Shown piece after piece: positions 1 through 64,000 of a DNA stretch of 64,000 nucleotides. The stretch is from an uncultured Pelagibacteraceae bacterium (GTDB lineage: Bacteria; Pseudomonadota; Alphaproteobacteria; Pelagibacterales; Pelagibacteraceae): assembly GCA_902625715.1 (NCBI GenBank), contig CACOCP010000003.1:46056-110055 (forward strand), given 5' to 3'. Positions within the stretch are counted from its first letter, which is position 1, and every line of letters starts with the position of its first letter. The translations under genes and the position numbers were made by a program. The notes under the pieces were generated by a model. The model was not told where the DNA came from. It made no database searches and saw only the letters and a program-made list of their open reading frames with translations.

Positions 1-150
1 TGATTTAATAATGGAGTCCCCAATGGTCGAATATTCACCACTTAATGGTACCACAAGACCAATTTTAATTTTGCCCTCTGCAAATATTTTACTTGAAGGC
101 AATAAGCATATTAAGATTAATACTAATATTTTTTTAAATAAAGATTTCAT
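1..150 (-). CDS. Penicillin-binding protein activator / periplasmic branched-chain-amino-acid-binding-like protein (5' part only, runs off window)
   Basis: Reverse translation MKSLFKKILVLILICLLPSSKIFAEGKIKIGLVVPLSGEYSTIGDSIIKS: signal peptide followed by the IGLVVPLSG start typical of Peripla_BP_6 proteins; divergent from rsmI. Confidence 0.75.
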   Translation of the reverse strand, partial: MKSLFKKILVLILICLLPSSKIFAEGKIKIGLVVPLSGEYSTIGDSIIKS

Positions 151-178
151 TTAATTATTAATAATATAATTTTAAATT

Positions 179-1039
179 ATGCATCATGATAAAATCTTAA
201 ATAATCTTAAACCTGGGCTATATTGTGTTGCTACACCTATTGGAAATCTTGGGGATATTACTTTAAGAGCTTTAGAAGCACTTGAAAAATGCGATCTAAT
301 TTTGTGTGAAGACACAAGAGTTTCAAAAAAATTGTTAAATCATTTTAAAATAAAAAAACATCTTATTTCTTACCATAAATTCAATGAGAGACAAAAAATT
401 GAAGAAATAATAGAAATGCTCAAACAAGACAAAATTATTTGTTTGATATCTGACGCTGGAACCCCGACTATATCAGACCCAGGACAATTACTTATTAAAA
501 AATGTATTGAGCATTCAATCGATATCTTTCCCGTACCTGGTGCATCGTCAGTTAGTGCAGGTATTTCTATAAGTGGATTTTCAGATAGATATTTATTTCT
601 CGGTTTTTTACCTGAAAAAAAAAAAGACCTTAATTTAAATCTTGAAAAAGCATCAAGTTTTGGATGTACAGTTGTATTTTTTATATCACCAAACAAATTC
701 TATAAAATTATTAATGATTTAAAACTTCATTTTCCAAAAAGAGATATATTAATTTGTAGAGAAATTACCAAGTTTCATGAGGAGTATATAAGAATTACTT
801 CCGATAAATTGGATAATTTGAGCATATCTAAAAAAGGAGAAGTAACAGTAATAATTTCTGAGAATAAAAATATTCAAAAAAAGTTAATTGAATTAGAAGA
901 ATCAGATAAAAAAGACATTAAAAAATTATTAAAAACCAATACAATTAAAAATGTAGTGAAAGTAATTTGTGGTAAAAAAAACTTTCAAAAAAAAGTTATA
1001 TATAATTACTGCTTAAAAATTAAGAATGAAAAAAAATAA
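179..1039 (+). CDS. rsmI: 16S rRNA (cytidine(1402)-2'-O)-methyltransferase
   Basis: ORF 286 aa; GLYCVATPIGNLGDITLRALEAL, LCEDTRVSKKLL, ISDAGTPTISDPG motifs. Confidence 0.96.
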   Translation: MHHDKILNNLKPGLYCVATPIGNLGDITLRALEALEKCDLILCEDTRVSKKLLNHFKIKKHLISYHKFNERQKIEEIIEMLKQDKIICLISDAGTPTISDPGQLLIKKCIEHSIDIFPVPGASSVSAGISISGFSDRYLFLGFLPEKKKDLNLNLEKASSFGCTVVFFISPNKFYKIINDLKLHFPKRDILICREITKFHEEYIRITSDKLDNLSISKKGEVTVIISENKNIQKKLIELEESDKKDIKKLLKTNTIKNVVKVICGKKNFQKKVIYNYCLKIKNEKK

Positions 1040-1622
1040 ACTTTGCCTTTTTTTTATATTATTAATAGTTTTAAACGGATGTGTGGGTGCTTCATCAACT
1101 GGAGTTCTTGGTACTGGAGTATCAATTGCATTAGATCCAAGAACCATAGGAACTCAGATAGATGACAATATAATGCAGAAAAATTTGAGTGCTAAAATTA
1201 TAAATATGGATGGAAAGTATTTTTTATCTGTTAAACCAAAAGTTATAGATGGAAGAATTTTTATAACTGGTAAGGTCGAAACAATTGAGGAAAAATTAAA
1301 AATAACAAAATTAGCTTGGGAAATAAAAGGTGCAAGATCAGTCAAAAATGATCTTAAGATTAAAGAGAAGTTTAATTTTCAACAATCAGCAAAAGATCTT
1401 TTGATTACTTCGCAATTACGTACAGCCATGATCGCTAGTAAAAAAATAAAATCTTCTAATTATAATTTAGATACTCATAAAAAAAAAATTTATATTTATG
1501 GCATTGCTGAAACTGAAGATGAAAGAGCGGAAGTTATTAATGAAGCAAAACAAATTCTCGATGTCGAAGATGTTATTTCAAGTATATTGCTTGTAGAAGA
1601 TCTTAGAATTGTTAAAAACTAA
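1026..1622 (+). CDS. BON-domain lipoprotein (OsmY/DolP-like)
   Basis: ORF 198 aa; lipobox VLNGC, two BON-like repeats (GRIFITGKVETIEEKLKITKLAWEIKGARSVKNDL; KIYIYGIAETEDERAEVINEAKQILDVEDVIS). Confidence 0.85.
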   Translation: MKKNKLCLFFILLIVLNGCVGASSTGVLGTGVSIALDPRTIGTQIDDNIMQKNLSAKIINMDGKYFLSVKPKVIDGRIFITGKVETIEEKLKITKLAWEIKGARSVKNDLKIKEKFNFQQSAKDLLITSQLRTAMIASKKIKSSNYNLDTHKKKIYIYGIAETEDERAEVINEAKQILDVEDVISSILLVEDLRIVKN

Positions 1623-3907
1623 TTTGGTTTTTTATAATTAATTACTCCTGCAGAATATGCTGCAACAGAAGCTAAATTTAATATATCAGAAGTAGAGGAT
1701 CTTAGTGGAGCAATTTCAATTGGTTGTCCCAAACCAATTAACAAAGGACCAATCACCTTAGCTCCACCCAAAGACTTCATCATTTTATGAGAAATAGTTG
1801 CACTATGTTGTCCTGGCATAATTAATATATTCGCTTTACCAACAATTTCTGAAAAAGGATAAAGATCTGCATACTCATTATTTAAAGCTACATCTGGCTG
1901 CATGTCTCCATCAAATTTAAAATCAACTTCTTTATTTTTTAAAATTTCAACAGCATCTCTAATGTGTTTTGTTCTGCTAGTTAATGGTTGTCCAAAAGTT
2001 GAATGAGAGAGGAAGGCAACTTTAGGATCGAAACCAAAAAGTCTTACTACCCTTGCAGCTGAAATCGCTATTTCAGCTAATTGTTCTGACGTTGGATATT
2101 CATGTACGCTAGTATCTCCAATAAATACAGTTTTCCCTTTATTTACAACCATATTTAAACCAAACATTATTTCACCAGGCCTTGGTTCAACAACTTTTTT
2201 AATCTTTTGTAGAGACTGGGCATATCTTCTTGTATTTCCAGTCACCATTGCATCTGCATCTCCACATGCCACCATACAAGAGCCCCATATAACTCTGTCG
2301 TTTCTTACCATTCGATCACAATCTCTCTCTAATAAGCCTTCTTCTCTTTGCAATTTTTTAAATAGAAAGTTTAAATATTTTTCTCTTTTCTCTTTGTTAG
2401 TTGAATTCACAATCTCGATATCAAAATTTTCTCCGTATCCAATTTCTTTTAACCTTTCTTTGACAACTTTTTCTTTTGCAACAATAATAGGTGTTCCAAG
2501 ATTACTATTTTTAAAAGCTATTGCAGCTTTAAGTGTATTTTCATCTTCCCCATCTGCAAAAACAACTCTTTTTTTATTTTTTTTAATTTTCGAATTTATT
2601 CCTTGCATAATAGTTACTGATGGATCTAACCTTTGTTTAAGTTGCTCAGAATATATATCAAAATTATCAATATTCTTCCTAGCCACCCCACTTGACATTG
2701 CAGCTTTTGCTACTGCAACTGGAATTACACTAATTAACCTTGGATCAAATGTAGAGGGAATAATGTATTCTTTTCCATAAGTAGGTGTCTCACCTCCCAT
2801 CGCAGCAGCCACTTCCTCAGGAACAATTTCTCTTGCAAGTTTTGCAATAGCATCAGCTGCAGCAGTTTTCATTTCCTCATTGATTGTTTTCGCTCGTACA
2901 TCTAATGCCCCTCTAAATATATACGGGAAACCAATTAAGTTATTCACTTGGTTGGGATAATCTGATCTACCTGTAGCAATAATTGCATCATTTCTAACTT
3001 CTTCCACTTGTTCTGGAGTAATTTCTGGATCTGGGTTAGCGCATGCAAAAATTATCGGGTTTTTTGCCATTTTTTTAACCATCTCTTTTTTAAGAGCTCC
3101 TGCAGCAGATAATCCTAAAAAAACATCAGCACCATCTATAGCGTCAGACAATGTCCTATTTTTTGTATCAACTGCATAAGCTGATTTCCATTGATTTAGA
3201 TTATCTCTTCCCCTGTAAATCACTCCTTTTCTATCTAACATAGTAATATTTTTTTTAGGAACACCTGAGCTTTTAAATAAATTAGCACAAGCCATAGCTG
3301 CAGCACCAGCTCCATTGATTACAATTTCAATTTTTTTTAAATTCTTTTTTGCAATGTCTACTGCATTTATTAGTGCTGCAGTTGTAATAATTGCAGTGCC
3401 ATGTTGATCATCATGAAAAACAGGAATATCTAAAATTTCTTTTAGTTTTTCTTCTATGATGAAGCAGTCAGGAGCAGCGATATCTTCTAAGTTAATACCT
3501 CCAAAACTTTTTGCAAAATTCTTAATTGAATTTATAATTTCGCCAGTATCGTTTGAGTCTATTTCTAAATCAATAGAATCAATATCCGCAAATCTTTTAA
3601 ATAAAACTGCTTTTCCTTCCATTACAGGTTTAGAGGCAACAGCTCCCAAATTACCAAGACCAAGAATTGCAGATCCATTACTAATTACTGCAACCAAATT
3701 ACCTTTTGTTGTATATTCATAAGCAAGATCAGGATTTTCCGCTATAGCTTTAACTGGAGCAGCAACACCTGGAGAATAAGCTAGAGCTAGATCTCTTTTA
3801 GTAGTCATCGGTTTTGATGAATTTATTTCAATTTTTCCCGATTTCTCGTTCGTATGAAAATCAAGAGCTTCTTTATCAGAATAATGTTCTACTTTTCCTT
3901 TTTTCAT
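1619..3907 (-). CDS. maeB: NADP-dependent malic enzyme with C-terminal phosphotransacetylase-like domain
   Basis: ORF 762 aa; KRDLALAYSPGVAAP, VFHDDQHGTAII, malic enzyme fold plus PTA domain. Confidence 0.95.
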   Translation of the reverse strand: MKKGKVEHYSDKEALDFHTNEKSGKIEINSSKPMTTKRDLALAYSPGVAAPVKAIAENPDLAYEYTTKGNLVAVISNGSAILGLGNLGAVASKPVMEGKAVLFKRFADIDSIDLEIDSNDTGEIINSIKNFAKSFGGINLEDIAAPDCFIIEEKLKEILDIPVFHDDQHGTAIITTAALINAVDIAKKNLKKIEIVINGAGAAAMACANLFKSSGVPKKNITMLDRKGVIYRGRDNLNQWKSAYAVDTKNRTLSDAIDGADVFLGLSAAGALKKEMVKKMAKNPIIFACANPDPEITPEQVEEVRNDAIIATGRSDYPNQVNNLIGFPYIFRGALDVRAKTINEEMKTAAADAIAKLAREIVPEEVAAAMGGETPTYGKEYIIPSTFDPRLISVIPVAVAKAAMSSGVARKNIDNFDIYSEQLKQRLDPSVTIMQGINSKIKKNKKRVVFADGEDENTLKAAIAFKNSNLGTPIIVAKEKVVKERLKEIGYGENFDIEIVNSTNKEKREKYLNFLFKKLQREEGLLERDCDRMVRNDRVIWGSCMVACGDADAMVTGNTRRYAQSLQKIKKVVEPRPGEIMFGLNMVVNKGKTVFIGDTSVHEYPTSEQLAEIAISAARVVRLFGFDPKVAFLSHSTFGQPLTSRTKHIRDAVEILKNKEVDFKFDGDMQPDVALNNEYADLYPFSEIVGKANILIMPGQHSATISHKMMKSLGGAKVIGPLLIGLGQPIEIAPLRSSTSDILNLASVAAYSAGVINYKKPN

Positions 3908-3957
3908 TTTGGATATTTAAATATACAATTAGATCTAAATTAAGACTAATATGATTT

Positions 3958-5487
3958 ATGAACATAATTAAGTCAACTGGCACCTTTAGTTTTTTTGTTT
4001 TGATAAGCAGAATACTTGGTTATGTTAGGGATTTTTTTATCGCTCTCTATTTAGGTTCTGGGCCAATAGCAGATGCTTTTTTTGTAGCATTTAGAGTACC
4101 CAACACATTTAGAAGGTTATTTTCTGAGGGAACCTTCAACGCTGCTTTTGTTCCATCTTATTCTAGCGAACTTATCAAAGGCAAGGATAAAGCCAAAGAG
4201 TTTGCTAATTCAGTTTTTAATTTGTTAGTTTTCTTTCTTTTGGTCACTACCATTTTAATTGAAATTTTTATGCCAGAATTTGTAAAAATTATAGCTCCTG
4301 GTTTTAGTGATGATAAAGAAAAAATGCAATTAGCTATAAATTTAACAAGGCTTACTTTTCCTTTTTTACTTTTTATTTGCCTTGCCTCTTTTTTATCTGC
4401 GATTTTAAACTCTCACAACAAATTTGCAGCTGCAGCAGCTGCGCCAATAATTCTAAATATTTTATTAATTGTTTGTTTAATCTTTGCAAATAATTTTGGA
4501 GATACGTTAGTTTATTATCTATCATACACAGTATCTGTTGCAGGATTAATACAGTTTATATTTCTTATTTTTTTTGTAAGAAAATTTTATTTACCCAATT
4601 TCAATTTAAAAATTAAATTAAATGATAATATAAAATTATTCTTTAAAAAGCTTTTGCCAAGCATTTTTGCTTCAGGTGTCACTCAAATAAATATTTTAGT
4701 TGGTACTATTATTGCTTCATTTCAAGCAAGTGCAGTGTCTTATTTATATTATGCAGATAGAATTTATCAGATAAATCTTGCAATAGCAGGTATAGCAATA
4801 GGTACAGTCATACTTCCAAATTTAAGTAAATATGTTCAAACAAAAGATGAATTAAAAATTTCAGAAATACAAAATAAAGCTTTAGAATTAAGCTTATTTC
4901 TAAGTTTGCCTGCTTCACTAGCTTTGATTGTTGCGTCAGAGGAAATAACTTCCTCGTTATTTGGATACGGATCATTTGATATTGAAAGTGTAAAAAATTC
5001 AGCTAAAGCGTTATTTTATTTTTCCCTTGGTTTACCCGCATTTTCATTGATAAAGATATTTTCCAGTTTTTTGTTTGCCAGAAATGACACTAATACTCCT
5101 TTTAAAATATCTGTGTTCTCAGTAGCAGTTAACATTTTTATTAGTGTGATTTTTTTTAACAAAATTGGATTTATAATTATTCCAATTGCAACAACAATAT
5201 CTTCATGGTTAAATGGTATAATTTTAATGATTATAGTCATTAACAAAAGTTATTTTAACTTTTCAAGTAATTTTCATTTTTCAATGCTAAAAATACTTTT
5301 CTCAAATTTTATTATTTTGAGTATATTTATATATTTAATCAAATTTTTTTCTGAATATCTGGCTTATGAGAATAAGTATAAATTTTTATGTATTATTATT
5401 TTAGTAATCACAACGTTTGTGATGTATATTTTAATATCTATTGTCACTAAAGCTTTTAAATTATCAGATATTAAAATAAAACATTAA
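3958..5487 (+). CDS. murJ: Lipid II flippase MurJ
   Basis: ORF 509 aa; SRILGYVRDFFIALYLGSGPIADAFFVAFRVPNTFRRLFSEGTFNAAFVP. Confidence 0.96.
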   Translation: MNIIKSTGTFSFFVLISRILGYVRDFFIALYLGSGPIADAFFVAFRVPNTFRRLFSEGTFNAAFVPSYSSELIKGKDKAKEFANSVFNLLVFFLLVTTILIEIFMPEFVKIIAPGFSDDKEKMQLAINLTRLTFPFLLFICLASFLSAILNSHNKFAAAAAAPIILNILLIVCLIFANNFGDTLVYYLSYTVSVAGLIQFIFLIFFVRKFYLPNFNLKIKLNDNIKLFFKKLLPSIFASGVTQINILVGTIIASFQASAVSYLYYADRIYQINLAIAGIAIGTVILPNLSKYVQTKDELKISEIQNKALELSLFLSLPASLALIVASEEITSSLFGYGSFDIESVKNSAKALFYFSLGLPAFSLIKIFSSFLFARNDTNTPFKISVFSVAVNIFISVIFFNKIGFIIIPIATTISSWLNGIILMIIVINKSYFNFSSNFHFSMLKILFSNFIILSIFIYLIKFFSEYLAYENKYKFLCIIILVITTFVMYILISIVTKAFKLSDIKIKH

Positions 5488-5491
5488 ATTT

Positions 5492-6493
5492 ATGGCAAAA
5501 AAAATTTTTTCAGGAGTCCAACCAACAGGAAATCTACACTTAGGAAATTATTTAGGAGCAATAAAAAATTTTGTAGAATTGCAGAATGAAAAAGATAATA
5601 ATTGCATATACTGTGTTGTTGACTTGCACGCAATTACTTTAAAACAGGATCCAAAAGAACTTAAAAACAATATTAGAGAAACTGCTGCAACGTTTATTGC
5701 AAGTGGACTTAATCCAAACAAAAGTATTTTGTTCAATCAATCATTGGTTCCCGCGCACTCTGAGGGTGCTTGGATATTGAGTTGTATTGGCAGGATGGGT
5801 TGGCTTAATAGGATGACACAATTTAAGGAAAAAGCAGGTAAAGATAAAGAGAAAGCTAGCGTTGGCCTTTACATTTATCCAATTCTTATGGCTGCAGATA
5901 TTATGTTGTATGATGCAACACATGTTCCAGTTGGCGATGATCAGAAGCAACACTTGGAACTATGTCGTGATATTGCTCAAAAATTTAATAATGATTATCA
6001 TGTTGAGGATTTCCTAGTTGCTCCTGAACCATTAATACAAAAACAATTTTCCAGAATTATGAGCTTAAAGGATGGTTCCAAAAAAATGAGCAAATCAGAA
6101 GTCTCAGATTTAAGTAGAATAAACTTAAAAGACAGTAAAGATTCAATAATTAATAAAATTAAAAAAGCAAAAACAGATCCATATCCCATCCCAAATATTA
6201 TTGAAGAATTAAAAAACAGACCTGAGGCAGAAAATTTACTTGGAATATATTCAAGTTTAAAAAAACAAAATATTAACACTACTTTGAAGGAGTTTGGTGG
6301 CAAAAATTTCTCTGAGTTTAAAACAAATCTTTCTGAACAATTAATTGATAAAATTTCTCCAATAACAAATGAAATAAATAAATTATTAAATAATTCTGAT
6401 TATCTAGACAAAATTTTATTAGCAGGAGCAGAAAAAGCAAATGATATGGCTGAAAATAAAGTTAGAGAAATCAAGAAAATAATCGGTTTTTAA
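5492..6493 (+). CDS. trpS: Tryptophanyl-tRNA synthetase
   Basis: ORF 333 aa; FSGVQPTGNLHLGNYLGAI, KMSKS motif. Confidence 0.97.
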   Translation: MAKKIFSGVQPTGNLHLGNYLGAIKNFVELQNEKDNNCIYCVVDLHAITLKQDPKELKNNIRETAATFIASGLNPNKSILFNQSLVPAHSEGAWILSCIGRMGWLNRMTQFKEKAGKDKEKASVGLYIYPILMAADIMLYDATHVPVGDDQKQHLELCRDIAQKFNNDYHVEDFLVAPEPLIQKQFSRIMSLKDGSKKMSKSEVSDLSRINLKDSKDSIINKIKKAKTDPYPIPNIIEELKNRPEAENLLGIYSSLKKQNINTTLKEFGGKNFSEFKTNLSEQLIDKISPITNEINKLLNNSDYLDKILLAGAEKANDMAENKVREIKKIIGF

Positions 6494-6530
6494 CTATTTA
6501 AAATGTTTTTTTAGTTATTATATTAAAGAA

Positions 6531-7073
6531 ATGTTTGTACAAACTCAAAAAACACCCAACCCTAACTCACTGAAGTTCATACCAGGACGTCCGGTTTCAA
6601 ATAATGGACCTTTAGAGATAGTTAATAAAGAAGATACAAAAAATACCTTGTTAAGAAATATTCTTTCCATAAATGGTGTAACTGGTATTTTTTTAGGTGA
6701 AGATTTTTTATCAGTAAACAAGATAGATAAAAATAATTGGGATGATATACAGCATATTATTATATCTTACATAAATGAGTATTATGCTGAAGGAAACAAG
6801 TGTATAATTGATAAATTAGGCCATAATGAGAATGATGAAAGTTTAAATGAAATTGAAAAAAAAATAATTCATATTTTAGAAACAAAAGTTAGACCTGCAG
6901 TTGCAAAAGATGGTGGAGATATAAAATTCAAAGAGTTTGTGGATGGTAAGGTCAAGGTTGAATTACAAGGAAGTTGTTCAGGCTGCCCATCTTCAACTAT
7001 GACGTTAAAACAAGGAGTTCAAAATTTACTCACACATTATATTCCTGAAGTTAAAGAAGTTTTAGCAGTTTAA
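6531..7073 (+). CDS. NfuA/NifU-like Fe-S scaffold protein
   Basis: ORF 180 aa; N-terminal TPNPNSLKFIPG, C-terminal VRPAVAKDGGDIKF...GSCSGCPSSTMTLK. Confidence 0.95.
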   Translation: MFVQTQKTPNPNSLKFIPGRPVSNNGPLEIVNKEDTKNTLLRNILSINGVTGIFLGEDFLSVNKIDKNNWDDIQHIIISYINEYYAEGNKCIIDKLGHNENDESLNEIEKKIIHILETKVRPAVAKDGGDIKFKEFVDGKVKVELQGSCSGCPSSTMTLKQGVQNLLTHYIPEVKEVLAV

Positions 7074-7112
7074 AATAATAATTTAATTTTATATAATCAT
7101 TATACTTATTTT

Positions 7113-8252
7113 ATGCCTAAAAAAAATAGAAATGAGTTATTTTTCATAAAACCAAACTCAATTAAATTTAAAAGTCTCAAAAAGAATAATAAAAAAAATT
7201 TTCTTAAAAAAGATTACAAGAGTTTATCTAAGTTTTCTTTAGCAAGTGCCATTATTATTTTGATTTTTTCTGGTTTACCTGTGATGACTAATTTTATCAG
7301 TGAAAACCTCAGAGCCAATATAGAGGTATCGAATATATCAAAAAAAAATTTTGATTTAACACTTAATAATAAAGAAATATTTAAAAACGAAAACGTTGAT
7401 GATGAAACAAACTTGGAAAACGTATTTGACGACATAGACGTATTTAATTCTGATGATAACAACTCAAATACCTCAAGATTAAGCGCGTCTACTATCGAGC
7501 AATTATTTGAGGACACAAAGTACAACCTTCAAAAAGTTAAAGAAACAAAGCTAGTAAACATTGGAAATTCTATTGATCATTTACCCAAAGAAATGAAAAA
7601 AATAGAAAACACAAAAAAGAGAAAAAATCTATTTATACAAATTGTGCTTCCTTTAATAATTGAGGAGAATACAAAAATTCGTTTAGATAGGAAAAAGCTT
7701 TTCGCTATCTTAAATAAAAACAATAATTCAAAAACAGAGAAAGAGTGGCTATCTAAAAAATTTAAGCAATATGGTGTCAAAAGTAATGATTTTTCAACAT
7801 TAAAAATTAGAATGGATGTAATCCCAGCATCTTTAGCAATTGCTCAAGCAGCAAAAGAGACTGGGTGGGGTACATCAAGATTTGCACAAGAGGGAAATGC
7901 ACTTTTTGGACAATGGACTTGGTCTGGTGAAGGTATTAAGCCGGCTGGAGCAGATGGAGATTCAAAACATAAGGTTGCAAAGTTTAAAGTCTTAAAGGCG
8001 TCTGTTAAGGCGTATCAAAGAAATTTAAATACACATTCGGGATATAGAGAATTCAGACGTGAAAGAGCAATTCAAAGAGATAATCAAGGAAAACTGAACA
8101 GCCTTTTGCTTGTAAATTATTTGGATAAATATGCTGAAACTGGAATTGAATACACAAAAATATTAAAAAAAATTATTGAACAAAATTCTCTTACAGAATT
8201 TGATGATGTTAAAATTCTACCAACAACAAAAAAATTGAAAAACTTAATTTAA
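7113..8252 (+). CDS. Bax-like glucosaminidase-domain protein, membrane anchored
   Basis: ORF 379 aa; MDVIPASLAIAQAAKETGWGTSRFAQEGNALFGQWTW. Confidence 0.85.
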   Translation: MPKKNRNELFFIKPNSIKFKSLKKNNKKNFLKKDYKSLSKFSLASAIIILIFSGLPVMTNFISENLRANIEVSNISKKNFDLTLNNKEIFKNENVDDETNLENVFDDIDVFNSDDNNSNTSRLSASTIEQLFEDTKYNLQKVKETKLVNIGNSIDHLPKEMKKIENTKKRKNLFIQIVLPLIIEENTKIRLDRKKLFAILNKNNNSKTEKEWLSKKFKQYGVKSNDFSTLKIRMDVIPASLAIAQAAKETGWGTSRFAQEGNALFGQWTWSGEGIKPAGADGDSKHKVAKFKVLKASVKAYQRNLNTHSGYREFRRERAIQRDNQGKLNSLLLVNYLDKYAETGIEYTKILKKIIEQNSLTEFDDVKILPTTKKLKNLI

Positions 8253-9299
8253 ATCTACTGAAAATTGGCTACCTAACCACCTCCAGCCATCTATGTCGTT
8301 TAAGGAACAATTGATTCTTCCTCTTCTAAAATTAAACTTTTCCCTAAAGGAAATTATAAGTTTGTTCCCTTTTAAATTTATGTTTGAATTATCCCAATAA
8401 CCTCCTTCATCAGAAAAACAATTTATTTGTCCTAAATTTTTTTGGTCTTTAAAAAATTCCAAACTCATCTCAGGAGGATTATTCTTTGTAACTAGTTTAT
8501 CTTCTGGAGAGAGTTTATTGTACTGAAGTGGAAGTAAATTTATTAAAAACTGAAATCTTTTAAGATCGCCGTACTTTTCATTTATTGGGAATCTTGGTAA
8601 TTCATATGGATCTTTATTAAGATCAATGACACCCGAGTGTTGGCCGAATGCAAATTTAAATTTTGATGAAATAAATTTTTTTTGTTTTAAACTATATTCA
8701 CCAAAAGGATATGAAAAAAAAATTGGATTATAATTAAATTGAGCATTAAATATTTCAATAGATTTATTTATATCTGCAGTGTACTTCTCAAAATCAAATT
8801 CTACCATGTATTCATGAGAGTGGGAATGATTTCCTAAATATGCAAAGCTATACGATTCAACTTCCTTTAATTGATCCATAGTCATGTAACCTTTATTTCC
8901 TATAGTTTCAGTGGATGTAAACAAAATAAAAGGAATTTGATTTTCCTTCAAAAAAGGCCAAGCGTTTTTATAGAAAGATAAAAATGCATCATCTATGGTA
9001 ATGAGAATTTTTTTTTTAATTTTCACATTATAAAATTCGTTGTCAAAATCTTTTGGATCAAAAAACTCAAAATTATTATTTTTTATTATTTCCATATGTT
9101 TTTTGAATACAGCCATTTTAATATTAGTTGATGGATACTTATTTTCTTCAAATCTATGGTACATGAGAGATAAAATTCCTTTTTCATCTTTCTCGTATTT
9201 CTTTTCGGTTGCATATAGGTTTGTTTGCAATAGAAATAAACTGATTATGACTAATTTAGTAATTGATGCTGCAAGTGATAAAATTTTTTTTTCAATCAT
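8244..9299 (-). CDS. Polysaccharide deacetylase family protein, secreted
   Basis: Signal peptide; LMYHRFEENKYPSTNI, ILITIDDAFLSFYKNAWPFL, GNHSHSHEYM; the ATG at 9299 is chosen over the track's TTG at 9302. Confidence 0.88.
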   Translation of the reverse strand: MIEKKILSLAASITKLVIISLFLLQTNLYATEKKYEKDEKGILSLMYHRFEENKYPSTNIKMAVFKKHMEIIKNNNFEFFDPKDFDNEFYNVKIKKKILITIDDAFLSFYKNAWPFLKENQIPFILFTSTETIGNKGYMTMDQLKEVESYSFAYLGNHSHSHEYMVEFDFEKYTADINKSIEIFNAQFNYNPIFFSYPFGEYSLKQKKFISSKFKFAFGQHSGVIDLNKDPYELPRFPINEKYGDLKRFQFLINLLPLQYNKLSPEDKLVTKNNPPEMSLEFFKDQKNLGQINCFSDEGGYWDNSNINLKGNKLIISFREKFNFRRGRINCSLNDIDGWRWLGSQFSVDLN

Positions 9300-9627
9300 C
9301 AAAGATACTAAATCTTATACCACTGAGTATTCAAACAGTAGAGAAAATTTTGATAAAATAGTGTCTCTATTAAATAAATTCTTGAGTGAAAAAGATACAA
9401 ATATAAATCAATTTAAAAAAATATATATTAATAGAGGTCCAGGAAAATTTTCAAGTTTAAGAACCTCAATTTCAATTGCTAAAGCTTTATCTATAGTTAA
9501 TAAAATTGAATTAGTAGGATTTACCTCCATGGATATAAAAAACATAAATGACTATAAAAACTTAATTGAATTAGATAACGAAGATAAGCTAACAAAAGAT
9601 TTGATAAATCCAATTTATTCGAGTTAA
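9247..9627 (+). CDS. tsaB: TsaB-like tRNA t6A biosynthesis protein, short form (N-terminal half only)
   Basis: MTNLVIDAASDKIFFSII and RGPGKFSSLRTSISIAKAL (TsaB GPGSFTGLRIG-type motif); the track ORF (9040) over-extends upstream. Confidence 0.8.
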   Translation: MTNLVIDAASDKIFFSIIKDTKSYTTEYSNSRENFDKIVSLLNKFLSEKDTNINQFKKIYINRGPGKFSSLRTSISIAKALSIVNKIELVGFTSMDIKNINDYKNLIELDNEDKLTKDLINPIYSS

Positions 9628-9634
9628 ATAAGGT

Positions 9635-10054
9635 ATGTCTGAAACAATAGAACAAAAATGTATTTCAAAAGGAGTAAAACTAACCGAACAAAGAAGAATA
9701 ATCGCAAGGGTAATATCAGATTCAAAAAAAAAATATGGTGAGTCAGACCATCCAGATGTTGATGAACTTTACACTAGAGTATCACAAATAGACTCAAAGA
9801 TAAGTATAGCAACAGTTTACAGAACAGTTAAATTATTTGAAGAGGCAGGAATTTTAACTAAACACGATTTTAAATCTGGAAAAGCAAGATACGAATTGAA
9901 TGATGATCATAATCATTTAATTGATATCAAAACTGGTGAAATTATAGAGTTTGTAGATGAGGAAATTGAGGAGCTTCAAAAAAAAATTGCAGACAAATAT
10001 GGTTATAATTTAGTAGATCATAAATTAGAGCTATACGGAATAAAAAAGAAATAG
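9635..10054 (+). CDS. fur: Fur-family transcriptional regulator
   Basis: ORF 139 aa; KLTEQRRIIARVI, SIATVYRTVKLFEEAGIL, DDHNHLID. Confidence 0.92.
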   Translation: MSETIEQKCISKGVKLTEQRRIIARVISDSKKKYGESDHPDVDELYTRVSQIDSKISIATVYRTVKLFEEAGILTKHDFKSGKARYELNDDHNHLIDIKTGEIIEFVDEEIEELQKKIADKYGYNLVDHKLELYGIKKK

Positions 10055-10057
10055 TTA

Positions 10058-11389
10058 ATGGAAAAAAAAGTTTTCATTAAGACATTTGGTTGTCAAATGA
10101 ATGAATATGATTCCAATCGGATCTATGACACAGTCAAAAATATAGGATTTATTAGAAATGATAATCAAAATGATGTTGACTGTTACATATTAAATACCTG
10201 TCATATTAGAGATAAAGCAAAAGAAAAAGTCTATCATGAAATAGGTAGAGTAAAAAAAAGCTTTCGAGGAAAAAAAAAACCAATTGTAATTGTTGCTGGA
10301 TGTGTCGCTCAAGCCGAAAATGAGGAAATGTTAAAAAGAGAACCTTATATAGATATAGTCATTGGTCCTCAGGCATATCATAAAATTAATGATTTAATTT
10401 TAAATCAATCGAAAAACAAAAAAATAGATGAAACAGATTTTGATACCGTAACAAAATTTAATTATTTTGATGATATAAGAAACGAGAATAGCAAAATTTC
10501 TGCTTTCTTAACAATCCAAGAAGGGTGTGATAAGTTTTGTCATTTTTGTGTGGTCCCTTACACTAGAGGTCCAGAGTATTCCAGGCCTTTTGAACAAATA
10601 ATAAAAGAAGCTGAGGAACTAATTAAAAATGGCGTTAGAGAAATTACTCTATTAGGTCAAAATGTAAATGCATACTCATATTCTGAAAATGGCAAAGAGT
10701 ACAGAATTTCTGACTTGATAAAAAAATTGGATCAGTACACTGAATTAAAAAGAATAAGATATACAACATCTCATCCAAGAGACATGACTGATGACCTAAT
10801 AGATTGTTATTCGTCAAGTAAAAAGTTAACCCCATTTGTACATTTACCAATTCAAAGTGGTTCAGATAAAATATTACATTTGATGAATAGAAAGCATAAA
10901 GTTGAGGATTATTTAAAAGTTTATAAAAAGTTAATAAATATTAATAATGATATTAAATTTTCTAGTGATTTTATAATTGGATATCCTGGTGAAACTGAAA
11001 ATGATTTCAACGATACTCTTAAATTGTTAGATAAAGTAAATTTTATTAATTCTTTCTCTTTTATTTTCAGCCCAAGACCAGGCACCACAGCCTCAAATTA
11101 TGAGTTAATTGACAATGAAATTTGTAAAGAAAGACTAATTATCATTCAAAAAAAATTATTCAATAATCAAATACAAATTAATAAATCTATGGAAAAACAA
11201 TCTGTTGAAGTTCTAGTTGAAAATAAGTTAAAAAATCAAAATAAATATTTTGGAAGAAATAAATATTTATCCTCAGTTATCTTTGATGGATCAGAAGACA
11301 TTATAGGAAATTTGGTAGAAGTTAAAATAGAAAACTCTAATCAGAACAGTCTATTTGGAAAATTAGATAACAAAATGGCAGCAGCTTAA
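10058..11389 (+). CDS. miaB: tRNA-2-methylthio-N6-dimethylallyladenosine synthase
   Basis: ORF 443 aa; KTFGCQMNEYDSNR, EGCDKFCHFCVVPYTRG radical-SAM motif. Confidence 0.97.
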   Translation: MEKKVFIKTFGCQMNEYDSNRIYDTVKNIGFIRNDNQNDVDCYILNTCHIRDKAKEKVYHEIGRVKKSFRGKKKPIVIVAGCVAQAENEEMLKREPYIDIVIGPQAYHKINDLILNQSKNKKIDETDFDTVTKFNYFDDIRNENSKISAFLTIQEGCDKFCHFCVVPYTRGPEYSRPFEQIIKEAEELIKNGVREITLLGQNVNAYSYSENGKEYRISDLIKKLDQYTELKRIRYTTSHPRDMTDDLIDCYSSSKKLTPFVHLPIQSGSDKILHLMNRKHKVEDYLKVYKKLININNDIKFSSDFIIGYPGETENDFNDTLKLLDKVNFINSFSFIFSPRPGTTASNYELIDNEICKERLIIIQKKLFNNQIQINKSMEKQSVEVLVENKLKNQNKYFGRNKYLSSVIFDGSEDIIGNLVEVKIENSNQNSLFGKLDNKMAAA

Positions 11390-11390
11390 T

Positions 11391-12401
11391 TTGAAAAATC
11401 TAAAACAAAATAATTTTAAAACAGAGCTGAAATTTGTTTACTCAGATAATAATTCGCTGAGTATAGTTTTCCAAGATAATGATCTGCTATTAGGTGTTGT
11501 TGGAGAATTTAATAACAACTTAAAAGAGTTAGAAAAGTTAACAAATACCAGCATTTATTCAAGAGGAAACTCAATTCTTATAAAAAGCGATCCAAAAAAA
11601 AATAATTTAGTAAAAAATGCTATTCAGTTTTTAACTAATCAATTTATTACAAATGGAAATATTGAAAAAAAAGATATAATTTCATCGGTTAATGAATTTA
11701 TGATTGAGGAAAATAATAATAACAATACGAATAAAAATATTGAATATATTATTAAGACACCAAAAAAATCTGTAATTCCTAGATCAGAAAAACAAAAAAA
11801 CTATGTTAGAGCGTTAAGGGAGAGCGATATAGTTATTTCAGCAGGACCTGCGGGCACAGGTAAAACCTTTTTAGCTGTTGCTGTTGGCCTTACTATGCTC
11901 CTGGAAAAGAAAATTGAGCGAATAATTTTATCAAGACCTGCGGTGGAAGCAGGTGAAAGACTAGGTTTTTTGCCTGGTGACATGAGAGAAAAAGTAGATC
12001 CGTACCTAAGGCCATTGTATGACTCTCTTTATGATCTTTTAGATTTTGAAAAAATACAAAAAAAAATAGAAATTGGAGATATAGAGATTGCACCTTTAGC
12101 CTTTATGAGAGGTAGAACTCTAAAAAATTCATTTGCAATTTTGGATGAAGCTCAAAATGCAACTGATACTCAAATTAAAATGTTTTTAACTAGAATAGGA
12201 GAAAATTCAAAAATTGTAATAAATGGAGATCCATCTCAAATAGATCTTCCAAATAAAAATTTATCAGGTTTGAACAGATCAAAAAAAATATTAGGTAACT
12301 TAAGCGAAATATCAATTATAGATTTTGATCATTCGGATGTTGTCAGACACCCTTTAGTATCTAAAATAGTTAAGGCTTATTCTGATATAAATAATGATTA
12401 G
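11391..12401 (+). CDS. PhoH family ATPase (TTG start predicted)
   Basis: ORF 336 aa; GPAGTGKTFLAVAVGLTML, RPAVEAGERLGFLPGDMREKVDPYLRPLYD. Confidence 0.95.
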   Translation: MKNLKQNNFKTELKFVYSDNNSLSIVFQDNDLLLGVVGEFNNNLKELEKLTNTSIYSRGNSILIKSDPKKNNLVKNAIQFLTNQFITNGNIEKKDIISSVNEFMIEENNNNNTNKNIEYIIKTPKKSVIPRSEKQKNYVRALRESDIVISAGPAGTGKTFLAVAVGLTMLLEKKIERIILSRPAVEAGERLGFLPGDMREKVDPYLRPLYDSLYDLLDFEKIQKKIEIGDIEIAPLAFMRGRTLKNSFAILDEAQNATDTQIKMFLTRIGENSKIVINGDPSQIDLPNKNLSGLNRSKKILGNLSEISIIDFDHSDVVRHPLVSKIVKAYSDINND

Positions 12402-12840
12402 TGTAAATGTTCTTGTTGATCATAAGAAATGGAAAAAAAGCTTAAATAAGCCACAATTATTTTTTGACAAAATTTTAAAGCGATTTCCAAAAAAATATTT
12501 TTACTCTAATAAAAATGTAAATTTTACTTTATTACTCTCAAATAATACGAATATTAAAAAACTAAATTATAAATTTAGAAAAAAAAATAATCATACAGAT
12601 GTATTGTCATTTCCTTCCTTTATAAAAACAGATTTAAAAAAAGAATTAAAAAAAAAGGAAATTTATCTTGGAGATATAATTATCAGTTATCAATATATTT
12701 TTCCTAATAAAAAAAATTTTATTTTAGAAATGACTTTTATTCATGGGTTTTTGCATCTTCTAGGTTTTGACCATAAAAAATCTAAAGATTTTAAATTAAT
12801 GAATAAAGAAGAAAATAAAATATTAAACTCAATAAGTTAA
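12394..12840 (+). CDS. ybeY: Endoribonuclease YbeY
   Basis: ORF 148 aa; NNHTDVLSFP, HGFLHLLGFDH. Confidence 0.94.
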   Translation: MISVNVLVDHKKWKKSLNKPQLFFDKILKRFPKKYFYSNKNVNFTLLLSNNTNIKKLNYKFRKKNNHTDVLSFPSFIKTDLKKELKKKEIYLGDIIISYQYIFPNKKNFILEMTFIHGFLHLLGFDHKKSKDFKLMNKEENKILNSIS

Positions 12841-12844
12841 ACTT

Positions 12845-14392
12845 TTGACAAAATCTGAAAAACTAAATTTTTTAATTTTATTTTTACTTGGTGGCGTTTC
12901 ATCATTTAGTTTACCTCCGTATAATTTTTTTTTTGTAAATTTTATATCTTTTACATTTTTATATTTATTTTTAGTTGAGGCTAAAAATTCAAATAAATCC
13001 AAATTAATTTTTTTTCTTTACGGATGGTTTTTTGGGTTTGGATATTTTATTTGTAGTTTATATTGGATATCAATTTCTCTTACATTTGATAATAATTTTA
13101 AATTTTTAATACCAATATCAATTATTTTTATTCCAGCATTTATCTCTACCTTTTTTGGTATTTCAACCTTGATGACAAAATTTTTTTTAAGTCAAAAAAA
13201 AATTATTACTTCAGTTCTTTTATTTTCACTTGTTTTTAGTATTGTCGAATATATTCGAGGAATTGTACTCTCTGGTTTCCCATGGAACTTAATAGCTTAT
13301 AGTTTTTCTGATCAAACAGAGTTTATTCAAATTAACTCTTTATTAGGAATTTATGGATTTAATCTGCTATGTATCACTTTGTTTACAATACCAGCTATAT
13401 GGTTCATCAAAAAGTCAAAAAAAAATATTTATTGTATTTTTATTGTTGGAATTTTAGTCATATCTAATTTGATTTATGGATATGTCAGCCTAAATAATCT
13501 GAGTATAAAAAGTGATAAAAATAATATAAATATTGTTACTATTTCTACCAAAGTAACTTTAGAAAGATTTTATTCATCGAATGTTGATGAATATTCTATA
13601 ATTCAAAATTTAGTTAAACTTAGTGATCCAAAAAGATATTTTGGAAAAAAAACAATTTTTGTTTGGCCAGAAGGTGTTTTACCTTTAACCAACATGAATA
13701 ATATTAATTCATACAAAGAAATTTTTAGTAAAAATTTTGATAAGGATCATTTTATTTTGATAGGTTTAAATAGGGAGGTGAATTTAGACGGTAAAACTGA
13801 GTATTATAACTCTATTGCAGTTATTGATAATCAATCAAATGTAATTGATTATTACGATAAGAGGAAATTAGTTCCATTTGGTGAGTTTTTGCCTCTAGAT
13901 AATGTTTTGTCTTTGATAGGGCTTAAAAGTTTAACCAATAATTATCAATCTTACACTAAAGGAAAAGATAAAAAAGCAATCTTAAATATTGAAGATATTA
14001 ATTTAAAACTATTAGCCACAATTTGTTATGAAATAATTTATGCAGGGTCATTCAATAATAATTTAGATTATGATTTAATAATTAATATTTCTGAGGATGG
14101 TTGGTTTGGAAATTCAATAGGCCCATACCAACACTTTACTCATTCAAAGTTTAGATCTATCGAGCAAGGCAAAACTCTTATAAGATCAGCAAACAACGGT
14201 ATTTCTGCAATTATCAATCCAAGTGGTAAAATTAAATCATTAATTGATTTAGAGGAAACTGGTTCGATTTATACGAGCGAAATTAAGCATAAAGTTACAC
14301 TTTTTTCTAAATATGGAAATAAAATGTATTTTGTATTAATTTTTATCTATATTTTTTTAATATTATCTATTAGAAGGTTTGATCATGAATAA
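12845..14392 (+). CDS. lnt: Apolipoprotein N-acyltransferase
   Basis: ORF 515 aa; [50 protein letters not shown]. Confidence 0.94.
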
Positions 14393-15554
14393 CCTTAAAA
14401 ATTTCCTTTTTACTAGTGAATCTGTATCGGAAGGTCATCCTGATAAAGTATCAGATAGAATTTCAGATATGGTAGTTGATAATTATTTAGCAAACGAACC
14501 TCAGTCTAGAGTAGCGTGTGAAACGTTAACAACAACCAATAAAGTTGTTTTGGCAGGTGAGGTTAGAGGTCCAGAAATCAAAAAAGATGAATTGATTTCA
14601 AAAGTCAGAGATTGCATTAAAGATATTGGATATGATCAAGATGGTTTTTCATACAAAGAAGCTACAAAAATTGAAAGTCATTTACATTCGCAATCTGCAG
14701 ATATTGCAATGGGTGTTGATGCATCTGGAAATAAAGATGAAGGTGCCGGAGATCAAGGTATAATGTTTGGCTATGCATGTGATGAAACAGATGTTTTGAT
14801 GCCAGCTCCAATTCACTATTCACATAAAATTTTAAGACTAATGGCTGAAGATAGAAAATCAGGGAAATTAAAAAGCATTGAACCAGACTCAAAAAGCCAA
14901 ATAACAATAGAGTATAAAGATGGAAAACCTGCAGCTGTTAAATCAGTAGTAATATCAACACAACATTCTGCAGATGTAAATCAAGCTGATGTTAGAGAAT
15001 TAGTTAAACCTTACATAGAGAAATCTATACCAAAAAACTTATTATCAGATCTTAGCGAAGATGAAATTTATGTAAATCCTACTGGAAACTTTGTTATTGG
15101 AGGACCAGATGGAGATGCAGGATTGACTGGAAGAAAAATTATAGTTGATACTTATGGAGGTGCTGCGCCTCATGGCGGTGGAGCATTTTCGGGAAAAGAT
15201 CCAACAAAGGTTGATAGATCAGCAGCTTATGCTTCTAGATATTTAGCAAAAAATATAGTTGCATCAAAAATTTCTGATAGATGTTTGATACAGCTGGCGT
15301 ACGCTATTGGGGTATCTAAACCACTTTCTATTTATGTTAATCTTTTTACTAACGATGAAGAACAAAACAGACATGTTGAAAAATTAATAAGAGAAAATTT
15401 TGATTTAAGTCCTAGAGGAATTAGAGAAATGTTGAGTTTAAATAAACCTATTTATCAAAAAACTGCAGCATATGGTCATTTTGGAAGAGAGCCAGAATCA
15501 GATGGATCATTTTCATGGGAAAAAACTGATAAATCAAACATATTTAGTAGTTAA
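14385..15554 (+). CDS. metK: S-adenosylmethionine synthetase
   Basis: [51 protein letters not shown]; start at ATG 14385. Confidence 0.97.
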
Positions 15555-15610
15555 ATAAAGTTGAATATTTAAAAAAAGCCAATATATTCCACTAACATTA
15601 TTGAAATTTC

Positions 15611-15637
15611 AAAATGGGCCTCGGCCCATTTTTTTTT
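15611..15637 (+). terminator. Intrinsic terminator/attenuator upstream of nusA
   Basis: AAAATGGGCC-TC-GGCCCATTTTTTTTT: GC-rich perfect stem directly followed by a T tract, ending just before GGAG and 13 nt before the nusA ATG. Confidence 0.85.
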
Positions 15638-15650
15638 GGAGAAAATTTAA

Positions 15651-17204
15651 ATGTTAAACAGAAGAGCAGATAAACTTGAATTATTACGAATTGCAGAAGC
15701 AGTGGCTTTAGAAAAATCAATTGATAAAGAGTTGATAATAGACTCAATGGAAAATGGTATTGCAAAGGCTGCAAAATCAAAGTTTGGATCTGAAAATGAG
15801 ATAAAAGTAGAGATTAATCGTGACAACGGTGACATAGGAATTTTTAGAAAACTACAAATTGTTGATAGCCCAGAAAACTCAAATTTAGAGATTAGTTTGG
15901 ATGATGCAATCAAACTTAATGAAAATAATAAAGACAAAAAAGTTGGAGATGAAGTTTTACAACCTTTACCTTCATTTGATTTTGGAAGAATTGCTGCTCA
16001 AACTGCAAAACAAGTCATAAGCTTTAATGTGAGAGAGGCAGAGAGAGAAAGACAATTTAACGATTTTATAGACAAAAAAGATTCAATATTAAGTGGAATT
16101 GTTAAAAGATTAGAATTTGGAAACATAATCGTAGATCTTGGCAGAACTGAAGCAATTATTCAAAAAAACGAATTAATACCTAGAGAAAATATTAAAGCAG
16201 GAGATAGAATAAAAGCTTATTGCTTAGATGTCAGAAGAGAGCCTAGAGGACAGCAAATATTTTTATCTAGAGCACATCCTAAATTTATGGAAAAATTGTT
16301 CATTCAAGAAGTTCCAGAGATTTATGATGGACTAATTGAGATAAAATCTTCTTCTAGAGATCCAGGAAGCAGAGCAAAAATTTGTGTTAAAGCAATTGAT
16401 ACTTCATTAGATCCTGTTGGTGCTTGCGTTGGAATGAGAGGTAGTAGAGTTCAAGCTGTTGTTAATGAACTTCAGGGTGAAAAAATTGATATTGTAAATT
16501 GGTCAGAAGACCCAGCGGTGGTTGTGGCAAATGCGCTATCACCAGCTGAAGTACAAAGAGTTAATGTTGATAATGATGCAAAAAAATTGGACGTGATCCT
16601 CACTGAAGAGAATTTAAGTAAAGCTATAGGTAGAAGAGGTCAAAATGTCAGATTGGCAACTAAACTTCTGAACTATGAGATTAACATAATGACTGATCAG
16701 GAGGACTCAGAGAGAAGACAAATAGAATTTAAAGAGAAAACTGATAATTTTGTAAAAAATTTAGAATTAGATGAAACATTAGGTCAGTTATTAGTAGCTG
16801 AAGGCTTTTCAACAATTGATGATATTAAGGATAGTGAACCTCAAGCCTTAACAAAAATTGAGGGAATAGAAGAAGATACTGCAAAAGAACTTATTGAAAG
16901 AGCAAAAGAGTTTTATCAAAAAGACCAAGAGGAAATTGCAAAAAGAGTAAAAGATTTGGGTCTAGAAAATGAACTTATTAGTCATGAAGGTTTAACCCCT
17001 GGCATGCTGGTTACATTGGGAGAACAAAATATATTAACGTTAACCGACTTTGCAGATTTAGCATCTGACGAACTTACAGGTGGTTATGATGTTGTTAAAG
17101 GTGAGAGAGTAAAAATCAAAGGGTATTTAGAAGATTTTGCTTTATCAAAACAAGAGGCAGATAGTTTAATTATGTCCGCTCGTGACAAAGTTTATAAAGA
17201 TTGA
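15651..17204 (+). CDS. nusA: Transcription termination/antitermination protein NusA
   Basis: ORF 517 aa; S1 and KH domains, GACVGMRGSRVQAVVNELQGEKIDIVNWSEDP; SD GGAGAA. Confidence 0.97.
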   Translation: MLNRRADKLELLRIAEAVALEKSIDKELIIDSMENGIAKAAKSKFGSENEIKVEINRDNGDIGIFRKLQIVDSPENSNLEISLDDAIKLNENNKDKKVGDEVLQPLPSFDFGRIAAQTAKQVISFNVREAERERQFNDFIDKKDSILSGIVKRLEFGNIIVDLGRTEAIIQKNELIPRENIKAGDRIKAYCLDVRREPRGQQIFLSRAHPKFMEKLFIQEVPEIYDGLIEIKSSSRDPGSRAKICVKAIDTSLDPVGACVGMRGSRVQAVVNELQGEKIDIVNWSEDPAVVVANALSPAEVQRVNVDNDAKKLDVILTEENLSKAIGRRGQNVRLATKLLNYEINIMTDQEDSERRQIEFKEKTDNFVKNLELDETLGQLLVAEGFSTIDDIKDSEPQALTKIEGIEEDTAKELIERAKEFYQKDQEEIAKRVKDLGLENELISHEGLTPGMLVTLGEQNILTLTDFADLASDELTGGYDVVKGERVKIKGYLEDFALSKQEADSLIMSARDKVYKD

Positions 17205-17214
17205 GAGATGAACT

Positions 17215-19437
17215 ATGGAAAAGAAAAAATTAAAGTTATCAATTTCAGGAAGTTCCAAAAGAACTATAAACAGCATAGAGCAAGCTAAATCACAGTCAAA
17301 AAATACTGTTGTTATTGAAAAAAAACCTAGATTTGGGACCAAACCAAACTACCCGAGACCAAATACTTTAAATGAAAGACCCAAAGGGAGTGCACCTTTT
17401 GTGCCTAGAAATAATACTTTTTCTAAACCAACTACTTCCCCTAGTTCAGATTTTGAAAGACGAAAGCTTGCAGAGCAAAGAGCAACGAGAAGATTAAAAG
17501 GAGAAACAACTCCAAGCAAAGATTCAAAAGCTGGAAAAGGGACCTCAAAAAGAAGAGAATTAAAATTAACAGTATCCAGAGCACTTAGTGATGAGGACTT
17601 TACAGGAAAAGGAAGAAGCTTAGCATCATTAAAAAGAGCAAAGCAAAAAGAGAATAGACTTTTAAATCAAGAAGACGATAAGGACAATTTAAAACCAGTC
17701 AAAAGAGACGTTAAAATACCTGAAGTTGTTACAATCCGAGAGCTTGCAAATAGAATGGCTGAACAGTCAAGCAATATTATAAAACATTTATTAGGTATGG
17801 GAGTTACAGTAACTATAAATCACACAATTGACTCTGATACTGCTGAATATTTAGTAAAAGAATTTGGACATAATCCAATAAGAGAAGAAAAAGCAGAGGA
17901 AATAATTGAAAAAATAAAAGAAGTTAAAGCCGAAAATTTAAAAAGTAGAGCTCCAATTGTCACTGTAATGGGGCATGTGGATCATGGAAAAACCTCAGTT
18001 CTTGATGTTTTAAGAAAAGCGAATGTGGTATCAGGAGAGTTCGGTGGAATTACTCAGCATATTGGTGCCTACCAAATTATACATCAGTCTAATAAAATTA
18101 CTTTTATAGATACACCTGGCCACGCTGCTTTCACAGAAATGAGGGCAAGAGGATCCAAGCTAACTGATTTAGTTATTCTTGTTGTGGCAGCAGATGATGG
18201 AGTGAAACCTCAAACAATAGAATCTATAAAACATGCAAAAGCAGCAAAAGTCCCAATTGTTGTTGCAATAAACAAATGTGACTTGCCAGAGGCTGACCCA
18301 CAAAAAATAAAGAATCAGTTATTAGAATATGAATTAATTGCCGAAGACCTATCTGGAGATACTTTGATGGTTGAGATTTCAACTAAGACAAAGCAGAATT
18401 TAGATAAATTAGTTGAGAGTGTTATCTTACAAGCTGAGCTTTTAGATTTAAAAACTGATTTTGAAACAGAAGCTAAAGGCATTGTTTTAGAATCTAAAAT
18501 TGATATTGGAAGAGGTCCTATTGCAAATGTTATCGTAACTGCTGGAACTTTAAAAAAGGGTGATTTTTTTGTAAGTGGTTTAAAATGGGGAAAGGTAAGA
18601 GCAATAATTAATGATCAAGGAAAAAATATAGAACAAGCAGAACCAGCTACACCAGTTGAAATTCTAGGTATAAATGGTGCAGCAAAAGCGGGAGATGATT
18701 TTATAGTTCTAGATAGTGAAAAAGAGGCAAAATCACTTTGTGATGCTAGAATTCAAGAATCTAAAGATGGTAAAAATTCATTAACTTTTGTAACCCAAGA
18801 CTCTGCATTTAAAGATACCGCATCAGAGGAATTAAATATCATTGTAAAATCTGATGTTCATGGATCGTCAGAGGCGATTAAAAATGCAATTAATCAAATA
18901 AAAAACGATGAAGTTAAACCTAAAATTCTATTATCAGATATTGGTATGGTAACTGAAACAGATGTAACTTTAGCCAAAGCTTCAAATGCAGTTTTGATAG
19001 CATTTAATGTTAAACCAAGCAAAGAGGCTAAGAAAAGAGCTGAGCAAGAAAAAATTGTTATTTCATCTTACAACATTATTTATGAGGTATTAGATTTTAT
19101 TAAGAGTAAGATGTCGGGTTTATTAACCCCCGAAGTTGATGAAAAAATAATAGGGACTGCAGAAATTTTAGAAATATTTAAAGTATCAAAGGTTGGAAAA
19201 GTTGCTGGTTCTAAAGTTACAGAAGGTGAAATTACACAAGACTCGAATGCAAGAGTAATAAGAGATGGAGCAATTATATTTAATGGTAAAATCGGCTCAA
19301 TATTCAGAGAAAAAAATCAAACTAAACAGGTTTCTGCAGGTCTAGAGTGTGGAATTACCTTGAAAGATTTTGGAGATTTTCAAAAAAAAGATATCATTGA
19401 AGTTTATAATTCAACAGTAACCGAAAGAACAATTTAA
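17215..19437 (+). CDS. infB: Translation initiation factor IF-2
   Basis: ORF 740 aa; [40 protein letters not shown]. Confidence 0.98.
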
Positions 19438-19799
19438 TGACAAGTTTAGGTAAACCTGTAACACAAAGACAGTTAAGAGTTGGTGAGATGATAAAACAAG
19501 CTTTGGGCATGATATTTATCAGAGATGAAGCGAAACTACCTTTATCAACAAAAGAAATCACAGTTACTGAAGTTAGAATGTCTCCAGATTTAAAAACTGC
19601 AAAAATATTTGTTATGCCTTTAGGTGGAAAAGAGGCTGATGATGTAGTTGTAAAATTAAAAGAATTTTCATTTGTAATTAGAAAAGTACTTTCAAAGAAA
19701 ATAGTTATGAAGTTTTTACCTAAACTCTATTTTGTGAAAGACGACTCATTTGATTATGCTGAAAAAATTGAAAATTTAATAAAACAAACAAATAAATAA
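19437..19799 (+). CDS. rbfA: Ribosome-binding factor A
   Basis: ORF 120 aa; RQLRVGEMIKQAL, VTEVRMSPDLKTAKIFVMPL. Confidence 0.94.
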   Translation: MTSLGKPVTQRQLRVGEMIKQALGMIFIRDEAKLPLSTKEITVTEVRMSPDLKTAKIFVMPLGGKEADDVVVKLKEFSFVIRKVLSKKIVMKFLPKLYFVKDDSFDYAEKIENLIKQTNK

Positions 19800-19809
19800 G
19801 GATAATATG

Positions 19810-20058
19810 ATGGCAAAAAAAGCAAAAGAACTAGCGATCCATGACAAAGATACAGGGTCTTCTGAAGTTCAGGTTGCTCAGTTGACAGATAAAATTGAGA
19901 ACCTATCAAAACATATTAAACAGTTTAAGAAAGATAAACACTCATCAGTAGGTTTATTGAGAGCTGTTAATAGAAGGAAGAAATTATTGGACTATTTAAA
20001 GAAAAATAAAATCGAGTCTTATAAGGAAGTAATATCAAAACTAAATCTAAGGAAGTAA
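19810..20058 (+). CDS. rpsO: 30S ribosomal protein S15
   Basis: DTGSSEVQVAQLTDKIENLSKHIKQFKKDKHSSVGLLRAVNRRKKLLDYL. Confidence 0.97.
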   Translation: MAKKAKELAIHDKDTGSSEVQVAQLTDKIENLSKHIKQFKKDKHSSVGLLRAVNRRKKLLDYLKKNKIESYKEVISKLNLRK

Positions 20059-20069
20059 GTAGGAAATAA

Positions 20070-22142
20070 ATGTTTAAGGTAGTAAAGAAAGAAATAGAAG
20101 TAGCAGGAAAAAAGATAAGTTTAGAAACAGGAAAAATAGCAAGACAAGCAGATGGTGCAATTATTGCACAATGTGGTGAAACGGTTGTATTAGCGACAGC
20201 TGTTGGGGCAAAAAAAGTAAATCCAGATGTAGATTACTTTCCTTTATCAGTAAATTATCAAGAAAAATATTATGCAGCAGGAAAAATTCCTGGTGGATAT
20301 TTTAAAAGAGAAGCTAGGCCAACAGAGAGTGAAACATTAATCTCAAGATTAATTGACAGACCGATCAGACCTTTGTTTCCAGATGAATTCAAAAATGAAG
20401 TACAAGTGCTTCCAACTGTAATTTCTTATGATAAAGAAAATGAAGCAGATATTTTATCAATTATTGCTTCATCAGCAGCTCTAGCAATCTCAGGCATGCC
20501 ATTTTTAGGTCCTGTTGGGGCATCTAGAGTTGGTTTTATAGATGGAAAATATGTTTTAAATCCATCTAAAGTTGAACTCAAAAATTCAAAATTAGATCTA
20601 GTTGTAGCAGGAACTAAGGATGCGGTTTTAATGGTAGAGTCCGAGGCAAATGGTTTAACAGAGGAAGAAATGTTAAATGCTGTAAAATTTGGTCACGAAG
20701 GCTTTGTGCCAGTTATTCAAATGATAGAGGATTTAGCCAAAGAATGTAGAAAAGAGGAATGGGTTGTTGAGAAGAAGGATCTTTCTGAGGTTAAGAAAAA
20801 ACTAGAAGATGAATTTACAGCAGATCTTACGAAGGCATTTTCAATTAGAGATAAGCAGGAAAGATCAAATATGATCTCAGAAATAACTGATAAAGCTAAA
20901 AAACTGTATGAAGAAAATGAAAATTATACTGACTTAGATGTAAACTCACAGCTTAAAAATATTGAAAAAACAATCGTTAGAACTGACATATTAAAAAATA
21001 AAAATCGTATTGATGGAAGAGGTTTAGCAGATGTTAGACCAATAATGTGTGAGGTGGGAATTCTTCCAAGAGTTCATGGATCAGCATTATTTACAAGAGG
21101 AGAAACACAAGCAATTGTTACTACTACCCTTGGTACATCTGATGATGAACAAAAAATTGAAAGTTTAGATGGATTACAAAAAGAAAGATTCATGCTTCAC
21201 TACAACTTTCCACCTTTTTCAGTTGGAGAAACTGGAAGAATTGGAACAGGCAGAAGAGAAATTGGCCATGGAAAACTTGCTTGGAGAGCAATAAATTCAT
21301 CATTACCATCAAAGGAAAGTTTCCCATATACTTTTAGAATAGTTTCTGAGATTACAGAGTCTAATGGTTCTTCTTCAATGGCAACTGTTTGTGGAACATC
21401 ATTAGCGTTAATGGATGCTGGAGTTCCTATAAAAGAACCTGTTGCAGGGATCGCAATGGGATTAATCAAAGAAGGTGATGATTTTAGTGTTTTATCTGAC
21501 ATTCTAGGTGATGAAGATCATCTAGGAGATATGGACTTTAAAGTTGCCGGAACAAAAGATGGAATAACTTCTCTTCAAATGGATATAAAAATTACTGGTA
21601 TCACATTTGAAATAATGGAGCAGGCTTTAAATCAAGCAAAAGATGGAAGAATTCATATCTTAGGTGAAATGAACAAAGCACTCTCTAAATCAAGAGATGA
21701 TGTTGGAAAACACACTCCAAAAATGGAAAAAATATCTGTAGATAAAAAAGATATTGCAACTGTTATTGGAAAAGGTGGAGCAACAATTAGAGAAATTGTT
21801 GAGGTATCAGGCGCTAAAGTTGATATAAATGATGAAGGTGAAGTCACTGTTGCAGCTCCAGATGAAGAGTCAAGAAACAAAGCAATGCAGATGATTAAAG
21901 ATCTAACTGCAAAAGCTGAACTAAATAAAATTTATAACGGAAAAGTAATGAAAATTATGGAGTTTGGTGCATTTGTAAATTTCTTGGGTAAACAAGATGG
22001 CCTTGTCCATATTTCAGAGCTAGCTGACAAGAGAGTTGCTAAAGTTACTGATGTTGTGAAGGAAGGTGATCAAGTAAAGGTAAAAGTCATTGGATTTGAT
22101 AGAGGAAAAGTTAAACTTTCAATTAAACAAGCTGCCCTCTAA
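20070..22142 (+). CDS. pnp: Polyribonucleotide nucleotidyltransferase
   Basis: ORF 690 aa; RNase PH domains, KH and S1; [25 protein letters not shown]. Confidence 0.98.
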
Positions 22143-22147
22143 TAAGT

Positions 22148-22297
22148 ATGTTTTATTTAAACAAAATTAAAGAAAGTCTATTAAAAAATAAGTATGGAAA
22201 ATTCATGATTGTTGGCGCGTTTACTTTCTTTTTTTTGAAAGGATTAGTTTGGTTAGGTATTTTTATTTTAGTTGGCTTTGGAGTATTAAATTATTAG
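22148..22297 (+). CDS. Small single-pass membrane protein, 49 aa, unknown function
   Basis: Translation MFYLNKIKESLLKNKYGKFMIVGAFTFFFLKGLVWLGIFILVGFGVLNY; 5 nt after the pnp stop; basic N-terminus then hydrophobic segment; below the ORF-track length cutoff. Confidence 0.6.
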   Translation: MFYLNKIKESLLKNKYGKFMIVGAFTFFFLKGLVWLGIFILVGFGVLNY

Positions 22298-22310
22298 ATA
22301 ATAATTATGC

Positions 22311-22361
22311 TAGTAAAATCTGGGGCACCTGGCAACAGGATGCCTCTAAAAAGTTTTACTA
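22311..22361. other. Long imperfect hairpin with GCAA tetraloop between convergent genes (candidate 3'-end element or small structured RNA)
   Basis: TAGTAAAA / TCT / GGGGCA-CCTG-GCAA-CAGG-A-TGCCTC / TAAAAAG? / TTTTACTA: three consecutive complementary stems sharing one GNRA loop. Confidence 0.7.
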
Positions 22362-22365
22362 AATT

Positions 22366-23151
22366 TTAGGAAATATTTTTGGGATCTGGCATCCCTACTT
22401 TATTGTACCCAGCATCTACATAGTGAATTTCACCAGTAACACCACCTGCAAGATCACTTAGCAGGTATAGAGCAGAATTTCCAACATCATGAATATCTAC
22501 GTTTCTTTTTAAAAATGAATGATCTTCGTTCCATTTATACAAAAATTTTGCATCCCCGATAGCTGATGCAGCTAATGTTTTAATAGGTCCTGCACTAATA
22601 GCATTAACTCTTATTTTTTTGGCTCCCAAATCTCTTGCTAAGTATTTTACACTAGATTCTAGTGCAGCTTTACAAACTCCCATAACATTATAATTAGGAA
22701 TAGCTTTATTTGCCTCATAGCTCAATGTGATCATGCTTCCTTTGGAATTCATTATCTTTGATGCCTCTCTAGCAACTTCTGTAAATGAGAAGCATGATAT
22801 AAGCATACTTCTTTGAAAGTTTTCTCTTGTTGTATTTAAATATTCACCGGAAAGTTCAGATTTGTCTGAAAAAGCTATTGCATGGACTACAAAATCGATC
22901 TCGCCCCAACTAGATTTTACATCTTCAAATAATTTTACTACATCCTCTTTTTTTTCGACATCACAGCTAAAAGTTACATTTGAATTTAGTTTTTCAGCTA
23001 AAGGTATAACCCTTTTTTTCAAAGCATCACCCAGATAAGTAAATGCTAGCTCGGCTCCTGCTTCTGATAGTTTTTGTGAAATACCCCAAGCAATGGATCT
23101 TTCATTTGCAACACCCATGATCAACCCTTTTTTGCCTTTCATTAAACTCAT
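22366..23151 (-). CDS. fabI: Enoyl-[acyl-carrier-protein] reductase (NADH)
   Basis: ORF 261 aa; GLIMGVANERSIAWGI, VMGVCKAALESSVKYLA. Confidence 0.97.
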   Translation of the reverse strand: MSLMKGKKGLIMGVANERSIAWGISQKLSEAGAELAFTYLGDALKKRVIPLAEKLNSNVTFSCDVEKKEDVVKLFEDVKSSWGEIDFVVHAIAFSDKSELSGEYLNTTRENFQRSMLISCFSFTEVAREASKIMNSKGSMITLSYEANKAIPNYNVMGVCKAALESSVKYLARDLGAKKIRVNAISAGPIKTLAASAIGDAKFLYKWNEDHSFLKRNVDIHDVGNSALYLLSDLAGGVTGEIHYVDAGYNKVGMPDPKNIS

Positions 23152-23154
23152 AGA

Positions 23155-24366
23155 TTAAACCTTCTCAAATATTAAAGTAGCGTTCGTTCCACCAAATCCA
23201 AAACTGTTTGACATTACTGAGTTAAGAGAAACATCTTTTTCTGTTTGGGTAACAATCGGATATTTTTTTGCATCCTCATCCATATCATTAATATTTGCAG
23301 ATGCTGTAATGAAACTATTTTTCATCATAATTAAACTGTAAATTGCCTCATGAACTGAAGCTGCACCTAATGGATGACCAGATAAAGATTTTGTAGAACT
23401 TATTTTTGGAATACCTTCACCAAATGCATCGCCTACCGCATTTAATTCAGTAATATCTCCAACAGGAGTTGAGGTTCCGTGTGTATTGATATAATCAATT
23501 TTATTTTTCGATGTTGATAAAGCCATTTTCATACATCTAACAGCACCTTCTCCAGATGGTGCAACCATATCATATCCATCAGAACTTGCCCCATACCCAG
23601 TTAGTTCAGCATAAATTTTTGCACCTCTTGCTTTTGCGTGTTCGTATTCTTCCATTACTAATACACCTGCTCCTCCAGCAATTACAAAACCATCTCTTGT
23701 TTTATCATATGCTCTAGATGCTTTTTCTGGAGTATCATTATATTTTGAGGATAGTGCAGTCATGGCATCAAACATTGCTGTCATAGCCCAATGTAATTCC
23801 TCACTGCCTCCGGCAAAAACAATATCTTGTTTACCCATTTGAATTAATTCACTTGCATGACCAATACAATGTCCGCTCGTAGCACATGCTGAACTCATTG
23901 TGTAATTCATACCTTTTATTTTAAATGGTACAGCAAGAGTTGCAGATGCAGTACTTGCCATTGTTCTTGGAACAATAAATGGACCCATTAATTTTGGAGT
24001 TTTTGCTCTTGTTTTATCAACTGACAAAACGACGTTCTCAATTGAAGGACCTCCCGATCCCATAACAATTCCTGTCTTAAAGTTACTTACATCTTTTTCT
24101 TCAAGACCAGAATCTGTAATTGCTTCTTTCATTGCGATGTAATTATATGCAGAACCGGATCCCATGAAACGGATTGTTTTTCTATCAACATGATCTTGAA
24201 GTTTAATGTTTGGTTTACCATGAACGTGACTTCTAAGGTTATGTTCTTTATATTCTTCTGAAAATGAAATTCCTGATCTTGAATTTAATAACGATTGATG
24301 AACTTCATCTTGATTATTTCCTAAACAAGAGACAATACCAATTCCTGTAATAACTACTCTTCTCAT
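23155..24366 (-). CDS. fabB: 3-oxoacyl-ACP synthase I
   Basis: ORF 403 aa; [28 protein letters not shown]; adjacent to fabA and fabI. Confidence 0.96.
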
Positions 24367-24866
24367 TATTTGAATAATCCTACTTTTAAGTTTTCTGCTG
24401 AATATATTTTTTTACCGTCCGCACATAAAATACCATTTGCTAGTCCAACAGTTGTTTCGCCTTTAATTAAAATTCTTTTCATGTCTATTTCGTATGTTGC
24501 TATTTTGACGTCTTTAAGAACTTCACCAGTAAATTTTACGGTGCTTACGCCTAATGCTCTTCCTCTACCAGGGTTTCCAAGCCATCCTAAATAAAAACCA
24601 ACTAGCTGCCACATTGCATCTAAACCTAAGCAACCAGGCATAACAGGGTCCTCTTTAAAATGACAATCAAAAAACCATAAATCTTCTTTAATATCAAGTT
24701 CAGCTTTAATTAATCCTTTTTTAAAAACACCTTTAGTTTCATATATTTCTGAAATTCTATCAAACATTAACATTGGTGGAGATGGTAATTTTGCATTGCC
24801 AGGTCCAAAAAGTTCACCATTTGCACAGTGAATTAACTCATTATAGTTAAACGAGTTTTTTTTCAT
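24366..24866 (-). CDS. fabA: 3-hydroxydecanoyl-ACP dehydratase/isomerase
   Basis: ORF 166 aa; [31 protein letters not shown]. Confidence 0.97.
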
Positions 24867-24913
24867 AATTTTAATCTTCTACTTGATTTAACATGATTAT
24901 AATATACTTATAG

Positions 24914-24930
24914 TTTAGAATTATTATAAA
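24914..24930. promoter_or_regulatory. Candidate Irr-binding ICE box in the fabA-irr divergent region
   Basis: TTTAGAA-TTA-TTATAAA versus ICE consensus TTTAGAA-N3-TTCTAAA: 13 of 14 defined positions; 6 nt before the irr ATG. Confidence 0.75.
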
Positions 24931-24936
24931 TTATAC

Positions 24937-25350
24937 ATGCCAAAAACCAGTAATTTTATAAATAAACTTCGAAACTCAGGCTTAAGACCAACAAAACAGA
25001 GAATTAAAATCTGCGAAGTCTTATTTAATGAAGAAAAAACATTTCATTTTACAATAAATGATCTAGTAAAAAAAATTAAATCTGAGACAAGCGATAAAAT
25101 ATCTTTGGCTACAGTTTATAATACTGTTCATGCTTTTAGAAAAAAAGAATACCTAAAAGAAATTTCCATAGATTCAAATCAAAGTTACTTTGACACAAAC
25201 ATAAAAGATCATCATCATTTTTTTGATACATCGAAAAATAAATTAATAGATATAGATAATAAAGACGTCGGACCTATAAAAATAAATAAATCTATACCTG
25301 GAAAAAAAATAAAATCAGTTGAAGTTCTAGTAAAAATAGAAGATCAATAA
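24937..25350 (+). CDS. irr: Iron response regulator Irr (Fur superfamily)
   Basis: ORF 137 aa; LRNSGLRPTKQRIKICEVLF, SLATVYNTVHAF, SYFDTNIKDHHHFF are Irr-type signatures; alphaproteobacterial irr-fabA-fabB-fabI neighbourhood. Confidence 0.9.
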   Translation: MPKTSNFINKLRNSGLRPTKQRIKICEVLFNEEKTFHFTINDLVKKIKSETSDKISLATVYNTVHAFRKKEYLKEISIDSNQSYFDTNIKDHHHFFDTSKNKLIDIDNKDVGPIKINKSIPGKKIKSVEVLVKIEDQ

Positions 25351-25376
25351 TCCACATTAAAATCGTTCTAAACTAT

Positions 25377-25405
25377 TTGACATTCTTTTTTAGAATCATT
25401 ATAAA
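25377..25405 (+). promoter_or_regulatory. Sigma-70-type promoter of katG
   Basis: TTGACA (25377-25382), 17-nt spacer, TATAAA (25400-25405). Confidence 0.8.
25389..25405. promoter_or_regulatory. Candidate Irr-binding ICE box overlapping katG -10
   Basis: TTTAGAA-TCA-TTATAAA: 13 of 14 matches to TTTAGAA-N3-TTCTAAA, with the same single mismatch as the irr-proximal site. Confidence 0.75.
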
Positions 25406-25449
25406 GTAGAGTATCTATTGGTATTTTAGAAAAATTTAAAAGGAGATAA

Positions 25450-27687
<2,238 letters not shown>

Positions 27688-27722
27688 TAAAAAACCAAAA
27701 TTTGATCTTATTAAATTTGCAT

Positions 27723-28178
27723 TTAATTAGTATTTGATCCCCAAATATTTTTTTTGTCAATCCAACCATTAAATTCCTCTGTTTGAATTTTGCACCAATT
27801 ATTTTCACACTTTTTAACAATTAATAATCTTCCTTTATCTATCTTAGCCAACGGTTTTGAAAATTTAGAGGGTTTTTTAAATAATATTTTTTTTTTAAGC
27901 GCTACAAATGATTTGGATTTTCTTAATTGAGAAATATGTATCCAACCACTGTTATTTTTATGATCAATAATCCTTCTAAAATTCTCTTTTTTATCAATTA
28001 CTTTAATTGGTAGTTGAATTTTTTTATAAACAAATTTAATCGGATAATCAAAACTTGGTCCATACCTTACATTTACCTTATCATTTTTAAGCATAAGAAA
28101 CTTGTCATTTGCATAGCCAGATTGAATAAATAATAATATCGAGACCGTTATAAGAATTATCTTTTTAAACATGTGCAA
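27723..28178 (-). CDS. Secreted SH3-domain protein
   Basis: ORF 151 aa; signal peptide, two SH3b-like repeats (KVNVRYGPSFDYPIKFVYKK; WCKIQTEEFNGWIDKKNIWG). Confidence 0.85.
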   Translation of the reverse strand: MHMFKKIILITVSILLFIQSGYANDKFLMLKNDKVNVRYGPSFDYPIKFVYKKIQLPIKVIDKKENFRRIIDHKNNSGWIHISQLRKSKSFVALKKKILFKKPSKFSKPLAKIDKGRLLIVKKCENNWCKIQTEEFNGWIDKKNIWGSNTN

Positions 28179-28915
28179 TTATTTCTTTTTTTAAAATTTA
28201 CTTTTCTAAGTGTAAGATTTAACAAATCCATTATTATAATTTTATTTTTAGAATTATTTTTAATTCCCAGAATAAATTTTAGCGCTTCATTAGCTTGCAT
28301 TGAGCCTATCACATTTGCAATTGGGCCAAGAATTCCCTCGGATTCACAATTTAATATCTCATCTGACGGCATACCTTGGTAGAAACAATTCAAACAGGCA
28401 ATACCTTTTTTTGAAAAATCAAAACAAAATATATGACCATCAAATTTACTTATTGCTCCTATTATTAATTTTTTTTTATATTTTAATGAATATTTGTTAA
28501 GCAAAAATTTAGTAGGAAAGTTGTCTGTTCCATCAACAATTATATCGAATTTTGGTAGAATTTTATCTAAATTTTTATCATTTGCTTTTTCTTTAAAAGT
28601 TTTCAATTTAATTTTGTTATTAATTAATTTAATTTTTTTTTTTATTACCTCTAATTTGTACTTACCTACATCATTAAAATTATAGAGAGTTTGTCTATGT
28701 AAATTGCTATAGTCAACTTTGTCATGTTCAATGACACCTAAAAAACCAACACCTGCTCTAACTAATAAATCAATTACTGGACTACCCAAACCACCCGCAC
28801 CAACCACTAATATTTTTGAATTAAATATTTTTTTTTGTCCAATAATTCCAACATCTTTTAGAACTATTTGCCTTGAATATTTGTTTAGAGTTTTTTTATT
28901 TAGTAAGTTCTTCAT
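28157..28915 (-). CDS. ThiF/MoeB/HesA family adenylyltransferase
   Basis: ORF 252 aa; [54 protein letters not shown]. Confidence 0.94.
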
Positions 28916-29349
28916 TTACCTGTAGATCCAAAGCCACCAGATCCTCTTAATGTATCGGGCAACTCATCTACTTCATCAAAAGAAGCTTTCAGAACTGGCA
29001 TTAAAACTATTTGTGCTATTCTATCTCCATTATTTACTATAAATTCATCAACTCCATGATTAAATAATATAACTTTTAACTCTCCCCTATAGTCACTATC
29101 AATCGTACCAGGTGTATTGAGTATGCTTATTTGAGACTTTGCTGCTAAACCTGACCGAGGTCTAATTTGTATCTCTGTATCTTTAGGAATAGCTATGGAT
29201 ATTCCAGTTGGTATTAATTCAGAATTATTTGGCTTTATTTTCAAAGATTCTTTTAAAAATGCCATGAGATCCATACCTGATGATCCTTCAGTTTCATATT
29301 GTGGAATTTTGACCTTAGGGTCAAGTTTCTTTATCTTTATTTTGATCAT
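28912..29349 (-). CDS. dut: dUTP diphosphatase
   Basis: ORF 145 aa; [48 protein letters not shown]. Confidence 0.97.
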
Positions 29350-30548
29350 TAATTAAGATTTTTAATAACTCTTTCAACTATATTTTCTGCAATTAATGAT
29401 TTATTCATCTTATGTAGTATCTCGTTCTTATTATTTTTATAAAAAATTTTAACTTCATTGTATTCTGAATCAAATCCTATTTCATTATCTGATACATTAT
29501 TAGCAATAATCCAATCACAATTTTTACTACTTAGCTTATCTTTCGCATTTAAATCTAAATTTTCTGTTTCAGCAGCAAAACCTACAGTGAGTTTTGGTCG
29601 TAGTGAATTATGTTTTGAAACAAAAGATAATATATCTGTATTTTTGATCATGCTAAAGTCTAGTTCAGCATTTTTTTTAATTTTTTCTTTATTATATTTT
29701 TTAAATTTATAATCACACACAGCGGCTGAAAAAACAGCAACATCAACCGGAAGGTTTTCTATTGTTTTTTTTAACATTTCTTCTGCAGTTTCAACTTCAA
29801 TAAATTTTATATCCTCCAAAGGCTTTAAGTTTGTTTCTCCTGATATTAATGTTGTTTCAAATCCGTTATCTCTAAATGATTTAGCGATTTCATAACCTTG
29901 CTTTCCACTTGATTTATTTGTTAAATATCTAACTGGATCCAAATACTCCTTGGTAGGACCTGCTGTGACTAAAGCCTTATATTTTTTATTTTTTTGTATA
30001 TTAGATAAGTAATTTTCAATATGGAAAAGGATATCTGATGGTTCGGTCATTTTTCCCTCACCATACTCTCCACATGCCATATCTCCGATCTCTGGACCTA
30101 TTATACTATAACCATATTCCCTTAGTTTAATTATATTTTTTTTATTTGATGGATGATCCCACATTCTTACATTCATCGCTGGTACTATAAAGATTTTTTT
30201 ATTTGATGCTAATAATACAGTGGATGCCAGATCATCTGTTAATCCATTACTCAATTTTGATATTGTATTAGCTGTTGCTGGCACTACAATAATCAAATCC
30301 GCCCATCTTGACAATGAAATATGATCCATTTCACTTTCACTCTCTGAGCTAAATAAATCTTCATATACCTTCCCTTGAGAAAGGGATGTTATCGATAAAG
30401 GTGTTACGAATTCTTTGGCACTTTTAGTAATGATTGTTTTTATTTCTACTTGTTTTTTTTTCAAACCTCTAATTAATTCAAGACTTTTATAAGCAGAAAT
30501 ACCTCCACAAATTACCACAAGTATTTTTTTGTTTGACAAACTATTCAT
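29349..30548 (-). CDS. coaBC: Bifunctional phosphopantothenoylcysteine decarboxylase/phosphopantothenate-cysteine ligase
   Basis: ORF 399 aa; [60 protein letters not shown]. Confidence 0.96.
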
Positions 30549-30556
30549 GCGAGAGA

Positions 30557-32134
30557 TTAAAATACCAATAAAGTAACAATTACAAGCAATAATAAACCAA
30601 TAATTGACTGATTTCTAAAGCTAGACATTTCTGATTTTTTTACGTTTAACTCATTAAATGAGCTAGAGTTCTGAGGAATTTGCCCACTTGCTAGAAATGT
30701 TAAAGCTTGATTAGCTTTATCCATAATTTGTGGTAATTCAGGCAATCTCTTAATTACTTCTGCAGAATTTTTAAGTGTTTCATTAAATGAATTTATTGGA
30801 TCCTTTGTTTCTCTGAGCCATTTTTCAAGAACAGGCTTGGATGTTTCCCATATATTTGTGTCAGGGTTAAGCCTTCTTGCTACTCCTTCGACAACTACCA
30901 TTGTTTTTTGTAACATAAGAAGTTGAGGTTGAGTTTGCATATTAAATTTTTCTGTCACGTCAAATAGTTGTTTAAGTAATTTTCCGCCAGAAATATCTTT
31001 TACGGATTGGCCAAATATAGGTTCTCCTATTGATCTTAATGCTTGAGCAAGATCATCCACAGGCACATCCTTTGGCACAAGTCCAGCAACCAAATGTACC
31101 TCTGCAACTTTTTTATAATCTCTTTGGATAAAACCGTATAAAATCTCTGCTAAAAATCTTTGGCTTACTTTATCTAATCTACCCATTATTCCAAAATCAA
31201 TAGGAACTATTTGACCACTTTTATTTATAAAAATATTTCCCTGATGCATATCTGCATGAAAAAAACCATCTCTTACAGCGTGTCTTAAAAAATGTTGAAT
31301 TATATCTGATGCTATTTTTTTTGCATCAATATTTCTATTTCCAATTTCATCAGTTTCTCTAATTGAAACTCCATCTACCCAATCAAGTGTCATGACATTT
31401 TCACTAGTAAAATTCCAATATATTTTAGGAACTAGAAAACCCTCATCATTTTTTGTATTTTCTCCATATTCGTTTGCTGCTGCTGCCTCAAACCTTAGAT
31501 CCATTTCAAGATTTGTTATCTCCTTTAGTAAAAAAACAACTTCAACCAATTTAAGTCTTTTAGTTTTTTTTACAAACGACTCTACAAAAAAAGCAAACAA
31601 CATTAGTGCATCGATTTCCTCATTAAATATTTTTTTTATATCTGGTCTCAAAATTTTGATAGCAACATCTTTTATAGTTCCACCATCATTAATCTGCGCT
31701 TTATGAACTTGTGCAATTGAGGCAGCTGCAACTGGTTCACTAAGATTTATTATTGAATTAAAACTCTGATCACCTAAATCTTTTTTAATAATTTCTTTAG
31801 CTTTCTCCAATGAAAATGGAGGCAATTTATCCTGGAGATTTTCTAGTTCTTTTGATAATTCATCACCTATTATGTCAGGCCTGGTTGCTAAAAACTGTCC
31901 TAATTTTATAAATGTGGTTCCCATAGATTGAAGTGACGAGGATAATCTTTCACCTTGATTTAATGAACTATCAACTTTTTTATTGTTCGAAAAAGAAAAT
32001 GATAAAATGCTAAATAAAACTTTTACTAATAATGGTGGTTCATTAAATCTAGTTGCAATTTTTAGCGCATCTGATTTTGCGAGTTTTCGACCAAGTTTAA
32101 AAAGAGTAATCAATTTTTTAATCATAATTTCCAT
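30557..32134 (-). CDS. ubiB: Ubiquinone biosynthesis kinase-like protein UbiB
   Basis: ORF 525 aa; GTTFIKLGQFLATRPDIIG, KKPGQ-type region, GFFHADMHQGNIFINKSGQIVPIDFGIMGRL. Confidence 0.96.
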   Translation of the reverse strand: MEIMIKKLITLFKLGRKLAKSDALKIATRFNEPPLLVKVLFSILSFSFSNNKKVDSSLNQGERLSSSLQSMGTTFIKLGQFLATRPDIIGDELSKELENLQDKLPPFSLEKAKEIIKKDLGDQSFNSIINLSEPVAAASIAQVHKAQINDGGTIKDVAIKILRPDIKKIFNEEIDALMLFAFFVESFVKKTKRLKLVEVVFLLKEITNLEMDLRFEAAAANEYGENTKNDEGFLVPKIYWNFTSENVMTLDWVDGVSIRETDEIGNRNIDAKKIASDIIQHFLRHAVRDGFFHADMHQGNIFINKSGQIVPIDFGIMGRLDKVSQRFLAEILYGFIQRDYKKVAEVHLVAGLVPKDVPVDDLAQALRSIGEPIFGQSVKDISGGKLLKQLFDVTEKFNMQTQPQLLMLQKTMVVVEGVARRLNPDTNIWETSKPVLEKWLRETKDPINSFNETLKNSAEVIKRLPELPQIMDKANQALTFLASGQIPQNSSSFNELNVKKSEMSSFRNQSIIGLLLLVIVTLLVF

Positions 32135-32826
32135 CCTGAATGTATTGCAACAATTCCTCCAGATAAATTTCTATAACTACAATTTTGGAAATTATTACTT
32201 TTAAGTAATTCTATTAATTCTTCTTGGTTAATAAAATTTTCAATACTTTTTACTAAATATTCGTAAGGCTTTTTGTCTCCAACAATAAATTTTCCTAAAT
32301 ATGGAATTAACTTTGAGTAATTTTTGTAAGCAAAATCTAAGTTTGAATTCTGTATTTTTGAAAACTCTAAACACAAAAAACGCCCTCCCGGCTTTAAAAC
32401 TCGATACGCCTCTGAAAGTGATTTGTCTAAGTTTTTAGTGTTTCTCAATCCAAAACTAATTGTATAATAATCACAAGTTTCATTTTCTAATGGTAAATTT
32501 TCCGCTGAACCAATAATCCATTTAATATTTTTATATTTTCTTAGCTTCTTTTTACCTATATTTATCATTCCCTCATTGGGGTCTATACAAATTGCATTAT
32601 TTAAATTTTTAGTTTTATCAAGAAATAATTTTGCAAGATCTCCAGTTCCACAAGCTACATCCAACAAGATTTTATTTGTTCCAGGGTTCATCCAAAACAT
32701 TAGATCATTTTTCCATATCCTGTGAATACCAAAGGACATAAAATCATTCATGAGGTCGTATTTATCAAAAACTTTATCAAATACACCTTGCACAAGTCCC
32801 TTTTTATTTTGAAGATATTGTTGCAT
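32122..32826 (-). CDS. ubiE: Demethylmenaquinone/ubiquinone C-methyltransferase UbiE
   Basis: ORF 234 aa; VFDKVFDKYDLMNDFMSFGIHRIWK, LDVACGTGDLA, ISFGLRN. Confidence 0.96.
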   Translation of the reverse strand: MQQYLQNKKGLVQGVFDKVFDKYDLMNDFMSFGIHRIWKNDLMFWMNPGTNKILLDVACGTGDLAKLFLDKTKNLNNAICIDPNEGMINIGKKKLRKYKNIKWIIGSAENLPLENETCDYYTISFGLRNTKNLDKSLSEAYRVLKPGGRFLCLEFSKIQNSNLDFAYKNYSKLIPYLGKFIVGDKKPYEYLVKSIENFINQEELIELLKSNNFQNCSYRNLSGGIVAIHSGWKL

Positions 32827-32859
32827 AAATAAATAATTTTAAGATTAATATAGTATTTA

Positions 32860-33723
32860 ATGCCAGAATTGCCAGAAGTAGAAATTGTAAGAAAATCATT
32901 AAACAAAAAAATATCAGGAAAAATTATTAATGAAGTAAGGGTAAAAAACCGAAATTTACGTCTTAAAATCCCAAAAAATTTTGAAATAAAATTGAAGAGA
33001 AAAAAAATAAAAAAAATTGGAAGATTTTCTAAATATATAATATTTTTTTTTGATGATAATTCTTACTGTTTAATTCACCTAGGAATGTCTGGTACTATTC
33101 ATTTATTAAATACATATTCAAAGAAAAAATTTACTAACACTAGCTTTTATCATAGCCCTCATTTACCAAAAAAACACAATCATGTTGAAATTCGATTTAA
33201 TGATTTAAAATTAGTTTATAATGATCCTAGAAGATTTGGATATATTTTATTCATTAATTCTAAAAAAGAGCTATTAAAAAAATTTGAAAAATTTGGACCT
33301 GAACCTTTTTCAAAAAACTTCAATACTAATTATGTAAAGAGATATTTTAGAAATAAAAAAAAAAATATTAAAAATTTCTTGTTAGACCAAAATTTTGTTT
33401 CCGGAATTGGAAATATTTATGCTAGTGAAATATTATTTGAGTGTAAGATAAATCCGTTAATTTCAGTCGATCTTTTAAAAGAAGAGCAAATAGACAAAAT
33501 TATTAAACAATCTAAAAAAGTATTAAAAAAATCAATAGTTAAAGGTGGATCTTCCATAAGAGATTTTAAAAATACTTCGGGTAACAAGGGTTTATTTCAA
33601 AATGAATTTAAGGTCTATAATAGAGAAAACTTAAAATGTCTCCGAAAAACTTGTAGAGGAAAAATTTTTAAAATAGTTGTTACAAATAGATCGAGTTTTT
33701 TTTGTAATAAATGCCAAAAATAA
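32860..33723 (+). CDS. mutM: Formamidopyrimidine-DNA glycosylase
   Basis: ORF 287 aa; MPELPEVEIVRKSL, ASEILFECKINPL, C-terminal zinc finger C-x4-C...C-x2-C. Confidence 0.96.
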   Translation: MPELPEVEIVRKSLNKKISGKIINEVRVKNRNLRLKIPKNFEIKLKRKKIKKIGRFSKYIIFFFDDNSYCLIHLGMSGTIHLLNTYSKKKFTNTSFYHSPHLPKKHNHVEIRFNDLKLVYNDPRRFGYILFINSKKELLKKFEKFGPEPFSKNFNTNYVKRYFRNKKKNIKNFLLDQNFVSGIGNIYASEILFECKINPLISVDLLKEEQIDKIIKQSKKVLKKSIVKGGSSIRDFKNTSGNKGLFQNEFKVYNRENLKCLRKTCRGKIFKIVVTNRSSFFCNKCQK

Positions 33724-33736
33724 AAAAATTATTATA

Positions 33737-33765
33737 TTGACCAGTTTTATATCTCAATATATACA
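33737..33765 (+). promoter_or_regulatory. Sigma-70-type promoter of rpsT
   Basis: TTGACC (33737-33742), 17-nt spacer, TATACA (33760-33765), 9 nt before the rpsT ATG. Confidence 0.65.
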
Positions 33766-33774
33766 ATCGCGTTT

Positions 33775-34035
33775 ATGGCAAATACCAAATCAGCAATTAA
33801 GAGAGTTCGTAGAATATCTAGACAGACGGCTGTTAATAGGTCAAGAAAAAGTAAATTTAGATCTGCAGTAAAAAAAATGAACGTTTTAATAGAAAAAAAA
33901 GAAAAAAAAGAAGCCCTTGCCTTTTTACCAAAGCTAAATTCTGAGTTAATGAGAATTTCTAAGACTGGCGTGATAAAAAAACAAAATGCGTCAAGAAATA
34001 TTTCCAGAATAACAAAAAAAATTAATTCTTTATAA
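33775..34035 (+). CDS. rpsT: 30S ribosomal protein S20
   Basis: ORF 86 aa; MANTKSAIKRVRRISRQTAVNRSRKSKFRSAVKKM. Confidence 0.96.
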   Translation: MANTKSAIKRVRRISRQTAVNRSRKSKFRSAVKKMNVLIEKKEKKEALAFLPKLNSELMRISKTGVIKKQNASRNISRITKKINSL

Positions 34036-34326
34036 CAACTTTAAGTAGTTAATAAAAAATATATATATAATTTATATTTTTAGATTAATTCTAATTACAA
34101 CCAGTGGTTTGAATATTAAAAAACAACATCTAAATTCTAAATTAGTTACATCACAAAATATATAAAAATAATTTTATCTAGAAAGTAAATTTTATTTTAC
34201 TAACTTTGAGTTGTTAATTTAATGATTCAATCTGTAATTTATACAATTCTAAATTTTATTTTTTTTTGAATTTATAAATTAATTTATTGCATAAAAATTT
34301 TAGATAAGTTTTAAGGGATTCCCACC

Positions 34327-35748
34327 ATGAAAAACAATTTACAAAATAATACACCAATAGAAGAAAAAAAAATTGATTGGAAAATTGTTCAAAATGTAAT
34401 GAAAGATAAGTTTGGCAGTGATATTTTTGATAGTTGGCTAAAAAAAATAGAACTTATAGATGAATATAAAAATTACGTGCTAATTTCTGTATCTACGAGG
34501 TTTATTAGAGATTGGATAACTTCAAGATATTTAGACCAAATATTACAAATAGTTAAGAGTTTTAAAAAAGACATTATAAGAATAGAGTTTCTGGTTGACG
34601 ATAAAAAAAATCTAACAAACAAAAATAATTCTCAAGACAATCAAAATTTAGATAATAATGAAATTAATAATAATATTTCTTTTATAAAAGACACTTACCT
34701 TCAATATAACAGAATAGATCCAAATAAAAATTTTAATAATTTTATTACGGGACAAAGTAATAAATTAGCTTTTGAAGCATCAAAAAAGGTATCTCAAGAA
34801 ATAGCACATTATAATCCATTGTATTTATACGGAGGTGTAGGAATGGGAAAAACACACTTACTTAATGCTATAGGTCTTGAACTTAAAGATAAGAATAAGG
34901 TTATGTTTATTTCTGCTGAAAGATTTATGTACCAATTTGTAAAATCTATAAAATCTAATGATATGGTTAAATTTAAAGAATATTTTAGGAATACAGATAT
35001 TCTTTTAATAGATGACATTCAATTCATGAATGGAAAAGAGGCCATGCAAGAAGAGTTTTTTCATACATTCAATGCATTGTTTGACAAAGGTTCTCAGATT
35101 ATTGTGTCTGCAGATAGACCTCCAAATAAACTTTCAAGAATTCAGGACAGAATTAAATCAAGATTTTCGGGTGGATTGGTTGTCGATATTCAGAACCCTG
35201 ATTATGAATTAAGATCTAAAATTATTAAATCAAAAACAGAGGAGCTAAAGTTATTTTACTCCAATCAAATTCATATTAATGAAGAAATTCAAAAATTTTT
35301 AAGTACGGAAGTTAGAACTAGTATTAGAGAATTAGTTGGTGCTTTGAATAGAATAGTATCTTTTTCAAGAATTTATAACAAAATACCAAATTTATCTGAA
35401 GTAAGAGTTATTTTGAAAGATCTACTTAATTTGTCGGAAAACAAAGTGACAATAGATACAATACAAACAATCGTGTGTAAGTTTTTTAAAATAAGTAAGA
35501 ATGAAATGCTTTCACCAAGAAGATCAAGATACCTTGTAAGACCTAGACAAACAGCCATATATCTTGCAAAAATGTTAACTTCAAAATCTTTACCTGAGAT
35601 CGGAAGGGCGTTTTCAAATAGAGATCACACTACAGTCATTCATTCTGTAAAGACCATTGAAAAACTTAGAAAAGAAGACAATGAATTAAATACAAATATA
35701 GACAGTTTGAAAAATAAAATTTTGTATAACCAAGATAATGAAATTTAG
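34327..35748 (+). CDS. dnaA: Chromosomal replication initiator protein DnaA
   Basis: ORF 473 aa; NPLYLYGGVGMGKTHLLNAIG, LLIDDIQFMNGKEAMQEEFFHTFNAL, SLPEIGRAFSNRDHTTVIHSVKTIE. Confidence 0.98.
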   Translation: MKNNLQNNTPIEEKKIDWKIVQNVMKDKFGSDIFDSWLKKIELIDEYKNYVLISVSTRFIRDWITSRYLDQILQIVKSFKKDIIRIEFLVDDKKNLTNKNNSQDNQNLDNNEINNNISFIKDTYLQYNRIDPNKNFNNFITGQSNKLAFEASKKVSQEIAHYNPLYLYGGVGMGKTHLLNAIGLELKDKNKVMFISAERFMYQFVKSIKSNDMVKFKEYFRNTDILLIDDIQFMNGKEAMQEEFFHTFNALFDKGSQIIVSADRPPNKLSRIQDRIKSRFSGGLVVDIQNPDYELRSKIIKSKTEELKLFYSNQIHINEEIQKFLSTEVRTSIRELVGALNRIVSFSRIYNKIPNLSEVRVILKDLLNLSENKVTIDTIQTIVCKFFKISKNEMLSPRRSRYLVRPRQTAIYLAKMLTSKSLPEIGRAFSNRDHTTVIHSVKTIEKLRKEDNELNTNIDSLKNKILYNQDNEI

Positions 35749-36850
35749 TGTAAACCAACAAGATCTTCAAAAATCCTTAGGTTATTGCCAAGGCGTAATT
35801 GAAAAAAGAAGTACTCTTCCAATTCTATCAAATGTGCTACTCGAAATAAACAGTGGGCATTTAACAATCACTGCTACGGATTTAGATTTAATTTTTATCC
35901 ATAAAATTTCTAATGTTGAGATTTTAGAAGAGGGCAAAACAACTACTTCATCGTCAATTATGTATGATATTGTAAGAAAAATATCTTCAGGAAGCAAAAT
36001 AAGTTTTTCAAATCCTAGTGAAAATAAACTCCAAATTGAATCTGAAAAATCAATATTTAATTTAAATTGTATAAGTGCCTCTGAATTTCCCTTGACAGAT
36101 GAAAATTTTAATCAAAATGAATTTTCAATGAATTCAAAAGATTTACTGAAGTTATTAAATAAATGTAAATTTTCAATATCTAACGATGAAACCAGGCATT
36201 ATTTGAGTGGGATTTTTTTTCACCAGACACAAGTTGAAGACAAAGCTTACTTAACAGCTGCTGCAACAGACAGTCATCGTATGTCAGTATCAAAAATTAG
36301 ATTAAATAATAAAATTGAATTTGAGCCTGTAATTCTCCCAAAAAAAACTATTTTTCAACTCTGTTCTTTATTAGAAGATTTTGAGGGTGATGTAAAAATT
36401 TCAAATATAAAATCTAAAATAAAATTTGAATTAAACAATAGTATATTAATTTCGAAACTTATTGATGGAAAGTTTCCTAATTACATTCAGGTTATACCAA
36501 AAGAGAACCAAAAAAAATTAGAGATAGAACTCAAATCGTTCCTTAATTCAGTTGATAGAGTAGCATCAGTTTCTTTAGACAAAAAAGACGGAGTGAAATT
36601 TAATTTAAAGAAAAATATGCTCGATATGTCTGTAAACAATACGAATAGCGGAGATGGAAAAGAAAGTTTGTCTGTTAAATTTGATCACGAATTAGATATT
36701 AGTTTTAATTCAAGATATCTAATTGATGTAGCTTCCCAGTTAGACGGGGATCAAATCGAGATTTATTTAAAAGATACTGGATCTCCCGCTTTAATTAGAG
36801 ACCCAGCCGATTTTGACAGTATTTATGTAGTTATGCCAATGAAAGGCTAA
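35738..36850 (+). CDS. dnaN: DNA polymerase III beta subunit (sliding clamp)
   Basis: ORF 370 aa; LGYCQGVIEKRSTLPILSNVLLE, ATDSHRMSVSKI, YVVMPMKG terminus. Confidence 0.97.
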   Translation: MKFSVNQQDLQKSLGYCQGVIEKRSTLPILSNVLLEINSGHLTITATDLDLIFIHKISNVEILEEGKTTTSSSIMYDIVRKISSGSKISFSNPSENKLQIESEKSIFNLNCISASEFPLTDENFNQNEFSMNSKDLLKLLNKCKFSISNDETRHYLSGIFFHQTQVEDKAYLTAAATDSHRMSVSKIRLNNKIEFEPVILPKKTIFQLCSLLEDFEGDVKISNIKSKIKFELNNSILISKLIDGKFPNYIQVIPKENQKKLEIELKSFLNSVDRVASVSLDKKDGVKFNLKKNMLDMSVNNTNSGDGKESLSVKFDHELDISFNSRYLIDVASQLDGDQIEIYLKDTGSPALIRDPADFDSIYVVMPMKG

Positions 36851-37557
36851 TCAATATTATCTAATTCAGAGTATATTTTTTTTTCAATTAAGTTAGTGAA
36901 TTCTTTAGAATCTAGTCCTGGTTCAATAGCCTCTAGTATTGAAATTGTTATAGTTTTATTTTTAACTAAACTTCCCTTTTTTGGCCACACAGTCCCAGAG
37001 TTTATTGCTATAGGCTGACAATTTATATTTAATTCACTATAAATTCTTCCAACACCTTTTTTAAATGGAACTCTTTCATCTGGTAACACCCTAGTTCCTT
37101 GAGGAAATATAATAATTGGTCTATCTGAAGTAATTACAGCATTTTTAATTTTATCTATAAGACCAATATTATCTTTAGATATTTTATTTCTGTTTACAGA
37201 AATTGATCCAATTTTACTTAAATACCAACCAAATACTGGTATTTTTAATAATTCATATTTAAGTATGAATTTTGGTGAGTTGAAAATAGTTTGTAAAAAA
37301 AAAGTTTCAAACATTGATTGATGAGACGAAGCAATGAAAAATTTTGTATCATTAATAATATTTTCTTTTCCTTTAATATTAATTTTAGTATTCAAGAAAA
37401 ATTTCAGACAAAAACTTGACCAATAACCAAATAATTTGCCACCAAATAATACAATTTTTTGAGGAAACATTAGAGAGGGAAGAAAGAGTATTGATATAAC
37501 TACTATTCCAGTAAAGAAAAAAAATGAAAATAATGTATTTCTTATCATTTTGTCCAA
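36847..37557 (-). CDS. 1-acyl-sn-glycerol-3-phosphate acyltransferase
   Basis: ORF 236 aa; ASSHQSMFETF (HX4D/E-like), IIFPQGTRVLPDE. Confidence 0.92.
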   Translation of the reverse strand: MDKMIRNTLFSFFFFTGIVVISILFLPSLMFPQKIVLFGGKLFGYWSSFCLKFFLNTKINIKGKENIINDTKFFIASSHQSMFETFFLQTIFNSPKFILKYELLKIPVFGWYLSKIGSISVNRNKISKDNIGLIDKIKNAVITSDRPIIIFPQGTRVLPDERVPFKKGVGRIYSELNINCQPIAINSGTVWPKKGSLVKNKTITISILEAIEPGLDSKEFTNLIEKKIYSELDNID

Positions 37558-37560
37558 AAA

Positions 37561-38775
37561 TTAGATTATATCTTCTAATTTTTGTCTTTTTTTTAAAATA
37601 GTTATTTTGGATTTATTTATTAATATTTCGCTTGGTTTTGGCCTTATATTATAATTTGAGCTTAAAGAAGAACCATACGCGCCTACATCACTTATAAAAA
37701 TTAAATCACTCTCTTTTAATTTATTAAAATTACTTACAGATAAGAATTTATCTGTGGTTTCGCAAATTGGACCAACGAACTCATAACTCTTTTTTGATTT
37801 TTTTTTATTTTTAAAGGCAGGCAATATTTGATGTTTAGCACCATATAAAGCTGGTCTCATCATATCGTTCATTCCAGCATCTAAAATTACAAAAATTTTT
37901 TTACTAGTTTCCTTTAAATATATTACCCTAGATATCAAAATTGCAGTATTCCCAATTATTGATCTGCCAGGTTCAAAAATAAGTTTTGAATTATTTTTAA
38001 TTAAAAATTTTTCAATTGCTGATTTATATTTTTTATAATCAAGTTTTTTTTGATTTTCTTCGTATGATATGCCCATGCCACCGCCTAAATCAATATATTC
38101 AAAATTAAATTTGGCTTTATTAATTATTTTATCAATAGCTTTAAGCATTTTTTCATATGGTTTGTGATCGGTAATTTGACTGCCAATATGTACACTTAGG
38201 CATTTTAATTTGATATTTTTTGATGTTCTTAAATCAGAGACTAATTTTAAAAATGTTTTCTCATCCACTCCAAATTTATTTTCTTTTTTTCCAGTTGAAA
38301 TTTGTTTCAAAGTATTTGCATCGGTATTTGGATTTAATCTAATTCCAATATTTACGACCACATTTTTTTTCTTAGCTATTTTTTCAATTATTTTTATCTC
38401 ACTTTCAGACTCAGAATTTATCAGTAATATTTTTTTTTCTATTGCAAATTTGAGTTCACTCTCAGTTTTTCCAACTCCAGAAAATACTATCTTTTTTTTG
38501 TTAATCCCTGCCTTAAGCGCCAGCATAAGTTCTCCTTTTGATACCACATCTGCACCAAGTCCAAAATTTTTTATCTCTCTAATTAAATTAAGATTTGTGT
38601 TTGATTTAATTGCAAAACAAACTATTGGAGAAAACTTTTTAAAATGTGTAAAGAAATTTATAATGTTACTTCTTAATTTATTATATGAATAACAATATAA
38701 AGGTGTGGAGTATTTTTTTGCAAGTTTATCAAGACTTATATTTTCGATAAAATAATTATTATTTTTATACCTCAT
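37561..38775 (-). CDS. lysA: Diaminopimelate decarboxylase
   Basis: ORF 404 aa; YCYSYNKLR, CFAIKSNTNLNLI, DLGGGMGISYE, FEPGRSIIGNTAIL. Confidence 0.96.
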   Translation of the reverse strand: MRYKNNNYFIENISLDKLAKKYSTPLYCYSYNKLRSNIINFFTHFKKFSPIVCFAIKSNTNLNLIREIKNFGLGADVVSKGELMLALKAGINKKKIVFSGVGKTESELKFAIEKKILLINSESESEIKIIEKIAKKKNVVVNIGIRLNPNTDANTLKQISTGKKENKFGVDEKTFLKLVSDLRTSKNIKLKCLSVHIGSQITDHKPYEKMLKAIDKIINKAKFNFEYIDLGGGMGISYEENQKKLDYKKYKSAIEKFLIKNNSKLIFEPGRSIIGNTAILISRVIYLKETSKKIFVILDAGMNDMMRPALYGAKHQILPAFKNKKKSKKSYEFVGPICETTDKFLSVSNFNKLKESDLIFISDVGAYGSSLSSNYNIRPKPSEILINKSKITILKKRQKLEDII

Positions 38776-38891
38776 TAGATGTTATTAGTGACAGTTCTTG
38801 TATCATTCGCTTGATACTCAGGATCTCCCTTTCTACCACATGCTGTCAGAACTATTAAGCAAATTAAAATTATTATTATTTTATTATTCAT
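38775..38891 (-). CDS. Small lipoprotein LptM/YifL-like, 38 aa
   Basis: Translation MNNKIIIILICLIVLTACGRKGDPEYQANDTRTVTNNI: lipobox LTAC followed by GRKGD, in the conserved argH-lptM-lysA position; too short for the ORF track. Confidence 0.88.
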   Translation of the reverse strand: MNNKIIIILICLIVLTACGRKGDPEYQANDTRTVTNNI

Positions 38892-40278
38892 TTTTTTTTT
38901 TATATCTTCTTATCATCTTCTTTATATTACCAAAAGATGTTCCACCATGAGAAGTTTTCGAATTTATTGAGTAATTCAGATCAAATATTTTAAGAACGTC
39001 ACTTTTAAGTTTCGGTTCAACTTTGTTTATTTCATTTATTGTAAGATCACCTAGAGATTTGCCATTTCTTTCTGCAAAGTTAATAATTTTTGCTGTTTGC
39101 AAGTAGGATTTTCTAAAAGGATAGTTTAATTCTCTGACCATGTAATCTGCCAGGTCTGTAGCTGTTAGGTAGCCTTTATTTGCAAGACTAAGCATTTCTT
39201 TCTTATTAACTGAAAAATTTTTAAATATATCATTTAAAAGAGTTAAGGATATTTTAAGCTGATCATATGATTTAAAAACTAATTCTTTATCATCTTGTAA
39301 GTCTTTAAAGTAAGACAAAGGAAGCCCTTTTAAAATTGTGAGCATTGAAAAAAGATTCCCAAAAGATGATCCTGTCTTACCTCTTAAATATTCGAGTGGG
39401 TCTGGGTTTTTTTTTTGAGGCATAATTGAAGATCCAGTTACAATTTTGTCATTTAAATGAATTAGATTATAGGCGTCTGAGTTCCAAATTATAAATTCTT
39501 CAGCAATTCTTGATATATGTATTGAACAGGCTGAACATGCATAGAGAAAATCTAAAACAAAATCTCTATCAGAAACAGTATCTATAGAATTATCCGTTGG
39601 TTTTGAAAATTTGAGCTTTTTTGTAGTGAAGTTTCTATCAATGTTAAATGAAGTTCCTGATAAAGCAGCTACACCAAGTGGATTTTCATTTAGAGCATCT
39701 AAATTATTCTTAAATCTTTTTTTATCTCTTTTGAACATTTCAACGTGAGCCATCATATAATGTGCAAATGAAATTGGTTGAGCATTTTTTAAATGAGTAA
39801 AACCAGGCATGACGGTTTTTATATTTTTATCTGCAACTTTCAGAATTGTACTTATAAGAGCATCAAGTGTTTTGGTTATTTCATAAGTTGATTTTTTTAA
39901 CCATATTTTAAAATCAGTGATTACCTGATCATTTCTAGATCTTGCGGTATGTATAAATCCAGCATCCTCACCAATAAAATCAAACAATCTTTTTTCAATA
40001 TTCATATGAATATCCTCAAGATTTTTATCAAAGGGAAATTTTTTTTTTATAATTTCATTTTTTATTCTATTTAAACCCCATACAATCTTATTTTTAATTT
40101 TAAAATTTATTATTTTTTGCTTAAAAAGCATTTCTGTATGAACAATAGATGCAGATATATCTTCATTAAATAATCTTTTATCTATATCTAGTGATCCACC
40201 AACTTTTCTAAATGGGTTATTAGAGTTTTTTTTTATTCTAGAACTCCAAATTGGTTGATTGTTTTTATTTTTAGTCAT
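38884..40278 (-). CDS. argH: Argininosuccinate lyase
   Basis: ORF 464 aa; HTARSRNDQVITDFKIW, TGSSIMPQKKNPDPLEYLRG. Confidence 0.97.
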   Translation of the reverse strand: MTKNKNNQPIWSSRIKKNSNNPFRKVGGSLDIDKRLFNEDISASIVHTEMLFKQKIINFKIKNKIVWGLNRIKNEIIKKKFPFDKNLEDIHMNIEKRLFDFIGEDAGFIHTARSRNDQVITDFKIWLKKSTYEITKTLDALISTILKVADKNIKTVMPGFTHLKNAQPISFAHYMMAHVEMFKRDKKRFKNNLDALNENPLGVAALSGTSFNIDRNFTTKKLKFSKPTDNSIDTVSDRDFVLDFLYACSACSIHISRIAEEFIIWNSDAYNLIHLNDKIVTGSSIMPQKKNPDPLEYLRGKTGSSFGNLFSMLTILKGLPLSYFKDLQDDKELVFKSYDQLKISLTLLNDIFKNFSVNKKEMLSLANKGYLTATDLADYMVRELNYPFRKSYLQTAKIINFAERNGKSLGDLTINEINKVEPKLKSDVLKIFDLNYSINSKTSHGGTSFGNIKKMIRRYKKKNE

Positions 40279-40300
40279 GATAATTAATCATTCATATTAA

Positions 40301-40837
40301 ATGAAATTTAAAAATTTTTATTATTTTACTATTTTTCTATACTTAATATCATCTGGAACCTCATATTCAATAGAGCAACCTGATATTAAAAACTTGATAA
40401 TTCATAAAGAAAAAAAAATAATTAAAGGAGTTTACTTTTTTGACTCACTTAATAACAAAAAAACTCTAGAAGAGTTTAAAAATAATATAAGTTTAATTAA
40501 TTTTTGGGCAACTTGGTGTGCGCCTTGTAAGGAAGAAATGCCATCTCTGAATAATATAAAAAATATTTCCGAGTTAAAAAAAATAAATATAATTCCTATT
40601 AATATCGGTGAAGAGGAATATGAAAAATCTAAAATTTTTTTCGATGAACTTGGCATAGACAATTTAGAAATATTTAGTGGCCCAAGCGGAGATCTTGCAA
40701 AAAAGTTTAAACTAAGAGGTGTACCAACAACTATTATATTAGATAAAGAAGGACATGAGATATCTAGAATACTTGGTTCAATTGATTTTTTAGATAAACA
40801 ATTTTTAGAATGGTTAAAGAGTATAGTTAATTCTTAA
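40301..40837 (+). CDS. TlpA-like thiol-disulfide oxidoreductase
   Basis: ORF 178 aa; signal peptide, INFWATWCAPCKEEMPSL. Confidence 0.93.
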   Translation: MKFKNFYYFTIFLYLISSGTSYSIEQPDIKNLIIHKEKKIIKGVYFFDSLNNKKTLEEFKNNISLINFWATWCAPCKEEMPSLNNIKNISELKKINIIPINIGEEEYEKSKIFFDELGIDNLEIFSGPSGDLAKKFKLRGVPTTIILDKEGHEISRILGSIDFLDKQFLEWLKSIVNS

Positions 40838-41027
40838 AAAAATAAGCCAAACCTACTAAGACAATGATAGCAATGAACTGAAGTAAAACTCTTAATTGCA
40901 TAAGTTTATTTGAATATTTTTTATCCTCATTTCCCTTAAATAAAGTTTTGATCCCTAAAATCAAAACAACTGCCACCGAAATGAGCAAAATGATTGCTAC
41001 GATTTTTACTAAAATTTCTGAAACCAT
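40827..41027 (-). CDS. HIG1-domain / twin-transmembrane small protein
   Basis: ORF 66 aa with two TM helices separated by NKLMQLRVLLQF (HIG1-like QxRVxxQ). Confidence 0.75.
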   Translation of the reverse strand: MVSEILVKIVAIILLISVAVVLILGIKTLFKGNEDKKYSNKLMQLRVLLQFIAIIVLVGLAYFFKN

Positions 41028-41076
41028 TATTTGATTGTAGTTTCTTTTTAAAATAAAAAAACATAATTAATTCTCT

Positions 41077-41733
41077 ATGACATTTTGCCTAAATACAACA
41101 ATTGTAAAACCAGAAGAAGGTGAGGAAATTAAAAATGCAGTTATTTTACTTCATGGTTATGGTGGTGATGGTAAAGACATTAGCATGCTAACTCTCAATT
41201 GGAAAAGGTTTTTAAAAAATACAGTATTCTTATGCCCGGATGGTCACGAAACCTGTCCTATCAATCCAGTAGGCTTCCAGTGGTTTGATTTATCAAAGGA
41301 TGATGAAAATTATGTTCTTAATGAAGCCCATAAAGCAGAAAATATAATAAATAAATTTATCGAAGAAATTAAGGTCAAATATAATCTTAAAAATTCTCAA
41401 ATTTGCATTTCTGGTTTTAGCCAAGGATGCATGATGTCATTAAATATTGGACTAACATGCGAAGAAAGTTTCAATTGTGTGGTTGGTTTTTCAGGAAAAA
41501 TTATTAGTAAAGATGATATCTCATTAAGACTGAAATCAAAACCAAAAATTATGCTTATTCACGGAAATTTAGATGAGGTAGTATCTCCAAACTACTTATT
41601 AGATGCAAAAGACTTTTTAATTAGAAATAAATTAAATATTCAAACTTTAATGATAGAAAATTGTGGTCATCACATCCCAATTGAAGCTTCAAGTGCGGCA
41701 TTAAATTTTATAAAAAAAAATTTAAAAACATAA
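41077..41733 (+). CDS. Phospholipase/carboxylesterase family hydrolase
   Basis: ORF 218 aa; VILLHGYGGDGKDI, ICISGFSQGCMMSLNIGL, catalytic His in NCGHHIP. Confidence 0.92.
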   Translation: MTFCLNTTIVKPEEGEEIKNAVILLHGYGGDGKDISMLTLNWKRFLKNTVFLCPDGHETCPINPVGFQWFDLSKDDENYVLNEAHKAENIINKFIEEIKVKYNLKNSQICISGFSQGCMMSLNIGLTCEESFNCVVGFSGKIISKDDISLRLKSKPKIMLIHGNLDEVVSPNYLLDAKDFLIRNKLNIQTLMIENCGHHIPIEASSAALNFIKKNLKT

Positions 41734-41795
41734 TAAAAACTTTTTTATAAAACATCCTGGATTGAAATACAAATTTATATAAGATAAACTTTAGT

Positions 41796-42365
41796 ATGGT
41801 TTTTAATTCTGATCAAAATCTATCATTAGAAAAATGTCCAGCATTAGTCTTAAATGCTGATTACCGACCTTTAAGTTATTATCCATTATCATTATGGAGT
41901 TGGCAAGATTCTATAAAGTCGGTTTTTTTAGATAGAGTTTCAATTGTAAGCTATTATGATCGAACTGTTAGAAGTCCTTCTTACAGTATGAAATTGCCTA
42001 GTGTGATAGCTTTGAAATCATTTATTAAACCCCAAGCAAATCCAAATTTTACAAGGTTTAACGTATTTTTAAGAGATAAGTTTAGTTGCCAATATTGCGG
42101 AAGTAAAAATGAACTAACCTTTGATCATTTGCTACCAAGGTCTAAAGGTGGAAAAACTGATTGGAATAATGTGGTAACAGCATGCTCGTCATGCAATGTA
42201 AAAAAAGGAGGCAGGCTGCTTAAAAGTTCTGGAATGTCTCTTTTTCAATGGCCATACGAACCAACTACTGAAGATCTTCATAAAAATGGAAAAAATTTTC
42301 CGCCTAACTTTTTGCATAAAAGCTGGATGGATTATCTATACTGGGATGTAGAATTAGAGCCTTAA
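41796..42365 (+). CDS. HNH endonuclease family protein
   Basis: ORF 189 aa; FSCQYCGSKNELTFDHLLPRSKGGKTDWNNVVTACSSCNVKKGGR. Confidence 0.93.
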   Translation: MVFNSDQNLSLEKCPALVLNADYRPLSYYPLSLWSWQDSIKSVFLDRVSIVSYYDRTVRSPSYSMKLPSVIALKSFIKPQANPNFTRFNVFLRDKFSCQYCGSKNELTFDHLLPRSKGGKTDWNNVVTACSSCNVKKGGRLLKSSGMSLFQWPYEPTTEDLHKNGKNFPPNFLHKSWMDYLYWDVELEP

Positions 42366-42899
42366 TTATATTTTTTCAGAAATTTTTATTGCAGCTTTAG
42401 AACCAGTTTTAATTATCTTATCCAATAAGGAGTATAAACCTTTTTTGGTAGCACCTTTTTCGTATGCAATATCCTTATGGTGAAGTTCATCCTGTCTAAA
42501 TTTAATAATTTTATTTTTTAGTTCTTCTTCATCTGATCCAAGTTGATCAATTTGATCTTTATAATGTTTATCAATCACCTCTTCAACAGATGCAGTGCAC
42601 AACATTGCAGCTTTCCTGCCTAAAATTGTTGATCCAAATCCTAAACCTACACCCAATAAGTCCCAGAGTGGCAATAGTTTTGTTGGAGAAATATCCCTTT
42701 TTTTTATCTCAGCTTCGAAATAATTTTTGTGCTCTAGTTCATGAACTTTCATTTCTTCAATTGTTTTTTCAAGCTTGCTATCTTTACAGATTGTTTTTAA
42801 AGCTAAGAGTTGTCCCTCATAGATCTTTACTGCGCCTCTTTCCCCAGCATGATCTACACGAATGAACTCCTCTACTTTTTTTGAATCAGTTTTTTTCAT
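42366..42899 (-). CDS. coq7: Demethoxyubiquinone hydroxylase Coq7/UbiF type
   Basis: ORF 177 aa; IRVDHAGERGAVKIYEGQ, HELEHKNYFE, RQDELHHKDIA. Confidence 0.95.
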   Translation of the reverse strand: MKKTDSKKVEEFIRVDHAGERGAVKIYEGQLLALKTICKDSKLEKTIEEMKVHELEHKNYFEAEIKKRDISPTKLLPLWDLLGVGLGFGSTILGRKAAMLCTASVEEVIDKHYKDQIDQLGSDEEELKNKIIKFRQDELHHKDIAYEKGATKKGLYSLLDKIIKTGSKAAIKISEKI

Positions 42900-43362
42900 A
42901 GATAAGAGTTCTTACAGAATAAATAAGAATTAATAAAGAGGACAAAAAGTTTAATCCTGCTAGGGATATACCAAATAAAGCAAAAGATATATCTTTACAA
43001 CTTGGTAACGTCTGATTTAAACTTTTTAATAAATCAGCTTTATCTGTAATATTTAAAGAATTATTACTGCAACCCTTAAATTCTTCAAAAATATTGTTTT
43101 CTACACCAAAATGGTATCCAGAAATTATCATACCAACAGCAAATGTTGTTATTAGTAAAATCAATACCTCATCTTTTTTTGGAAAATTAAATCCAATAAA
43201 ACTTATAAAAATTGCTAAAATAAAAGGAACTCTTTGATAAAGACATAATTTACATGGCTGATAATTTAAATAATATTCTAAGTATAAAGCAAAGATAATC
43301 GCTAAAGTAGAATATCCTAAAACTACTATATATAAATTTTTTCTGCTTAAAAAAATATTCAT
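42886..43362 (-). CDS. DsbB-family disulfide bond formation protein
   Basis: ORF 158 aa; YLNYQPCKLCLYQRVPF plus a second Cys pair, 4 TM. Confidence 0.92.
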   Translation of the reverse strand: MNIFLSRKNLYIVVLGYSTLAIIFALYLEYYLNYQPCKLCLYQRVPFILAIFISFIGFNFPKKDEVLILLITTFAVGMIISGYHFGVENNIFEEFKGCSNNSLNITDKADLLKSLNQTLPSCKDISFALFGISLAGLNFLSSLLILIYSVRTLIYEKN

Positions 43363-43970
43363 TGATCTATAAAATTTTCTAAAAAATTGTATATTAATAA
43401 AGCGAAAATAATTATTACAATAGATGCAATTATTGAAACTTTTAATAATTTTTTTTCAATAATTTTACGCATGGCAGCACCAAAATTTCCTATTAAAAAA
43501 GCAATTAAAAAAAACCTAGATCCTCTGGTTAAAAAGGAAATAATAACAAAATAAAAAATATTAAAATGCACAAAGCCACTTGTTATTGTTAATAGCTTGA
43601 AAGGTATTGGTGTAAACCCTGCAATAGCAAGTAAAGTCATCCATGTGATGACACCTCCCTCACTAGAAACTTTATCTTTTAAAAAAGATGCATTATCAAC
43701 ACCATACAATTCAAATATTTTTAAACCTATTTCATTAAAAAAGATGTAGCCAATTAGATAACCTAAGCATGCACCCAGTACCGAAGATATTGTGGCAATT
43801 AGGGCTATTCTGTACCATTCATGCCTTTTCGCTATTGTCATTGGAATGATTAATACATCCGGAGGTATTGGAAAAATAAAACTTTCTATGAACGATATAG
43901 CTGCTAGAAAAAATTTTGAACTTTTATGTGCAGCTAATTCAATTGATTTCCTATATAGCTCTTTAAACAT
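43359..43970 (-). CDS. DedA/VTT-domain membrane protein
   Basis: FIESFIFPIPPDVLIIPM, GACLGYLIGY, GFTPIPFKLLTITSG; start moved to the ATG at 43970 because the track ORF runs into the tRNA. Confidence 0.9.
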   Translation of the reverse strand: MFKELYRKSIELAAHKSSKFFLAAISFIESFIFPIPPDVLIIPMTIAKRHEWYRIALIATISSVLGACLGYLIGYIFFNEIGLKIFELYGVDNASFLKDKVSSEGGVITWMTLLAIAGFTPIPFKLLTITSGFVHFNIFYFVIISFLTRGSRFFLIAFLIGNFGAAMRKIIEKKLLKVSIIASIVIIIFALLIYNFLENFIDQ

Positions 43971-44034
43971 ATTTTCTTTTATTATAATAAATGTTTTAAT
44001 ACTATTGTTAAAATCTATGCAGTCTTTAAACTGA

Positions 44035-44121
44035 GGGCGAATGGCGGAACTGGTAGACGCGTTGGACTCAAAATCCAATAGTAGCAATACTGTGAGAGTT
44101 CGATTCTCTCTTTGCCCACCA
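44035..44121 (+). tRNA. tRNA-Leu (anticodon CAA), CCA encoded
   Basis: GGGCGAA...TTTGCCC acceptor, TTGGA-CTCAAAA-TCCAA anticodon arm, long variable arm, GAGAGTTCGATTCTCTC T arm, ACCA end. Confidence 0.95.
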
Positions 44122-44128
44122 AAAATTT

Positions 44129-45829
44129 ATGAAAGTAAGTGAAATAAACAATTTATTAGAACTCTTTTTTGAAAGATACAAATTACAAGATAAGAATAGT
44201 GTTTTTTTAACACCTCTTAACAATAATCAAAAATCTTTTACATGGGAGGAAACAAAAAATAACATTCTAAAACTCTCAAAAGAGATAAGCGATATTAATC
44301 AAAAGGGAGATAGATGCTTACTAATTTCTGAAAATAGACCCGAGTGGATGATTTCTGATCTTTCTATAATGTTATCTGGTTCAATTACAGTTCCAGCCTA
44401 CACTACATATGTTGAGAAAGATTATGAATATATTATTAACGATTGCCAGCCAAAAGTTTTGATTATTTCTAATCAAGATCAATTTTCTAAAATTGAAAAC
44501 ATACTTAAAAATAATACTTTAATTAAAAAAATTATTTCGTTTGAAGATCTTAAAATTGACAAAGATAAATATCTTAATTTTAAAAATTTAAATTTAGCAA
44601 ATAAAGCTCCTAACACCCCACCATCTAAAATAGATATTACAAGAAAAGACCCTGCCTGCATAATTTATACTTCTGGAACACAAGGAAATCCAAAAGGAGT
44701 CATCTTAAGTCATGGTGGCATTCTTAACAATTGTGAGGGAGCAATAGAAATATTGGAACCTATTATTTCTGAAAATTCAAGGTTCTTAACATGGCTGCCG
44801 TTATCACATTCTTATGAGCATGCAGTTCAATTTGTTCAAATTTGTGTAGGTGCAAAAGTATTCTACGCTGAAAGTATTGAGAAATTAGTTAAAAATATGA
44901 ATGATTGCAAACCACATATTATGACAGCTGTCCCAAGATTTTATCAGAACCTATATCAAAAAATTAATTCGGCTTTTAAGAAAGCAACAGGCTTGAAAAA
45001 GAGGTTAATTTCAAAAATGTTACAAATTGGAAAAAAGAAAATCAACAAACAACCGCTTTCATTAGTGGATAATATTTTTGATTTTATTCTAGAAATTATT
45101 GTTAGAAAAAAAATAAAGTCTCAGTTTGGTGGAAATCTGAAAGCTTTCGTTTCTGGAGGAGGTCCTTTAGATAAAGATGTTGGAACATTTCTTAATGCCA
45201 TTGGACTGCCAACCTTACAAGGTTATGGATTAACAGAAACCTCTCCAGTAGTGAGCTGCAATCCATTTCATGATATTAGGGTAGAAACTGTAGGACCACC
45301 TTTTAAAGGAAATGAGGTAAAAATTGCTGAAGATGGTGAAATATTAGTTAAAGGAGAGAACGTAATGCTTGGCTACTGGAACAATAAAGAAGAGACAGAC
45401 AAAGTGTTAAAAGACGGTTGGCTACATACAGGAGATATTGGTTTATTTGAGAATGATTACCTCAAAATTACGGATAGAAAGAAAGATATATTGGTTACAC
45501 CTGGAGGAGATAATATTTCTCCGTTAAAAATTGAAAATGAATTAGTTAATTCAGAATTAATTGATCAAGCAATTGTTTATGGAGATAATAAACCTTATTT
45601 AGTCTCAATGTTAGTCCTCAGTGAAGAAAAAAAAGATATTAATGTAGAAGAAATTCAAAAAGAAATAGAAAAAATAAATAAAAATCTTACAAAAGTTGAA
45701 AAAATTAAAAAATTTTTTATTTCAGAAGAAAAATTTTCAATTGAAAATGGAATGCAAACACCAACAATGAAGTTAAAAAGATATAAAATAATTAAAAAAT
45801 TTAAAAATAAATTTGAAGATTTATATTAA
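44129..45829 (+). CDS. Long-chain acyl-CoA synthetase (AMP-dependent)
   Basis: ORF 566 aa; ACIIYTSGTQGNPKGVILSHGG, GYGLTETSPVVS, GWLHTGDIG. Confidence 0.94.
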   Translation: MKVSEINNLLELFFERYKLQDKNSVFLTPLNNNQKSFTWEETKNNILKLSKEISDINQKGDRCLLISENRPEWMISDLSIMLSGSITVPAYTTYVEKDYEYIINDCQPKVLIISNQDQFSKIENILKNNTLIKKIISFEDLKIDKDKYLNFKNLNLANKAPNTPPSKIDITRKDPACIIYTSGTQGNPKGVILSHGGILNNCEGAIEILEPIISENSRFLTWLPLSHSYEHAVQFVQICVGAKVFYAESIEKLVKNMNDCKPHIMTAVPRFYQNLYQKINSAFKKATGLKKRLISKMLQIGKKKINKQPLSLVDNIFDFILEIIVRKKIKSQFGGNLKAFVSGGGPLDKDVGTFLNAIGLPTLQGYGLTETSPVVSCNPFHDIRVETVGPPFKGNEVKIAEDGEILVKGENVMLGYWNNKEETDKVLKDGWLHTGDIGLFENDYLKITDRKKDILVTPGGDNISPLKIENELVNSELIDQAIVYGDNKPYLVSMLVLSEEKKDINVEEIQKEIEKINKNLTKVEKIKKFFISEEKFSIENGMQTPTMKLKRYKIIKKFKNKFEDLY

Positions 45830-45935
45830 TTAAAAATCATATTGTTTATTTATCGCAATTTACTTAACTTTTTTTAAATAAAATTTTAAAAAAAAATTTA
45901 TACAGTTATGTTTTTTTTATAAAACAAATAAAGAT

Positions 45936-45964
45936 TTGACATAACTATTCAAAAAAAATAAAAA
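45936..45964 (+). promoter_or_regulatory. Candidate promoter of the Lys-rich peptide gene
   Basis: TTGACA (45936-45941), 17-nt spacer, TAAAAA weak -10. Confidence 0.45.
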
Positions 45965-46015
45965 AAGAATAACTAAACGAATCAAAAAGATTCGTAAAAA
46001 AAAAGGGAGCTAAAG

Positions 46016-46099
46016 ATGGCTAAAAGAAGAAAAAAAGCTGCTAAAAAGAAAACTAAGAAAAAAGCTAAGAAAAAAGCTAAGAAGAAAAGAAGAAAATAG
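46016..46099 (+). CDS. 27-aa extremely basic peptide (histone-H1-tail-like)
   Basis: Translation MAKRRKKAAKKKTKKKAKKKAKKKRRK; SD-like AAAGGGAGCTAAAG just upstream; own terminator downstream. Confidence 0.75.
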   Translation: MAKRRKKAAKKKTKKKAKKKAKKKRRK

Positions 46100-46122
46100 T
46101 TTAGTATTCTTTTTAATTGATT

Positions 46123-46160
46123 ACGCTTCTCATGGCGCTTGCGTGGGAAGCGTTTTTTTT
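46123..46160 (+). terminator. Intrinsic terminator after the Lys-rich peptide gene
   Basis: ACGCTTC-TCATG-GCGCTTG-CGTGG-GAAGCGT followed by T8; the T tract runs into the carD stop codon on the other strand. Confidence 0.9.
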
Positions 46161-46992
46161 ATTCCGCTACAACTTCTTCTGAAATATCTTCTGATGTAGG
46201 TTTAGCTTCCATTTTTTGAATTTGTTTCTCTAAATTTCTTTTAAGAGCTTTATCAAGTTTTTTTTGAGTATCTTCTAAACTAGTACCCATTACGATTTGA
46301 AATTCTGTGAGTAACCTGTCGTAAGCTTTTTCAAAAAGCTGTCTCTCACTATATGATTGGTCTATCATCAAATCGTCTCCTTTGTTAAGATCCCTTACTA
46401 CCTCAGCAAGTTCATATATTTTGCCTGATGATATTTTTGCTTCATACTCCTGTGCCCTTCTGCTCCACATCGATCTTTTGATTTTAGGTTTACTCTTTAA
46501 AATACTAATACATTTGTTTACTTGATTTATTGTTGCAAGTGGCCTCAAATGTGATTGTTTGTTTACTGGAACCATCCCACTAGCTTTATCTTTTTCAAAT
46601 TTTAAAATATATGTTTCAACATCAATTCCACCGATATTTATCTTTTTGAATTCAGTAATCTGACCAACACCATGTTTTGGGTAAACTACATAATCTTTAA
46701 CTTTGTACTCCCTTTTTTCAGTCTCTTGTTTTTTTACTTTTTTAATTTCTGGCTTTTGCTCATTATTTTTTGGAATCCTTAAAGCCTCAGTTTTTACTTG
46801 AGCTTTTTCTACTTTTTTTGGCTTAGATAAATTTTTAGATATTTTACTTGTTTTAGTTTTTTTAGGAACTTTTTTTATTTTTGTAACTTTTTTTGTTTTT
46901 GCTAATTTTGTTTTTTTTTTAACAACTTTTTTTATTTTTACTTTAGTTTTCTTATTGGATGTTTTCTTTAAAATATTTTTCAAATTTATCAT
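46159..46992 (-). CDS. CarD-family transcription regulator with Lys-rich N-terminal extension
   Basis: [53 protein letters not shown]; start at the second Met (46992) or at 47013 as in the track. Confidence 0.88.
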
Positions 46993-47281
46993 CTTCGTTT
47001 TTAAATTTTTCATGATCCTCAGGGGGATCTTTTTTTTCGTTTATGTTAGGCCAAATTTCGGAGTACTTTGTATTCATTTCAAGCCATTTTTCACTTCCTG
47101 GCTCTGTATCTGAAACTATAGCATCGACTGGACACTCTGGCTCACAAACGCCACAATCTATACACTCATCCGGTTTAATTACAAGCATATTTTTGCCTTC
47201 ATAAAAACAATCAACTGGACAAACTTCAACACAATCCATCAATTTACACTTAATACATTTTTCGTTTACAAGATATGTCAT
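46952..47281 (-). CDS. 7Fe/4Fe-4S ferredoxin FdxA type
   Basis: ORF 109 aa; [47 protein letters not shown]. Confidence 0.95.
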
Positions 47282-47700
47282 TATAGATTTTGTTTAACTT
47301 TTTCTTTGATATCACCTACTACTTTATTATCTAAATACAACAAGCCTGATAGACGTCTCATTAGATTTGTCTCATAAACATCTGCATTTTCATCAGAGAA
47401 AATAATCTTCCATAACGCTTCTATTATAATTTTTTTTTCGTCTTCACTTATGTTTTTAACCTCTTTTGTAAAATCTAATATTTGATTTGAATCCTGCTCT
47501 TTTTTTTCAGCTTCTCTAATTATCTCCTCCAAATTTTCATCTTTTGCACCCATTTCTATCAATGCTTTGATTATTATGTTTTTTTCCTTTTCTGTGTAGT
47601 TTTCATCAATTTTTGCTGAATGAATTAATAAAGAGCAAACCGCAATTAAAGAAACATTATTTTCTTTAGTATTCTCTTTTTTTTTAAAAAGGTTAAACAT
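47281..47700 (-). CDS. TerB-like domain protein
   Basis: ORF 139 aa, all-helical; [44 protein letters not shown]. Confidence 0.7.
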
Positions 47701-50186
47701 TAATCTAAATTAAGTTGTTTTAAAACTTGAAAAGGATTGTCTTTAATTTCTTTATTTACATTCTTTTTCTTAAATACTTTTTTAGATGGTAAATACTTGA
47801 AGTAAAGATCTTTTTCTTTTTCAAAAGTTTTATAATTCATTTTATTTAATAATTTTATGAAATTTTCCTTATTACAACCTAATAAATTTAACATGTCAGG
47901 TATCAGTTTTATCTCTGTGTCATTATTTTTATTTTTTGAATTAAAAATCATAAGAAAAAGCCTTTCTAGAATATCAATTCTTACATAAAACTTATCAAAT
48001 TTTTCAAATCCACATAAAAGCATAAATTCTCTACTAGATGGTTTGTCTTGCTCTAAAAAGTTTAACCCAAACGTTGGAGGTTCTAATTGTTCATTTCTTT
48101 CATGATAATTTTTCCATAATAGAGTTCTCAAAGAGACTGTACTTGGTTTAAATAATTTAAATAAAAAAATATGATAACGTCCAAATCTCACTCCTAAATT
48201 TCTTAGCTTTTTCCTCTCATTTTGATCAAGCTTTTTAAGATAAGATAAAACATCTTCTCTCTTCACAACCCCATTGTTTTCATAAAGGTGATACGCTAAA
48301 GCTCTAAGGTCTGAATTTTTCTCTTGAGTATTCTTTAAATCAACCAAGCTTTTTAATTCTGTATTTATTTTTTTTTGTATCCATCCTTGAATAAATAAAT
48401 CAAGTTTACTTCTCTCGTCATTTTCAATCATGTCGTCTATGAAGAGATGTATTTTTGGATTCAAATAATCTCCACCTGGTAATAATTTAGCTATTTGATT
48501 ATTATTCCAATAAATTTTAAAATCTTTTTTTAATTCTACTAATCCAGTTTCAATTATCTGCTTTATTCTTTTGATTATTTCCGGACTTACATTTTGTCTA
48601 GCTGCTTTTTTAAGAGATTTTATATCAGCATCTAGAGCATCAACCTTTAAATCTAAATGCAATTTTAAACCTTTTAAATTACCAATATATTGATTATTAA
48701 TCATCACTTTTTCATTTTCTATAATTTCAGTGCTTAAAGTGATATCTTGTTTTAACCCTCTAGCAAGCACACTTGCTCTTTTATCAATAAAAGTTTTTGT
48801 TAATTCTTCATGTAATCTATCAGAAAGTTTATCTTCAAGATTTTTTGCTCTTTCAACCCAGTAATCCTGATTTTCTACCCAATTCGCTTTGTTTGCGACG
48901 TATGACCATGTTCTAACATTTGCAATTCTATTTGATATAGAGTCCACATTTCCCTCAATTTTATCTAATGAAGCTAGCTGTTCTTTCATATATTGATTTG
49001 GAATTCTTTTATTTTTACTGGTTAGGAATTTAAAAACTTTACTAATAATTTCTAAATGATGTCCGTATGTTTTCTTTACAAAATCAGGGATTTGGCAGCA
49101 TTCCCATAAAATTTTTAAATCATATGAATTCTCCATAATTTGAAAGTCAGTTGCATCTTTTAAAAAATATTTTAAGGCTTTTTCATCTTCACATTCATAA
49201 ATTCTTCTAAGCCATTCTTTATCTGGTTTCTCCTCAAGAGATTTAATTAAATTTAATTTACTACTAAAGTTTAATTTTGAATTCCTCCAAAATATTTGCT
49301 GTATTTCAGGAAATTTATGTTGTTCTAATGCTTCAATTTCTTCAGGATTAATCTCACCACATTCACCAGTTATTCCAAAAGATCCATCGTTTAAGTATCT
49401 TCCAGCTCGTCCTGCAATTTGCCCTATTTCAGAAATATTAAGTCTTCTTAATTTTTTACCATCAAATTTTTTAATATTTGAAAAAAAAACTTGATCTAAG
49501 TCCATATTTATACCCATTCCTATTGCATCAGTTGCAACTAAATAATCTACGTCCCCAGATTGATACAAACTAACTTGAGCATTACGTGTCTTTGGACTTA
49601 GTGAACCCATAACAATAGCAGCCCCACCTTTTTGTCTTCTAATGAGCTCAGCTATTGCATAAACTTCTTCAGCTGAAAAAGCTATTACAGCACTTTTTCT
49701 CTCTATTCTTGATATTTTTTTATGTCCCCCGAATGAAAGTTTTGAAAATCTTTCTTTATTAATAAATTCAATATCATCACTCAGTTTTTGTAAAATAGGT
49801 TTTATTGTATTAGATCCCATTAGCATTGTTAATTTTTCTCCTCGGAGATTTAATAATCTATCTGTAAAAATATGACCCCTTTCATTATCGCTACACATTT
49901 GAATTTCATCTACACCCACAAACTCAAGATTTTTATCAATGGGCATTGATTCTACTGTGCAAAGAAAATACTTTGCATTAATTGGGATAATCTTTTCCTC
50001 TCCTGTTATTAAAGCTACTTTTGATGGATCAATTTTTTTTATAATTTTGTCATAGACCTCTCTTGCTAATAATCTCAATGGGAAACCAATCATTCCTGAT
50101 TCAAAGGAAAGCATAGTTTCAATTGCTAGAAAGGTTTTCCCAGTATTTGTTGGACCAAGAACTGCTGTAACTTTATTTTTTGACAT
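47700..50186 (-). CDS. SUV3/MgpS-like superfamily 2 helicase
   Basis: ORF 828 aa; AVLGPTNTGKTFLAIETML, VDEIQMCSD, IGQIAGRAGRYLNDG. Confidence 0.92.
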   Translation of the reverse strand: MSKNKVTAVLGPTNTGKTFLAIETMLSFESGMIGFPLRLLAREVYDKIIKKIDPSKVALITGEEKIIPINAKYFLCTVESMPIDKNLEFVGVDEIQMCSDNERGHIFTDRLLNLRGEKLTMLMGSNTIKPILQKLSDDIEFINKERFSKLSFGGHKKISRIERKSAVIAFSAEEVYAIAELIRRQKGGAAIVMGSLSPKTRNAQVSLYQSGDVDYLVATDAIGMGINMDLDQVFFSNIKKFDGKKLRRLNISEIGQIAGRAGRYLNDGSFGITGECGEINPEEIEALEQHKFPEIQQIFWRNSKLNFSSKLNLIKSLEEKPDKEWLRRIYECEDEKALKYFLKDATDFQIMENSYDLKILWECCQIPDFVKKTYGHHLEIISKVFKFLTSKNKRIPNQYMKEQLASLDKIEGNVDSISNRIANVRTWSYVANKANWVENQDYWVERAKNLEDKLSDRLHEELTKTFIDKRASVLARGLKQDITLSTEIIENEKVMINNQYIGNLKGLKLHLDLKVDALDADIKSLKKAARQNVSPEIIKRIKQIIETGLVELKKDFKIYWNNNQIAKLLPGGDYLNPKIHLFIDDMIENDERSKLDLFIQGWIQKKINTELKSLVDLKNTQEKNSDLRALAYHLYENNGVVKREDVLSYLKKLDQNERKKLRNLGVRFGRYHIFLFKLFKPSTVSLRTLLWKNYHERNEQLEPPTFGLNFLEQDKPSSREFMLLCGFEKFDKFYVRIDILERLFLMIFNSKNKNNDTEIKLIPDMLNLLGCNKENFIKLLNKMNYKTFEKEKDLYFKYLPSKKVFKKKNVNKEIKDNPFQVLKQLNLD

Positions 50187-50348
50187 TTCTACTTTTAGTA
50201 TGATATTTTTTTTGCCTACTATATTTTGTTGCCTGAAAAGAACAAAGATAGTCTAAAACTAGTCCGAATCAGAGGTGAAAAAGTTCTCATTTTAAATTAT
50301 TATTGGATAAAGTTATCACAATTAATAAAAATTCAATATATTTTTTTG

Positions 50349-52304
50349 ATGCAGAAAAAATTATGGGAGGCCACTATTTCCCAAAAAGAAAACTCAAACT
50401 TACGTAGTTTTGAAAAATTTTTAATTAATAAATATAATTTTAAAAGTAATAAAAATTATAAAAAACTTCTTAAATGGAGTTTACAAAACCCAAGTTCTTT
50501 CTGGAGTGATATTTGGGACTTTTCAGAAGTTAAAGGTGTTAAATCATTAAAAAACAAATTTCATAAAAAATTTACTAAAAATCAATTTTTAGTAAACTCA
50601 AAATTGAATTTTGCTGAAAATCTCCTAGTAAAAAACAATAATAAAAAAGCTATTACTTTTATTAGCGAAAATGGTTTTAAAGAAACTAGATCTTGGATTG
50701 ACCTTAAAAATAATGTTGAAGATTTAGCTACATTTTTTAAAAAACATAAAATAAAAAAAGGTGTCCGTGTTGCTGCTTATATGCCAAATCAAATTGAGAC
50801 AGTTGAGTGTTTCTTGGCAACCGCAGCTATTGGTGCTATCTGGTCATCTTGCTCACCTGATTTTGGAACACCAGGACTAATTGAGAGATTTTCACAAATT
50901 AAGCCAAAAATTTTAATTTTAACTGACAGGTATTATTACAATGGAAAGGAAATAAGTATTTTAGAAAGATTACCATCAATTGTTCACAAGATAAAATCCA
51001 TAAAATATGTTCTTATATTTTCATATCCTGGAAAAAAATTAACTAAAATTAGTAATTTAAAAAATGTAAATATTTTTACAAAAAAAAATATTGTTCATTC
51101 AAAAAATAAAATTTTTAAGTATGAAAAGTTCGATTTTAATGATGATTTAGTTATTTTATATTCAAGTGGAACAACAGGAAAACCAAAGTGTATTTGCCAC
51201 CGACTTGGAGGAGTGTTACTTCAACACTTGAAAGAACATAAACTTCATTGTGAAATTAAGCCAGGAGATAACATTTTTTATTTTACTACTTGTGGATGGA
51301 TGATGTGGAATTGGCTTGTAAGTGCACTGGCCAGCAAAGCTTCGATTGTTTTATTTGATGGTTTTCCAATGCATAAAAATAAAGATCTTTTATTTAAAAT
51401 AGCTGAAAAAGAAAAAATATCACTATTGGGTGTTAGTGCAAAATTTATTGATCAACTTAAAAAATTAAAGTTAAATATTAAGTCTAAATTTAAGCTAAGA
51501 TATCTTAAAACTATATGTTCAACTGGTTCACCATTATCATCTGAAGGTTTTGAATATATTTATAGAAATGTAAAAAAAAATGTTCATTTGTCATCCATTT
51601 CTGGGGGAACAGATATTGTATCTTGTTTTGTTTTAGGAAATATATTTTCTCCAGTTTTTAGTGGCGAGATTCAAAATAATGGACTTGGTATGGATGCTGA
51701 TGTTTTCTCAGAAAGAGGAGAATCAATTCTTAATCAAAAGGGTGAACTTGTGTGCAAATCTCCATTTCCATCGATGCCAAACAAATTCTGGAATGATCCA
51801 GGAGGTAAAAAATATCAAAGCGCATATTTCTTAAAATATAAAAATATTTGGTATCATGGAGATTATGCTGAGCGAAAAAAAAATGGAGGCTATATAATTT
51901 ACGGGCGATCAGACGCAACACTCAATCCTGGGGGAGTTAGACTAGGTACTGCCGAGATATACTCAGTTATAGAAAATTTTAGAGAAGTTAAAGAGTCTAT
52001 AGTTGTAGGACAAAAATGGGATAACGACGTAAGAATAATTCTCTTTGTTGTTATGAGCAAATCTTCCTCTTTAAATGACGATATAATTTTAAGGTTAAAA
52101 AAAAGAATAAGAAGTGAGGCATCACCACGACATGTTCCATCAAAAATAATTCAAGTTTCAGATATACCTCGAACAAAGAATGGTAAGATTGTTGAATTAG
52201 CAGTAAAAAACACAATTGAAGGAAGTAAAATAAAAAATATTCAAGCTTTAGCGAACCCAAAGGTTTTAAATGAGTTTAAAAATCTAAAGCAGCTTAAATT
52301 TTAA
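50349..52304 (+). CDS. Acetoacetyl-CoA synthetase
   Basis: ORF; LYSSGTTGKPKCICHRLGGVLLQHLKEHKLH, TTCGWMMWNWLVSAL, SISGGTDIVSCF; start taken at MQKKLWEAT. Confidence 0.93.
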   Translation: MQKKLWEATISQKENSNLRSFEKFLINKYNFKSNKNYKKLLKWSLQNPSSFWSDIWDFSEVKGVKSLKNKFHKKFTKNQFLVNSKLNFAENLLVKNNNKKAITFISENGFKETRSWIDLKNNVEDLATFFKKHKIKKGVRVAAYMPNQIETVECFLATAAIGAIWSSCSPDFGTPGLIERFSQIKPKILILTDRYYYNGKEISILERLPSIVHKIKSIKYVLIFSYPGKKLTKISNLKNVNIFTKKNIVHSKNKIFKYEKFDFNDDLVILYSSGTTGKPKCICHRLGGVLLQHLKEHKLHCEIKPGDNIFYFTTCGWMMWNWLVSALASKASIVLFDGFPMHKNKDLLFKIAEKEKISLLGVSAKFIDQLKKLKLNIKSKFKLRYLKTICSTGSPLSSEGFEYIYRNVKKNVHLSSISGGTDIVSCFVLGNIFSPVFSGEIQNNGLGMDADVFSERGESILNQKGELVCKSPFPSMPNKFWNDPGGKKYQSAYFLKYKNIWYHGDYAERKKNGGYIIYGRSDATLNPGGVRLGTAEIYSVIENFREVKESIVVGQKWDNDVRIILFVVMSKSSSLNDDIILRLKKRIRSEASPRHVPSKIIQVSDIPRTKNGKIVELAVKNTIEGSKIKNIQALANPKVLNEFKNLKQLKF

Positions 52305-52312
52305 ATTTTTTT

Positions 52313-52717
52313 TTATAACTTTTTATTTAGTTTTTTCCACACTCCTGAGGCTATAGCAATTTTATTTTTTTTTGATCTCAATTCACAATTCATAAAAACT
52401 AATGTGTTAGTTACTTTTTGAATTTTAACATCACCTATAATTTCATCACCAATCTTTGAGGAACCAATATATTTAATATCTAATGAAATAGTTACACAGA
52501 CTTTGTTTCCTGCAGATCGATATACTGCAGTACCTGCACCAGCATCAATTATTGATGCAATATATCCACCGTGAGTAATTCCAACTTTATTAATATGATT
52601 TTTTTTTACTTTTGTTTTAAATTGATATTTGTCTTTTGTTAAATCTCTGAAAAATAAACCACCGTTATGTTTCATAAAACCAGGTTTTCTACTTATTTGG
52701 TGATAAATTTTACTCAT
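52313..52717 (-). CDS. PaaI/4HBT-fold thioesterase
   Basis: ORF 134 aa; NKVGITHGGYIASIIDAGAGTA. Confidence 0.88.
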   Translation of the reverse strand: MSKIYHQISRKPGFMKHNGGLFFRDLTKDKYQFKTKVKKNHINKVGITHGGYIASIIDAGAGTAVYRSAGNKVCVTISLDIKYIGSSKIGDEIIGDVKIQKVTNTLVFMNCELRSKKNKIAIASGVWKKLNKKL

Positions 52718-52813
52718 TAAATAAATACACTAATTATAAAAAGAATAACTATCACAATTAAAAAAAAATAAATAACTGATTTTTGAAGCGACAAATTAAT
52801 TCCTTTCCACTTT

Positions 52814-52890
52814 TGGTGCGCCTGCTAGGAGTTGAACCCAGAACCTCCTGGTCCGTAGCCAAGCGCTCTATCCAATTGAGCTACAGGCGC
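52814..52890 (-). tRNA. tRNA-Arg (anticodon ACG), CCA encoded
   Basis: Reverse strand GCGCCTGTAGCTCAATTGGATAGAGCGCTTGGCTACGGACCAGG...GGTTCAACTCC...CAGGCGCACCA. Confidence 0.96.
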
Positions 52891-53008
52891 GACTTATTAA
52901 AGTATTTTAGTTTAATTTTTAATCTATATTTATGAATATTCAAATATTGATTATTTATTTTTGGAAATAATCATCTATTTTAGAATAAAAGATATATAAT
53001 ATTTCAAA

Positions 53009-56000
53009 ATGAACTTAGAATTGTTAGTTCCAGATATTGGAGATTTTGATCAAGTAGAAGTAATAGAAGTGCTTGTCAAACAAGGTGATCATTTAAAAAA
53101 AAATGATGCAGTAATTACTCTTGAGAGTGATAAATCTAGTGTTGAGGTTCCTTCAACAATTGAAGGTTCAATAAAAGATATCATTGTAAAAGTCGGTGAT
53201 AAAGTTTCTAAAGGAGATGTAATTTTGTCGGTAGCAGGGAGTGAAAATACAAATGAAAAAATACCCCCAATTACTGAAAAAATTATTAAAGAGGCTGAAG
53301 ATACAATTCAATACGATGACAATACAAATCAAATAAAAAAACCTGAGCCAATTGAGAATACAAAAAAAACTAATATAGAATTTGTATCCAATAAAAATGA
53401 TATTGATCCTATAGAAACCAAAGAATGGGTGGAATCTCTTACAGCTGTTGTTGAACAAGAGGGGCCTGAGAGAGCAAATTTTTTAATTAAGCAGCTTATT
53501 GACCATGCGTATAGACAGGGATCAAAAATTCCCTACACTCAAAGTACTCCATACATAAATACAATTCCTCCTGAGGAAGAAACGAAATCTCCTGGTGATC
53601 AAAATATTGAAAGGAGGTTAAGATCATTAATAAGATGGAACGCAGCTGCAATGGTTGTTAGAGCTAACAAAAAATTCCCTGAATTAGGTGGCCACATAGG
53701 AACTTTTGCATCAGCCGCAACTTTGTATGATGTTGGGATGAACCACTTCTGGAGAGCAAAAAATGATAATTTTGGTGGAGACTTAATCTATTTTCAAGGT
53801 CATAGCGCTCCAGGCATGTATGCAAGAGCTTTTCTAGAGGGTAGACTTAACGAACAACAATTAGACAGTTTTAGACAAGAAGTTAATAAAGGTGGACTGT
53901 CTTCATACCCTCACCCTTGGCTAATGCCTAATTTTTGGCAATTCCCAACTGTTTCAATGGGACTAGGGCCTATGCTAGCAATATACCAAGCTCGTTTTAT
54001 GAAATATCTAATTAATAGAGGTTTAATCAAAGACGAAGGAAGAAAAGTTTGGGCTTTTCTTGGTGATGGTGAAATGGATGAACCAGAATCGTTAGGTGCA
54101 ATTGGTTTAGCAGCTCGAGAAAAATTAGATAACTTAATATTCGTAGTGAATTGTAATCTTCAAAGACTTGACGGACCAGTTAGAGGAAACGGTAAAATTA
54201 TCCAAGAGCTAGAAGGAATATTTAGAGGTGCAGGCTGGAATGTTATTAAAGTTATCTGGGGATCTTATTGGGACTCTTTATTAGCTAATGATAAATCTGG
54301 TCATCTTGTTAAATTAATGAACGAAACTGTTGATGGCGAATATCAGGCATTTAAAGCAAGAGATGGTTTGTATGTTAGAGAGAAATTTTTTGGAAAATTC
54401 CCAGAGACTTTTCAAATGGTGTCAACAATGTCAGATAAAGATATTTGGAGACTAAACAGAGGTGGTCACGATCCCCATAAAGTTTATGCGGCTTACGATA
54501 AAGCTGTAAAAAATATAGGTAGCCCAACTGTTATTATTGCAAAAACAATAAAAGGATATGGGATGGGTAAATCTGGTGAAAGTGTAAATACTACACATCA
54601 ACAAAAAAAATTAGATGTTGATGACTTAATGTATTACAGAGATAGGTTTGATGTCCCTTTAAGCGATCAACAGGTTAAAAATATAGAATATTTTAAACCT
54701 GACGAAAATTCACCTGAAATAAAATACTTAAAGCAACGTAGATATGACTTAGGAGGTTTTATCCCAGAGAGAACAACTTTTTCTAAACCAATTAAAACGC
54801 CAGAAAAAAATATTTTTGACACTATGACAAAATCAACTGGAGAAAAAGAAATGTCCACGACAATGGCACTAGTCAGAATGTTAACCAGTTTATTAAGAGA
54901 TAAACATGTTGCAAAAAAATTAGTTCCAATAATTCCTGATGAAGCAAGAACATTTGGAATGGAAGGGTTTTTCCAAAAAATTGGAATATATGCACATGAA
55001 GGCCAAAAATATGAACCAGAAGACGCAGCTCAATTGAGCTCTTATAGAGAGGAAAGAAGTGGTCAAGTGCTAGAGGAAGGTATTAATGAGGCAGGTGCTA
55101 TGTCTTCATGGATAGCAGCCGGAACATCTTATACAAATCATGATATTGAGATGATCCCAATATATCTATTCTATTCAATGTTTGGATTTCAAAGAATAGG
55201 CGATTTTGCTTGGGCAGCAGGAGATAGTCAAGCTAGAGGATTTTTAATTGGTGCTACAGCAGGTAGAACAACTCTAGCTGGTGAAGGTTTGCAGCATCAA
55301 GATGGACACAGTCACCTATTGGCTTCCACTATTCCCAACTGTGTTTCATATGACCCAACTTTTCATTATGAGTTAGCAGTCATATTTAGAGAAGGCCTCA
55401 GAAGAATGCATGAAAATAATGAGAACATATTTTATTACATAACTACCATGAATGAAAATTACTCTCATCCTGAAATGCCAAATGGATGTGAAAATGGAAT
55501 TTTAAAAGGCATGTATAGGATAAAGGATTTTTCAAAACACAAAAAAAATAAGATTCAACTTCTTGGTTCTGGAGCTATTTTAAGAGAAATGATCTCTGCT
55601 GCAGAAATTCTTCAAGATGACTACGAAATAGATAGTGAAATTTGGAGTGTTACTAGTTTTAATGAACTTAGAAGAGATGGATTAGAGGTAGAAAGATATA
55701 ATTTGTTGAACCCTGATAAAGAAAAAAAAATAACCTATCTTGAAAAGTGTCTTGGTAAAACTGAAGGACCTATACTTGCGGCTTCAGATTATATGAGGAT
55801 GAATTCTGATCAAATCAGACCTTATGTATCGAAAAGCTTTTATTCACTTGGTACGGATGGGTTTGGAAGAAGTGATACGAGAAAAAATTTAAGAAAATTT
55901 TTTGAAGTAGATAAAGAGCATATAGTTACATATGGATTAAGCATTTTAGCTAATGAGCAATTAATTGCATCAAAATATGTTAAGGATGCAATTAAAAAAT

Positions 56001-56041
56001 ATAAAATTGATCAGGCAAAACCAATGCCAACCAAATTATAA
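53009..56041 (+). CDS. aceE: Pyruvate dehydrogenase E1 (homodimeric AceE type) with N-terminal lipoyl domain
   Basis: ORF 1010 aa; N-terminal lipoyl domain LLVPDIGDFDQVEVIEVLV...ESDKSSVEVPS followed by full AceE (GGHIGTFASAATLYDVGMNHFWRA; GDGEMDEPESLGAI). Confidence 0.96.
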   Translation: MNLELLVPDIGDFDQVEVIEVLVKQGDHLKKNDAVITLESDKSSVEVPSTIEGSIKDIIVKVGDKVSKGDVILSVAGSENTNEKIPPITEKIIKEAEDTIQYDDNTNQIKKPEPIENTKKTNIEFVSNKNDIDPIETKEWVESLTAVVEQEGPERANFLIKQLIDHAYRQGSKIPYTQSTPYINTIPPEEETKSPGDQNIERRLRSLIRWNAAAMVVRANKKFPELGGHIGTFASAATLYDVGMNHFWRAKNDNFGGDLIYFQGHSAPGMYARAFLEGRLNEQQLDSFRQEVNKGGLSSYPHPWLMPNFWQFPTVSMGLGPMLAIYQARFMKYLINRGLIKDEGRKVWAFLGDGEMDEPESLGAIGLAAREKLDNLIFVVNCNLQRLDGPVRGNGKIIQELEGIFRGAGWNVIKVIWGSYWDSLLANDKSGHLVKLMNETVDGEYQAFKARDGLYVREKFFGKFPETFQMVSTMSDKDIWRLNRGGHDPHKVYAAYDKAVKNIGSPTVIIAKTIKGYGMGKSGESVNTTHQQKKLDVDDLMYYRDRFDVPLSDQQVKNIEYFKPDENSPEIKYLKQRRYDLGGFIPERTTFSKPIKTPEKNIFDTMTKSTGEKEMSTTMALVRMLTSLLRDKHVAKKLVPIIPDEARTFGMEGFFQKIGIYAHEGQKYEPEDAAQLSSYREERSGQVLEEGINEAGAMSSWIAAGTSYTNHDIEMIPIYLFYSMFGFQRIGDFAWAAGDSQARGFLIGATAGRTTLAGEGLQHQDGHSHLLASTIPNCVSYDPTFHYELAVIFREGLRRMHENNENIFYYITTMNENYSHPEMPNGCENGILKGMYRIKDFSKHKKNKIQLLGSGAILREMISAAEILQDDYEIDSEIWSVTSFNELRRDGLEVERYNLLNPDKEKKITYLEKCLGKTEGPILAASDYMRMNSDQIRPYVSKSFYSLGTDGFGRSDTRKNLRKFFEVDKEHIVTYGLSILANEQLIASKYVKDAIKKYKIDQAKPMPTKL

Positions 56042-57312
56042 TGGAAGATAAAAACCTTTTAGTTCCAAATATTGGAGAATTCAAAGATGTTGAGGTAATT
56101 GAAGTCCTAGTAAATGAAGGTGACATTATTAACAAAAATGATCCTTTAATCACAATTGAAAGTGATAAATCAAGTGTTGAAATACCCAGTTTACTTTCAG
56201 GCAAAATTCAAAAATTAAATTTGAAAATTGGAGATAAAGTATCAGAAGGAAGTTTAATAGCTACCATCGCGTCTGACGAAGAAAAACAAAAAACAATTAA
56301 AAATATTTCTGAAATTAAGAATGAAAATAAAAAAGAAATACAAGCTCCTTTAAATATAAATAAAAGTGAAGAAGTAAATATTTACTCAAATAATCAAAAC
56401 TCAACAACTCTTGCTAGTCCAAAAATAAGAAAATTTGCCCGTGAATTAGGAGTAGATGTATCAGATATTAAAGGGTCAGAGAGATTAGGCAGAGTTGTAG
56501 AAAGCGATGTTAAAAAATTTGTTGCTAATAGAATTAGCAAACCTACTAAGTTTGAAAACTACGAAAAAAGAGTTGAGATTATTGATGAATATCAACATTC
56601 AGAATTTGGAGCTGTAGAGACACAATATCTTACCAGGATAAAAAAAATAGCAGCTCCTCATTTAACAAATTCTTGGAATAAAATACCTCATGTAACGAAC
56701 CACGATGAAGCTGATATTACTGAAATGGATGAATTCAGGGAGTCTTTAACAGATATTTACACAGGTAAAAAAAAGAAAATAACACCTTTAGCATTCATCA
56801 TAAAAGCTTTAGTTTCTACACTAAAAAAGTTTCCAAATTTTAACGCCTCAATAGATAATATCGAGGAAGGAAAAATTACAGTTAAAAAATATTTTCATAT
56901 AGGTATTGCAGTAGATACCCCTAACGGATTAATGGTTCCAAAAATTAGAAATGCCGACATAAAGAATATTGCCCAGCTAGGGGACGAATTAAAAAAAGTA
57001 AGTAATGATTGCAGGGAATTAAAAATTAATAAAAAAGAATTTTTTGGAGGATCTATGACAATTACTAGTCTTGGAGGAATAGGTGGATCTTTCTTTACAC
57101 CCATAATCAATTTACCAGAGGTAGCCATTCTCGGTATTGGTAGATCTTATAAGAAACAAGTATTTGTTAATAATAAATTTAAGACTAGAACTGTTTTGCC
57201 TTTATCTTTATCTTATGATCATAGAATTATTGATGGTGCAGAAGCTGCTAGATTTAATAACGAACTGAAGGATAATTTAGGGAAAAATTTTGCTTACAAA
57301 TTGGCGATCTAG
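56041..57312 (+). CDS. aceF: Dihydrolipoamide acetyltransferase (PDH E2)
   Basis: ORF 423 aa; lipoyl domain ESDKSSVEIPS, peripheral-subunit-binding domain, catalytic domain SYDHRIIDGAEAARF. Confidence 0.96.
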   Translation: MEDKNLLVPNIGEFKDVEVIEVLVNEGDIINKNDPLITIESDKSSVEIPSLLSGKIQKLNLKIGDKVSEGSLIATIASDEEKQKTIKNISEIKNENKKEIQAPLNINKSEEVNIYSNNQNSTTLASPKIRKFARELGVDVSDIKGSERLGRVVESDVKKFVANRISKPTKFENYEKRVEIIDEYQHSEFGAVETQYLTRIKKIAAPHLTNSWNKIPHVTNHDEADITEMDEFRESLTDIYTGKKKKITPLAFIIKALVSTLKKFPNFNASIDNIEEGKITVKKYFHIGIAVDTPNGLMVPKIRNADIKNIAQLGDELKKVSNDCRELKINKKEFFGGSMTITSLGGIGGSFFTPIINLPEVAILGIGRSYKKQVFVNNKFKTRTVLPLSLSYDHRIIDGAEAARFNNELKDNLGKNFAYKLAI

Positions 57313-57323
57313 TATAAATAAAT

Positions 57324-58421
57324 ATGATTAAAAATTTCAAATTAAAAAAAAAAAGTGTTGAAATTTTTTTTGTGAATAAAAAATCAAAAATATATCCGAA
57401 TATATGGTTGCGTGATCATATCAAAAATACCGAAAATTGGGATTTTAGAACAAACCAAAGAAAGACTTTTACAGCTAATCTAACGCCGGATTTGAAGGCA
57501 GTTAAAGGAAAAATTTTAGAAAATGGAAAACTTTTAAGTATAACTTGGTCAGATTCATCTTCTCCAGCAAAATATTCACACAAGTTTTTATTGAATAATT
57601 CAGAGAAAAAGCAATTGAAGAAAAATATTAAACCATGGATAGCGAGTGATATCAAAAATCAGATTTACATTGACTATAATAAAATAGATAAAAATAAAAA
57701 TTTCTTAAACCTACTAGAAAGTTTACATATATACGGTTTTGCAGTTATAAAAAATTGCAAGCCAAATCTAAAATCAGTAAATAAAATCGCTAATAAAATA
57801 GGTTACGTTAGAAATTCAATTTTTGGTGGTCTTTGGACTTTTGAATCAGATAATAAAAAAGCAGACAGCGCATATTCACAGGAAGAATTAAGACCACACA
57901 CAGACTCAACATACAGTAATGATGCGCCAGGATTACAATTACTACTTTGTTGTAAGTATAATGCAAAAGGTGGGGCATCAATTATGGTTGATGGATTATC
58001 TATAGCAAGAGAATTAAAAAAAAATCATCAAAAATTATTTAAAACTCTCACCGAAATAAAAGTAAAAGGCAAATATTTAGGGGATGGTGTTGATCTTGAG
58101 GCGGAGAGACCAGTATTTAGATTAAATAATTATAAAGAAATTGTACAAGTTAGTTTTAATAATTATGATAGAGCACCCATCAACTTACCTTACAAATCAA
58201 CATTAGAATTTTATGATGCAATTAAAAAATTCGACCAATTAGCTAATAGTAAAAAATATCAGTGGAGACATATATTAAGACCAGGAGAACTTTTGATATT
58301 TAATAATTGGAGAGTAATGCATGGAAGAGGGTCATTTAGTGGAAAGAGAAAAATGGCTGGCTGTTATATCAATAAGGAAGACTTTGATAGCTGTTGTAGA
58401 ATGAACAGCATAATTAATTAA
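57324..58421 (+). CDS. Gamma-butyrobetaine hydroxylase-like 2-oxoglutarate/Fe(II) dioxygenase
   Basis: ORF 365 aa; IYPNIWLRDHIKNTENWD N-terminal domain, RPHTDSTYSNDAPGLQLLLC Fe-binding HxD, NNWRVMHGRGSF. Confidence 0.88.
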   Translation: MIKNFKLKKKSVEIFFVNKKSKIYPNIWLRDHIKNTENWDFRTNQRKTFTANLTPDLKAVKGKILENGKLLSITWSDSSSPAKYSHKFLLNNSEKKQLKKNIKPWIASDIKNQIYIDYNKIDKNKNFLNLLESLHIYGFAVIKNCKPNLKSVNKIANKIGYVRNSIFGGLWTFESDNKKADSAYSQEELRPHTDSTYSNDAPGLQLLLCCKYNAKGGASIMVDGLSIARELKKNHQKLFKTLTEIKVKGKYLGDGVDLEAERPVFRLNNYKEIVQVSFNNYDRAPINLPYKSTLEFYDAIKKFDQLANSKKYQWRHILRPGELLIFNNWRVMHGRGSFSGKRKMAGCYINKEDFDSCCRMNSIIN

Positions 58422-58433
58422 ATTTAAATCAAA

Positions 58434-59324
58434 ATGAATAAATCAGCATCATTAATTTGTGCTCTAATAACGACCTTTATTTGGGGAACAGCTTTTATTG
58501 CACAAGATACTGGAATGGATAATATTGGTCCACTGACTTTCAACTCCGCTAGATTTTTTGTCGGTTTCATTTTTATGCTTCCAGTTGCTTTGATAATTGA
58601 GAGAAAAAAAATAATCCCTGAAATTAATTCAAACAAAAAACTTTTTTTTAAATATTATATGTTTATGGGAGTATCACTATTTTTGGGTACTTCACTTCAA
58701 CAGGCTGCTTTACAATATACCAATATTGCTAATGCAGCATTTTTTACAATTTTTTACGTCCCAATTGTTCCGATATTGTTATTTTTTTTTTATAAAATCA
58801 AAGTTCACTGGAGTATCTGGCCCTCGATAGTGATGTGTATAGTGGGAGTTTATTTACTAAGTAATTTTTCAGACTCACAAATAATGTTAGGTGATGCATT
58901 GGTAATTTTGTGCTCTTTATTTTGGGCACTGCATATAATTTTTGCAGGAAAATTTATGAAAAAATTTGATTTACCTATATTTTATGCGTCCCTACAGTCT
59001 ATTTTTGTTTTTTTTCTTTCTATAATAGCTGCTTATGTATTTGAGGAAATAGATATTCAAAAAATACTTTTAGAATACAGTTCTATACTTTATGCAGGAA
59101 TTCTATCCGGTGGTGTTGCTTTTACTCTTCAGATGTATGCACAAAAAAATATTGATGAAGCACCTGCAGCTATAATATATTCATTAGAGGGTGTTTTTGC
59201 AGCACTTGCAGGCTGGATAATTCTTAATCAAATTTTAAATTTGGATAATATTATTGGATGCTTCCTGATATTATTTGCAGTAATTCTATCACAGATTGCT
59301 CCTTCAGCTTTTAAGAAAGTTTAA
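58434..59324 (+). CDS. EamA/DMT-family transporter
   Basis: ORF 296 aa; two EamA repeats, ICALITTFIWGTAFIAQ, YSLEGVFAALAGWIIL. Confidence 0.92.
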   Translation: MNKSASLICALITTFIWGTAFIAQDTGMDNIGPLTFNSARFFVGFIFMLPVALIIERKKIIPEINSNKKLFFKYYMFMGVSLFLGTSLQQAALQYTNIANAAFFTIFYVPIVPILLFFFYKIKVHWSIWPSIVMCIVGVYLLSNFSDSQIMLGDALVILCSLFWALHIIFAGKFMKKFDLPIFYASLQSIFVFFLSIIAAYVFEEIDIQKILLEYSSILYAGILSGGVAFTLQMYAQKNIDEAPAAIIYSLEGVFAALAGWIILNQILNLDNIIGCFLILFAVILSQIAPSAFKKV

Positions 59325-60091
59325 AAGTAAATAAGTGTAAACAAAATAATACTTAGAAAAATTCTATAATAGACGAACAGATTTAAACTAAATCTACTTA
59401 CAAAAATAAGAAAATATTTAATTGTTATATAAGAAATTATAAATGATAAAAGTATTGATAGCAAAAAAACAAAATCAAATTTGATTTCATCATTTATTAA
59501 ATCACTTATACCCAGTACACTTGCTCCTGCAAGTGCAGGTATAGATAAGTAAAAGGCAATTTTAGTGGAGTCAATTCTATCAAAATTTAAAAAACGTGAA
59601 GCTGTTATAATCACACCTGATCTACTTACACCAGGTATAACGGCTAAGGCTTGAAATAAACCAATTATAATTACATTTTTTAAATTAAGATCTAAATCAA
59701 TTTTTTTTTTAATAGTCTGTCTATCAGCAAAAAAAAGAAGCAATCCAAAAAGCAATGTTGTCCATGCGATAACCTCTATAGATCTTAATTTCTCTATAAT
59801 ACCAGTCGAGTGTAAAATAAAACCAACTAAAATTAGAGGAATTGATCCCAATAATATTAAAACAGCTAAAGATTTATTTTCAAATATGTTTATTAAGTCT
59901 TTTCTAAAATAAAAAATTATTGCTAATAAAGAACCTAGATGAAGACAAATATCTAATTGTAAAGAAGCTGTCTGAAAATCATTAATTTTTGTAAATAAAA
60001 TCAAGTGTGCAGAGGAACTGACTGGAATAAATTCAAAGAAACCTTGAATTATTGCGAGTATGGCAGTTTCTACGTATTTTGAAATCATCAA
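59321..60091 (-). CDS. uppP: Undecaprenyl-diphosphatase
   Basis: ORF 256 aa; IQGFFEFIPVSSSAHLIL, GLFQALAVIPGVSRSGVIITASRF. Confidence 0.96.
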   Translation of the reverse strand: MMISKYVETAILAIIQGFFEFIPVSSSAHLILFTKINDFQTASLQLDICLHLGSLLAIIFYFRKDLINIFENKSLAVLILLGSIPLILVGFILHSTGIIEKLRSIEVIAWTTLLFGLLLFFADRQTIKKKIDLDLNLKNVIIIGLFQALAVIPGVSRSGVIITASRFLNFDRIDSTKIAFYLSIPALAGASVLGISDLINDEIKFDFVFLLSILLSFIISYITIKYFLIFVSRFSLNLFVYYRIFLSIILFTLIYF

Positions 60092-60265
60092 GAAATAAAT
60101 AAATAATCAAATTCTAACCAAAATAAAGCAATTACCAAATTGCATATCTTGTATGCTATAAGTGAAAAATTGGCTAAAAATATAAAATTTTAACTAATAA
60201 GTGTCAGTATTTATGACCTAGTTTTTGTTTATCCAGATAAAACTATCGTGTATATGTGCCCAACA

Positions 60266-61699
60266 ATGTCAGAAAAAATGCTGAAATTCGTTGAAATAGG
60301 TCAACAAAACCCACCTAAAAGAGGAGAGTTTGAGAGAAAAGAAGATTTTAACGAGATCTATGAGGAATTTATCAATGAAAAAGCTAGAGAACAATCTAGT
60401 AGATGTTCCCAATGTGGAGTGCCGTTTTGTCAAGTTCATTGCCCATTAAGCAATAATATTCCTGACTGGTTGAAGCTATTAGCTGAAGGAAGAAAGGAGG
60501 AAGCTTATAAGCTATCTCAAAGCACAAACAATATGCCAGAAGTTTGTGGAAGAATTTGTCCCCAAGACAGATTATGTGAAGGTAATTGTGTTATTGAGCA
60601 GTCTGGCCATGGAACAGTAACTATTGGATCAATAGAAAAATTTATCACAGAAACAGCTTGGGAGAATGGTTGGGTAAAGCCAATCAAAGTAAAAAATGAA
60701 ATTAACCAGAGCATTGGAATAATAGGATCAGGACCTGCAGGTCTAGCTTGTGGAGAAGAGTTAAGAAAAAAAGGATACCAAGTAACAATATACGATCGAT
60801 ATGATAGAGCCGGAGGCTTGTTAATTTACGGAATACCAAACTTTAAGCTGGAAAAACATGTAGTTGAAAGAAGAATTAAACTTTTAAAAGAAGGTGGAAT
60901 AAATTTTGTCTTAAATTTTGAAATTGGTAAAGATGCAACACTAAAACAATTGAGAGAAAAACACGATGCAATTCTAATTGCTACAGGAGTTTATAAAGCT
61001 AGAGAAGTAGAGCTACCTGGAAATGATTTAAGTAACATATTTCCTGCAATGGAATTTTTAACGGTATCTAACAAAAAAGGCTTGGGTGACAAAGTTGAAA
61101 TATTTGATAATGGAACACTCAATGCAGAAGGGAAAGATGTTGTAGTAATTGGTGGAGGTGATACCGCAATGGATTGTTTAAGAACATCTGTTAGACAAAA
61201 TGCTAAATCAGTTAAATGTTTATATAGAAGAGATAAAGAAAATATGCCTGGTTCTGCTAGAGAAGTTGCCAATGCAGAAGAAGAAGGTATTGAATTTCTT
61301 TGGTTAAGTAATCCAAAAGAATTTAGAGGTACTAATAAAGTTGAAAGTGTTTTAGCAGATCGAATGATATTAGCTGAACCAGACGAAAGTGGACGAAGTA
61401 GACCGATCGTTAAAGAAAATTCAGAATTTGAGGTAAAAGCTGACCTAGTAATTAAAGCTCTAGGTTTTGATCCAGAAGAATTACCAAAATTATTTGATGA
61501 GGAAAAACTTCAAGTTTCAAAATGGGGGACTATTAAAGCTGATTTTGAAACTATGGAAACTACCGTTCCAGGAGTATTTGCTGCAGGCGATATAGTTAGA
61601 GGTGCTTCTTTGGTTGTATGGGCGATTAAAGATGGAAGAGATGCATCTATTTCTATTCATAATTATCTGATGTCTAAAGAAAAAAGAAAAGTAGCATAA
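60266..61699 (+). CDS. gltD: Glutamate synthase small subunit
   Basis: CSQCGVPFCQVHCPLSNNIPDWL, IGIIGSGPAGLACGEELRKKGYQVTIYD; start uncertain among 60248/60254/60266. Confidence 0.96.
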   Translation: MSEKMLKFVEIGQQNPPKRGEFERKEDFNEIYEEFINEKAREQSSRCSQCGVPFCQVHCPLSNNIPDWLKLLAEGRKEEAYKLSQSTNNMPEVCGRICPQDRLCEGNCVIEQSGHGTVTIGSIEKFITETAWENGWVKPIKVKNEINQSIGIIGSGPAGLACGEELRKKGYQVTIYDRYDRAGGLLIYGIPNFKLEKHVVERRIKLLKEGGINFVLNFEIGKDATLKQLREKHDAILIATGVYKAREVELPGNDLSNIFPAMEFLTVSNKKGLGDKVEIFDNGTLNAEGKDVVVIGGGDTAMDCLRTSVRQNAKSVKCLYRRDKENMPGSAREVANAEEEGIEFLWLSNPKEFRGTNKVESVLADRMILAEPDESGRSRPIVKENSEFEVKADLVIKALGFDPEELPKLFDEEKLQVSKWGTIKADFETMETTVPGVFAAGDIVRGASLVVWAIKDGRDASISIHNYLMSKEKRKVA

Positions 61700-64000
61700 T
61701 GGATTTGAGAAATAAAAATCTGAATTTATTAAAAAAAAATCATGTTTATGATGAAAAGATGGAACATGATGCGTGTGGCGTTGGACTGGTAGCATCAACA
61801 GAGGGTTTAAAATCAAGGAAAGTAGTTGAATATGGTATCCAAGCTCTTAAAGCTGTTTGGCATAGAGGCGCAATAGATGCAGATGGTAAAACGGGTGATG
61901 GAGCAGGAATTCATATCGAAATTCCTTATGATTTCTTCATTGAAAAGATAGAAGCAACTGGCCACAAACATGATGGGACAGAACTTTGCGTTGGTATGAT
62001 ATTTTTACCAAGAAATGACTTTGATGGACAAGAAAAATGCAGATCTATTATCGAAAGTGAACTAACAAAAAAAAATTTTAATATTTATGGATGGAGACAA
62101 GTCCCTGTTAATCCATCGGTTCTTGGTGAAAAAGCCGAGATGACCAGACCAGAAATAGCGCAAGTTCTATTTACCCATAATGATAAGCAAATTAAAGGAA
62201 AGAACTTAGAAAGAAATCTATATGAAACTAGAAGAAAAATAGAAAAAGAGTCAATAAAAAATCAACTTAATGGCTTTTATATTTGCTCCTTCAGCTCAAA
62301 GTCTATTATCTATAAAGGAATGTTTCTCGCAGAGTCCCTGTCTGATTTTTATATAGATTTAAAAGATGAAAGATTCATATCAAGGTTCGCTATTTTTCAT
62401 CAAAGATTTTCTACAAACACAGCTCCAAGTTGGGATTTAGCTCAACCGTTTAGATCTTTGGCACATAATGGAGAAATAAATACTTTAAAAGGTAATGTGA
62501 ATTGGATGAAGGTTCATGAGGAGGAAATGCACAGTGATTTATTTGAAGATATGGAAAATTTAAAACCTGTAATACCTGCAGGAAATTCCGACTCAGCTTC
62601 TTTGGATAATGTTTTTGAGCTTTTAAATGTTTCAGGTCAACCCGCACCACTAGCAAAACTTCTTTTGATACCTGATGCATGGTCTAAAAAAAGCAAAATT
62701 CTTCCAAGAGAACACAGACAATTATTTAATTTCCTAAATAGTACAATGGAACCATGGGATGGACCTGCAGCTATAGCAGCTACAGATAACGAATGGGTTA
62801 TTGCAGCTACTGATAGAAATGGTTTAAGACCGATGAGATATACAGTCACAAGAGATAAACTATTATTTGCAGGTTCAGAAACAGGAATGGTCGATTTAAA
62901 TGAAAAAAAAATTGTTACCAAAGGAAGGCTTGGACCGGGAGAGATAATTGGAATTAAAATTGAAAAAGGAAAAGTGTATTCAAATAGCGAAATTAAAAAT
63001 TACTTAGCAAAAGAATACAAACATTTTAATAATCAAATCATTGAACTTGATAATAAGCTTCCAATAGAAAATGAAAAACCTAATTTTTCTGGTGAAGAAT
63101 TAAGAAAATTACAACACACATTTGGGTATAGTCTTGAGGATTTAGAGTTAATTTTACATCCAATGGCAGAGGACGCAAAAGAGGCTACTGGATCAATGGG
63201 TGATGACACACCTTTAGCTGTGTTGTCAGATAAATATAGACCCCTTTACCACTATTTTAGACAAAACTTCAGCCAGGTTACCAATCCTCCAATTGATTCT
63301 TTAAGAGAAAATAAAGTAATGAGCTTGAAAACAAGATTTGGGAACCTTGGAAACATTTTAAATTTTGACAATTTAACAGAGGAAAACATTTATGTTTTAG
63401 ACAGTCCGATTTTATCCAATAACCAATTTGAAAAATTCATAACTTTTTTTGGAGACAACCATAAATTATTAGATTGTACTTTTTCAAAAGATGAAAACCT
63501 TGAGAAATCTATAGAAAAAATAAAGATCAGTGCAGAGCAGAGTGTAAGAGAGGGCGTAAAACAATTAATTTTAACTGATAAAAATACTAACTCTGAAAGA
63601 TTACCAATGCCAATGCTATTATGTATTGGTGCAATAAACACGCATTTAATCAAACTTGGATTGAGAGGTTATGTATCTATAAATGTACAAACAGGGGATG
63701 CTTTAGATACTCACTCTTTTGCTACTTTAATAGGAGTTGGAGCCACCACTGTTAATCCATACCTTGCATTTGATAGTTTATTTCAAAGATACTCAAAAAA
63801 TTTGTTCAATGAACTTTCTTTTAGAGATTGTGTTGAAAGATTTATTAAATCTGTAAATCTGGGATTACTAAAAATAATGTCTAAGATGGGTATATCTGTT
63901 CTCAGCTCATATAGAGGAGGATGTAATTTTGAAACTGTTGGTTTAAGCAGGACTATAGTAAAAGATTTTTTTCCTGGTGTTTTATCAAAAATTTCAGGAA
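61699..64000 (+). CDS. gltB: Glutamate synthase large subunit (3' truncated by window end)
   Basis: ATG overlapping the gltD stop (TAATG); MEHDACGVGLVASTEG, HQRFSTNTAPSWDLAQPFRSLAHNGEINTLKGNVNWM; open to the window end, so absent from the ORF track. Confidence 0.95.
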   Translation, partial: MDLRNKNLNLLKKNHVYDEKMEHDACGVGLVASTEGLKSRKVVEYGIQALKAVWHRGAIDADGKTGDGAGIHIEIPYDFFIEKIEATGHKHDGTELCVGMIFLPRNDFDGQEKCRSIIESELTKKNFNIYGWRQVPVNPSVLGEKAEMTRPEIAQVLFTHNDKQIKGKNLERNLYETRRKIEKESIKNQLNGFYICSFSSKSIIYKGMFLAESLSDFYIDLKDERFISRFAIFHQRFSTNTAPSWDLAQPFRSLAHNGEINTLKGNVNWMKVHEEEMHSDLFEDMENLKPVIPAGNSDSASLDNVFELLNVSGQPAPLAKLLLIPDAWSKKSKILPREHRQLFNFLNSTMEPWDGPAAIAATDNEWVIAATDRNGLRPMRYTVTRDKLLFAGSETGMVDLNEKKIVTKGRLGPGEIIGIKIEKGKVYSNSEIKNYLAKEYKHFNNQIIELDNKLPIENEKPNFSGEELRKLQHTFGYSLEDLELILHPMAEDAKEATGSMGDDTPLAVLSDKYRPLYHYFRQNFSQVTNPPIDSLRENKVMSLKTRFGNLGNILNFDNLTEENIYVLDSPILSNNQFEKFITFFGDNHKLLDCTFSKDENLEKSIEKIKISAEQSVREGVKQLILTDKNTNSERLPMPMLLCIGAINTHLIKLGLRGYVSINVQTGDALDTHSFATLIGVGATTVNPYLAFDSLFQRYSKNLFNELSFRDCVERFIKSVNLGLLKIMSKMGISVLSSYRGGCNFETVGLSRTIVKDFFPGVLSKISG

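Follow-up and report, generated by a model that had tools for sequence, protein, structure and literature searches.

A probable Irr-repressed peroxide-defence slot with interchangeable katG and rubrerythrin genes in Pelagibacterales

The locus analysed here probably carries a peroxide-defence slot that is repressed by Irr and in which one enzyme can take the place of another. We find, in a window of 64 kb (the whole stretch of DNA that was analysed) and in its relatives, ICE-type boxes that are conserved and overlap core promoters; the place after irr is held either by katG or by the rubrerythrin gene rbr, it has changed occupants repeatedly, and the promoters of the two genes resemble each other. 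The features of the locus in the window are:

24366..24866, minus strand: fabA, left flank, divergent from irr (NF003509 261 bits, TIGR01749 256 bits, both above cut-off)
24914..24930, plus strand: ICE-type box at irr, TTTAGAATTATTATAAA, 13 of 14 positions; conserved in the genus at -21 to -23 from the start codon
24925..24930, plus strand: TATAAA, presumed -10 hexamer of irr, inside the box and 6 nt before the ATG
24937..25350, plus strand: irr, 137-aa Fur-superfamily regulator, Irr subgroup (NF045678, NF045677, PF01475, synteny)
25356..25372, plus strand: upstream katG box, ATTAAAATCGTTCTAAA, 12 of 14; same position as the box before the rbr -35 in other Alphaproteobacteria
25377..25382, plus strand: TTGACA, presumed -35 hexamer of katG from its sequence; TTGAC is conserved in katG and rbr promoters
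25389..25405, plus strand: ICE-type box inside the katG promoter, TTTAGAATCATTATAAA, 13 of 14
25400..25405, plus strand: TATAAA, presumed -10 of katG, 17 nt after TTGACA and coinciding with the second half-site of the box
25450..27687, plus strand: katG, catalase-peroxidase HPI, current occupant of the slot (NF011635 1215 bits, TIGR00198 1134 bits, both above cut-off)
27723..28172, minus strand: bacterial SH3-domain protein (PF06347, PF08239), right-hand flank of the slot in katG and rbr relatives

The boxes at irr and inside the katG promoter agree letter for letter with those reported in a preliminary description of this DNA, and a recount upholds their match to TTTAGAA-N3-TTCTAAA, 13 of 14 defined positions each, as well as the C-to-A change that they share; the third box, at 25356-25372, had been overlooked. 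These two are the only matches of at least 13/14 in the window. In 300 dinucleotide shuffles of the window the mean number of such matches is 0.35; 16 of the 300 contain at least two, and none contains two within 500 bp. TTTAGAA is followed by TTATAAA at a spacing of 3 twice in the window, against an expectation of 0.03, and the other spacings between 0 and 20 yield no occurrence; the exact pattern TTTAGAA-N3-TTATAAA has two copies in the 1.16 Mb assembly, namely the irr box and the katG box. Background frequency, which the preliminary description had proposed as a check, gives a divided answer: the pair of boxes at 13/14 or better lies beyond what shuffling produces, whereas the relaxed pattern shows no excess over the reversed control genome-wide, and the argument therefore rests on position and conservation, not on frequency. 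A genome-wide regulon drawn from TTTAGAA-N3-TTATAAW was accordingly rejected, the pattern having about 100 matches in 61 genomes, no more than the reversed control, with many of them intragenic; 39 of the matches listed belong to irr, katG or rbr. The katG leader contains a weaker match of 12/14, TTTAGAAAAATTTAAAA (25425-25441), which is absent from the katG leaders of the relatives compared.

The boxes are closely interwoven with the promoters. The katG promoter reads TTGACA-N17-TATAAA, and the box at 25389-25405 covers most of its spacer together with the -10, while the upstream box ends 4 nt 5' of the -35, a position at which a box recurs in katG and rbr promoters of several relatives. At irr the box also includes TATAAA. 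Boxes of irr genes in the genus that score at least 12 start 21-23 nt before the ATG, whereas katG boxes lie at variable distances; the fixed spacing between TATAAA and ATG thus suggests that the irr mRNA is leaderless. Overlap with the presumed -10 can account for the C-to-A deviation at both boxes in part, the account being incomplete because some boxes of the genus that lie off the -10 also have a TTATAAT half. Control of fabA by Irr, which had been raised as a possibility, finds no support, as the sole promoter-like match facing fabA is no better than chance. Could the boxes be no operator at all, their conservation reflecting just a TATAAA -10 hexamer retained in an AT-rich promoter? The high AT content of the genome, the coincidence of one half-site with the -10 and the lack of genome-wide enrichment of the relaxed pattern speak for it, but we regard this reading as scarcely credible: the TTTAGAA half-site is conserved although it falls in the spacer, for which promoters require no set sequence; boxes clear of the -10 occur (25356-25372 and those of rbr); equivalent boxes are conspicuous in GC-rich genomes; and chance is excluded by the shuffles.

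Conservation was scanned up to 150 bp upstream of genes in Pelagibacterales relatives at thresholds of 12/14 or 13/14. A box of at least 12/14 precedes 18 of 19 katG genes, all 29 rbr genes (at some of them with 14/14) and 22 of 46 irr genes, 21 of the 25 in the window's own genus; shuffled upstream regions reach 12/14 in 1-2% and 13/14 in at most 0.09%. The irr box is specific to this genus, the irr genes of the sister family being without it, with one exception (G038) in which an irr-katG pair is found at a different locus, with iron-transporter-like genes next to it. Conservation upstream of orthologs, another check proposed earlier, therefore holds for katG and, within the genus, for irr, and does not extend to irr of the sister family. 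Given their conservation in the genus, the sites at irr and katG make autoregulation of irr and control of katG by Irr, both anticipated in the preliminary description, good predictions from sequence. One katG gene that is not adjacent to irr (G050, L058) carries the box nevertheless.

Several other arrangements were seen in the relatives. In G050 the slot after irr contains neither rbr nor katG, and the neighbour is a photolyase-related gene, PF04244 (L256 2858-4348). In G038 the irr-katG pair (L257 2351-5669) is followed by an Asp/Asn beta-hydroxylase-like gene, away from fabA, and the group resembles a cassette that has moved as a whole. Such a gene (PF05118), together with a 79-aa gene, also follows katG in several relatives (L255 5013-5849, L254 6205-7052); both are absent downstream of katG in the window. 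Upstream regions of irr in the sister family have an inverted repeat of about the form TGTATTATTATTGTAAAATACA in place of the ICE box. Upstream of rbr in that family (L184, L178-L183), a Fur-like palindrome, TTGATAATNNTTATCAA or TTGATAATAATTATCAA and close forms, stands 23 bp 5' of the ICE box, which suggests that rbr may there be under joint control of Fur and Irr. In four sister-family genomes (L118-L121) TTTAGAATGATTATAAT is located directly 5' of a gene for an iron-binding-protein-like solute receptor (sfuC-like); sfuC was not found in the genome of the window. In some relatives (L127-L131, L137, L139, L149) an ICE-type box is found close to the presumed -10 of a 1-Cys peroxiredoxin gene; the window's genome (G000) is without that box, and the gene was rejected as a target in the window.

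Which protein would bind these boxes? Among 18,950 NCBIfam models, IrrA and Irr rank best for the window regulator, with 129 bits against NF045678 (IrrA; curated cut-off 150) and 117 bits against NF045677 (Irr; curated cut-off 170), both below the cut-offs; the next-best model, PerRB, scores 65 bits, and the PerR and Fur models are far lower. Its Fur-superfamily domain is clear (PF01475, E 9.2e-22, 77.9 bits, gathering threshold 23.1). The protein has the HHH motif, H92-H93-H94, of which H92 and H94 are invariant in 64 aligned sequences, while the heme regulatory motif (CP) occurs in none of the aligned Irr sequences. Because of the ranking of the models and of the fabA-irr-slot synteny common to the class, the window regulator is likely to be an Irr orthologue, though not a member by the curated models; the SAR11 members are divergent. 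The earlier designation as an Irr homolog is thus borne out by the best-ranking models, synteny and the HHH motif.

The window encodes a second Fur-superfamily protein (9635-10054), whose best model is the ferric uptake regulator, and operators of this family are alike, so that the boxes might be bound by it in place of Irr. We consider this very unlikely, given that across the class the boxes are found with irr and its neighbours and match the ICE and not the Fur box. Moreover, the Fur and Irr operators are distinct, because rbr of the sister family has the separate Fur-like palindrome TTGATAATNNTTATCAA beside its ICE box.

Another question concerns the signal. On one reading, Irr works in the manner of PerR, as a metal-dependent repressor that H2O2 inactivates at a His/Asp site, and not as a haem sensor; the boxes and the operon layout would be unchanged, and the signal alone would differ. 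Compared with the B. subtilis PerR box, TTATAATNATTATAA, the window boxes agree at 13 of 14 positions; the candidate targets are peroxidases, katG, rbr and in some relatives a 1-Cys peroxiredoxin. The five regulatory ligands of PerR, H37, D85, H91, H93 and D104 (as listed in PMC4866751, which discusses the role of Asp), correspond to H37, D86, H92, H94 and D105 of the window Irr and are invariant in all 64 aligned Irr sequences, whereas the window Fur has Glu at both Asp ligand positions. Sensitivity to H2O2 has been linked to Asp as the last of these residues (PMC4866751), and Mn favoured DNA binding of the R. sphaeroides Irr (PMC3413700). Against this, the ligands are kept in every Irr, haem-responsive ones included, and the likeness of Irr to PerR in its ligands, the shared Asp among them, has been noted earlier for Irr in general (PMC8638967). 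The window Irr lacks the PerR-type structural Cys4 zinc site, having no CxxC pair (18 of 24 Irr sequences of the genus have a single Cys), and the HHH motif would suit haem binding just as well. On balance we hold a PerR-like mode of action to be a tentative possibility. Doubtful is the fuller version, in which the SAR11 Irr is effectively a PerR, sensing H2O2 directly through its metal and acting on a hybrid ICE/PerR-like box, with a single exchangeable katG/rbr slot whose operator is kept while the choice of enzyme follows habitat.

The gene that is placed under the operator differs among relatives. In 61 Pelagibacterales genomes katG is present in 20, rbr in 29 and both in none, many of these assemblies being incomplete, so that absences in those are weak; among genomes at least 90% complete, 5 have katG, 12 have rbr and 1 has neither. 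For this exclusivity Fisher's test gives p 3.8e-8, a value that ignores kinship and is not for use at face value. The slots of katG and rbr share both flanks, irr on the left and SH3-thiF-dut-coaBC on the right. In rbr relatives irr is followed by rbr (PF02915), a gene for a CCG-domain Fe-S protein (RFO) and DUF3501 (PF12007). The RFO gene is absent from all katG genomes; the only RFO match there, in the window's own genome at 30% identity, is part of a 972-aa frame and is a different protein. On a tree of fabA and irr the label of the slot changes at least four times, as forced by well-supported branches, the tree being short and open to distortion by recombination at the locus; rbr genomes G005 and G031, for example, nest with the katG genome G004. 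A close-relative scan of genome contigs yielded one SAR11 locus only. Aligned with each other, the katG promoter of G008 and the rbr promoter of G001 score 44, as compared with 14.1 +/- 2.3 for shuffles, which suggests that coding genes may have been swapped behind a retained promoter; convergence towards a common operator layout retains some probability, because the shared operator sequence itself adds to the alignment score. The preliminary description spoke of twin boxes framing irr. Two sites less than 500 bp apart beyond chance are indeed there, but they do not form a pair around irr, because the second box is a promoter element of a distinct slot, ancestrally that of rubrerythrin, which has its own older box at 25356-25372.

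The arrangement appears to be old. Among the best 30 class-level loci rbr is near irr in 24, fabA in 10 and katG in none, and at many loci of the class TTGAC comes only a few bases after an ICE-like box in the region upstream of rbr, even in GC-rich Alphaproteobacteria (e.g. L190, L193, L209, L205 and L212). In view of this class-wide pattern, the order irr - ICE - rbr is probably ancestral and katG a newcomer. As to ecology, the available part of PMC12636525 reports that most offshore Pelagibacteraceae genera share katG, and that of PMC11366302 that rubrerythrin is present in 4 of 28 SAR11 members of the South Pacific Gyre; in those parts of the two papers, neither a shared katG/rbr slot nor an Irr box is described.

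Taken together, we infer that Irr, the product of 24937-25350, binds the ICE-type boxes, which coincide in part with the core promoters of its own gene and of the slot gene. Binding would cover the -10 and -35 elements and would therefore repress. Of the two boxes that the slot promoter contains, the old one (25356-25372) immediately precedes the -35, and the other (25389-25405) lies across spacer and -10. Release of Irr, on binding haem, in iron sufficiency or upon oxidation, would allow the peroxidase to be made. The ancestral enzyme of the slot would be rubrerythrin, and katG would have replaced rbr-RFO-DUF3501 under the same operator here and in many other marine SAR11 genomes. The preliminary description had assumed iron/haem-coupled control; H2O2 is an equally open signal. 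In R. sphaeroides, mbfA and ccpA have ICE boxes to which Irr binds, and loss of Irr makes the cells more resistant to H2O2, although its effect on katE is indirect (PMC3413700). In P. ubique, irr mRNA tracked stationary phase and not iron, and rbr rose 1.57-fold under iron limitation (PMC2864753), a rise that fits poorly with simple repression by Irr at low iron because its direction is opposite. This rise would suit activation of the slot gene by Irr, at least via the upstream, ancestral box, which lies just 5' of the -35, a position permitting activation; Irr is known to activate some genes (PMC7762939). Nevertheless, activation seems unlikely, as the second box, on the spacer and -10, favours occlusion, the irr and katG boxes on -10 hexamers resemble repressor sites, and the rise of rbr in P. 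ubique is small and could be accounted for by oxidative stress.

Few cells on Earth are as abundant as those of SAR11, which are exposed to photochemically produced H2O2 and to little iron. Carriage of katG in a lineage bears on who clears peroxide for neighbouring cells. If one Irr operator governs a slot that holds either a haem or a non-haem di-iron enzyme, peroxide defence and iron status would be wired together. The choice between katG and rbr would then be a simple marker, testable against offshore and coastal habitats, and the slot a clear-cut example of one gene replacing another while the promoter is kept.

How does the predicted system compare with known ones? With the Irr/ICE regulon of Bradyrhizobium, Rhizobium and Rhodobacter (mbfA, bfr, ccpA, irr) it shares a Fur-superfamily regulator with the HHH motif, a 7-3-7 box of the type TTTAGAA-N3-TTCTAAA on or near the transcription start, and targets linked to iron and peroxide. 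It differs in that the half-site TTATAAA lies on the -10, in that the predicted target is a catalase-peroxidase in a slot adjacent to irr, and in that the aligned Irr sequences are without the CP motif. The Bacillus PerR regulon is alike in the five metal ligands and in a similar palindromic box, and PerR regulates katA-type and peroxidase genes just as the predicted SAR11 targets are peroxidases; by sequence, however, the window protein groups with Irr, and it is without the structural Cys4 zinc site. The rbr relatives carry after irr the exact trio of the aerobic-type rubrerythrin cluster, rbr-RFO-DUF3501, for which the available part of PMC5114695 mentions neither Irr nor an ICE box, whereas in the window katG replaces the whole trio.
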